This document shows positions 1 to 38,124 of a stretch of 38,124 nucleotides of DNA, piece after piece (position 1 is the first letter of the stretch; the number at the start of each line of letters is the position of its first letter). Source of the stretch: Geobacter sp. (GTDB lineage Bacteria > Desulfobacterota > Desulfuromonadia > Geobacterales > Pseudopelobacteraceae); NCBI GenBank assembly GCA_025360785.1, contig JANYBN010000097.1, positions 1 through 38,124 on the forward strand, written 5' to 3'. The position numbers and the translations under genes are program-made. The notes under the pieces are model-generated. The model was not told the DNA's origin and did not search any database. It saw only the letters and a list, made by a program, of their open reading frames with translations.

Positions 1-2
1 GC

Positions 3-140
3 TTCGAGAGAGCAACAGGCGGCACTGTCTTCCTTGACGAAATCGGGGAGTTGCCGCCCCAAGCTCAGGTTCGGCTTTTGCGTGTACTTCAAAATAAAGA
101 GATTGAAAGGGTAGGAGGAGACAGGCCCATCTCTGTTGAT
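3..140 (+). pseudogene. Fragment of a sigma54-activator AAA+ domain (Walker B region), open at the window edge
   Basis: Reading from base 3, the plus strand encodes the part of a sigma54-dependent activator just after the GAFTGA loop. It contains [14 protein letters not shown] (Walker B), then [15 protein letters not shown], and ends at PISVD. In intact proteins the next residues are VRVIAATN, but after GTT GAT (135-140) the plus-strand reading becomes nonsense, and the minus strand encodes the upstream half of the same kind of domain. The 5' side lies outside the window. I read this as half of a gene cut by an inversion or an inverted chimera. The family assignment is secure; whether it comes from the same gene as the facing fragment is inferred. 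Confidence 0.75.
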
Positions 141-934
141 AAGGTTCTCGGGGATGGCGCCGCAGTTAACCTTGATAAATGGGCCATCCTTCCGAGGTGA
201 AGCAAAATGTATCGCATTTGCGATGACTTCCTTCCCTGTTCCGGTCTCCCCCATCAGGAGCACCGTGTTATTTAGCGGTGCCACCTGCCGGACCATCTCC
301 ATCACATTGCGCAGTCCCGAATTCCCTCCGATAATATCGTCTCCCGTCAGGGCAAGGATCTCTCTGTTAAGGAAGCGGTTATCATCAATAAGGATGTCCC
401 GGAATTTTACCACCTCCTCGTGTGCCAACACATTGGCTAATGCGATTGCAAACGGCTCGGCCACGGTTGCAAGTAACTCAACATGTTCTGGGGTGAATTC
501 CCCTTCACATGCCCGTAGGACCAGGAATCCGATAAGCTCCTCTTCGATCCGCAATGGAACAGAAAGGTCGGAATGTCCCTCCAGCTTTATGAAGGGAGCA
601 AAGGCCTGAATTCGCTTGTCCTGGTCCGAGGCATTCAGAATGAAGGGTGTTCTCAGCTCTTTAACCCATTCCCAAAGCCCTTGTGGGAGCGGGATGATCT
701 CTTCGGGAGTCGTCGTGCCCTTAGTTGCGAAGGCGATATGGCGGTTCGCTGCCAGGCTTTTGTCTGCAATATCGAGGAACATGTGTTCCATGGGGAAATG
801 CTCCCGCAGATACTCCAGAGACCTTTCAATCTTCTCCCGGTCTTTCCTGAACGGATTATTCCGGCCACTCTGCCAGTCAGATAGTCGTTCCGGATTAGCG
901 GTCTAAGTTTTCCCTTTGTGACTTTTTTCGCCAA
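138..934 (-). pseudogene. Broken GAF-AAA+ sigma54-dependent transcriptional regulator (N-terminal half)
   Basis: Read from the right, the minus strand encodes a GAF-like N-terminal domain (EYLREHFPMEHMFLDIADKS onward), a linker, and the first third of a sigma54 AAA+ domain with Walker A GETGTGKE and the [10 protein letters not shown] segment. Translation is lost at 138-140, where sequence of opposite polarity starts, so the GAFTGA loop, Walker B, arginine finger and DNA-binding domain are missing here. There is a second defect. A possible TTG start at 932-934 opens MAKKVTKGKL..., but this frame departs from the GAF frame near 838-850, and the GAF frame itself has a TAG at about 903 and no in-frame ATG until about 793. 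A one- or two-base frameshift is likely. The gene is divergent to the activator at 1133 and is probably non-functional as assembled. Confidence 0.7.
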
Positions 935-1049
935 ACGAATAGTGCCTGAGCCATAAGGCAGTGGAGATAGCCTGGCTTCATCTTCTTACCCTAACAGATA
1001 GATTCCGCAAATTATCACAATCCCACTGTTCCCGAATGTTTTCAGCCTA

Positions 1050-1067
1050 TGTGCCATTTGTTGCACA
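1050..1067. promoter_or_regulatory. 18-bp dyad (7-4-7), likely operator of the regulator at 1133
   Basis: TGTGCCA-TTTG-TTGCACA is an interrupted palindrome. It matches the site at 3458-3475 at 13 of 18 positions, giving the shared form TGTGYCA-N4-TKGCACA. It overlaps the -35 box of the predicted promoter of the adjacent regulator gene, which would suit autorepression. Binding is inferred from the dyad form and its duplication either side of a DNA-binding regulator gene. Confidence 0.55.
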
Positions 1068-1089
1068 CTTTACCAATACGGTGTATAGT
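1061..1089 (+). promoter_or_regulatory. Predicted sigma70-type promoter of the Fe-S/hydrogenase-like regulator
   Basis: TTGCAC (1061-1066) and TATAGT (1084-1089) are separated by 17 bp. The start would lie near 1096, about 37 nt ahead of the ATG at 1133. The -35 box overlaps the right half of the dyad at 1050-1067. Confidence 0.5.
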
Positions 1090-1132
1090 CGCACCTAAAT
1101 TGTCCGCTTGAGACCTGTGGGAGTAATCAGCT

Positions 1133-3436
1133 ATGGAACCTATCGTCACATATAAAGAGCGTTGTCGCCGTTGCTATTCCTGTGTCCGTAGCTGTCCGGT
1201 CAAGGCCATCAAGGTTGACGGGGGCTTTGCGCAGATAATGTATGACCGCTGCATCGGTTGCGGCAACTGCCTGACCTGTCCGCAGAATGCCAAAGTTGTG
1301 GTTGATCGCATGGTCAGAACACAGGAAATGCTTGCGTCAGGTTCCCCGGTAGTAGCGGTGCTCGGCTGTTCATTTCCGGCTTTTTTCCACTCGCTACGTC
1401 CAGGCCAATTGGTGGCCGCCTTGAAAAGCCTCGGTTTCTGCGAAGTTCACGAGGGGGCGTACGGCGCACGCATGATTGCCGACAGTTACAGGGATATGCT
1501 CCGCTCTTCTGATCGAGCGCTCATTTCATCGCACTGTCCTGCGGTTGTGGATCTGATAGAGCGCCATTATCCGGCACTGGTTCCCAATATCATGCCTGTC
1601 GTTTCGCCAATGATTGCCATGGGGCGCTCTATTAAAGGCATACTTGGCGAAGAAACCAGGGTGGTGTATGTCAGCACCTGTGTCGCTGCAAAATTTGAAA
1701 TCCAGGGGGAGGCTTCAGGAGCAATTGATATTGTGCTGACCTACCAGGAGATCGACAAGCTTTTCAAAAACAGAGGCATAACACCTGCCGCCCTGACGGA
1801 AATGTCGTTCGATGGCGTTGATCCGGGTGCCGGGCGGCTTTTTTCACTTACCGGCGGTCCGCTTAAGGTCTTTGATATCCAGCCCGATTTTCAGGATAAT
1901 GAGACCATAAGCGCCGAAGGTGAGGCTCATACGATAGGCATTGTTCGCGACCTGGCTGCCGGCCGAATATCACCGAAATTTGTTGATCTTCGTTTCTGCG
2001 ATGGCGGCTGTGTTGACGGTCCGGCCAGAGATAAAGAGCATAATCATTTTTTCAAGCGCAAGCTGATCGTATGTCACAATAGCGCCAAGCCTCTCTATGA
2101 AACGGCAAGCCACTATCGCACAACGGCACTTCTGCCCGATCTTGTTCGCTCCTACTCAGACAAGTCACAGAAGCAGGCAACTCCCGCAAAGGATGACATC
2201 AAACGCATCCTTCATTCCACCAACAAATTTACGCAAGGGGACGAGCTGAATTGCCGCGCCTGCGGATACAATACCTGCCGCGAACATGCGGTGGCAGTTT
2301 TTCAGGGATTTGCCGACATTGAAATGTGCCTTCCTCACAATATGCAGTTGATTGAGGAAGAGCGCGGGCGTCTGATGTTGAAGTATGAACTGGTTCAGCG
2401 AGAGCTGGATCGGCAGGCTGGGGATGACTTGATCGTCGGCAGCGACCTCGGGATCAGAGATGTGATGGAGTTGATCCACCAGGTAGCTCCTACACCGACA
2501 ACTGTACTGATCAGAGGTGAAACCGGGACCGGCAAGGAGCTGACCGCTCGGGCTATCCATCGCCAAAGCCAGCGAAACGATAAACCGCTCATGACGGTAA
2601 ACTGTACTACGCTGACAGATTCGCTTCTTGAAAGCGAACTGTTCGGCCACAAAAAGGGCTCATTTACCGGGGCAATCGCCGATAAAAAGGGGTTGTTTGA
2701 GGCGGCTAACGGCGGAACTATTTTTCTGGACGAAATCGGTGATATCACCCCTAAATTGCAGGCCGAACTGCTGAGATTGCTGGACCTTGGAGAGGTGCGT
2801 CCCGTAGGAGGACTCGTTGCCAAAAAGGTGGACGTGCGCTTGATCGCGGCCACCAATAAGGATCTGGAACTAGGAGTGCGGGATGGTTGGTTTCGAGAGG
2901 ATCTGTATTATCGTCTGAACGTTTTCAGCATTGAGCTCCCTCCATTGCGGGAGCGCGCTGAATCCGTGCCGGAATTGGCACAGCATTTTCTAGACAAGGC
3001 CCGGAAAAAGCTCAACAAGACTATCGCAGGTATCGAAGACCGGGCTGTCAAGGCCATGCAGTACTATCCCTGGCCCGGGAATATCCGTGAGATGCAGAAT
3101 GTCATCGAACGCTCGGCAGTTCTGGTCAAGGACGGCGTCATCCGGCTGGAAAATCTTCCCACCATTTTTACCGGTACCTACGACTCCTGTCTGGATATTG
3201 ACGTCAATCGCCGCCGGGTTTCGTTCAAGGCCGAGCGCGAGCTGCAGGTTGTTCGCACCGAGAAAAATATTATTGTGCGTTATCTCGAAGAGACCGATGG
3301 GAATGTTGCAAAAGCGGCCCGCCTGGCGAATCTTCCCCGGCGAACTTTTTACCGCCTGCTTGAAAAGCATGGCATAGAAGTCGTTCGTAGTTCTAAACTT
3401 TTTTCCTGCGAATCCCAGCCCTTACAAACAGGATAA
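1133..3436 (+). CDS. Sigma54-dependent activator with ferredoxin and [FeFe]-hydrogenase-like sensor domains
   Basis: 767 aa, start preceded by GGGAG. Domains in order: an 8-Cys ferredoxin (C11, C14, C17, C21; C40, C43, C46, C49, the second set in unusual CxxCxxCxxCP spacing); a [FeFe]-hydrogenase large-subunit-like domain (about 70-340) keeping one Cys at the L1 position (C135 in SSHCPAVV), one at L2 (C183 in STCVAAKFE) and the C-x3-C of L3 (C289, C293 in FCDGGC); a Fes-type four-Cys motif (C374, C377, C382, C399); a sigma54 AAA+ domain (Walker A GETGTGKE 462-469, GSFTGA 509-514, Walker B GGTIFLDE); and a Fis-type HTH near the C terminus. By eye against catalytic hydrogenases, the proton-transfer Cys is His134 and the L2 Met and Lys are Ser181 and Ala186. 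That suggests a redox or H2 sensor rather than an enzyme, which is an inference. The GSFTGA loop and HTH indicate a working activator. Ligand and targets are unknown apart from the candidate site at 3458. Confidence 0.9.
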   Translation: MEPIVTYKERCRRCYSCVRSCPVKAIKVDGGFAQIMYDRCIGCGNCLTCPQNAKVVVDRMVRTQEMLASGSPVVAVLGCSFPAFFHSLRPGQLVAALKSLGFCEVHEGAYGARMIADSYRDMLRSSDRALISSHCPAVVDLIERHYPALVPNIMPVVSPMIAMGRSIKGILGEETRVVYVSTCVAAKFEIQGEASGAIDIVLTYQEIDKLFKNRGITPAALTEMSFDGVDPGAGRLFSLTGGPLKVFDIQPDFQDNETISAEGEAHTIGIVRDLAAGRISPKFVDLRFCDGGCVDGPARDKEHNHFFKRKLIVCHNSAKPLYETASHYRTTALLPDLVRSYSDKSQKQATPAKDDIKRILHSTNKFTQGDELNCRACGYNTCREHAVAVFQGFADIEMCLPHNMQLIEEERGRLMLKYELVQRELDRQAGDDLIVGSDLGIRDVMELIHQVAPTPTTVLIRGETGTGKELTARAIHRQSQRNDKPLMTVNCTTLTDSLLESELFGHKKGSFTGAIADKKGLFEAANGGTIFLDEIGDITPKLQAELLRLLDLGEVRPVGGLVAKKVDVRLIAATNKDLELGVRDGWFREDLYYRLNVFSIELPPLRERAESVPELAQHFLDKARKKLNKTIAGIEDRAVKAMQYYPWPGNIREMQNVIERSAVLVKDGVIRLENLPTIFTGTYDSCLDIDVNRRRVSFKAERELQVVRTEKNIIVRYLEETDGNVAKAARLANLPRRTFYRLLEKHGIEVVRSSKLFSCESQPLQTG

Positions 3437-3457
3437 GTGTATACTTTTGACCACCAG

Positions 3458-3475
3458 TGTGTCATAGTTGGCACA
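3458..3475. promoter_or_regulatory. 18-bp dyad (7-4-7), candidate upstream activating sequence
   Basis: TGTGTCA-TAGT-TGGCACA has near-perfect 7-bp arms and resembles the dyad at 1050-1067. Its centre lies about 120 bp upstream of the start predicted for the sigma54 promoter at 3559-3574, a normal distance for an enhancer-type site. The activator encoded immediately upstream is the obvious candidate ligand. Confidence 0.55.
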
Positions 3476-3558
3476 TATTTAAACGCTTCGAACAATAGGT
3501 CAAAAACAGTCTAGTTGCAACGACCGGTATTTGCAGGTTATTTTATGATTATTGGCAG

Positions 3559-3574
3559 TTGGCATGATATTAGC
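3559..3574 (+). promoter_or_regulatory. Predicted sigma54 (-24/-12) promoter for the ribbon-helix-helix gene
   Basis: TTGGCATGATATTAGC carries the -24 GG and -12 GC with the required spacing (GG 3561-3562, GC 3573-3574) and matches the TTGGCACG-N4-TTGC consensus except for two positions. The start would be near 3586, leaving a leader of about 63 nt before the ATG at 3649. Confidence 0.6.
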
Positions 3575-3648
3575 TAGTGTATACAGCATATCCGTTAATA
3601 CGAACTTGATGGAAAACCATAAAATTAAAAACCGGAAGGAGTAATACC

Positions 3649-3834
3649 ATGGGAAGAATGAGAGAAAATCCGCGCTACAATGTAATTTCGATGAGGGTGA
3701 GTGACGAAGAACGTGATCACCTGGAAAACCTGATGAAAACCACACATAAGAGCATATCTGATATCATGCGCGAGGCTATGGAGTATTTTTCTGCACACTA
3801 TGATCAGGACGAGCTGAACAGAAAAGCCGCATAG
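3649..3834 (+). CDS. Small ribbon-helix-helix (CopG/Arc-like) protein
   Basis: 61 aa with a strong ribosome site (GGAAGGAG, 8 nt before the ATG). YNVISMRVSDEERDHLENLM (residues 9-28) has the look of a ribbon-helix-helix fold: a short basic beta strand (NVISMRVS) followed by two helices, the second being KSISDIMREAMEYFSAH. These proteins bind DNA as dimers, as repressors or as antitoxin-like factors. No toxin partner follows; a strong terminator closes the unit, so it is monocistronic. With a sigma54 promoter and activator dyad upstream, it looks like a second-tier regulator driven by the hydrogenase-like activator. Its own targets cannot be read from this window. Confidence 0.75.
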   Translation: MGRMRENPRYNVISMRVSDEERDHLENLMKTTHKSISDIMREAMEYFSAHYDQDELNRKAA

Positions 3835-3847
3835 TCACCTTTGGCCA

Positions 3848-3893
3848 TTAAACGCAAAGAGGCGGGGATTATTCCCCGCCTCTTTGCGTTTAA
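3848..3893. terminator. Bidirectional terminator between the ribbon-helix-helix gene and rng
   Basis: Perfect 21-bp arms (3848-3868 and 3873-3893) around a TTAT loop. The stem core is AGAGGCGGGGA / TCCCCGCCTCT, and the outer arm is AT-rich (TTAAACGC / GCGTTTAA), so a U-rich tail is present in either direction. It separates convergent genes. Confidence 0.85.
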
Positions 3894-3945
3894 TCGACGT
3901 TAGAAGTTTTATACTGATGAGCCGGTCAGAGCAGTCTATCGCCGT

Positions 3946-5472
3946 TCAGTTGATCGCGATTTCAAACTGTTCCTGATGAAAACCGGGCTTGGCCCGAACC
4001 GTGATTCTCTTTTTGAATTTCTTTTCCAGCTCTTCAAGCCCACGTCGCTCCTCATCGTAAAGTAGGTCCGCAACCTGAGGATGGACCGTCACCGTCGCTT
4101 TGGTGCCCCGGAGATCAAGCATTTCGCGCCGCAATTCCCGGAATATTTCATGACAGACAGTTATTTTCGACTTGATGTATCCGCGTCCCTCGCAGTAGCT
4201 GCACGGTTCACACATCATGCGGCTGATGTTCTCGCGCACCCGCTTTCTGGTCATTTCGACCAGTCCAAGCTCGGAAATCTTCAGAATATTTGTTTTCGAC
4301 TTATCCGCTTTGAGAGCCTCTTCCAGTGCTCCATAGACCTTTTCCCGGTTGACCTCTTTTTCCATGTCTATGAAGTCAATGATAATGATCCCGCCAATGT
4401 TGCGCAGGCGCAGCTGGTACGCAATTTCCTTGACCGCCTCCAGATTGGTCTTCAGGATCGTATCTTCCAGATTGTGTTTGCCCACAAAACGGCCGGTGTT
4501 GACATCGACGGCGCTTAATGCTTCGGTCTGCTCGATTATAATATAGCCGCCTGACTTGAGCCAGACCTTTCTCCCCAGCGCCCGACTGATCTCAACTTCC
4601 AGTCCGTAATGGTCAAAGATGGGCTCTTCCTCGTCATACAGTTCGATCGTATATTTCATCTTTGAAGCGAAAGTCGAAATGAAATGTACGATCCGGTCAT
4701 AATCGACCTTTGAATCGACCACTATCTTATCAACCTGCTCGGTAACAATGTCCCTGACCACCTTCTGGACAACATCCAGGTCTGAATGCAACAGGGAAGG
4801 GATTGCCGCATTCGCCTGCCGTTTGGATATTTCCTCCCAGAGTGTAGTTAAATACAGCATATCGGCAATCAGGTCTTCCTCACTCTTTCCTTCTGAAACC
4901 GTCCTGACTATGTAGCCGGATCCGGTTTTTTTGAGGCGTTCAACGATCTCCCGCAGCCGCTCGCGCTCCTCCTCGTCCTCGATCCGACGTGAAATTCCGA
5001 TATGATCTACAGTCGGCATATAGACAAGGTGCCGTCCCGGCAGGGAGATGTGAGAGGTTATGCGGGCTCCCTTGGTGCCGAGCGGTTCCTTGGAAATCTG
5101 TACCAATAGTTCCTGCCCTTCCTGCAAAAGATCCTCAATAGGATGAAGCGGCCGGAACTCAGGGCGATCATTGCCCTCCTGTGTCGCAATCGGCTCATAG
5201 TCTTTTTTGCTTCCGGCATACAGCAGTGACTCATACTCCTCGATTGCATCGAACACGTCGGCGACGTAGAGAAACGCTGCCTTCTCCAGGCCGATGTCCA
5301 CAAAAGCAGCCTGCATGCCGGGCAGTACGCGAATGACCCGCCCTTTATAAATATTGCCCACAATTCCCTTTTCTCGGCTACGCTCAATATAGAGTTCGGC
5401 AATGGTGCCGTTCTCAATCAACGCAATGCGGGTTTCGTGGGAAGCGGCGTTTATAACTAATTCAGCTCCCAT
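3946..5472 (-). CDS. rng: Ribonuclease G (RNase E/G family)
   Basis: 508 aa, close to the usual length of RNase G (about 490) and lacking the long C-terminal scaffold of RNase E. It is an endoribonuclease acting on AU-rich single-stranded RNA, in rRNA 5' maturation and mRNA decay. Features: S1 domain near residues 35-130 (GIVGNIYKGRVIRVLPGMQA, with an internal insertion), catalytic DNase I-like region with the metal-binding aspartates in SAVDVNTG and IIIDFIDME, and a zinc-link CEPCSYCEGRG. The ATG is preceded by GGAGA. It lies 83 bp downstream of the TIGR03960-type gene on the same strand, a pairing common in this lineage, and probably shares its transcript. Confidence 0.95.
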   Translation of the reverse strand: MGAELVINAASHETRIALIENGTIAELYIERSREKGIVGNIYKGRVIRVLPGMQAAFVDIGLEKAAFLYVADVFDAIEEYESLLYAGSKKDYEPIATQEGNDRPEFRPLHPIEDLLQEGQELLVQISKEPLGTKGARITSHISLPGRHLVYMPTVDHIGISRRIEDEEERERLREIVERLKKTGSGYIVRTVSEGKSEEDLIADMLYLTTLWEEISKRQANAAIPSLLHSDLDVVQKVVRDIVTEQVDKIVVDSKVDYDRIVHFISTFASKMKYTIELYDEEEPIFDHYGLEVEISRALGRKVWLKSGGYIIIEQTEALSAVDVNTGRFVGKHNLEDTILKTNLEAVKEIAYQLRLRNIGGIIIIDFIDMEKEVNREKVYGALEEALKADKSKTNILKISELGLVEMTRKRVRENISRMMCEPCSYCEGRGYIKSKITVCHEIFRELRREMLDLRGTKATVTVHPQVADLLYDEERRGLEELEKKFKKRITVRAKPGFHQEQFEIAIN

Positions 5473-5555
5473 AGTGATTTCTCCGTTCAGAATTTATAAA
5501 GAAAAATATTCATCAGGCCGGTCTGGTAAGCCATGCCGGTCTGAAAAGTTTAAGT

Positions 5556-8033
5556 CTAAGGCTCCGGCTTAAAGATTACTTCCAGTTTCTCAACCTGGAT
5601 ATCATCACCTTCAAGCGCCTCGTCACCGGTGATGGCCCTGGTAAACTCGACCGGCTTGCCCCGCCTGGCGACCAGCTCCAGCGTGTTTCTGTCTGCTGAT
5701 AGTGAAACGGTTTCGCTCCTCAAATCGACCGACTTGGTCTGCCCTTTTTTTGTCCGCTGGATGACGAAAGAATCATGTGCCAAAAACTGCACACATTGTT
5801 TCGCTAGCTCTTCCGGTTCAGCTTTAGCAACAGTCATCCGATAGCGGGTGGCATCTATCATGGTTGAGATGGACGGCAGTTTGGCGTCAACTTCCTCTGA
5901 CTCCAGAATCCGCAATCCTTCCGGCAGTACCGCATTAAGACGCTTCAGCACTTCATGGGCAGTGATGCCGGCAACGACAAACATATCCATGTACTCCGCC
6001 TGTGACTCGACCCCTACAGAAGTTGCCGTTCCAAATGAGAAGCGGGGATGCGGATGAAAACCGAGCGAAAACATTATCGGCACATCTCCCCTGCTGACGG
6101 CGCGGGTGAAGACGGTAATCAGCTCAAGATGGCTCAAATACCGCATGACCCCGGTTTTTGAAAATCTGAGCCGCATCCTGGCGGCCAGCGGTTCATCAGT
6201 CGGGATATTCTGTCGTTGGGGAATGGTTGCCTGCGCGGAAATCCGGTTAGTCACCACGGTGAAATCGCAGACACCGCAGGCGCTGCAACTGCCGTCACGA
6301 CAATCCTTAGTCGCTGCTTCTGCCAGGGCTTGCTCACGCTCGGCCAAAAGAAAGTCGCGCGTCACGCCGCAATCAAGGTGATCCCACGGCAGGATTTCAG
6401 TCAGCTCCCGGCGGCGCAAATACCATTCCGGTTCGACAGCACAATCGGCAAAGGCCTGGAGCCAGCGCTCCAGAGAAAAATGTTCGCGCCAGCCGTCAAA
6501 ACGGCAACCCAATTCAACGGCCCGGATCAACACCGGCGCCAGACGGCGGTCGCCGCGGGCAAAGACACCTTCCATGAATGAGAGCGGCGCATCCTGCCAT
6601 TTGAATTTCAGTTTGCGCTTCTTGAGATCGCAGTGGAGCTGATACTGGAGATCTGTGGTTTGCTGAGTGGAGATTTGGGGTTCCCACTGGAACGGTGTAT
6701 GAGCCTTGGGGACGAAGGTGCTGACGGCAACATTGACATCGCCGGAAACGCCGCTTCCTTTGGCCTGGTCCTTGACCTGGCGCGACAGCGTCGAGATCTG
6801 GGCAATATCTTCAGCGGTTTCGCCCGGAAGTCCGATCATGAAGTAGAGCTTGATCAAACGCCAACCGGCTTGGTAGATTGCTGTGGCTCCGGTAATCAGA
6901 TCAGCCTCGGTGATCCCCTTGTTGATGACCCGGCGCATCCGGTCGCTGCCCGCCTCCGGTGCCAGGGTAAAGCCGGTTTTACGTACTTTCTTTATCTCCT
7001 CGATCAGCTCATCCGACAAGCTCCCGACTCGCAGGGATGGGAGCGACACAGCGATCCGGTCTTCGGCGTAGCGAGCCATTAATTCGGTTACCAGCGGAGT
7101 AACGCAGGAATAATCTCCGGTAGAAAGCGAAAGCAGTGATATCTCATCATAGCCGGTAGCTTTGAGCGACTGCTCCACCAGATTGAGAATCGTAGCAGGT
7201 GAGCGCTCACGCAACGGGCGGTAGACGTAGCCGGCCTGGCAGAAACGGCAGCCGCGGGTGCAGCCCCGCGCGATTTCAACAGCTACCCGGTCATGAATAG
7301 TCTTCATAAACGGGATGACAGGTGAATCAGGAAAAGGAGCGGCGTCGAGATCAGCCAGAAAGCGCCGGCGGACCGACGTATAGCCCTGTTTGAGCGTTTT
7401 TATAGCGGTCAGGGTGCCATCGGGAGCGTACTGCGGTTCAAAGAGCGAAGGAATGTAAACCCCTTCGATGGCAGACAGGTGCTCAAGCAGTTGCGCTTTG
7501 TTCTCACCGGTTTTTTTTGCTTCTCGCACCGCCTGGGCAATTTCCAGCACGGCTTCTTCTCCATCCCCCAGCAGCACGGCATCAAAGAAAGGAGCCAGCG
7601 GTTCCGGATTATACGCGCAGGGGCCGCCGGCGATAATCAGTGGAAATGGCTCGCTCCGATCAGTAGCCAGGAGCGGAATGCCGCTCAGGCGGAGCATGGA
7701 GAGTATATTTGTATAAGAGAGCTCGTACTGCAGAGTGAAGCCGACGATGTCGCATTCTGCCAGAGGGGTGGCTGTTTCAAGTGTTGCCAGCGGGACACCT
7801 GCGGCACGCATCTGGGTTTCCATGTCCGGCCAGGGGGCAAAAACACGCTCTGCGGCAAGCCCTTCTACTTCATTCAGGACATGGTACAGAATCTTTAGCC
7901 CCAGATGACTCATACCGACTTCATACACATCCGGGAAGGCAAGGGCAAAGCGCAAATCGGCAGCATCTTTGCGGATGGAGCCCATTTCGCCCCCCATATA
8001 ACGGGCAGGTTTTTCTACAGCGAGAAGATTCAT
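5556..8033 (-). CDS. TIGR03960-type B12-binding-like/radical SAM protein fused to a DUF2344 domain
   Basis: 825 aa. The N-terminal part (about 1-170) resembles the cobalamin-binding-like domain of YgiQ-type proteins. The radical SAM core follows with CTRGCRFCQAG (C258, C262, C265). A linker holds a second Cys set, C578, C583, C586 and C589 (CxxxxCxxCxxC), possibly a further metal or Fe-S site. From about 619 to the end is the DUF2344 'radical SAM-linked' domain (MRLRFSKTGVMRYLSHLE, GFHPHPRFSFG). The reaction is not established. Regular co-occurrence with rng suggests a role in RNA or ribosome maturation, an inference from context. The chosen ATG gives the normal family start (KPARYMGGE), although no clear ribosome site precedes it. 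Confidence 0.88.
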   Translation of the reverse strand: MNLLAVEKPARYMGGEMGSIRKDAADLRFALAFPDVYEVGMSHLGLKILYHVLNEVEGLAAERVFAPWPDMETQMRAAGVPLATLETATPLAECDIVGFTLQYELSYTNILSMLRLSGIPLLATDRSEPFPLIIAGGPCAYNPEPLAPFFDAVLLGDGEEAVLEIAQAVREAKKTGENKAQLLEHLSAIEGVYIPSLFEPQYAPDGTLTAIKTLKQGYTSVRRRFLADLDAAPFPDSPVIPFMKTIHDRVAVEIARGCTRGCRFCQAGYVYRPLRERSPATILNLVEQSLKATGYDEISLLSLSTGDYSCVTPLVTELMARYAEDRIAVSLPSLRVGSLSDELIEEIKKVRKTGFTLAPEAGSDRMRRVINKGITEADLITGATAIYQAGWRLIKLYFMIGLPGETAEDIAQISTLSRQVKDQAKGSGVSGDVNVAVSTFVPKAHTPFQWEPQISTQQTTDLQYQLHCDLKKRKLKFKWQDAPLSFMEGVFARGDRRLAPVLIRAVELGCRFDGWREHFSLERWLQAFADCAVEPEWYLRRRELTEILPWDHLDCGVTRDFLLAEREQALAEAATKDCRDGSCSACGVCDFTVVTNRISAQATIPQRQNIPTDEPLAARMRLRFSKTGVMRYLSHLELITVFTRAVSRGDVPIMFSLGFHPHPRFSFGTATSVGVESQAEYMDMFVVAGITAHEVLKRLNAVLPEGLRILESEEVDAKLPSISTMIDATRYRMTVAKAEPEELAKQCVQFLAHDSFVIQRTKKGQTKSVDLRSETVSLSADRNTLELVARRGKPVEFTRAITGDEALEGDDIQVEKLEVIFKPEP

Positions 8034-8074
8034 TAATGAAATTCAGTTCTTATGCGAGATTTAGATGGTCTGGA

Positions 8075-8103
8075 ACTATAGCAAATCAACCGTTATTACG
8101 CAA
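8075..8103 (-). promoter_or_regulatory. Predicted promoter of the radical SAM-rng operon
   Basis: On the minus strand TTGCGT (8098-8103) and TATAGT (8075-8080) are 17 bp apart. The start would be near 8068, giving a leader of about 35 nt. Confidence 0.5.
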
Positions 8104-8169
8104 GCTAAGTTGTTTCCAGTCCCAGCTCACTAACATTGCGGTATATGTACGGTTATAAAAACCAACTTC

Positions 8170-8207
8170 TTGCACTTTTAACCAATGGTGACTATTATTC
8201 GAATAAT
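8170..8207 (+). promoter_or_regulatory. Predicted promoter of the glycosyltransferase-mqnB pair, overlapped by a 14-bp palindrome
   Basis: TTGCAC (8170-8175) and TATTAT (8193-8198) are 17 bp apart. A perfect palindrome, ATTATTCGAATAAT (8194-8207), covers the -10 box and the probable start site, the position of a repressor operator. The rest of the divergent region 8034-8306 shows no other gene. Confidence 0.45.
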
Positions 8208-8306
8208 CCGGCTTGGCCGGCAGACTGGGTAACGTTACAGGTTGCTATGAACGCACAGCAACTTCATTCTGACAGACATAGTGTATTGATTAGCGAGAAC
8301 ATTGAC

Positions 8307-8939
8307 ATGACCAGAGGACTTATTATCTTCGCCCGTGAACCGCTTCCTGGAATGGTAAAAACGAGGCTCGCAGCAGCGCTAGGAGATCTGGCCGCCGCTG
8401 AGCTGTATGAGACAATGCTGCAGGATGTGCTGAAAACCGCCCGGCAGTTGAGCGACATCGAGACCGTTGTCTTCTGGGACTGTGAGGAAGAATCATTGCT
8501 GCGTCTGGCCGATCGTTACCGGTGTTGCTCCCGTCACCAGAGATCCGGAGATCTTGGGGCGCGCATGCAGGCCGCATTTGAAGTGATGTTTGCGAACGGC
8601 TGTGAACATTGCTGCATTATCGGCAGCGATGCCCCCGACCTGCCGCTTTCATATATTCAAGAAGCCTATCGAATGTTGGAAGTTCGGCAGACGGATGTCG
8701 TCTTTGGACCGTGTATTGATGGCGGTTATTACCTGCTCGGGATGCGGCAGGTCTGGCCCCAGCTTTTTACTGGCATGACATGGAGCTGTGCCGATGTGCT
8801 TGAACAGAGTCTGGCAGCGGCGCGGGATTCTGCCCTCACTGCCGCCCTGCTCCCCGAATGGCAGGACATCGACACACTCAATGACCTGAGCGCCTTTCAG
8901 GAACGAAACCGCTTGAACCAGGCAAAGGGGACGATATGA
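8307..8939 (+). CDS. TIGR04282-type (DUF2064) GT-A glycosyl/nucleotidyltransferase-like protein
   Basis: 210 aa from the ATG at 8307; an upstream extension to 8136 is possible but lacks family similarity. MTRGLIIFAREPLPGMVKTR is the typical N terminus, with the KTRL motif seen in nucleotide-sugar and CofC-like folds. It is followed by GDLGARMQAAF, IIGSDAPDLP (a DxD-like acidic site) and FGPCIDGGYYLLG. The family is annotated as glycosyltransferases, sometimes linked to arsenosugar synthesis, but the substrate here is unknown. The stop overlaps the mqnB start (ATGA, 8936-8939), so the two are translationally coupled. Confidence 0.82.
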   Translation: MTRGLIIFAREPLPGMVKTRLAAALGDLAAAELYETMLQDVLKTARQLSDIETVVFWDCEEESLLRLADRYRCCSRHQRSGDLGARMQAAFEVMFANGCEHCCIIGSDAPDLPLSYIQEAYRMLEVRQTDVVFGPCIDGGYYLLGMRQVWPQLFTGMTWSCADVLEQSLAAARDSALTAALLPEWQDIDTLNDLSAFQERNRLNQAKGTI

Positions 8940-9700
8940 AACCGATTATTATCATTGCAGCTGTGCCGCAGGAAATCGAGATGCTGGCAAAGGCGCTGGA
9001 ACATTCGGGCAGGGTAAGGGTCGGCGGTTATGAGTATGTAGAAGGCACTATTGGCAGCCTTCGTGTTGTCGTCTGCGCCGGTGGCGTCGGAAAGGTCAAT
9101 GCGGCCGCAGCTACCGCTGTCATGATAGATCGCTATCAGCCGCAGCTGGTGATCAATACCGGTTGCGCCGGAGCATACATCGGCAGCGGTCTTTCAATCG
9201 GCAATCTGGTCGTTGCCAGCGAAGAGGTCCTGGCTGATGATGGCGTAGTCGTAGAGGAGGGGTGGAAAGATCTTCGTTATATGAATATTCCCTCGGTAGA
9301 TCAGGGGGGGATGAGCTGCTATAATTTGCTGCCCCTTTCCCGGCACGCCTCTGAAAAGGCAATGCAGCTGGCGGATTATTATGGTGTTTTCCTTATGCGC
9401 GGTCGCTCTGCAACTGTTTCAACCTGCAGCGGCACCCGCCAATACGGTGCTGAATTGTCGCAGCGCTGGAACTCCCTGATCGAAAACATGGAGGGTGCGG
9501 CAGTGGCACAGGTATGTCTGCGCTGTGGAATAGACTGCCTTGAAATTCGCGGGATCAGTAACATGGTAGAAGAGCGTGATCTGAAAAAGTGGGATATGCC
9601 GCGAGCTGTTGAAGCTGCCCAGCGGTTTGTGTTGAAATATCTTGAGGAAATGGACCGACCGGATGCTGCGCCGATCATGAAAGTGACTCCTGAAATCTGA
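8936..9700 (+). CDS. mqnB: Futalosine hydrolase (nucleoside phosphorylase family)
   Basis: 254 aa. MqnB removes hypoxanthine from futalosine to give dehypoxanthinyl futalosine in the chorismate-futalosine route to menaquinone, the respiratory quinone of Geobacter-type bacteria. Seen here: the phosphorylase core with NTGCAGAYIGSGLSIGNLVV, the purine/ribose site ENMEGAAVAQVC (residues about 184-195), and LEIRGISNMVEERDLKKWD, which is typical of MqnB rather than MTA/SAH nucleosidase. It overlaps the upstream gene by 4 bp. A general MTAN-like nucleosidase is the alternative, but the C-terminal signature argues against it. Confidence 0.88.
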   Translation: MKPIIIIAAVPQEIEMLAKALEHSGRVRVGGYEYVEGTIGSLRVVVCAGGVGKVNAAAATAVMIDRYQPQLVINTGCAGAYIGSGLSIGNLVVASEEVLADDGVVVEEGWKDLRYMNIPSVDQGGMSCYNLLPLSRHASEKAMQLADYYGVFLMRGRSATVSTCSGTRQYGAELSQRWNSLIENMEGAAVAQVCLRCGIDCLEIRGISNMVEERDLKKWDMPRAVEAAQRFVLKYLEEMDRPDAAPIMKVTPEI

Positions 9701-9716
9701 TCCGATAAAAAATAAA

Positions 9717-9807
9717 CTTCAAACGGTCAAAATTTGCGTTATATCAATAAGCTGGAATGCGCAAACTGTTGTGCATACCTTGAAACGCACTTCAAGACCG
9801 TCTGAAG
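9717..9807. repeat. 91-bp element bounded by 12-bp inverted repeats
   Basis: CTTCAAACGGTC (9717-9728) and GACCGTCTGAAG (9796-9807) are inverted copies with one mismatch. A smaller pair, TTTGCG and CGCAAA, lies inside. The element fills most of the 128-bp gap between convergent mqnB and gltD. It has no T-tract, so it is not a plain intrinsic terminator. It could be a small miniature element or a large imperfect hairpin. Confidence 0.4.
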
Positions 9808-9828
9808 AATACCATCCACTCTGTTTTT

Positions 9829-11310
9829 CTACGGCAACTCACTGCTCCCCATCAAATAACGATCGCATTCACGAGCAGCACCGCGACCCTCGTTGAAGGC
9901 CCACACGACAAGGCTCTGACCGCGACGGCAGTCACCGGCGGCGAAGACGCCGGGGATGCTGGTGCTGTACTTCTCGAACTCGGCTTTGATGTTGCTGCGC
10001 GGGTCCCGCTCCAGCCCGAGTGAATCAATCAGGGGTTGCTCCGGTCCGAGAAAACCCATAGCCAGCAATACCAATTGGGCAGGGCGCACCTGCTCCGTAC
10101 CCGGCACCGGTTGCGGAATAAACTGACCTTTTTCATTCTTTTGCCAGGCGACTTCCACTGTGTGGACAGCCTTCACAGCGCCGTCCTGATCACCTTCGAA
10201 ACGGGTGGCGGTTGTCAGGTATACTCGCGGATCAGAACCAAATTTTGCCGCGGCTTCTTCCTGGCCATAATCAATTTTGTGGGTTTTGGGCCACTCCGGC
10301 CAAGGGTTGTCGGCAGCACGCTCATCAGGGGAACGTGGCATGATTTCCAGCTGGGTGACACTTGTGCAGCCATGACGAAGCGACGTACCAACACAGTCTG
10401 TTCCGGTGTCGCCGCCGCCGATGATGACAACGTCCTTACCTTTGGCCGGGATAAAATCATCATTCCCGTTCAGCAGCGCCTTGGTGTTGGCGGTCAGAAA
10501 TTCCATGGCGAAATGAATCCCCTTGAGGGAGCGACCGTCAATCGGAAGATCGCGCGGCAGGGTGGCGCCGGTTGTCACAACCACGGCATCAAAGTCACTG
10601 CGCAGCTTTGCCGTCGGAAACTTACTCCCGCCGATTTCGGTGTTACAGATGAAGGTTATCCCCTCCTCTTCCATCAGTTTGATACGTCGGAGCACAACCT
10701 GGCGCTTGTCGAGTTTCATGTTGGGGATGCCGTACATCAGCAGGCCGCCAGGCAGATCGGCGCGTTCAAAGACGGTAACGGTGTGGCCAGCCTTGTTGAG
10801 CTGAGCGGCGGCAGAGAGTCCCGCTGGTCCGGAGCCGACTACAGCGACTTTTTTGCCGGTGCGTACAGCGGGGAGAGCGGGAACGATCCAACCCTCTTCA
10901 AAGCCGCGTTCAACAATGCTGACCTCGATATTTTTGATCGTAACAGCAGGGTCGATGCTGGCCAGAGTGCAGGAACCTTCGCAGGGGGCCGGGCAGACGC
11001 GTCCGGTGAACTCCGGGAAGTTATTGGTTTTGTGCAGCCGGTCCAGCGCCTGAGGCCAGAGGTTGCGGTAGATCAGGTCATTCCACTCGGGGATGAGGTT
11101 GTTGACCGGACAGCCGCTGGCCATGCCGCTGATCAGCACCCCGCTGTGACAGAACGGCACGCCGCAATCCATGCAGCGGGCACCCTGGGTACGCAGATCC
11201 TCATCCGGCATATGCAGATGAAATTCGTTCCAGTCGTTAATTCGCTCCAAAGGTGCCCGGTCAGCAGGCACTTCGCGCTTATATTCCATGAATCCGGTTG
11301 GTTTTCCCAT
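9829..11310 (-). CDS. gltD: Glutamate synthase (NADPH) small subunit
   Basis: 493 aa. The beta subunit oxidises NAD(P)H and passes electrons through Fe-S clusters to the GltB FMN for glutamate formation. Features: N-terminal Fe-S region with [12 protein letters not shown] and [14 protein letters not shown]-binding [17 protein letters not shown] (near 155), NAD(P)-binding [15 protein letters not shown], and the C-terminal [18 protein letters not shown] motif that contacts FAD. Same strand as gltB and 93 bp downstream of it, with a palindromic repeat in the gap. Order gltB-gltD is as expected, and one transcript from the gltB promoter is likely. Confidence 0.96.
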
Positions 11311-11345
11311 GATTGTTTCCCTGTATTCTGAAAATTAAACTGCTA

Positions 11346-11403
11346 AACCTAGCCACCCCCCAACCCCTTCTTTGTAAGGAGGGGGTTGGGGGGTGGTTAG
11401 GTT
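11346..11403. repeat. 58-bp C/G-rich palindromic repeat between gltB and gltD
   Basis: The left arm (11346-11367, AACCTAGCCACCCCCCAACC...) pairs with the right arm (11382-11403) at all but one position, with a loop of about 14 bp containing CTTCTTTGTAAGGA. It ends directly against the gltB stop codon. Its form is that of a dispersed intergenic palindrome rather than a terminator, because there is no uridine tract. In the gltBD transcript it would form a long stable hairpin that could protect gltB mRNA or lower gltD expression. Confidence 0.7.
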
Positions 11404-14400
11404 TTAATGCCCGCTCTGGGCGTTCTCCTCAAATGCGGCGGAGAGCGCATCGTCACCGCTGAAACCAGCTGCCTTTGCGCGTTCCAGCGCCTGCAGCACC
11501 CGTTTGTAATCGGTAGGCATAACCTTTACAAACCGTGGCAGAACGTTCTGCCAATTAATCAGTGTCATCGTTGCCAGAGAGCTCCCGGTGCATTCGGCAT
11601 GTCTTTCGATCATTCCCTTGAGGGTGGCAGCGTCGGAGTCATCAAGCTGTTCCAGGCCGACCATTTCCGTATTGCAGCGGGAGGCAAAATCGCCCTGTTC
11701 ATCGAGGACATAGGCCACACCGCCACTCATGCCCGCTGCAAAGTTGCGTCCGGTCCGGCCCAGGATCACCACGGTGCCGCCGGTCATGTATTCACAGCCA
11801 TGGTCGCCTACGCCTTCAACAACTGTGTCCACGCCGGAGTTACGAACGCAAAACCGCTCACCTGCCATGCCGCGGATGTATGCTGTGCCGCTGGTGGCCC
11901 CGTAGAACGCCACATTGCCGGCGATAATATTCTCTTCAGCCTTGAACGTTGAACCCGCCGGCGGATAGAGTATGATCGAGCCGCCACTGAGCCCTTTGCC
12001 AAGGTAATCGTTGGCGTCACCGGATAATTTGAGGGTTATGCCCCGCGGTATGAACGCCCCGAAGCTCTGCCCGGCGGAACCGTTGAATGTAAGTCTGACG
12101 GTGTTGTCCGGCAATCCTTCAGCGCCATGATGACGGGTAATTTCATTGCCGAGGATGGTCCCCACCACGCGGTTGACATTGGTTATCGGCAGCTCAGCTG
12201 AGACCTTCTCGCCACGCTCGATAGCGGGCTCACAGATCTCCAGCAGCCTGGTCATGTCGATGGATTTTTCCAGACCGTGATCCTGACTTTCGGTGCAGTA
12301 GTGCCCGACATTAAGCCCGACCTTCGGCTGATGAAGGATCTGGGAGAAGTCAAGCCCCTGGGCCTTCCAGTGGTCAATCGCCTTGTTGGCCTCCAGTACA
12401 TCACAGCGTCCGACCATTTCGTTAAGAGTGCGGAAACCGAGCTGCGCCATGATCTCACGCAGTTCCTCTGCGACAAAGCGCATGAAGTTGACGACATATT
12501 CCGGCTTGCCGGTGAATTTCTTGCGAAGCTCAGGATCCTGCGTTGCAACGCCGGTCGGGCAGGTGTTGCTGTGGCAGACTCTCATCATGACGCACCCCAG
12601 AGTCACCAGCGGAGCGGTGGCAAAGCCGAACTCCTCTGCGCCCAGCAGGGCGGCGATGGCAACATCGCGGCCGGTCTTCAGTTGACCGTCCGCTTCGATG
12701 ATAATCCGGCTGCGCAGGTTGTTCAGCAGCAGGGTCTGGTGGGTTTCAGCCAGGCCGAGCTCCCATGGAAGCCCGGCATGCTTGATGCTGGAGATCGGTG
12801 ATGCTCCTGTGCCGCCATCATAGCCGCTGATCAGCACAACGTCGGCATGCGCCTTGGCGACACCGGCGGCAATTGTGCCGACTCCGACTTCGGACACCAG
12901 CTTGACGCTGACACGGGCACGTCGGTTGGCATTTTTCAGGTCGTGGATCAGTTCTGCCAGATCCTCGATTGAGTAGATATCATGGTGCGGCGGTGGCGAT
13001 ACCAGACCGACACCCGGCGTGGTATGGCGCGTTTTTGCGATCCATGGATAGACCTTGTGCCCAGGCAGTTCGCCCCCTTCGCCCGGCTTGGCGCCCTGAG
13101 CCATCTTGATCTGCAGTTCACCGGCATTGGTCAGGTAATCACTGGTGACACCGAACCGTCCCGAAGCCACCTGCTTGATGACGCTGTTCTTCGAATCCCC
13201 ACGCTCGTTGGTCCAGGTGAAACGCTCGGGATCCTCGCCACCCTCACCGGTGTTGGATCTGCCGCCGATACGGTTCATGGCGATCGCCAGCGTTTCGTGA
13301 GCCTCTTTGCTTATGGAGCCGTAAGACATGGCACCGGTCTTGAAACGTTTCATGATGGCTTCAGCCGGTTCGACTTCATCAAGCGGCACGGAAGGTATAT
13401 TCTCCTTGAAGTCGAGCAGGCCGCGCAAGGTATAGTGACGCGTGTTCTGCTCGTCGATTAGTGAGGAAAATACCTTGAACTCCTTGTAATCGTCGGTGCG
13501 GGTCGCTTTCTGGAGCGAGGTTATCGTCAGCGGATTATACTGATGCTCCTCGCCATCCTTGCGCCACTGATAAACGCCGCCCGTGGGAAGCGTCACTTCA
13601 TGGGCCACACGCTCGGGATAGGCTCTGGCATGGCGTTCCATCAACTCGCGGGCGATACCGTCAATATCGGTGCCTCCGATACGCGACGGCGTCCAGGTGA
13701 AATAACGGTCGATGACGGAGTGGTGCAGGCCGACCGCCTCAAAAATCTGGGCGCCGCGATAACTCTGGACGGTGGAGATCCCCATCTTGGCCATGGTCTT
13801 GACGATACCCTTGATGGAGGCCTTGATGAAGTTTTTGGCCGCTTTTTTGTGGTCGAGACCCGGCAGCATCCCCTGAAGAATCATGTCATCAATAGATTCA
13901 AAGGCCAGATAGGGGTTGATGGCATTGACACCGTAGCCGAGCAGCACGGCAAAATGGTGAACTTCACGCGGCTCGCCAGATTCGAGAATCAGCGAAACCA
14001 AAGTGCGGGTGCCGCTGGTGACCAGATGGTGGTGCAGGCCGGACATCGCCAGCAGTGCCGGAATAGCGGCGTTGTTTTTATCTACTCCGCGATCGGAGAG
14101 GATCAGAATATTGCTGCCGGCCTCAACCGCCACATCGGCCGCCGCAAATAGCGCTTCCAGCCCCTTCTCCATGGCGCTAGCGCCTCGTGTAGCCGGAAAG
14201 AGCAGTGACAGAGTCGCTGATTTGAAACCGGGGCGTTCAACCTGCCGCAGTTTTTCCAGCTCCTGATTGCTGAGCAGTGGAGTCTGAAGTTTGATCCGCC
14301 GGGCGTTTACTGCTGTCGGTTCCAGCAGGTTACCCTCTGAACCGATCAACGTGATGGTGGATGTGACAATTTCTTCACGGATCGGGTCGATAGGCGGATT

Positions 14401-15981
14401 GGTAACCTGGGCGAACAGCTGTTTGAAATAATTGTACAGCAGCTGGTTCTGGCTGGAGAGCACCGCCAGCGGGGTGTCGGTGCCCATGGAACCTAACGGC
14501 TGGATGCCGTCGGTAGCCATCGGCCCAAGGACAACCCGTTGATCTTCGTAAGTGTAGCCGAAGGCCTGCTGGCGCTGGGCCAAAGCGTTGTGGTCGGGGA
14601 GATGCATGTCGGATGCGTATGGCAGATCTTCCAGCTGGATATAGTTCTCTTTCAACCACTGGCTATATGGATTAGCTGCCGCCAGCTCCTGTTTGATCTC
14701 TTCATTGGGAACAATGCGTCCCTGCTCGGTATCCACCAGAAACATCTGTCCCGGCTGGAGCCGTCCCTTGCTCAGGATGCGTTCCGGTTCGATCTGCAGA
14801 ACACCGGCTTCGGAGGCCATGATGACCAGATCATCATTGGTAATGTAGTAACGGGAAGGACGCAGTCCGTTGCGGTCAAGAACCGCCCCGATGCAGCGGC
14901 CATCGGTAAAGGCTATTGCGGCCGGTCCGTCCCACGGCGCGATCAGGCAGGAGTGATATTCATAGAACGCCTTCTTCTCTGCGCTCATCTCCGTGTGGTT
15001 TTCCCATGGCTCAGGCACCATCATCATTATGGCATGCGGCAGGGAACGGCCACTCATGACCAGCAGCTCCAGGCAGTTGTCGAACATGCCCGAATCGGAA
15101 CCGTTGGTATTGATGATCGGTAGCACCTTCTTGATGTCGTCACCGAATAACTCGCTTGTAATATGGTTCTGGCGGGCATTCATCCAGTTGACATTGCCGC
15201 GCAACGTGTTGATCTCGCCGTTATGGGCAAGGTAATGGTAGGGGTGGGCGCGATCCCAGCTGGGAAAGGTATTGGTGGAAAAGCGGGAGTGCACCAGGGC
15301 AATAGCGCTCTCCATAGACGGGTCGCACAGTTCGGGGAAATATTTGTCAACCTGCACCGGCATCAGCATACCCTTGTAGATGATGGTCCGGGTCGAGATA
15401 CTGCAGACATACCAGTGCTCGTCAACCCCGGCACGTCTGATCTCGTTGGTAGCCCGCTGGTTGATGATATAGAGCTTGCGGTCGAAGGTTTGTTCGTCAA
15501 TACAGTCAAGCGGTCGCTTGAGGAACAGCTGCCGCACCATCGGCTCCCCTTCCCAGGCGGTGTTGCCCAGAGATGAGTTGTCAGTCGGAACGTTGCGCCA
15601 GCCGAGGAGCTCCACTCCCTCCTCGACCAGGATTTTTTCCAGAATATGGCGGGCGGCGTTACGCTCGGTCGCTTTCGGCGAGGTGAAGACCATGCCGACA
15701 CCATAGTGGAACGGTTCGGGGAGTTCGATGCCAAGCGGGGCGCAAACCGAGCGGAGGAAGCTGTCCGGCATCTGCATGAGAATGCCGGCGCCGTCTCCGG
15801 TGTTTGGTTCACTGCCGGTGGCGCCGCGGTGGTCAAGATTGACAAGGATTTCGAGCGCCTGGCAGACAATCTCGTGGGACTTCTTCCCCTTGATATTGGC
15901 GACAAAACCGACGCCGCACGCGTCGTGCTCGAATTGTGGATCGTAGAGGCCCTGCTTGGCTGGTGGTCGGTTGTTTTTCAT
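11404..15981 (-). CDS. gltB: Glutamate synthase (NADPH) large subunit
   Basis: 1525 aa from the ATG at 15981, which has AAGGT upstream. A longer frame to 16065 is rejected because it adds a non-conserved leader and reaches the sigma54 promoter. GltB makes two glutamates from glutamine and 2-oxoglutarate. Residues 1-21 form the propeptide; Cys22 in HDACGVGF becomes the N-terminal nucleophile of the glutaminase domain. The central and FMN-binding synthase domains follow. The 3Fe-4S cysteines appear as C-x5-C-x4-C in [16 protein letters not shown], and the C-terminal part is the Gly-rich beta-helix ([19 protein letters not shown]). It is the first gene of a gltBD operon with a good sigma54 promoter, consistent with nitrogen control. 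Confidence 0.96.
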
Positions 15982-16049
15982 ATGGGTAACCTTTATCAGT
16001 GTTTTCCTGGTTTGATCTGTCCGCAATGGAAGAACGGACAATATTGATA

Positions 16050-16064
16050 GCAGGTACCGTGCCA
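16050..16064 (-). promoter_or_regulatory. Predicted sigma54 promoter of gltBD
   Basis: On the minus strand TGGCACGGTACCTGC matches the TGGCACG-N4-TTGC consensus at all but one base, with the GG and GC dinucleotides correctly spaced. The start would be near 16038, about 57 nt before the gltB ATG. Confidence 0.7.
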
Positions 16065-16065
16065 T

Positions 16066-16663
16066 ACCCGATCTTTATGCTCATGTTGCAATTGCTGAAT
16101 CAGTATTTCAACTAGTTGACCGGATTCAATTACAAATCAATCAGTGTTACCAGGGCATTAAACCCTATGTCAATGTGTATAAATGCAACACTGCTGAGTA
16201 CAAAATGTTATGTCAGTTTCACTGGCAGATCGAATATTATTAATAAATTCAAGGTATTGTGTGCCGTCTGCCGGGCCTGACGGTATGCAGTGTTGCATAA
16301 AATGAGTGCACATAGAGTTGCCGTCTGTGCATAAAATATGCTGAATTGCTATCAGTGACCAATTACTAGGCAATATGTAGTTTAAATCCGGCGACTAAAA
16401 AAATACGCATGTAACCGTTGCGCAATAAATAGGCATGCCGGTGTTTCGCAATGAGTATACCACAACCAAAACAGTCTGCTTGATGGCGACATTTTGTTGG
16501 TTGTTTAAACTTCAATTCACAAATAATATCTAACTGTTTGAATATTTCTCCTTTTTGAGGTAGGTTGAGAAAAACTCCCTGTCCTCCGAATCAGCGCTAC
16601 ATTCCGACGGAAGAAATCCCCTTCTGGTCGGGCGGTAAATAAATCAACACCAGTGAGTCCGGA
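16066..16663. other. 598-bp AT-rich divergent intergenic region with several dyads
   Basis: No convincing gene. The left half, upstream of the gltB sigma54 promoter, holds related dyads: a perfect ATGCA-GTGT-TGCAT (16285-16298), a near copy ATGCA-ACAC-TGCT (16183-16195), and GCATA-AAA-TATGC (16329-16341). The 12-bp sequence ATGCAACACTGC (16183-16194) recurs inverted at 16287-16298. These lie about 145-300 bp upstream of the predicted gltB start and are candidate activator sites. The right half shows a weak stem (CAACCAA 16463-16469 with TTGGTTG 16497-16503), and no clear promoter for the glycosyltransferase was recognised. Confidence 0.5.
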
Positions 16664-17401
16664 ATGTATTTCAATAATGATTGGGCGATTGTTGTGCCCT
16701 TGGCCAATGAAGAAGAGGAGTTTGACTCATTCGTAACCGAAATGACTGCCGTACTGAGTCGTCTGCGGAGCGGCACGGTCTATTTTGTCATCGACACGGT
16801 ATCGCGTGACCGGACTCTTGAATTGTGTCGGGCACTCTCTGCAACGGACCAGCGCTTCGTTACGGTGTGGGCGCCTGAAAACAAAAATGTCGTGGATGCT
16901 TATATTCGCGGTTATCGTGAGGCGTACGAAAATGGTCACACCCTGATCATCGAAATGGATGCCGGTCTTTCTCACGATCCCCGTGCCATTCCGATGTTTC
17001 TGCGGGTGTTGAACGAAGGGAACGAATGTGCTTTCGGCAGCAGATTCATCAACGGAGGCTCAATGACGGATTCTCCCTTGAAACGGCGGCTGCTTTCCAG
17101 AGGGGGGACGCTTCTCACGAACCTCCTTCTCGGCACGACCATGCACGACATGACCTCCGGATATCAGGGCTTTCACCGGCATGTAGTCGGCAGATTGCTT
17201 GAGTACAGGCTGTTATCCACCGCCCATTTCTATCAAACAGAGGTCCGTTACCTGCTGCGCATGTTCCGCTCTGCCGAGATTCCAATCCACTACAAGGCTC
17301 CGTCTCCCCGTGTTTCGCGAAATGCCGTAAGAAATGCGCTGAATGTGCTGGCCTACTATTTTATGAAACGCGTCAGCGGCAAGGCGGTGCAGCTTGGATA
17401 A
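16664..17401 (+). CDS. Family 2 glycosyltransferase (DPM1-like)
   Basis: 245 aa GT-A enzyme. AIVVPLANEEEEFDSFV is the nucleotide-sugar-binding start, VIDTVSRDRTLELC the second strand, and IIEMDAGLSHDP carries the metal-binding DxD-like acidic group (normally DADL/DAGLSH). GSRFINGGSM and MHDMTSGYQGFHR resemble polyprenyl-phosphate mannose or glucose synthases. There is no membrane segment, so it probably acts on the cytoplasmic face. Sugar and acceptor cannot be read from sequence. The stop is 4 bp before the next ATG, suggesting coupling to the STELLO-like gene. Confidence 0.85.
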   Translation: MYFNNDWAIVVPLANEEEEFDSFVTEMTAVLSRLRSGTVYFVIDTVSRDRTLELCRALSATDQRFVTVWAPENKNVVDAYIRGYREAYENGHTLIIEMDAGLSHDPRAIPMFLRVLNEGNECAFGSRFINGGSMTDSPLKRRLLSRGGTLLTNLLLGTTMHDMTSGYQGFHRHVVGRLLEYRLLSTAHFYQTEVRYLLRMFRSAEIPIHYKAPSPRVSRNAVRNALNVLAYYFMKRVSGKAVQLG

Positions 17402-17405
17402 TGCC

Positions 17406-18410
17406 ATGAAATCGACAGCCACACTGGTGATAACCTCCATCTCCGCTCCGAACCAGGTGTTGCAGGCCTGCTCCAAGGGATGCAGCGAGCATGGCATGGA
17501 TTTCATCGTTATCGGAGACGTGATATCTCCCCCGGATTTCCATCTGGCCGGGTGCGACTTCTGGAGTATTGAGCGCCAGCGCAGTCATCATTCTCGCTTG
17601 GCACGCATTCTTCCGGAACGGCACTATGCCCGCAAGAATCTTGGCTATCTCGAAGCGATCTCCCGTGGTTCGGAAATCATCATAGAAACTGATGACGATA
17701 ATATTCCCCTGGATGGTTTCTGGTTAAAAAGGACGCCATCACGGAAGACGGCCAGCATCACCGACAGCGGGTGGGTCAACATATATCGCTACTTTACCGA
17801 TCAACAAATCTGGCCGCGCGGCTTTCCGCTTGAACGGGTACAGTCTCCGGTGGCGCCTCTGAACAACTATCCCCTGGTTGATGTCCGTTGTCCCATTCAG
17901 CAGGGGCTGGCCGACGACAATCCGGATGTCGATGCGATATACCGGTTGCTGCTGCCGTTACCGGTCTTTTTTGATAAAACTATATCCGCAGCCGTGGGGC
18001 AGGGGAGCTGGACGCCGTTCAACAGCCAGAACACCACCTGGTTCAAGGAGGCCTTTCCGTTGCTGTATCTCCCGTCATACTGCAGCTTCCGAATGACTGA
18101 TATCTGGCGCAGCTTTGTCGCCACCAGGATGTGTTGGGCAAACGGATGGGGCGTGCTGTTTCACGGCCCGACTGTCCGGCAGATTCGTAATGAACATGAT
18201 CTTATGAAGGATTTTCGCGATGAAATAGTTGGCTATGTCAACAATGACAAACTGTGCGAGAAACTCGCCGTATTGGATATCCGCCCCGGCACTGAGCATC
18301 TTGCGGATGGCATGTTGAAGTGCTATCAGGTCTTTGTTGATCATGGTGTTGTAGGCCCTGAAGAGCTGCCGCTTCTTTGCGCCTGGCTGGATGACTTGGG
18401 CTCTTTATAA
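17406..18410 (+). CDS. STELLO (DUF288) family glycosyltransferase-like protein
   Basis: 334 aa from the ATG at 17406; an in-frame TTG at 17394 is a weaker start inside the upstream gene. Recognisable STELLO/DUF288 features are ETDDDNIP (acidic DxD-type site, near residue 95), NNYPLVDVRCPIQQGLADD, and FNSQNTTWFKEAFPLLYLP. STELLO proteins are known from plant Golgi, where they associate with cellulose synthase, and from animals. Bacterial members are uncharacterised and often sit with other glycosyltransferases, as here. Predicted role: assembly of a surface glycan with the GT2 encoded just upstream. Assignment is from motif recognition only. Confidence 0.72.
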   Translation: MKSTATLVITSISAPNQVLQACSKGCSEHGMDFIVIGDVISPPDFHLAGCDFWSIERQRSHHSRLARILPERHYARKNLGYLEAISRGSEIIIETDDDNIPLDGFWLKRTPSRKTASITDSGWVNIYRYFTDQQIWPRGFPLERVQSPVAPLNNYPLVDVRCPIQQGLADDNPDVDAIYRLLLPLPVFFDKTISAAVGQGSWTPFNSQNTTWFKEAFPLLYLPSYCSFRMTDIWRSFVATRMCWANGWGVLFHGPTVRQIRNEHDLMKDFRDEIVGYVNNDKLCEKLAVLDIRPGTEHLADGMLKCYQVFVDHGVVGPEELPLLCAWLDDLGSL

Positions 18411-18418
18411 AATATATT

Positions 18419-20701
18419 ATGGATCTTCTCAAACACCTCAACCCCCCCCAAAAAGAAGCTGTGCTGCATAGCGAAGGGCCGCTCTTGATTCTGGCCGGCG
18501 CCGGTTCCGGCAAGACTCGTGTCATTACCAACCGTATCGCCTACCTGATTCGCGAGCGCGGCGTACGCCCCTGGAATATTCTGGCAGTTACCTTCACCAA
18601 CAAGGCGGCTAAAGAGATGGCCGAGCGCGTTGCCAAACTGCTTGGCGGTGGGGATCTGCCGCAAATATCCACCTTTCACGCCGCTTGCGGGCGCATCCTG
18701 CGCCGCGACATCCATCATCTCGGCTTCCAGTCCTCGTTCGCAATTTATGATGACCGCGACAGCGATCGGCTTTTGAAGGACGTCATCGCCGAGATGGATC
18801 TCGACGACAAGCGTTTTGATGTCAAAGCGGTTTCCGGTCGGATCGACGACTTCAAGAACCGCGGCCTCTTTCCCGGGGATATCGGTTCCGTTTCGCCCGG
18901 AGATGTTTATAACCAGAAAGTCGTTGAAATTTACGCCGCCTATCAGGAACGCCTCAAAAAGTGCAACGCCCTCGACTTCGGCGACATGATGATGCAGACA
19001 GTTAGCCTCCTGACCCGCTTTCCCGAGGTCTGCAGTTTCTATCGGGAGCGATTTCAATGGCTGCTGGTGGACGAATACCAGGATACCAATCCGGTTCAGT
19101 ACAATCTGATCCGTCTGCTGGCGGGGGATCGCAAAAACCTCTGCGTAGTGGGCGATGACGACCAGTCGATCTACTCCTGGCGCGGGGCCGATATCCGCAA
19201 TATTCTTGAATTCGAGAAGGATTTTCCCGGCGTCAAGATCATCCGCCTGGAGCAGAACTACCGCTCCACCTCTACAATACTTGCGGCGGCGGGCGAGGTG
19301 GTCAAGCAGAACTTCGGCCGCAAAGGGAAAACTCTCTGGACTGAAAACCCGGCCGGCGAGAAGATCCGCTACGAGCGGGTCGAATCCGACCGTGAGGAAG
19401 CCCGCTTTGTCGTCCGCGAGATCCTGCAGTTGAGAAACAGCGGCGTGCCGCTGGAGGAGATGGCGGTGTTCTACCGCACCAATGCCCAGTCCCGACTGAT
19501 AGAGGAAGCGCTGGTCGGCAGCGCGCTCCCGTATCACATCGTCGGGGGGGTGCGTTTCTACTCCCGCATGGAGGTAAAGGATATACTCGCCTATCTGCGG
19601 GTGCTGGATAACCCGGCTGACGAGGTCTCACTTAAAAGAATCATCAACGTCCCGGCTCGGGGTATCGGCAACACGACGGTGGATAAAATTTCGCTCCAGG
19701 CAAACCGTCAAGGTGGGACTTTTTACGATGCTCTGCAGGATGCTACCCGCGATGGCCTTCTGGCTGCCGGTGCACGTGGCAAGGTTGCTGCCTTTGCCGC
19801 TCTGCTGGAAGATTTTCGAGAAACGGCCCCCGGCTGCAGCTTGGCGGCTTTGGCTCGTTCAGTAATGCAGGGAAGCGGCTATCTGGACCGTCTAAAAAAC
19901 AGTCGCGACGAGGATGATGCCGAGCGGCTGGAGAACCTGGAGCAGCTTCTGGCTGCGATCGAGGAATTCAGTGAAAAGAACCCCGAGGCCGGGCTGTCAG
20001 AATTTCTGGAGCAGGTTTCACTCGTTTCCGATCTTGAGCAGGGGGAGGTCGGGCAGCCTTCGGTCACCCTGATGACCCTGCACGCCGCCAAGGGGCTGGA
20101 ATTCAAGGCGGTGTTCATTATCGGCATGGAGGAACGTCTCTTCCCGCATGCCCGCTCACTGGATGATCTGGACGGCATGGAGGAGGAGCGTCGCCTCTGT
20201 TACGTCGGCATGACCCGGGCCCGCGAACGGCTCTACCTGCTGAATGCCAAGAGGAGATACCTGTTTGGCCAGGAACAGTGCAACCAGCCGTCACGTTTTT
20301 TGAAGGATATTCCGCCGGAACTGCTGGATGATGGGGGAAGCGACTCCAGTCCGTCGCCATATGCCACCCCCTATCCCGCTGCAACGGATAGAAGCCACTT
20401 TAGTGCGGCAGGCCGAATGAGGAGCGCCGCAACGCCTCTCTCCCGCGCCGAAAACACTCCTCCGGCTCACAATCTGTCTGCGATTGCCGGCGCCTTCAGC
20501 GACGAAATCGAAATTGTTCCGGAACCGCCCGAAGAACAGGACGGTGTTTTCATCGGCATGAAAGTGCGTCACGGCAAATTCGGTGTCGGAACCATTCGTA
20601 AAATGGAAGGGGAGGGTGAAGGACAAAAGGTTGTGGTCTGGTTCAACTCGGTTGGGCCTAAAAAGCTTATGTTAAGGTTCGCAGGTCTTGAGCGCGCGTA
20701 A
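18419..20701 (+). CDS. pcrA: PcrA/UvrD-type superfamily 1 DNA helicase
   Basis: 760 aa. A 3'-5' helicase in nucleotide excision repair, mismatch repair and replication restart. Motifs: Q-motif LNPPQKEAV, Walker A AGAGSGKT (near 28-35), Ia VTFTNKAAKEM, Walker B LLVDEYQDTN, III VVGDDDQSIYSWRGA, IV EQNYRS, V VTLMTLHAAKGLEF, VI CYVGMTRARERLY. The last 50 residues (FIGMKVRHGKFGVGTI...) form the Tudor-like C-terminal domain seen in PcrA that contacts RNA polymerase. Only 8 bp follow the STELLO-like gene and no Shine-Dalgarno is evident, so it probably depends on the upstream transcript. Another UV-repair gene, uvrB, lies 5.5 kb away. Confidence 0.93.
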   Translation: MDLLKHLNPPQKEAVLHSEGPLLILAGAGSGKTRVITNRIAYLIRERGVRPWNILAVTFTNKAAKEMAERVAKLLGGGDLPQISTFHAACGRILRRDIHHLGFQSSFAIYDDRDSDRLLKDVIAEMDLDDKRFDVKAVSGRIDDFKNRGLFPGDIGSVSPGDVYNQKVVEIYAAYQERLKKCNALDFGDMMMQTVSLLTRFPEVCSFYRERFQWLLVDEYQDTNPVQYNLIRLLAGDRKNLCVVGDDDQSIYSWRGADIRNILEFEKDFPGVKIIRLEQNYRSTSTILAAAGEVVKQNFGRKGKTLWTENPAGEKIRYERVESDREEARFVVREILQLRNSGVPLEEMAVFYRTNAQSRLIEEALVGSALPYHIVGGVRFYSRMEVKDILAYLRVLDNPADEVSLKRIINVPARGIGNTTVDKISLQANRQGGTFYDALQDATRDGLLAAGARGKVAAFAALLEDFRETAPGCSLAALARSVMQGSGYLDRLKNSRDEDDAERLENLEQLLAAIEEFSEKNPEAGLSEFLEQVSLVSDLEQGEVGQPSVTLMTLHAAKGLEFKAVFIIGMEERLFPHARSLDDLDGMEEERRLCYVGMTRARERLYLLNAKRRYLFGQEQCNQPSRFLKDIPPELLDDGGSDSSPSPYATPYPAATDRSHFSAAGRMRSAATPLSRAENTPPAHNLSAIAGAFSDEIEIVPEPPEEQDGVFIGMKVRHGKFGVGTIRKMEGEGEGQKVVVWFNSVGPKKLMLRFAGLERA

Positions 20702-20781
20702 AGTGATATTTCAATATAGGCATTGAAACGCCCGTTTTCCGGTAACAAACCATCTCGTCGAAAAGCACCAAGCAATCACTA

Positions 20782-22926
20782 CTACTCTTTCAATACCCGC
20801 GACAGCTCCGAATTAAAATTTATCAAGCTGTACGGTTTCTGGAGAAAGCCGTTCAGGCCCAGTCCGTCGAAGCGCTCAGAAACCTCCTGCTGGCTGAAGC
20901 CGCTTGCGAGCAGCACTTTAATGTCCGGCCTGATACGGCGCAGTTCCTTGAATACGGTGACGCCGTCCATGCCAGGCATCACCTGGTCCAGCAACACAAC
21001 GCCGATGTGGTCACCCTCGCTACGGAAAAGTGTCAGCGCCTCTACGCCACTGGCAGCGACCACTGTTTCGAAACCCAGTTCCTCCAGCATCGCGGACGAG
21101 ACGACACGGATCATCTCCTCATCATCAACGACCAAAATCCTTATCGATTTCCCGATATGTTTTTCAGTATAGGGCTGACTTTCGATGGCTGTACCCGAAC
21201 CAGCCGAATGATTATCGACAATCGGGAACAGTACCTTGATGGCGGTGCCGACGCCCGTTCGACTTTCTATCAGAAAGGCTCCTTTGTGGGCACGGATGAT
21301 TCCAAGCACTGCAGACATTCCCAAACCTCGCCCGGTAAACTTGGTCGTAAAAAACGGATCAAAGAGTTTGTACAGTGTTTCCCCGTCCATACCGCAGCCG
21401 TTGTCTCGGACCTCCAGCCATACGTAGCGCCCCTCAGCAGTTTTTTCGTCTAGTCGGCTCTGGTCCAGAGTGCTCTGATCAAATTTTCCGCTGCCGGTCG
21501 AGAGCATGATTTTTCCCGCCTGATCGCCAATAGCTTCGGCAGCGTTGGTGATGAGGTTCATGATTACCTGCTGCAGCTGTCCGGCATCGGCCCTGATGGT
21601 CGGCAAAGAGTGGTCAAGATGCTGGTCAAGAGTTATCGACTTGGGTATGGCTGCCTCCAGCATAGTGGCGATTTCATCCACAAGTTCAGTCAGGTTTATC
21701 GGCTTGATGTCGAAAAGGCCCTTGCCGGAATACGCCAGCATCATGTTGGTCAGTTTGGCGGCATGCTGGCCGGCTTTAATTGCCTGGTCGATATTTTTGC
21801 GGGCTGGAGTGTCATGGGGGATTTTAATCAACGCAAGGTCAAGATTTCCAAGCATCGCCTGCAGCAGATTGTTGAAGTCATGGGCGATACCGCCTGAGAG
21901 TATGCCAAGACTTTCAAGCTTCTGGGCATGTAATAATTGACGTTCCAAATCAAGACGTTCTTCTTCGGTTTTTTTGCGGTCGGAGATGTCGCTCAAAGAG
22001 GTAACTCGAACGTCTTTTCCCTTGTAGTGCATCATCTTTGCCCGAATCAATGCAGGGAATGTTGTGCCATTCTTCCGCAAGGCGGTTACTTCGTACGGCT
22101 CCTCATATCCCGAAGCCATATTTTTCATCACCAGGTCACGATCTTCCGGTACAATCCACTCCGTGCCGCATCTGCCGATAGCCTCAGCGTCTGAATAACC
22201 AAATATTAACCCTGCATTTTTATTTTGTTCTGTACAGATACCTTTTTCGGAAAAAAAGATCGATTCAAACCCCGCTTCACTTAATCCGCAATATCTTTCC
22301 CTGTTCTCCTCAAGAGCTTCCTCGGCTTTTTTACGATCAGTAATGTCATAACCTTCGGGAACAAGAAAAATGACTGCCCCTGATTGACTCATTACCGGAC
22401 GGAGAGAAAAGTCGATATAATGAAGTGTGCCATCCGGTGCCGGATGGGTTGTTTCAAACTTGACCGATGTCCCATTAGCTGCACATTTTACGGCGTGGCG
22501 AAGTTTTTCCTGAATTTCGGGGGAATGTGACCACCAGGGTGTTTCCCAAAACGGTTTGCCGATGACTTCGTGTTTTTCTGCTCCGCTCATTTGAAGCGCG
22601 GTGTTGTTCACGTCTGTTAAAGTCCCGTCAGTATCCATCAAGCCTGCTAAATAATACCCTTGCTCAAAAAAAGCCTTAAATTTATCTTCACTTTTGCGAA
22701 GGATGTCCGCAGATCCCCCCAAGTCAGCGGTATGCTCTTCTACGCAGCTTTTAAGGGTGCGGTTCCAGGCGAAAAGGATCAACACCAACAGAATTAGGCC
22801 GCCGACACAAGCAAGTATTGGAAAATTATTTCCAAGGAACGAGCTGGCAGCATACGCAGGTATCGGTATTGCAGATACCACAACAATAAATAAAATAAGA
22901 ATAAACCGGTTATGACGCCTGCGCAT
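20782..22926 (-). CDS. Membrane hybrid sensor kinase: PAS-PAS-HisKA-HATPase-receiver
   Basis: 714 aa with GGGGG ahead of the ATG. Two hydrophobic stretches (about 8-26 and 36-54) flank a very short periplasmic loop, so sensing is probably cytoplasmic. PAS1 is about 80-200 and PAS2 about 205-320. The phospho-acceptor is His349 in GGIAHDFNNLL. ATPase boxes are NLITNAAEA, VRDNGCGMDG and GRGLGMSAV. The C-terminal receiver has DDEE near 601 and acceptor Asp647 in LLDQVMPGMDG. The HDFNN box is typical of the kinase class that often pairs with sigma54 activators. It lies 65 bp after the GGDEF gene on the same strand and is probably the last gene of the signalling operon. Confidence 0.92.
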   Translation of the reverse strand: MRRRHNRFILILFIVVVSAIPIPAYAASSFLGNNFPILACVGGLILLVLILFAWNRTLKSCVEEHTADLGGSADILRKSEDKFKAFFEQGYYLAGLMDTDGTLTDVNNTALQMSGAEKHEVIGKPFWETPWWSHSPEIQEKLRHAVKCAANGTSVKFETTHPAPDGTLHYIDFSLRPVMSQSGAVIFLVPEGYDITDRKKAEEALEENRERYCGLSEAGFESIFFSEKGICTEQNKNAGLIFGYSDAEAIGRCGTEWIVPEDRDLVMKNMASGYEEPYEVTALRKNGTTFPALIRAKMMHYKGKDVRVTSLSDISDRKKTEEERLDLERQLLHAQKLESLGILSGGIAHDFNNLLQAMLGNLDLALIKIPHDTPARKNIDQAIKAGQHAAKLTNMMLAYSGKGLFDIKPINLTELVDEIATMLEAAIPKSITLDQHLDHSLPTIRADAGQLQQVIMNLITNAAEAIGDQAGKIMLSTGSGKFDQSTLDQSRLDEKTAEGRYVWLEVRDNGCGMDGETLYKLFDPFFTTKFTGRGLGMSAVLGIIRAHKGAFLIESRTGVGTAIKVLFPIVDNHSAGSGTAIESQPYTEKHIGKSIRILVVDDEEMIRVVSSAMLEELGFETVVAASGVEALTLFRSEGDHIGVVLLDQVMPGMDGVTVFKELRRIRPDIKVLLASGFSQQEVSERFDGLGLNGFLQKPYSLINFNSELSRVLKE

Positions 22927-22991
22927 GACAGTCCCCCGTGTCTTCAGTTACGGTTCAAAGCTGGTGTTGACGGTTATCGATTCTAAAACAT

Positions 22992-24395
22992 CTACGTCTC
23001 TTCCAGGAAAAGCACGCGATTTTTGCCGAGACTTTTCGCCTTGTACATCGCTTCGTCGATCCGTTTCACAAAGGGAATCAGGGCTTCTTCCGGATGATAA
23101 CAGCCCCCGCCGATGCTGATAGTCATATGGACCAGCTCCCCCGGAGCAGGTTTGAATTCATGTTGCTCAAAGGATTGTCGTAAGCGTTCCGCCACGACAT
23201 GTGCTTCTTCAGGAACGGTTTCCGGAAATATCACGATGAATTCCTCGCCGCCGTAACGATAGGCGGAGTCGGAGCCTCGGATTTCGGCTCTGATGACCTC
23301 AGCGAGTCCAGCCAGTACACGATCCCCCTCCAGATGTCCGTAGGTGTCGTTGAATTTCTTGAAGTTGTCCACATCCAGAAGGACCAGAGAGAGCGGCGTT
23401 GCGTAGCGATTGCAGCGTTCTACTTCTTCATGAGCCCGTGTGTAGAAGTGCCGGGAATTATACAGTCCGGTCAGTCCGTCGGTAATGCTGAGTTCCCGGT
23501 GACGCAGCTCGCTCTCCTGCAAGGCGATCTCGGCATTTCTCCGCTCCGTGACATCCTGCAGTGTCTCTATTGCGCCGCCGATTTCGCCGTTTGCCCCTTT
23601 GAGCGGAGCGGCGGTAAAGAAGAGCCATTTCCCCTCACCGCCTAAATGGGGAAAGAAATCCTCAGCTTCGAAGGCATCGGCCTTGAGCTGCGATCTGCGA
23701 TATTTGCCGCTGTAATGCTGTGTTAACTGCTCCTCCAGTACCCCGTCCACGATCAAATCAGCCATAACCGGCCGCTCCGACGGGTAGAATGCCCGCCATT
23801 GCTGCCTGGTTCCGATCACTTCACGGGCCGGAATTCCGGTGATTATTTCGCAGGCCAGATTCCAGTGAGTCGTTATGTGATCGGCATCAATGACGAAGGT
23901 TGGCACGGTAAGCCCCTCAAGAATGCTGGAGAGGCGCTCCCTGTTTTCACTCAATGACTTCTCAGCCTCCATGTGTGCCAGGCGTTCCCGGAATGCCGCA
24001 GCAACCTCAGCCAGAACCGGCGGCAGCATCTGTAGATATGCGCTGTCCGGGTCTTTGATGATGTAATCATCGACACCGGCTTTGAGCGCCTCCACGGCGA
24101 CCAGCTCCGAACCGCTCCCGGTCAGGATGACCAGAGGCAGCGGAACCGCAGCTGCCAGGAGTTCCTTGCAGAGATCCAAACCATACTGGCAGGGAAGGTG
24201 GTGATCGACCACCACCACGTCAAATGCCGCCGGGTCCGCCGCGATCAGAGCCAAGGCCTCGGGAGCCCGAACACAGTCGGTTATGGTGCAATTGTAGCTG
24301 ACTCCGCGGAAGGCACGGTGAAAGGCTGCCCGATCATGCTCGTCATCCTCCACCAACAGAATGTTCATACGCAGCGGCTGTTCAAACTTTTTCAT
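22992..24395 (-). CDS. Receiver-PAS-GGDEF diguanylate cyclase response regulator
   Basis: 467 aa. Receiver (about 8-130) with acidic EDDEHD and acceptor Asp64 in VVVDHHLP, then a PAS domain (about 155-290), then GGDEF (about 300-465). The active-site motif is GGEEF (381-385), and an intact inhibitory I-site RGSD (372-375) sits five residues before it, so c-di-GMP synthesis with product feedback is predicted. The PAS domain is strikingly similar to that of the kinase at 24835-26109 (both have ERP[IV]MADLI and LFFTA[SA]PL). The start overlaps the end of the CheY-like gene by 4 bp (ATGA). Likely output: biofilm/motility control by phosphorylation. Confidence 0.94.
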   Translation of the reverse strand: MKKFEQPLRMNILLVEDDEHDRAAFHRAFRGVSYNCTITDCVRAPEALALIAADPAAFDVVVVDHHLPCQYGLDLCKELLAAAVPLPLVILTGSGSELVAVEALKAGVDDYIIKDPDSAYLQMLPPVLAEVAAAFRERLAHMEAEKSLSENRERLSSILEGLTVPTFVIDADHITTHWNLACEIITGIPAREVIGTRQQWRAFYPSERPVMADLIVDGVLEEQLTQHYSGKYRRSQLKADAFEAEDFFPHLGGEGKWLFFTAAPLKGANGEIGGAIETLQDVTERRNAEIALQESELRHRELSITDGLTGLYNSRHFYTRAHEEVERCNRYATPLSLVLLDVDNFKKFNDTYGHLEGDRVLAGLAEVIRAEIRGSDSAYRYGGEEFIVIFPETVPEEAHVVAERLRQSFEQHEFKPAPGELVHMTISIGGGCYHPEEALIPFVKRIDEAMYKAKSLGKNRVLFLEET

Positions 24396-24838
24396 CCCTT
24401 TCCTCCAGGTAGTTCCACCAGTTTCCAGAACAGGTTGATGGTCCTGATCGCTTCGGAAAAATTATCGAACCCGATCGGTTTTACAATATAGGCATTGGCG
24501 CCAAGGTCGTAACTCTTTACCCTATCCTCCTCAGCCTGAGAGGTGGTCAGCATGATAACCGGCAGATGCCTGAATTCCAGACTTTCACGAATGGCCTTCA
24601 AGGTCTCCAGCCCATCCATTTTCGGCATATTAATATCGAGAAGAACGATACCGGGGCGTGGCGAAGAAGCAGGCTCCGTGTATGCCCCGCGCCGGTAAAG
24701 GTATTCGAGACACTCTTCACCGTCATTGACTATATAGAGCGGATTGGCCATCCGATTGGCCTTCCAGGCCCGCCTGGTAGCCATGATATCGTGTTCATCA
24801 TCCTCTGCCATCAGGACGATAAATTCCTTCTCGTTCAT
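24392..24838 (-). CDS. Single-domain CheY-like response regulator (Rcp1 type)
   Basis: 148 aa, a receiver domain only. Acidic pocket EDDEHD (12-17), acceptor Asp68 in LLDINMPKMDG, conserved LTTS after strand 4 and the lysine in YIVKPIGF. The long insert between helix 2 and strand 3 (RRGAYTEPASSPRP) is typical of Rcp1-like regulators that work with phytochrome-type or PAS histidine kinases. It overlaps the kinase upstream and the GGDEF gene downstream by 4 bp each, so it is probably a phosphate shuttle between them. Confidence 0.94.
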   Translation of the reverse strand: MNEKEFIVLMAEDDEHDIMATRRAWKANRMANPLYIVNDGEECLEYLYRRGAYTEPASSPRPGIVLLDINMPKMDGLETLKAIRESLEFRHLPVIMLTTSQAEEDRVKSYDLGANAYIVKPIGFDNFSEAIRTINLFWKLVELPGGKG

Positions 24839-26109
24839 TGATCCCCTCCTGTATTGGCAAGCGGCAGGGAGACAAAGAACATGCTTCCCCCTCCCGGCTC
24901 CGATTCAACCCGTACCGACCCGTTCAGTTTTGCTATCGCCTTGCGGACAATGGCCAGACCGATGCCGGTGCCTTCAAACTCCTTGTGGGTATGGAGTCGT
25001 TTAAACATTTTGAATATCCGGTCATGGTAACGGGAGTCAATTCCAATGCCGTTGTCCCGCACAAACAGCTCGCACATTCCGTCCCGCTCTCCTGTAAAAC
25101 CAATTTCGACCCGTTTGTCCGGTGAACGGTTAAACTTGAAGCCGTTTACCACCAGATTTGAAAATATTTGAGTCAAAAGGGTTTGGTCTGCCAGCACAGC
25201 CGGCAGGCTGCATGGAACAAGCAGCTCATCGTTCGGCCCCATATCCAGGGAACTGCGCAACTCGTCCAGAAAAGGTTCCAGTGCAACGGCCTGAACCGCA
25301 ATGAGTGCATTGCCGATCCGTGAAAATTCCAGCAGGTCGGTTACCAGCTCATCCCCATGCCGCAGGGCACTGCCAAGACCCTCGAAATAGGTCCGCTGCT
25401 CGTCATTCAAAACAGACTCAAGCTCCTCGCGGAGAAAATCGGCATAATTCCGTACTGCACGGAGCGGTGCGCGAAGATCATGTGAAGCGACAAAAGCATA
25501 TTGCGACAGTTCCTCATTGGCCTGCTCCAGAACAGCGGCCTTGGCGACAAGCTCGGCGTGTGTCTGTGCCAGCTCTGCGGTGCGTTGGCGCACCAGATCC
25601 TCCAGATTGTCATGGTATTCCTTTAAATCCGCTTCGGCACGTTTACGCGCAGTGATGTCCTGTAAAGTCTCAATTACGCCGATCATGAGACCATTTGCGT
25701 CAGTAAGAGGAGAGGCTGTAAAAAAAAGCCAGGTACCGGCCTTTCCCATATCCGGAAAGAAATCTTCGGATTCGTAGGCCCCTTCGATAGTTGAAGAACG
25801 CTGCCAGATGTTGCCGTAGTGCCGGCTTATCTCCTCAGCGGATGCACCGGCCATGATCAAATCGGCCATGATCGGCCGTTCTTGCGCATAAAATGGTTTC
25901 CATGAATAGTTGGTGCCGATGATTTCAGCGGCGCTCAGGCCGGTGATGTTTTCACAAGCGCGATTCCAGAGGATAACGGCATGGGTCTCATCAATAACAA
26001 ATGTGGGGATCGGGCTTCCCTGAAGCATGTGGCAGACTCTGGCCTGCTCATAAAACCGGCACATATTTGCTGATTCTTCGGAGATCGCTTGTTTCAAAAT
26101 TGGCCTCAT
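24835..26109 (-). CDS. PAS sensor histidine kinase
   Basis: 424 aa from the ATG at 26109. The open frame continues to 26550 but that part is antisense to uvrB and not conserved. No transmembrane segment, so it is a soluble sensor. PAS domain about 28-158, coiled-coil linker about 160-205, HisKA with His210 in FVASHDLRAPLRAV, and HATPase with NLVVNGFKFN, VRDNGIGID and GTGIGLAIVRKA. This is the phytochrome-like HK class that partners Rcp1-type receivers, in agreement with the next gene. A start without a clear ribosome site leaves the exact N terminus uncertain (Met16 is an alternative). Confidence 0.9.
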   Translation of the reverse strand: MRPILKQAISEESANMCRFYEQARVCHMLQGSPIPTFVIDETHAVILWNRACENITGLSAAEIIGTNYSWKPFYAQERPIMADLIMAGASAEEISRHYGNIWQRSSTIEGAYESEDFFPDMGKAGTWLFFTASPLTDANGLMIGVIETLQDITARKRAEADLKEYHDNLEDLVRQRTAELAQTHAELVAKAAVLEQANEELSQYAFVASHDLRAPLRAVRNYADFLREELESVLNDEQRTYFEGLGSALRHGDELVTDLLEFSRIGNALIAVQAVALEPFLDELRSSLDMGPNDELLVPCSLPAVLADQTLLTQIFSNLVVNGFKFNRSPDKRVEIGFTGERDGMCELFVRDNGIGIDSRYHDRIFKMFKRLHTHKEFEGTGIGLAIVRKAIAKLNGSVRVESEPGGGSMFFVSLPLANTGGDQ

Positions 26110-26158
26110 GATAACGTAATAAAAGGAACTGGCGCATCGATCATTTTTGTAATTTAAT

Positions 26159-26188
26159 AGTATATATGGGTATGGCGTAATATGACAA
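26159..26188 (-). promoter_or_regulatory. Predicted promoter of the signalling operon, overlapping the uvrB start
   Basis: On the minus strand TTGTCA (26183-26188) and TATACT (26159-26164) are 18 bp apart. The -35 box lies over the first codons of uvrB. The start would be near 26152, with a leader of about 43 nt. Confidence 0.4.
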
Positions 26189-28275
26189 CCTTCAATCTGA
26201 CTTCTACCTACATCCCTCGTGGCGATCAGCCCCAGGCGATCGATGAACTGACCGAGGGAATTGAGCGTGGCGATCGCCACCAGACCCTTCTGGGAGTTAC
26301 CGGCTCCGGCAAAACATTTACGGTTGCCAACGTCATTACCCGCACCGGCAGACCGGCACTGGTATTGGCACCCAACAAGACACTGGCCGCACAGCTTTAC
26401 GGTGAGTTCAAGGAGCTTTTTCCTGACAATGCCGTGGAGTATTTCGTTTCGTACTACGATTATTACCAGCCGGAAGCCTACATCCCGACCAGTGACACCT
26501 TTATTGAAAAAGATTCCGCCATCAACGACGAAATAGACAAGATGCGCCATTCAGCTACGCGCAGTTTGTTGACGCGCCGGGATGTGATCATTGTGGCATC
26601 GGTATCCTGTATATACGGCATCGGCTCCCCGAGCGCATATGAGGCGATGCACATCTTCTTTCATCAGGGGGATAATTTTGGCCGTGACGAACTGCTGCGC
26701 AAACTGATCGAGATTCAGTATGAACGCAATGACATGGATTTCCATCGCGGCACGTTCCGGGTACGGGGGGACGTGATCGAAATATTCCCGGCCTATGACA
26801 GTGAACGGGCTCTACGGATCGAATTTTTCGGCGATGACATTGAGGCGATCAGCGAGATCGATCCTCTGCGCGGTATCGTGCTGCAAAAACTTGCCAAGTG
26901 CTCCATTTATCCCGCTTCGCATTATGTCTCGACCCGCGAAACACTGGAGCGGGCGGTGGAGCAGATCCGGGTAGACCTGGCAGAGCGGATCAGATATTTT
27001 CGCTCGCAGAACATGCTGCTGGAGGAGCAGCGCATTGAGCAGCGCACCAACTTTGATCTTGAGATGATGGAGGAGATGGGGTTCTGCCACGGCATTGAAA
27101 ATTATTCGCGCTATTTTGATGGCCGTCAGTCGGGCGAGGCACCATATACTCTGATTGATTACTTTCCGGATGATTTCGTACTTTTTGTGGACGAGTCGCA
27201 TATAACTATTCCGCAGACCGGCGCCATGTATCGGGGTGACCGCTCACGCAAGGAAACGCTGGTGAACTACGGCTTTCGTCTCCCGGCGGCTCTTGATAAC
27301 CGGCCGCTCAATTTTCAGGAGTTTCAGGCGCGCATCCGTCAGGTGGTCTATGTCTCGGCAACCCCGGCTGATTATGAGCTTGAGGCGAGTGGCGGCGTGT
27401 TTGTCGAGCAGGTGATCCGCCCGACCGGGCTGGTTGATCCGGTAATAGAGGTGCGTCCGGTGACGGCGGGAAAATCCCATCCCCACCCTAATGGGGAGGG
27501 GGCAAATGATACCCTCGCCCTCAGGGAGAGGGTGGCCGAAGGCCGGGTGAGGGGAGGTTTCGGCCAGGTGGACGACCTCCTCCATGAAGTCCGTGAAACC
27601 GTTGCCCGTGGCGAACGGGTGCTGGTAACAACTCTGACAAAACGCATGGCCGAGGAACTGACCAACTATTATCGCGAGCTGGGAGTGCGCATAAAGTATC
27701 TCCATTCTGACATTGTCACCATTGAGCGGATGCAGATCCTACGAGACCTGCGACTGGGGGAATTTGATGTTCTGGTCGGCATTAACCTGTTGCGGGAAGG
27801 ACTTGATCTGCCGGAGGTCTCTCTGGTCGCCATTCTTGATGCTGACAAAGAGGGCTTTCTCCGCTCACAGCGGTCATTGATCCAGACCTGCGGTCGTGCC
27901 GCTCGTAATATCAATGGGCGGGTATTGATGTACGGAGACAGCATAACCCGCTCAATGCAGGCCTGTATCGATGAAACCGGGCGGCGCCGGGTCAAACAGC
28001 TGGCTTACAACGAGGAACACGGCATCACCCCGGAGACGGTCAAAAAAGGGATGCGTACTATTCTGGAGTCGATCGAAGAGAAGGATTATGTCACGCCTAC
28101 AGCCGGGGTTGCCGAAGCGGGTGAGGAATATATTGCACCAAAAGAGATCCCGAAGCTGGTAAAAAAACTCCGCAAGGAGATGCTGGCGGCGGCCAAGGAG
28201 TTGAATTTCGAGAAGGCGGCCGGGTTGCGCGACCGGGTGAAAAAACTGGAAGTGATGGAGCTGGCGTTGAGATGA
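26182..28275 (+). CDS. uvrB: UvrABC excinuclease subunit B, with a 32-residue repeat-derived insertion
   Basis: 697 aa against the usual 660-675. UvrB verifies DNA damage and loads UvrC in nucleotide excision repair. Motifs: Walker A GVTGSGKT (38-45), beta-hairpin [12 protein letters not shown] (about 93-104), Walker B FVDESH, motif IV-VI region with [20 protein letters not shown] and QTCGRAARN, and the C-terminal UVR motif ([20 protein letters not shown]) that binds UvrC. Residues 429-460 are foreign: the family normally passes from EVRPV straight to QVDDLL, but here a palindromic DNA repeat is translated in between (27466-27561). All helicase motifs on both sides are intact, so the protein is probably functional with a surface loop. 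No clear ribosome site or LexA box was recognised. Confidence 0.95.
27466..27561. repeat. 96-bp palindromic repeat inserted in frame within uvrB
   Basis: The segment is much more C/G-run-rich than its surroundings and folds into at least two stems: ACCCTC..GAGGGT around a GCCCTCAGGGA loop, and GGCC-GAA-GGCC, plus a third imperfect stem around CCCCACCCTAATGGGGA. Sequences of this kind (CCCTCTCCCT...GGGTGAGGGG) are familiar as dispersed intergenic palindromes in many proteobacteria. Here it has 96 bp, a multiple of three, with no stop in the reading frame, and encodes 32 residues absent from other UvrB proteins. Confidence 0.8.
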
Positions 28276-28286
28276 AAATTAACAAG

Positions 28287-28318
28287 AGCGGGGGTAACGC
28301 TGATGCATTACCCCCGCT
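28287..28318. terminator. Hairpin between convergent uvrB and cytochrome genes
   Basis: AGCGGGGGTAA (28287-28297) and TTACCCCCGCT (28308-28318) form a perfect 11-bp stem with a 10-base loop. The U-tract is weak on both sides (ATATTTG after uvrB, CTTGTT in the other direction), so it may terminate both genes with modest strength. Confidence 0.7.
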
Positions 28319-28342
28319 ATATTTGAATTATGCTTTAACAGC

Positions 28343-28621
28343 TTATTTTTTGTGACATTCTTTGCAGGAAGTCGGCCCTTTTTTCATTTCAGTGTGGCAT
28401 CCCTTGCAGGTTTTGTGAGCCCATTCCTTGTTCAGTCCTGCAATTTTGCCAGGGCCATTCTCGTGGCATTTTTTGCAATCTTTCAGTTGTTCCTTATGTT
28501 TTGTGTGAGGGAAGGATATCTTGCCATTAGAGGCTGGCAACTCGATTACGTCGGCTGCAAAGGCTGCTCCTGCAAAAGCTGTGACGGCAAGCATGGCTAA
28601 TAGGGCGCTGATCTTTTTCAT
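28343..28621 (-). CDS. Periplasmic triheme cytochrome c7 (PpcA family)
   Basis: 92 aa from the ATG at 28621 (AAGGAG upstream). A longer frame to 28747 is rejected because a standard Sec signal peptide begins at this Met (KK, hydrophobic core, AFA cleavage near 22/23). The mature part has three CxxCH heme motifs: C49-H53, C72-H76 and C86-H90. Distal histidines are supplied by FPHTKH (H39, H42) and H69. Spacing and residues such as CKKCHENGPGKI and MKKGPTSCKECHKK closely resemble PpcA of Geobacter, which carries electrons across the periplasm from inner-membrane menaquinol oxidases to outer-membrane conduits for metal or electrode reduction. Monocistronic, read toward uvrB. Confidence 0.95.
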   Translation of the reverse strand: MKKISALLAMLAVTAFAGAAFAADVIELPASNGKISFPHTKHKEQLKDCKKCHENGPGKIAGLNKEWAHKTCKGCHTEMKKGPTSCKECHKK

Positions 28622-28744
28622 CTGATTTTCTCCTTGTACGTTTTTTTCTGCGTTATGCCGCAGAGGTAATAAAACACTCAGTTTCATCTGATTCAATCTT
28701 GTCATGGAAATAGCATATTCAGTGCCAACCTGCAAGTGGTAACG

Positions 28745-28763
28745 CAACCATCTGATATGGTTG
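28745..28763. promoter_or_regulatory. Dyad in the divergent cytochrome/gspG region
   Basis: CAACCAT-CTGAT-ATGGTTG is a 7-5-7 perfect inverted repeat in the 383-bp gap (28622-29004) between the c7 cytochrome and gspG. It is operator-like. Nothing else in the gap looks like a gene, and I saw no GEMM-type riboswitch core. A small CCTG-TTTAT-CAGG stem lies near 28940. Confidence 0.35.
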
Positions 28764-29004
28764 TCTAATATTCAATTAGCATCAAAAAACCTACTAATTA
28801 ATACCGCATTTGAGGCAGAACTTGTTTATTTTGAAGCAATCTCTAGTCTGAAAGAGCTTGCCAGACAGACCGACAATTAGTAAATTTGAAGTTGTTATCT
28901 GAGTTTTTTAGGCAGAAAATAATCCGGATTAAAGCACTTATCCTGTTTATCAGGGTTGAGCAGACATAAAAAGTTACATAATCCACACAGGAGGACACAG
29001 GCAC

Positions 29005-29445
29005 ATGCAGTATTTAAAGAATAAAAAGGGTTTTACGTTGATTGAGATCATGGTCGTAATCGTCATACTGGCACTTTTGGCAGCGCTGGTCGGCCCAAAA
29101 CTTATGGGGCGCACGGATGATGCCAAGATTACTGACGCACGGGTGCAGATCAAGAATATCGAGACGGCTCTCAAGTTGTACAAGCTTGATAACGGCAACT
29201 ATCCAACTACCGAGCAGGGGCTCGGTGCACTGATTACAAAACCGACTGTAGGTGTGATACCAAAGAGTTACAAGGATGGCGGCTATCTGGAGAGCAAGAA
29301 GGTTCCCAAGGACCCTTGGGGTAACGATTATCTCTATGTATCTCCTGGTGAACATGGCGATTATGACCTCTTTTCCTACGGTTCAGACGGTGCCAAGGGG
29401 GGGGAAGGGAAGAATATTGATATCACCAGCTGGGATACTAAATAA
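29005..29445 (+). CDS. gspG: Type II secretion major pseudopilin GspG
   Basis: 146 aa with AGGAGG ahead of the ATG. Short basic leader MQYLKNKKG is cut by prepilin peptidase before [19 protein letters not shown] (mature N-terminal helix with the conserved Glu at position 5). The C-terminal domain shows the GspG signature: [18 protein letters not shown], the [10 protein letters not shown] loop and the acidic [12 protein letters not shown] that binds calcium. GspG forms the short pseudopilus of a type II secretion system, which in Geobacter-type cells exports multiheme cytochromes and oxidases. No other gsp gene is adjacent, so it is either an orphan or a stand-alone copy. Confidence 0.94.
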
Positions 29446-29466
29446 GAGCTGTTTTTCAAAATGTAG

Positions 29467-29494
29467 TTGATATTTTGTAAATCTGCGCTATAGT
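29467..29494 (+). promoter_or_regulatory. Predicted promoter of ppdK
   Basis: TTGATA (29467-29472) and TATAGT (29489-29494) are 16 bp apart, 93 nt before the ppdK ATG. No terminator is evident after gspG, so readthrough from that gene is also possible. Confidence 0.45.
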
Positions 29495-29586
29495 CTGATC
29501 CTCTAAACTATTATTTTCATTATGAATAAATGTTTTTAGTGCCTGTAAAGCGCACGTATTTATTTTACGAAAGAGGAGAAGGAACT

Positions 29587-32238
29587 ATGGCGCAGAAGTT
29601 TGTGTATTTCTTTGGGAATGGTCAGGCAGAAGGTCGGGCTGACATGAAGAATCTGTTGGGGGGCAAAGGGGCCAATCTTGCCGAAATGACCAGCATCGGT
29701 CTTCCGGTCCCTCCCGGTTTCACCCTCAGCACGGAAGTGTGTACCGAGTTTTACAAGAACGACAGTAACTATCCCGCCTCGCTGGCAGCAGAAGTTGCCA
29801 CCCATCTTTCCCAGGTTGAAGCTCTGATGAACCGTAAATTCGGTGACCCGACCAATCCCCTCCTGGTGTCGGTTCGTTCCGGTGCAAGAGCCTCCATGCC
29901 GGGCATGATGGACACCGTTCTCAACCTTGGTCTCAACGACATCACTGTGCAGGGCATCATTGCCCAGAGCGGTGACGAGCGTTTCGCCTATGATGCCTAC
30001 CGCCGCTTTGTCCAGATGTATTCTGATGTCGTAATGGGAATGGATAAACACTCTCTTGAGCATCTGCTGGAGCAGAAAAAGGATGAGCGTCGCGTTCATC
30101 TCGACACCGAACTGAGTGCCGGAGACTGGAAAGAGCTGGTAGCCGCCTTCAAAGCAAAAATCAAGGAAGAACTCGGAGTCGCATTCCCTGAGGATCCGAT
30201 GGATCAGCTCTGGGGAGCGATCGGCGCAGTGTTCGGTTCATGGATGAACGCCCGTGCCATTACCTACCGCCGCCTGAACAACATCCCGGCAGAATGGGGT
30301 ACCGCCGTCAATGTCCAGTCGATGGTCTATGGCAACATGGGAGATGACTGCGCCACCGGTGTGGCTTTTACCCGTGACCCCTCCACCGGTGAAAATTACT
30401 TCTATGGCGAATATCTGGTCAACGCCCAGGGAGAAGACGTAGTAGCCGGTATCCGTACCCCCCAACCGATCAACCGCGCCAAAGCCACCAAGCTGCCGCC
30501 GATGGAAGAGGTTATGCCGGAGTGCTACAAACAACTGGATTCTATTCGTTCCATACTTGAAAAACATTACAAGGATATGCAGGACATCGAGTTTACCATC
30601 GAAAAAGGGAAGCTCTTCATGCTGCAGACCCGCAATGGCAAGCGTACCGCATCTGCCGCTATCAAGATCGCCGTCGACATGGTTGCCGAGGGGCTGATTG
30701 ATGAAAAAACCGCCGTAAAGCGCGTCGCACCCGAACAGCTTGATCAGCTGCTCCACCCGTCACTCGATCCGAACGCGGTCAAAACCGTACTCTGCAAAGG
30801 TCTGCCGGCATCTCCGGGCGCCGTGTCCGGTACGGTTGTCTTTACCGCCGACGAAGCCGAATCAGAGGCCAAAACCGGTCGCAAAGTGATTCTGGTCCGT
30901 GTCGAAACCTCGCCTGAAGATATCCATGGTATGCATGCCGCCCAGGGGATTCTAACGGCGCGAGGCGGCATGACGTCCCATGCAGCGGTTGTTGCCCGCG
31001 GCATGGGCAAGTGCTGCGTCGCCGGCTGCGGTGACATCAAAGTGGATTATGCCAATCAGTGCTTCACCGCCAAAAACGGTGTTGTCGTTCAAAAAGGGGA
31101 CATGATCACGTTGGATGGAACTCAGGGTGAGGTCATGCTTGGCTTGGTGCCAACCGTAACGGCGGAATTGACAGGCGATTTCAATACATTGATGGGATGG
31201 GTGGACGGAATTCGCCGCCTGAAGGTGCGTGCCAATGCTGATACTCCGCAAGATGCTAAAGTAGCGCGCGAGTTTGGTGCCGAAGGAATCGGCCTCTGCC
31301 GCACCGAACATATGTTCTTTGACGCCGAGAGGATTGCGGCTGTACGTGAGATGATTCTGTCCGAAGATGTTGAAGGGCGTGAGCTCGCTCTGGCCAAGAT
31401 TCTCCCTATGCAGAAAGGAGACTTTATTGGACTGTTTCGCGAGATGAAGGGGTTGCCGGTGACGATCAGGCTGCTCGATCCGCCGTTGCACGAGTTCCTG
31501 CCTCAAGAGGAAAAAGACATCGTTGAGCTGTGCAAGACCATGAAGGTGCCGGTCAATGCCCTCAAACACAAGATTGAGACGCTGCACGAGTTCAACCCGA
31601 TGCTGGGACATCGCGGCTGCCGCCTTGGCATCACCTATCCCGAGATCTATAACATGCAGGTAACAGCCATCATGGAGGCGGCCTGTGAACTGGTCAAGAA
31701 CGAAGGCTTCAGCATCGTGCCCGAGATCATGATCCCGTTGATTGCAACTGCCAAAGAGTTGTCGGTCCTCAAGCAGAATGCCGTGGCTATCTGTGACGAA
31801 ACTATCGCCCGTTATGGCGTCAAGGTGGAGTACCTGATCGGGACTATGATCGAACTTCCGCGCGCCGCCCTGACAGCTGACGAAATTGCGGTCGAAGCTG
31901 AATTTTTTTCATTCGGCACGAACGACCTGACCCAGACGACCTTCGGTCTGTCCCGCGACGATGCCGGCAAGTTCCTGCCTTTTTATGTGGATAACGGCAT
32001 CCTGCCGGAAGATCCCTTCGTCTCGCTCGATCAGAACGGCGTCGGCAAGCTGGTCAAGATGGCCTGTGAACTGGGACGAGCTACCCGTCCTGACATAAAA
32101 CTCGGCATCTGCGGTGAACATGGCGGCGATCCGTCATCGGTTATCTTCTGCCATAAAGTCGGACTCGATTATGTCTCCTGCTCGCCGTACCGGGTGCCTA
32201 TCGCCCGGCTGGCGGCGGCACATGCGGTGCTGGGATAG
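29587..32238 (+). CDS. ppdK: Pyruvate, phosphate dikinase
   Basis: 883 aa from the ATG at 29587, which has GAGGAGAAGGA upstream; the open frame from 29530 only adds leader sequence. PPDK interconverts pyruvate + ATP + Pi and phosphoenolpyruvate + AMP + PPi, here probably feeding gluconeogenesis from acetate-derived pyruvate. N-terminal ATP-grasp domain (GGKGANLAEM, SVRSGARASMPGMMDT); phosphohistidine domain with catalytic His465 in GGMTSHAAVVARGMGK; C-terminal PEP/pyruvate barrel with GLCRTEHMFF, FGTNDLTQTTFGLSRDD and the catalytic Cys in GICGEHGGDP. Full length, followed by a strong terminator. Confidence 0.97.
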   Translation: MAQKFVYFFGNGQAEGRADMKNLLGGKGANLAEMTSIGLPVPPGFTLSTEVCTEFYKNDSNYPASLAAEVATHLSQVEALMNRKFGDPTNPLLVSVRSGARASMPGMMDTVLNLGLNDITVQGIIAQSGDERFAYDAYRRFVQMYSDVVMGMDKHSLEHLLEQKKDERRVHLDTELSAGDWKELVAAFKAKIKEELGVAFPEDPMDQLWGAIGAVFGSWMNARAITYRRLNNIPAEWGTAVNVQSMVYGNMGDDCATGVAFTRDPSTGENYFYGEYLVNAQGEDVVAGIRTPQPINRAKATKLPPMEEVMPECYKQLDSIRSILEKHYKDMQDIEFTIEKGKLFMLQTRNGKRTASAAIKIAVDMVAEGLIDEKTAVKRVAPEQLDQLLHPSLDPNAVKTVLCKGLPASPGAVSGTVVFTADEAESEAKTGRKVILVRVETSPEDIHGMHAAQGILTARGGMTSHAAVVARGMGKCCVAGCGDIKVDYANQCFTAKNGVVVQKGDMITLDGTQGEVMLGLVPTVTAELTGDFNTLMGWVDGIRRLKVRANADTPQDAKVAREFGAEGIGLCRTEHMFFDAERIAAVREMILSEDVEGRELALAKILPMQKGDFIGLFREMKGLPVTIRLLDPPLHEFLPQEEKDIVELCKTMKVPVNALKHKIETLHEFNPMLGHRGCRLGITYPEIYNMQVTAIMEAACELVKNEGFSIVPEIMIPLIATAKELSVLKQNAVAICDETIARYGVKVEYLIGTMIELPRAALTADEIAVEAEFFSFGTNDLTQTTFGLSRDDAGKFLPFYVDNGILPEDPFVSLDQNGVGKLVKMACELGRATRPDIKLGICGEHGGDPSSVIFCHKVGLDYVSCSPYRVPIARLAAAHAVLG

Positions 32239-32275
32239 AATACAGCGGCGCAAACAAACTAGCTCAAACAACATG

Positions 32276-32310
32276 AAAAAGTCCGGCCATCTCTGATGGC
32301 CGGACTTTTT
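32276..32310. terminator. Strong intrinsic terminator after ppdK
   Basis: 16-base complementary arms (32276-32291 and 32295-32310) with a TCT loop, stem core GTCCGGCCATC, A-tract before and T-tract after. It works in both orientations and also lies downstream of convergent cobI. Confidence 0.92.
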
Positions 32311-32349
32311 TAATAGTATTTCTTCTATGCTGAATTGTGCGGGAATAAA

Positions 32350-33048
32350 CTACTTGATAATCATCAACGACAGATAATCCGGGGTATGGTTGGCTATCTC
32401 GCTGAAATCGGTCAGCACCTTCTGGCGCGAACTGCCGACACGTTCGACAAAGACGGCGCGCTGCTCCCTGCCGGTCGCGCGGAGAAGCTCAATGATCTCT
32501 GAATAAAGCGGTTTTACCTTCAGAAGCACGACCGTCTCATACGTCTCCAGAGCTGCCTTAATCTGTTCTATCCCAGCGGTTGCCGGGATCACGACCATCT
32601 TTTCATCCCCCTCCACCAGCGGCAGAGCAGCTTGAGCAGCGGTGGCATTGATGCTCGATATGCCGGGAATGATTTCGATCGGAAGCTGCGGCCACTGTTC
32701 GCGCAGAATGCGCAGCAGATAGATAAAGGTCGAGTAGAACAGCGGGTCACCGATCGTGATGAAGGCCACCGAGCGTCCGGCCTCCGCATGAGATGCTATC
32801 AGAGCAGCGGCCTCCTGCCAGGCGGGTATCAGGCGTGACCGGTCGGAGGTCATCGGGAACTGGTGGACAATGATCTCCTGCCGGCTCTCGTCGATAAATT
32901 CACGGATTGTCCCGAGCGCCACACTTGCTTCAGCCGGATTTGAAACCGGTGCCAGAATAACATCAGCGCTCCGCAGTATTCGCTCGGCCTTGCGGGTCAA
33001 AAGTTCCGGGTCACCGGGTCCGACTCCGACAGCATAAACTGTTGCCAT
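32350..33048 (-). CDS. cobI: Precorrin-2 / cobalt-precorrin-2 C20-methyltransferase
   Basis: 232 aa. An SAM-dependent tetrapyrrole methylase that methylates C20 of precorrin-2 in cobalamin synthesis (CobI aerobic, CbiL anaerobic). The anaerobic form is expected in this lineage. Seen: YAVGVGPGDPELLTRKAERI at the N terminus, FITIGDPLFYSTF (SAM-binding loop) and EIIPGISSINATAAQAALPL. Its ATG overlaps the stop of cbiET by one base (TAATG at 33046-33050), so the two are translationally coupled and act in the same pathway. Confidence 0.93.
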   Translation of the reverse strand: MATVYAVGVGPGDPELLTRKAERILRSADVILAPVSNPAEASVALGTIREFIDESRQEIIVHQFPMTSDRSRLIPAWQEAAALIASHAEAGRSVAFITIGDPLFYSTFIYLLRILREQWPQLPIEIIPGISSINATAAQAALPLVEGDEKMVVIPATAGIEQIKAALETYETVVLLKVKPLYSEIIELLRATGREQRAVFVERVGSSRQKVLTDFSEIANHTPDYLSLMIIK

Positions 33049-34265
33049 TATTCACCACCCTTGCGGGCCGAAATCACATACACCGGGTTCTGGGCTTCAA
33101 ACATCTTGTATTCGGTCAGATTCTTGGTCTTGGCAACGTTGATACAGGTCGCTTCAACCGTAAAACCATGATCTTCGAGAAACTCTACCGCTCTGGTCAG
33201 TGTATCCAGGGTCACGGCGTTTATAACCACAACACCTTCCGGTTTAAGGCGCTGGGAAATGATATCGATGATCTCGTCCAGTTTGCCGCTGGCCCCGCCG
33301 ATGAAGACGCGATCCGGATCAGGCAGATCGTCCAGGCCATCCGGTGCATATGCCTCGATCAGTTTTATATTGCGGGCACAGAATTTTTTCAGGTTCTCGT
33401 TTATAAATCCGATGCACTGCTGATTCTTTTCAACGGCAAATATCCGGCCATCCGGCATCAGATTGGATGCTTCGATCGAAACGGAACAGCTTCCGGCGCC
33501 GATGTCCCATAACACCAGATCGTCCTGAAGCTGGAGCTTGGCAAGGGTTACCGCCCGTACTTCCTGCTTGGTGATCAGCTTTTTTGAAGTATGGAACTCG
33601 TCGTCATCGATGCCGATCAGCGGATAGTGGACGAGATTTGGCTCGTAGATGCGGATCAGAATCAGAATATTCAGCTCGGAGGCGGTGATTTCCAGAAGTC
33701 CGCGCACGGTTGTCTTGGTGAATTTTTCGGTCGGCATGCCGAGATCTTCACAGAGCCACGCCTCATAACCTTCGGCGCCACGCTCGATCAGTTCCGTAGC
33801 AATGGCGGAGGGGGTGTTTACCTTGTCGGTCAGTACGCACGCTTTCTCAGCTGCAATGATTTTATCAACGGCCTGATGCATGCCGCGGCCGTGCACCGAA
33901 ACGAAAATGCCGTCGTCCCAGGGTTCCTTGATCCGGGCAAAAGCGTACTGCATGCTGGTTACATTGGGAAAAATTTCGAGGCGTTCCTTGGGGAGGTTGC
34001 GCAGCAGGATGCGGGATATGCCGAAAAAGGTCGGATCACCGGAGGCTAACAGAACCACTTGTTGATCCGTATTTATAAGAAAATTGATTAATTCTGGAAG
34101 ATCGCCCAGCTCTCTTTTTTCACCTGTGAAATCGGGAAAAAATGCCAGATGTCGTGGATGGCCGATCATTATGTCAGCTGTGCGAATTATTTCCAGCGCT
34201 TTGGCCGGAAAGCCGTGCCAACCGGTAAAGCCTGCCCCTATCAGATAGATCATTTGCTGTGTCAT
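33048..34265 (-). CDS. cobL: Precorrin-6Y C5,15-methyltransferase (decarboxylating), CbiE-CbiT fusion
   Basis: 405 aa with two parts. Residues about 1-205 are CbiE (tetrapyrrole methylase: IYLIGAGFTGWHGFPAKA, LASGDPTFFGISRILL) and about 215-405 are CbiT (Rossmann methyltransferase/decarboxylase: VLWDIGAGSCSVSIEASNL, VFIGGASGKLDEIID, VVINAVTLDTL). The fusion methylates C5 and C15 and decarboxylates the C12 acetate in corrin synthesis. First gene of a two-gene unit with cobI. No cobalamin riboswitch core was recognised in the 98 bases upstream, and other cob/cbi genes are not in this window. Confidence 0.94.
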   Translation of the reverse strand: MTQQMIYLIGAGFTGWHGFPAKALEIIRTADIMIGHPRHLAFFPDFTGEKRELGDLPELINFLINTDQQVVLLASGDPTFFGISRILLRNLPKERLEIFPNVTSMQYAFARIKEPWDDGIFVSVHGRGMHQAVDKIIAAEKACVLTDKVNTPSAIATELIERGAEGYEAWLCEDLGMPTEKFTKTTVRGLLEITASELNILILIRIYEPNLVHYPLIGIDDDEFHTSKKLITKQEVRAVTLAKLQLQDDLVLWDIGAGSCSVSIEASNLMPDGRIFAVEKNQQCIGFINENLKKFCARNIKLIEAYAPDGLDDLPDPDRVFIGGASGKLDEIIDIISQRLKPEGVVVINAVTLDTLTRAVEFLEDHGFTVEATCINVAKTKNLTEYKMFEAQNPVYVISARKGGE

Positions 34266-34363
34266 GGTTTGTGCCCCGCCTCAAAATTCTGGAAATTATC
34301 GGCGAACTATAGCACCAGCACCGCTAAAAATCACCAGTCTTTATTTTGCGAATAAATAAAAAA

Positions 34364-34389
34364 ACGGGCCGGAAAAAATCCCGGCCCGT
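34364..34389 (-). terminator. Intrinsic terminator of typA
   Basis: ACGGGCCGG (34364-34372) and CCGGCCCGT (34381-34389) form a 9-bp stem. On the minus strand it is followed by TTTTTTTATTTATT, so it terminates typA. Confidence 0.88.
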
Positions 34390-34415
34390 ATATCGTGCAT
34401 AACGGCAGTGCGTTA

Positions 34416-36221
34416 CTAATTTTTGCCTGAACGTTTGCGGCGGGTCGGATCAAGCTCTTTCTTGCGCAAGCGGATCGAGGTTGGAGTAACCTCAACCAGT
34501 TCGTCGTCCTCGATGAATTCCAGAGCCTGTTCAAGCGTCATAACCTTCGGCGGGGTGAGCTTGATGGCATCGTCCGTACCGGAGGCGCGTACGTTGGTCA
34601 GTTTTTTACCCTTGCATGGGTTGATTTCCAGATCGTTATCCTTGTTATTCTGGCCTATGATCATCCCTCCGTAAACTTCGACTCCGGCGCCGATAAAGAG
34701 CGTGCCGCGTGGCTGCAAAGCGTCCAGCGAGTACGCGGTGGTATCGCCATGGTCCATAGCCAACAGGGCGCCGTTTTTACGGCCGGGGATCTCACCCTTG
34801 TAAGGTGCATATTCATGGAAAGTGTGGGTCATGACGGCTGTGCCACGGGTATCGGTCAGAACCTCGCCGCGCAGACCGATCAGGCCGCGAGCCGGGATAA
34901 TGAATTCCAGGCGGACCATCTCGCCCATCGGCGCCATGGCGACCATCTCACCTTTGCGTGGGCCCATCTTTTCGATGATAGCACCCTGAAAGTCGGAGGC
35001 GACATCTACCACGAGGTATTCCATCGGCTCCATTTTGACGCCGTCCTTAATGCGGACGATGACTTCTGGCTTGGAGACCGCCAGTTCAAAACCTTCACGG
35101 CGCATGGTCTCAATCAGGATCGAGAGATGCAGCTCGCCACGGCCGGAAACCTGAAAGGTGTCGGCGCTGTCGGTGTCCTCAACGCGGAGGGAAACATTGG
35201 TGCGAAGCTCCTTGGTCAGGCGCTCGCGAATGTTACGCGAGGTGACCCATTTGCCTTCGCGGCCGGCAAAGGGGGAGGTGTTGACCATGAAGTTCATCGA
35301 CAGGGTCGGTTCATCGATGGAAACGTAGGGAACCGCGATCGGATTCTCTGCCGAAGCCAGCGTCTCGCCGATGCTGACCTCCTCAAAACCGGCCACGGTG
35401 ACGATATCGCCTGTTCCTGCCTCTTCAATATCTACCTGTTTCAGCCCTTCGTAGCCGAGCAGCTTGGTGATGCGACCCTTCGTGATTGATCCATCCTGCT
35501 TGATCATGGCAACGGTCTCGCCTGCCCGGACCTTGCCGTTGAAGATACGGCCGGTCGCCATGCGGCCGATGTAGTCGTTGTAGTCGATGTTGGCGATCAG
35601 CATCTGGAACGGCGCATTAATGTCCCCCTTAGGTGGGCGGACATTTGATTCAATAACCGCAAAGAGCGGCTCAAGGTTGGTTGACTCGACACTCATATCC
35701 AGTTTGGCGTATCCCATCTTGGCGCTGGTGTAGACGACCGGGAAATCGAGCTGATCGTCGGATGCATTAAGTTCGCAGAAGAGGTCGAAGACCATGTTGA
35801 GTACTTCTTCAGGACGACTGCCGGGGCGGTCGATCTTGTTGATGACGACAATAGGTTTCAATTTCAGGTCGAGCGATTTTTTCAGAACAAAGCGGGTCTG
35901 TGGCATGGGGCCGTCAAGGGCATCTACCAGCAGAAGAACGGAGTCAACCATTTTAAGCACGCGCTCAACCTCGCCGCCGAAGTCGGCGTGGCCGGGGGTA
36001 TCAACAATATTGATTTTGTATTGTCCGTGGTGAATCGAAAGGCTCTTGGCCAGGATGGTGATGCCGCGTTCTTTTTCAAGGTCGTTCGAGTCCATGACGC
36101 GCTCGGTGATGGCTTCATTGGCGCGGTAAACTCCGGCGTGTTTGAGCATGGCGTCAACCAGGGTGGTTTTGCCGTGGTCAACGTGGGCAATAATAGCGAT
36201 GTTTCTGATTCGTTCCTGCAT
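34416..36221 (-). CDS. typA: Ribosome-associated GTPase TypA/BipA
   Basis: 601 aa, the normal family length, with GAGGAG 9 nt before the ATG. A translational GTPase that assists 50S assembly and stress or low-temperature translation. G1 AHVDHGKTT (12-20), switch I/G2 ERGITI, G3 [16 protein letters not shown]4 [10 protein letters not shown], domain II beta barrel, domains III and V like EF-G, and the BipA-specific C-terminal domain ([37 protein letters not shown]). Its promoter appears to lie just upstream of a hairpin in the leader (36254-36275). Confidence 0.96.
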
Positions 36222-36253
36222 GGGTAAAACTCCTCAATTTCCGCAAAATAAAA

Positions 36254-36275
36254 CGACGGGCATTGCTGCCCGTCG
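36254..36275 (-). terminator. Hairpin with U-tract in the typA leader
   Basis: On the minus strand CGACGGGCA-GCAA-TGCCCGTCG is followed by TTTTATTTT. It can end transcripts of the CoA-binding gene upstream. It also lies just after the start site of the predicted typA promoter (36286-36314), so it could be a 5' stabilising stem or an attenuator of typA. Confidence 0.7.
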
Positions 36276-36285
36276 AAGATTAAAT

Positions 36286-36314
36286 ACTATGCCAGATTTT
36301 TCTTTATCTGACAA
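36286..36314 (-). promoter_or_regulatory. Predicted typA promoter
   Basis: On the minus strand TTGTCA (36309-36314) and CATAGT (36286-36291) are 17 bp apart. The start would be near 36279, a few bases before the leader hairpin. Confidence 0.5.
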
Positions 36315-36357
36315 GTGTTTATACGATAGTCAAGAAAAAAATCTTTTACTCTTGGAT

Positions 36358-36762
36358 TTAATGCTCGTGGTAACCCATCACGACCAGCAGGCAACTGCCG
36401 TCGGCGATGACATTGATTCCTTGGTCCCGGCAAAGCTTAACCGCCTCGGGGTGCTCGGCGCCAGGCTGCATCCAGATGTTTTTTATGCCTTTTTCAATTG
36501 CCAGCGGAACAAGCATGGCGGTGACGGCAGGCGGGGTAATCATTGAAATGCTGTCAACATCTGACGGCAGATCACTGATCGTAGCTGCACACGGTATCCC
36601 CTCGATTTCCGGTTCATTGGGGTTGACCGGTATGGCTTTTTTGTTGTTCTGCAGGTAGCAGCGCAGCACCTTGTTACCGTATTTATGGCGGTTGGTGGAG
36701 GCGCCAACCACCCCGAATGCGGGTGAGGCGAGGAACTGCTCGATCTGTTCTTGAATTGTCAT
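36358..36762 (-). CDS. CoA-binding domain protein (YccU-like)
   Basis: 134 aa, a single Rossmann-like CoA-binding domain. FGVVGASTNRHKYGNKVLRC is the dinucleotide/CoA-binding turn, AIPVNPNEPEIEGIP follows strand 2, and IKNIWMQPGAEHPEAVK is the typical end of the fold. The family resembles the N-terminal part of ADP-forming acyl-CoA synthetases but lacks the catalytic domains. Cellular role is not established. Separated from typA by a hairpin terminator. Confidence 0.88.
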   Translation of the reverse strand: MTIQEQIEQFLASPAFGVVGASTNRHKYGNKVLRCYLQNNKKAIPVNPNEPEIEGIPCAATISDLPSDVDSISMITPPAVTAMLVPLAIEKGIKNIWMQPGAEHPEAVKLCRDQGINVIADGSCLLVVMGYHEH

Positions 36763-36803
36763 GATGAGCTCCTGTCTGTTGGAGTTATAATACTCATTCC
36801 TGC

Positions 36804-37214
36804 TTAAGGAGTGATCAGCTTAAGCGAAGGAAAATAGGTGCGGTAACGGGCAGCATCGCGAGTCAAAAGTGTTAGCCCGGAAACCGCTGCGTGGGCGCCG
36901 ATAAAGAAATCAGGCAGTGGCGAACTCTTTGTCCCGCCAAGCTTGCGGTAGCGTATGAAACACTTGCCGGCAAGAAACGCTGCTTCCCACGGTAGCGGGA
37001 TTCTTTGGAAGAAATCCGCTGGAAGAACTTCTTCCAGCTCTTCAATGCGCTGAAAACCGACTGAAACCTCGGCGTAGATAATCGGGTTAATGATTAACGA
37101 ACAACGGTCGGCTGCTTTTTGCAGCTGCGTGGATGACCATTCGTACCAGTGTGCGTCCTCCTCCAGCACATCAAGCAAAACGTTACTATCCACCAGCACG
37201 TCGCTCGCTCTCAC
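36804..37214 (-). CDS. vapC: PIN-domain ribonuclease toxin (VapC-like)
   Basis: 136 aa with a GTG start at 37214 that overlaps the antitoxin stop (GTGA). A PIN fold with its acidic metal-binding residues: Asp in VLVDSNVLLD (residue 9), Glu in IIYAEVSVGF (near 49), Asp in LPDFFIGAHA (near 102) and Asp in LLTRDAARY. VapC toxins cleave tRNA or rRNA and are held by the cognate antitoxin. All residues are present, so an active toxin is predicted. Confidence 0.9.
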   Translation of the reverse strand: MRASDVLVDSNVLLDVLEEDAHWYEWSSTQLQKAADRCSLIINPIIYAEVSVGFQRIEELEEVLPADFFQRIPLPWEAAFLAGKCFIRYRKLGGTKSSPLPDFFIGAHAAVSGLTLLTRDAARYRTYFPSLKLITP

Positions 37215-37441
37215 CTCTCGCCTCTCGTAAGCGCCATAATTTCGTCGGTTGTCATCCGCACGGTAGCGCGCCCGCGCAGAGTTTCAACCAGCTTCTTCCC
37301 CCTGCTGGTCTCTCCGGTAACGGTCCGTAAAATAACCGTGTTGCCTTCCACCACAAATTCGACTTCACTCTGGGGGAATATTCCCAGTTGCTGACGAACA
37401 TTGCGTGGAATCGTTACCTGCCCCTTGCTGGTTACCCGCAT
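37211..37441 (-). CDS. vapB: AbrB/SpoVT-type antitoxin
   Basis: 76 aa. The N-terminal swapped-hairpin DNA-binding domain is clear (MRVTSKGQVTIPRNVRQQLG, then VEFVVEGNTVILR). The C-terminal tail (LRGRATVRMTTDEIMALTR) is the likely toxin-neutralising segment, as MTTDEIM-type helices occur in VapB proteins. AAAAGGAG precedes the ATG. Overlaps the PIN toxin gene by 4 bp. A 24-bp palindrome covering the promoter suggests autorepression by the complex. Confidence 0.9.
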   Translation of the reverse strand: MRVTSKGQVTIPRNVRQQLGIFPQSEVEFVVEGNTVILRTVTGETSRGKKLVETLRGRATVRMTTDEIMALTRGER

Positions 37442-37462
37442 GATTTCGTGCTCCTTTTACAA

Positions 37463-37506
37463 TGTAATACTTTGAAAAGTATTACATCAAGGATTGGATA
37501 TGTCAA
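37463..37506 (-). promoter_or_regulatory. Toxin-antitoxin promoter with palindromic operator
   Basis: TGTAATACTTT-GA-AAAGTATTACA (37463-37486) is a perfect 11-bp inverted repeat. On the minus strand TTGACA (37501-37506) and TAATAC (37479-37484, inside the palindrome) form a promoter with 16-bp spacing. The operator covers the -10 box, the usual design for autoregulated antitoxin operons. The stretch 37507-37632 shows nothing further. Confidence 0.7.
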
Positions 37507-37632
37507 CTTAGTATAAGTTAATATTCTTCACGGTGGATAAATTCAGGGAAACTATTTGGACACAAACGGGGAACTTGGATTCGGCCTCATGTGATTCCGA
37601 CGGGGCGCTTTTATGTATTTACCAAGACACTC

Positions 37633-37661
37633 TTGACATGATCAACTAGCTGACTTACTAT
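37633..37661 (+). promoter_or_regulatory. Promoter of the Phd antitoxin gene, predicting a leaderless mRNA
   Basis: TTGACA (37633-37638) and TACTAT (37656-37661) have the ideal 17-bp spacing. The start would fall near 37668, only 2-3 nt before the ATG at 37671. TCAACTA is repeated at 37642-37648 and 37662-37668 (20-bp period), a possible repressor site. Confidence 0.55.
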
Positions 37662-37670
37662 TCAACTACT

Positions 37671-37916
37671 ATGATAACTATAAACGTTCAGGAAGCAAAA
37701 ACCCATTTTTCCCACTATCTCGATGAGGTAGCAAAGGGAGAAAGTTTTATCCTCTGCAAAAGGAACAAGCCGGTTGCGGAAATTCGCCCTATTGTGAGCA
37801 AAATTGCGACAAAGCGCCCGATTGGTCTTGCCAAGGGAACATTTACGATGCCTGCCTCATTTTTTGAGGAGCTGCCGGAAGAAACCATCGCTCTATTTTC
37901 CGGCATGCCGCTATGA
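37671..37916 (+). CDS. Phd/YefM-family antitoxin
   Basis: 81 aa. INVQEAKTHFSHYLDEVAKG and FILCKRNKPVAEIRPI are the Phd/YefM DNA-binding N-terminal fold. The C-terminal tail (MPASFFEELPEETIALFSG) is the PIN-binding segment typical of Phd antitoxins paired with VapC-like toxins. No Shine-Dalgarno is seen before the ATG. Its stop overlaps the next ATG (37913-37916), the usual coupling with the toxin, but that toxin is truncated. Confidence 0.92.
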   Translation: MITINVQEAKTHFSHYLDEVAKGESFILCKRNKPVAEIRPIVSKIATKRPIGLAKGTFTMPASFFEELPEETIALFSGMPL

Positions 37917-38068
37917 ATATCCTGCTTGACACTTGTTCATTTCTCTGGCTTGTTTCCGACAGTCCCGAACTGTCCTTGGATGCCCGTCGCCTGTTTGAAG
38001 ATCCTGCAAATGATGTCTATTTAAGTGCCTCTCTCGCAGGATCTGGCCTAATGTCAGCTAATAAATAA
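37913..38068 (+). pseudogene. Truncated PIN-domain toxin
   Basis: The frame opens MNILLDTCSFLWLVSDSPEL (first catalytic Asp in LLDT) and continues normally to NDVYLSAS, the point where family members go on to SxWEI. It then turns into an unrelated tail (LAGSGLMSANK) and stops after 51 residues, against about 130 in intact toxins. The remaining acidic residues are lost. The junction is near 38030. Sequence after it, to the window end, is not recognised; the minus strand is open through it, which could be the end of a mobile element. Confidence 0.75.
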
Positions 38069-38124
38069 AGCATTGCCTTCCATTGTCGGTTACGATTGTT
38101 TTTACGAGAAACCATCAAACCAGC

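Follow-up and report, generated by a model that had tools for sequence, protein, structure and literature searches.

A hydrogenase-derived module fused to a sigma54 activator in Geobacterales: a probable iron-sulfur redox sensor with hgtR as its likely target

What does a hydrogenase-like domain sense when it is joined directly to a sigma54 activator, and which gene does such a protein control? The question is raised by an open reading frame of 767 aa at positions 1133–3436 (+ strand) of a Geobacter sp. contig; the window is the whole stretch of DNA that we analysed, 38,124 nt. An earlier note had read this frame as a one-component sensor that couples a hydrogenase-like domain to an intact activator without a kinase relay, and the Pfam domain search agrees. 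All features of the protein are encoded on the + strand: two Fer4 motifs (1154–1291; C11, C14, C17, C21 and C40, C43, C46, C49; Fer4_10 at residues 8–47) precede an H-domain (Fe_hyd_lg_C, 1349–2023, residues 73–297; 151.6 bits at a cut-off of 22.1) and a FeS domain with a Cx2Cx4Cx16C motif (2246–2335, residues 372–401; C374, C377, C382, C399). A predicted linker helix of low confidence (residues 403–430, 2339–2422; pLDDT <50) leads to the sigma54 AAA+ domain and its lid (2432–3172), comprising Sigma54_activat at residues 434–601 (222.5 bits) and the lid at residues 606–680, and a Fis-type HTH (HTH_8, 3257–3367, residues 709–745) closes the protein. Walker A (GETGTGKE), the GAFTGA-type loop (GSFTGA, 2657–2674, residues 509–514) and FLDEIG are all present, and together with the C-terminal HTH they place the protein among the bEBPs. 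A Pfam scan at E 0.1 detected neither PAS nor HisKA in the sensor, leaving the sigma54 AAA+ domain and HTH as its output. The JGI source names of some homologs include 'with PAS, ATPase and Fis domain', a label with which Pfam disagrees here. The sensor family is present in 52 of 58 related genomes. Apart from the gene described below, its neighbours vary by genus: this genus has rng and a radical-SAM gene, several other genera have cysS and a transglutaminase-like gene. Comparison of neighbour genes between genera gave no apparent conserved operon partner.

We aligned the H-domain to solved [FeFe] hydrogenases with phmmer and examined each position in a family alignment of 156 sequences (150 distinct). 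C135, C183, C289 and C293 coincide with the H-cluster ligands. Three second-sphere positions are changed where the earlier note, aligning by eye, had put them: H134 replaces the proton-transfer Cys, S181 the Met in the MPC motif, and A186 the first Lys in AKK. R287, absent from its list, is a fourth altered pocket position. We take C299, M353, K358 and M497 to be the CpI numbers of the positions at H134, S181, A186 and R287. The numbers 299, 353 and 497 are also given in the available part of PMC10055695. The catalytic group A [FeFe] hydrogenases are thus matched in the four H-cluster cysteines and not in C299, M353, K358 or M497. The changes are family-wide: H134 and R287 occur in 156/156 sequences and S181 in 155/156, while position 186 is Ala in 147, Gly in 8, Ser in 1 and never Lys. 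All 156 sequences keep the cysteines of the H-domain, the FeS domain and the second Fer4 motif, and 155/156 keep the full set in the first Fer4 motif, the exception being one gap, so that the ferredoxin and FeS sets are retained as claimed; the sixteen conserved cysteines correspond to four cluster sites. The spacing of the second ferredoxin motif, previously called unusual, is real but ordinary for this branch: the short form CxxCxxCxxCP occurs in 136/156 sequences and 45/80 named loci and CxxCxxCxxxCP in 17/156 sequences and 27/80 loci, the latter in more distant genera and the paralog, with 3/156 sequences and 8/80 loci unparsed by motif.

Conserved ligands bear on whether the protein is a true H-cluster sensor, which would obtain its [2Fe] site from unrecognised maturases or by scavenging, sense H2 directly and signal to sigma54. 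All four cysteines are invariant, the likely targets described below are hydrogen-linked, and TmHydS and TamHydS are reported, in the accessible parts of PMC10055695 and PMC8163306, to accept [2Fe] despite altered C299, M353 or M497. Against this stand the maturases: neither HydF nor HydG reaches its cut-off in any of the 58 genomes, the sensor's own being 99.97% complete, and hence no [2Fe] subcluster is available by the known route. The sensor is moreover the sole PF02906 protein of its genome, and across the whole family the Lys and Met positions beside [2Fe] are replaced, K358 being lost and M497 exchanged for Arg. We therefore consider a functional H-cluster very unlikely, and this element of the earlier interpretation is disfavoured. 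Sub-threshold HydG-like matches of 196–209 bits (cut-off 312) were observed in four genomes (G032, G039, G042, G052).

The pattern across a phylum set of 148 genomes agrees. Of the 18 genomes in which PF02906 matches strongly (over 240 bits), 17 have HydF at E 1e-60; of the 22 with only weaker matches, among which are the sensor carriers G000, G005 and G038, none does. Loss of K358 does not by itself mark proteins without maturases and was rejected for that use: Lys persists in 12 of the 18 HydF-negative proteins that are not sensors, including a HydS-like protein fused to a kinase (G109), and Arg takes its place in one HydF-positive genome. A better discriminator is Arg at the M497 position, which occurs in 9 of the same 18 proteins and in 0 of 25 from HydF-positive genomes (counts after removal of one duplicate and one non-H-domain row). 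In a tree that omits these two rows, two incomplete proteins and TmHydS itself, the sensors nest within a HydS-like clade with support of 0.81. Probably, the module is a redox switch that relies on iron-sulfur clusters alone and stems from HydS-type sensors: an old hydrogenase turned sensor, with its hydrogen-splitting centre very probably lost.

The region upstream of the sensor gene points to a DNA site that the protein may bind. A dyad, ATGTGCCATTTGTTGCACAC (1049–1068), is its predicted operator/UAS and overlaps a predicted sigma70 promoter, TTGCAC-N17-TATAGT (1061–1089, + strand); the −35 box falls within the dyad, which suggests negative autoregulation. Dyads with at least 9 of 12 consensus letters precede 40/41 sensor and paralog genes, and 90 of 95 distinct upstream regions reach a dyad profile score of at least 10. 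A −10-like hexamer (at least 4/6) follows the dyad half-site by 16–18 bp in 68/90 regions, compared with 12–27/90 at six displaced offsets.

The likely target lies just downstream of the sensor, beyond its reading frame. A second dyad, GTGTGTCATAGTTGGCACAT (3457–3476), scores 22.3 in a profile trained without hgtR sites and is the predicted UAS of a predicted sigma54 promoter, TGGCATGATATTAGCT (3560–3575, + strand), 103 bp after the UAS start. There follow a Shine-Dalgarno-like GGAAGGAG (3634–3641, + strand), a gene for a 61-aa ribbon-helix-helix protein, putatively of the HgtR family (3649–3834, + strand), and a long, terminator-like inverted repeat (3850–3891), on which the gene at 3946–5472 converges. 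One homolog, P0275 (82% to the Geobacter sp. AOG1 copy), carries the name hgtR in its source, and most other named homologs are labelled ribbon-helix-helix or hypothetical. By sequence prediction, dyad and sigma54 promoter (score at least 20) are conserved in 82/82 distinct sensor–hgtR spacers. The UAS is also at hgtR in 5/5 testable genomes in which sensor and hgtR were not seen as neighbours, a separation that in two of them may reflect contig breaks.

In Geobacter sulfurreducens, GSU3364 is HgtR, described in the parts of PMC7894505 and PMC7726332 available to us as hydrogen-induced; HgtR is reported as a repressor of central metabolism that acts on gltA, atpG and nuoA. PMC7726332 also gives hgtR as up under cobalt stress, and HgtR is listed as undetected in the proteomics of PMC7894505. 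In the available text of PMC2725144, GSU3364 is preceded by a gene for an enhancer-binding protein and is predicted to be RpoN-dependent; the arrangement found here, an EBP gene upstream and a predicted RpoN promoter, matches that report. Within the portions of the literature searched, we found no paper linking the Fer4–H–FeS–AAA architecture to hgtR.

A paralog of the sensor gives a second view of the same regulatory layout. In 6/6 genomes it is divergent from a [NiFe]-hydrogenase gene cluster and is accompanied by the same dyad and sigma54 promoter, and its HTH recognition region, PRR-T/S-FYRL, is common to the sensor. These observations bear on whether hgtR is under the sensor at all, or whether its dyad and promoter serve another regulator and the pattern is one of mere neighbourhood. 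The genome encodes several further sigma54 activators, and in sensor-less genomes with an hgtR-like gene the sigma54 promoter is kept, so that another activator can serve hgtR. In those same genomes, however, the dyad is gone in 4/4 cases, and the likeness of the dyads at the sensor, hgtR and the paralog's hydrogenase cluster, together with the common recognition region, renders mere neighbourhood highly improbable.

Since the likely targets, hgtR and the paralog's [NiFe]-hydrogenase cluster, are tied to hydrogen metabolism, the proposal that the sensor turns redox state or H2 into transcription fits. Three sensor carriers (G013, G027, G046) encode no strong [NiFe]-hydrogenase large subunit, and H2 can thus not be the only signal, which argues for redox generally. 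A sensor of cluster occupancy, oxygen or iron status, in which the activator would respond to the supply of Fe-S clusters or their damage and not to electron load, would accord with the sixteen cysteines in four cluster sites and with the reported cobalt response. It is nevertheless doubtful: the position of the paralog facing a hydrogenase cluster and the reported hydrogen induction of hgtR point to electron-donor state, and elsewhere HydS-like sensors carry this module joined to kinases or PAS.

We searched for further targets with the dyad profile and with sequence patterns. Over 40 loci, mostly hydrogenase regions without the paralog, sites of at least 14 occurred only in the paralog regions L156 and L157, and the two large-subunit regions examined from the sensor's own genome (L136, L137) contain no site of at least 9. 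Control of hydrogenase operons in trans by the main sensor was accordingly rejected, as far as the profile reaches. Exact TGTGC-N8-GCACA matches in this genome number four: the sensor's own, one inside the radical-SAM gene, and two in the regions C145 and C191, where no profile score of at least 9 was found. The looser pattern TGTGNCANNNNTGNCACA, allowing one mismatch, gave 13 sites (control 1), of which two intergenic sites score above 20 (sensor, hgtR), one intergenic site scores 9.9 and ten lie inside ORFs, the best of these at 16.8. This pattern misses the radical-SAM site, which carries two mismatches, and other real sites may thus be missed; a separate two-mismatch search of this genome gave 31 matches, listed in part, compared with 16 in the control. 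The radical-SAM dyad (5775–5794, profile 19.6) has no sigma54 promoter, so that the presence of a dyad does not by itself establish a target. Sites of at least 9 recur within 450 bp upstream of rng in 19/20 genus loci. These sites fall within coding regions, in most cases with no sigma54 promoter scoring 18 or more, and coding conservation may account for their recurrence.

The domain architecture, the ligand conservation, the absence of HydF and HydG, and the conservation of dyad and promoter with their link to sensor presence lead us to favour, with moderate confidence, a one-component Fe-S sensor of redox state, and perhaps indirectly of H2, that would act without [2Fe] and activate hgtR through sigma54. 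Its N-terminal half, from the Fer4 motifs to the FeS domain, would stem from HydS-type sensory hydrogenases and very probably carries [4Fe-4S] clusters only. When low-potential electrons build up, for example because H2 is oxidised by [NiFe] hydrogenases or acceptors run short, the cluster chain would be reduced, and the helix joining the FeS domain to the AAA+ ring would shift and render the ring able to act. Bound to the dyad TGTGCCA-N4-TTGCACA about 105 bp upstream, the sensor would open the sigma54 promoter of the adjacent hgtR, and the HgtR produced would repress citrate-cycle and respiratory genes; by also covering the −35 box of the sigma70 promoter in front of its own gene, the sensor would limit its own synthesis. 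Oxidation rather than reduction could be the activating event. It is also conceivable, though distinctly unlikely, that the [2Fe]-stripped fold is a direct ligand or gas sensor, in which a pocket of His134 and Arg287 beside a lone [4Fe-4S] would bind a small molecule, for instance CO, sulfide or a hydride carrier, and so gate what sigma54 transcribes: in Geobacterales the hydrogen-growth repressor, and in deeper Desulfuromonadaceae-type lineages a small RNA. For that RNA, predicted to be 90–100 nt long and driven by sigma54, the one Rfam match (26.1 bits) fell below the cut-off of 43 and was attributed to chance.

The redox-sensor proposal supplies a specific gene, binding site and promoter for HgtR, whose activator is unnamed in the portions of the literature searched, and the missing link between electron donor and the control of central metabolism can now be tested directly. 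Such hydrogenase-like domains form a widespread class that many species keep in the absence of HydF and HydG, and caution is advisable before they are called hydrogenases or H2 sensors. An H-domain thought to hold [4Fe-4S] without [2Fe] is familiar from Nar1/NARF-type proteins, which are eukaryotic cytosolic Fe-S assembly factors; likened by description, the sensor resembles them in the [4Fe-4S]-only H-domain that we propose, whereas they are not transcription activators. Closest in layout are group C TmHydS and the HydS-like histidine kinases, with which the sensor, nested in the HydS-like clade, shares the Fer4 pair, the H-domain, the C-terminal FeS domain and the altered C299, M353 and M497 positions. 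Unlike them, the sensor has neither PAS nor kinase by Pfam, signals through a sigma54 AAA+ domain and HTH, has lost the K358 position and resides in a genome without HydF or HydG over cut-off. Group D (M2e) TamHydS, as described in the available part of PMC8163306, shares the Cx2Cx4Cx16C C-terminal motif and Ser/Thr at the M353 position, but it accepts a synthetic [2Fe] site and shows activity, while the sensor's other pocket residues differ and HydF and HydG are missing. Sigma54 activators of Clostridiales with Fer4, Fe_hyd_lg_C and FeS among their regulatory domains, likened here by description, belong to another lineage, and the accessible text of PMC6615313 gives no target or mechanism for this domain set. 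The downstream gene is likened by name and order to G. sulfurreducens hgtR (GSU3364): a relative of the 61-aa ribbon-helix-helix protein bears that name, and the reported gene order, as far as the sources extend, agrees.

None of the 58 related genomes searched contained HydF or HydG over the respective cut-off, so that no known route leads to the H-cluster that the earlier note had assigned to the sensor. The best HydF match reached 90.8 bits against a required 325.55, the matches being generic GTPases. Sub-threshold HydG matches of 196–209 bits occurred in four genomes; the source genome of the window was not among these and gave no HydG match at E 0.001. Of 14 control genomes, one exceeded the cut-off for HydG and one (Thermotoga maritima) that for HydF. 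In a phylum sample of 148 genomes, 40 encoded PF02906 (H-domain) proteins. HydF was found at E 1e-60 in 17 of the 18 genomes with PF02906 matches above 240 bits (16 over cut-off, G138 just under; G067 lacks it) and in none of the remaining 22, all of which scored below 200 bits. Among the low-scoring genomes are the sensor carriers G000, G005 and G038, together with G141 and G188, in which frames of 819 and 781 aa resemble sensors by look.

We aligned 156 sensor family sequences (150 distinct). The cysteines of the second Fer4 motif, the H-domain and the FeS domain are invariant, and those of the first Fer4 motif are kept in 155 sequences. H134 and R287 are likewise invariant, S181 is present in 155, and only A, G or S occurs at position 186; the residue pattern of the sensor is thus a family trait. 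The ferredoxin spacing once noted as unusual is a short second Fer4 motif, usual in its own branch (136/156) and missing from more distant genera. The sensor occurs in 52 of the 58 genomes, intact in 51, and is the sole PF02906 protein in 46 of these carriers; six (G002, G012, G015, G020, G028, G032) hold a second copy or part of one, about 55–60% identical. It is absent from G008, G051 and all of family f2 (four genomes). Of 145 relatives, 80 were retained, and the named ones are Geobacterales or related MAGs. The sensor of the single-contig genome G055 (G055:C1:4120803-4123045, L081) and the paralog of G020 (G020:C829:12521-14771) are each split over two frames, by either sequencing error or decay, the two being indistinguishable.

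The residue at the K358 position (CpI numbering; A186 in the sensor) was rejected as proof on its own, because Lys is retained in 12 of 18 non-sensor proteins of HydF-negative genomes, including a kinase-fused one of G109. It is also kept in the HydS-like proteins L259, L262, L290 and L291 of HydF-positive genomes, among which domain scans covered L290, a kinase, and L291, which carries PAS. The sensors and 9 of the 18 HydF-negative proteins carry Arg at the M497 position (R287); none of 25 proteins from HydF-positive genomes does, one duplicate and one non-H-domain row having been dropped. These nine PF02906 proteins of 424–532 aa (L292, L293, L294, L299, L300, L301, L303, L305, L306) possibly represent a broader group of maturase-free H-domain proteins; the two scanned, L292 and L299, have no domains besides Fer4, the H-domain and FeS. 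In a tree of 50 tips, the sensors and three PF02906 proteins of HydF-negative genomes form a group nested in the HydS-like clade, both nodes having a support of 0.81. These partners (L287:497-2608, L288, L289:1465-3525; 687–704 aa) lack Lys at the K358 position, and L287 and L289, when scanned, proved to be Fer4-H-FeS histidine kinases. The simplest history is that of an H-cluster sensor lineage in which the [2Fe] site was lost and the output changed.

Of 41 genes for sensors or paralogs, 40 have a dyad upstream; that of the sensor gene in the window (1049–1068) reads TGTGCCA-N4-TTGCACA. With the symmetric profile built from 44 such sites, 90 of the 95 distinct upstream regions hold a site scoring at least 10. 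A -10-like hexamer (at least 4/6) follows the dyad half-site by 16–18 bp in 68 of these 90 regions, 62 of them at 17, compared with 12–27 of 90 at six displaced offsets. The dyad therefore extends over the -35 box of a predicted sigma70 promoter, a placement that suggests repression by the sensor of its own gene.

Directly after the sensor stop codon follow a second dyad (window 3457–3476; profile score 22.3, outside the training set), a sigma54 promoter-like sequence (3560–3575), a ribosome-binding site (3634–3641) and a 61-aa hgtR-like frame (3649–3834). Such a small gene lies close 3' of the sensor at 103 of 121 loci. The 18 others comprise four paralog loci fetched twice (eight), three deep lineages, one genome counted twice with the gene about 10 kb off, and five loci with no more than 1.6 kb of sequence beyond the sensor. 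Among 82 spacers left after removal of identical ones, all have a dyad of at least 9 (77 of at least 14) and a sigma54 score of at least 20, at a dyad-promoter distance of 102–118 bp in 77 (others: -9, 133, 133, 142 and 546). Across the 706,790 positions of the 40 neighbourhood loci fetched, with the true sites counted in, such dyad and sigma54 scores are reached at 139 and 146 positions. With one mismatch allowed, the dyad pattern occurs 13 times in the source genome, and only the sites of the sensor and hgtR are intergenic and score above 20. Against the reading of the dyad as a target site counts a third one (window 5775–5794; profile 19.6), inside a radical-SAM gene and 275–382 bp upstream of rng. 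Of 20 genus loci, 19 retain a dyad there that scores at least 9, in most cases with no sigma54 promoter of at least 18 nearby; it may reflect coding conservation or a site of unassigned use.

The small gene stands apart from the sensor in G004, G014 and G034, and on another contig in G018 and G022, probably through mere contig breaks, both contigs ending nearby. Dyad and promoter accompany it in all five; a sixth such genome, G020, has no upstream sequence. At L278 (G004:C152:52500-61500), where about 10 kb separate sensor and hgtR, a second dyad lies further upstream. In the sensor-less genomes G037, G043, G045 and G051 an hgtR-like gene persists, with a sigma54 promoter scoring 22 and, in all four, no dyad of at least 9 within 350 bp; no match occurs in G040, and G008 has a 49% relative only, with promoter and without dyad. 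Since the promoter persists without sensor or dyad (L274, L275, L276, L277), another sigma54 activator can serve hgtR-like genes in sensor-less genomes.

In G012, G015, G028 and G032, the paralog lies in divergent orientation to a [NiFe]-hydrogenase operon encoding a large subunit (PF00374) and, identified by eye, a Tat-type small subunit and cytochrome b; the intergenic region carries dyads and a sigma54 promoter (score 21–22). A large-subunit gene is equally divergent in G002 and G020, outside the training set, with dyads of 15–25 and promoters of 22–23. Sensor and paralog share the recognition helix region PRR-T/S-FYRL. Both predicted targets, hgtR and the hydrogenase operon, are hydrogen-linked. 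Despite this, we prefer a general redox signal, one that can be raised by H2 oxidation, because G013, G027 and G046 have no strong [NiFe] large-subunit match though they keep sensor and hgtR; the active state would be that with reduced clusters.

In the deep lineages L242 (about 6046–6170), L250 (about 6422–6550) and L252 (about 6499–6620), dyads (profile 11–20) and a near-perfect sigma54 promoter follow the sensor, and hgtR is absent. A transcript of 89–101 nt is predicted if its start is placed 12 nt downstream of the -12 GC. At its end stand a strong hairpin, whose loop contains CUCUCCCC, and a run of T; it has no Rfam match over cut-off and is possibly a sigma54-driven small RNA. At the contig start (window 1–150), a plus-strand sigma54 AAA+ piece adjoins the 5' part of a gene for a sigma54 activator on the minus strand, whose frame is open from about 900 towards 1. 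This is an inversion or fold-back at the contig end, perhaps an assembly artefact.

The small gene matches ribbon-helix-helix models just under cut-off. Its product is 66% identical to a Geobacter sp. AOG1 copy, which is 82% identical to a 61-aa relative named hgtR by its source, and by this name-bearing relative we classify it as HgtR-like. In the literature searched, with most subscription papers outside its reach, we met neither the dyad, nor any connection between hgtR and this architecture, nor its maturase-free status. Passages of PMC7894505 and PMC7726332, both citing Ueki and Lovley 2010, describe HgtR (GSU3364) as hydrogen-induced and as a repressor of gltA, atpG and nuoA; HgtR went undetected in the PMC7894505 proteomics. 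Leang et al. (PMC2725144) report a gene for an enhancer-binding protein upstream of GSU3364, whose own expression they predict to depend on RpoN. The architecture is already in print, since a survey of sigma54 activators in Clostridiales counts Fer4, Fe_hyd_lg_C and FeS among their sensor domains (PMC6615313).
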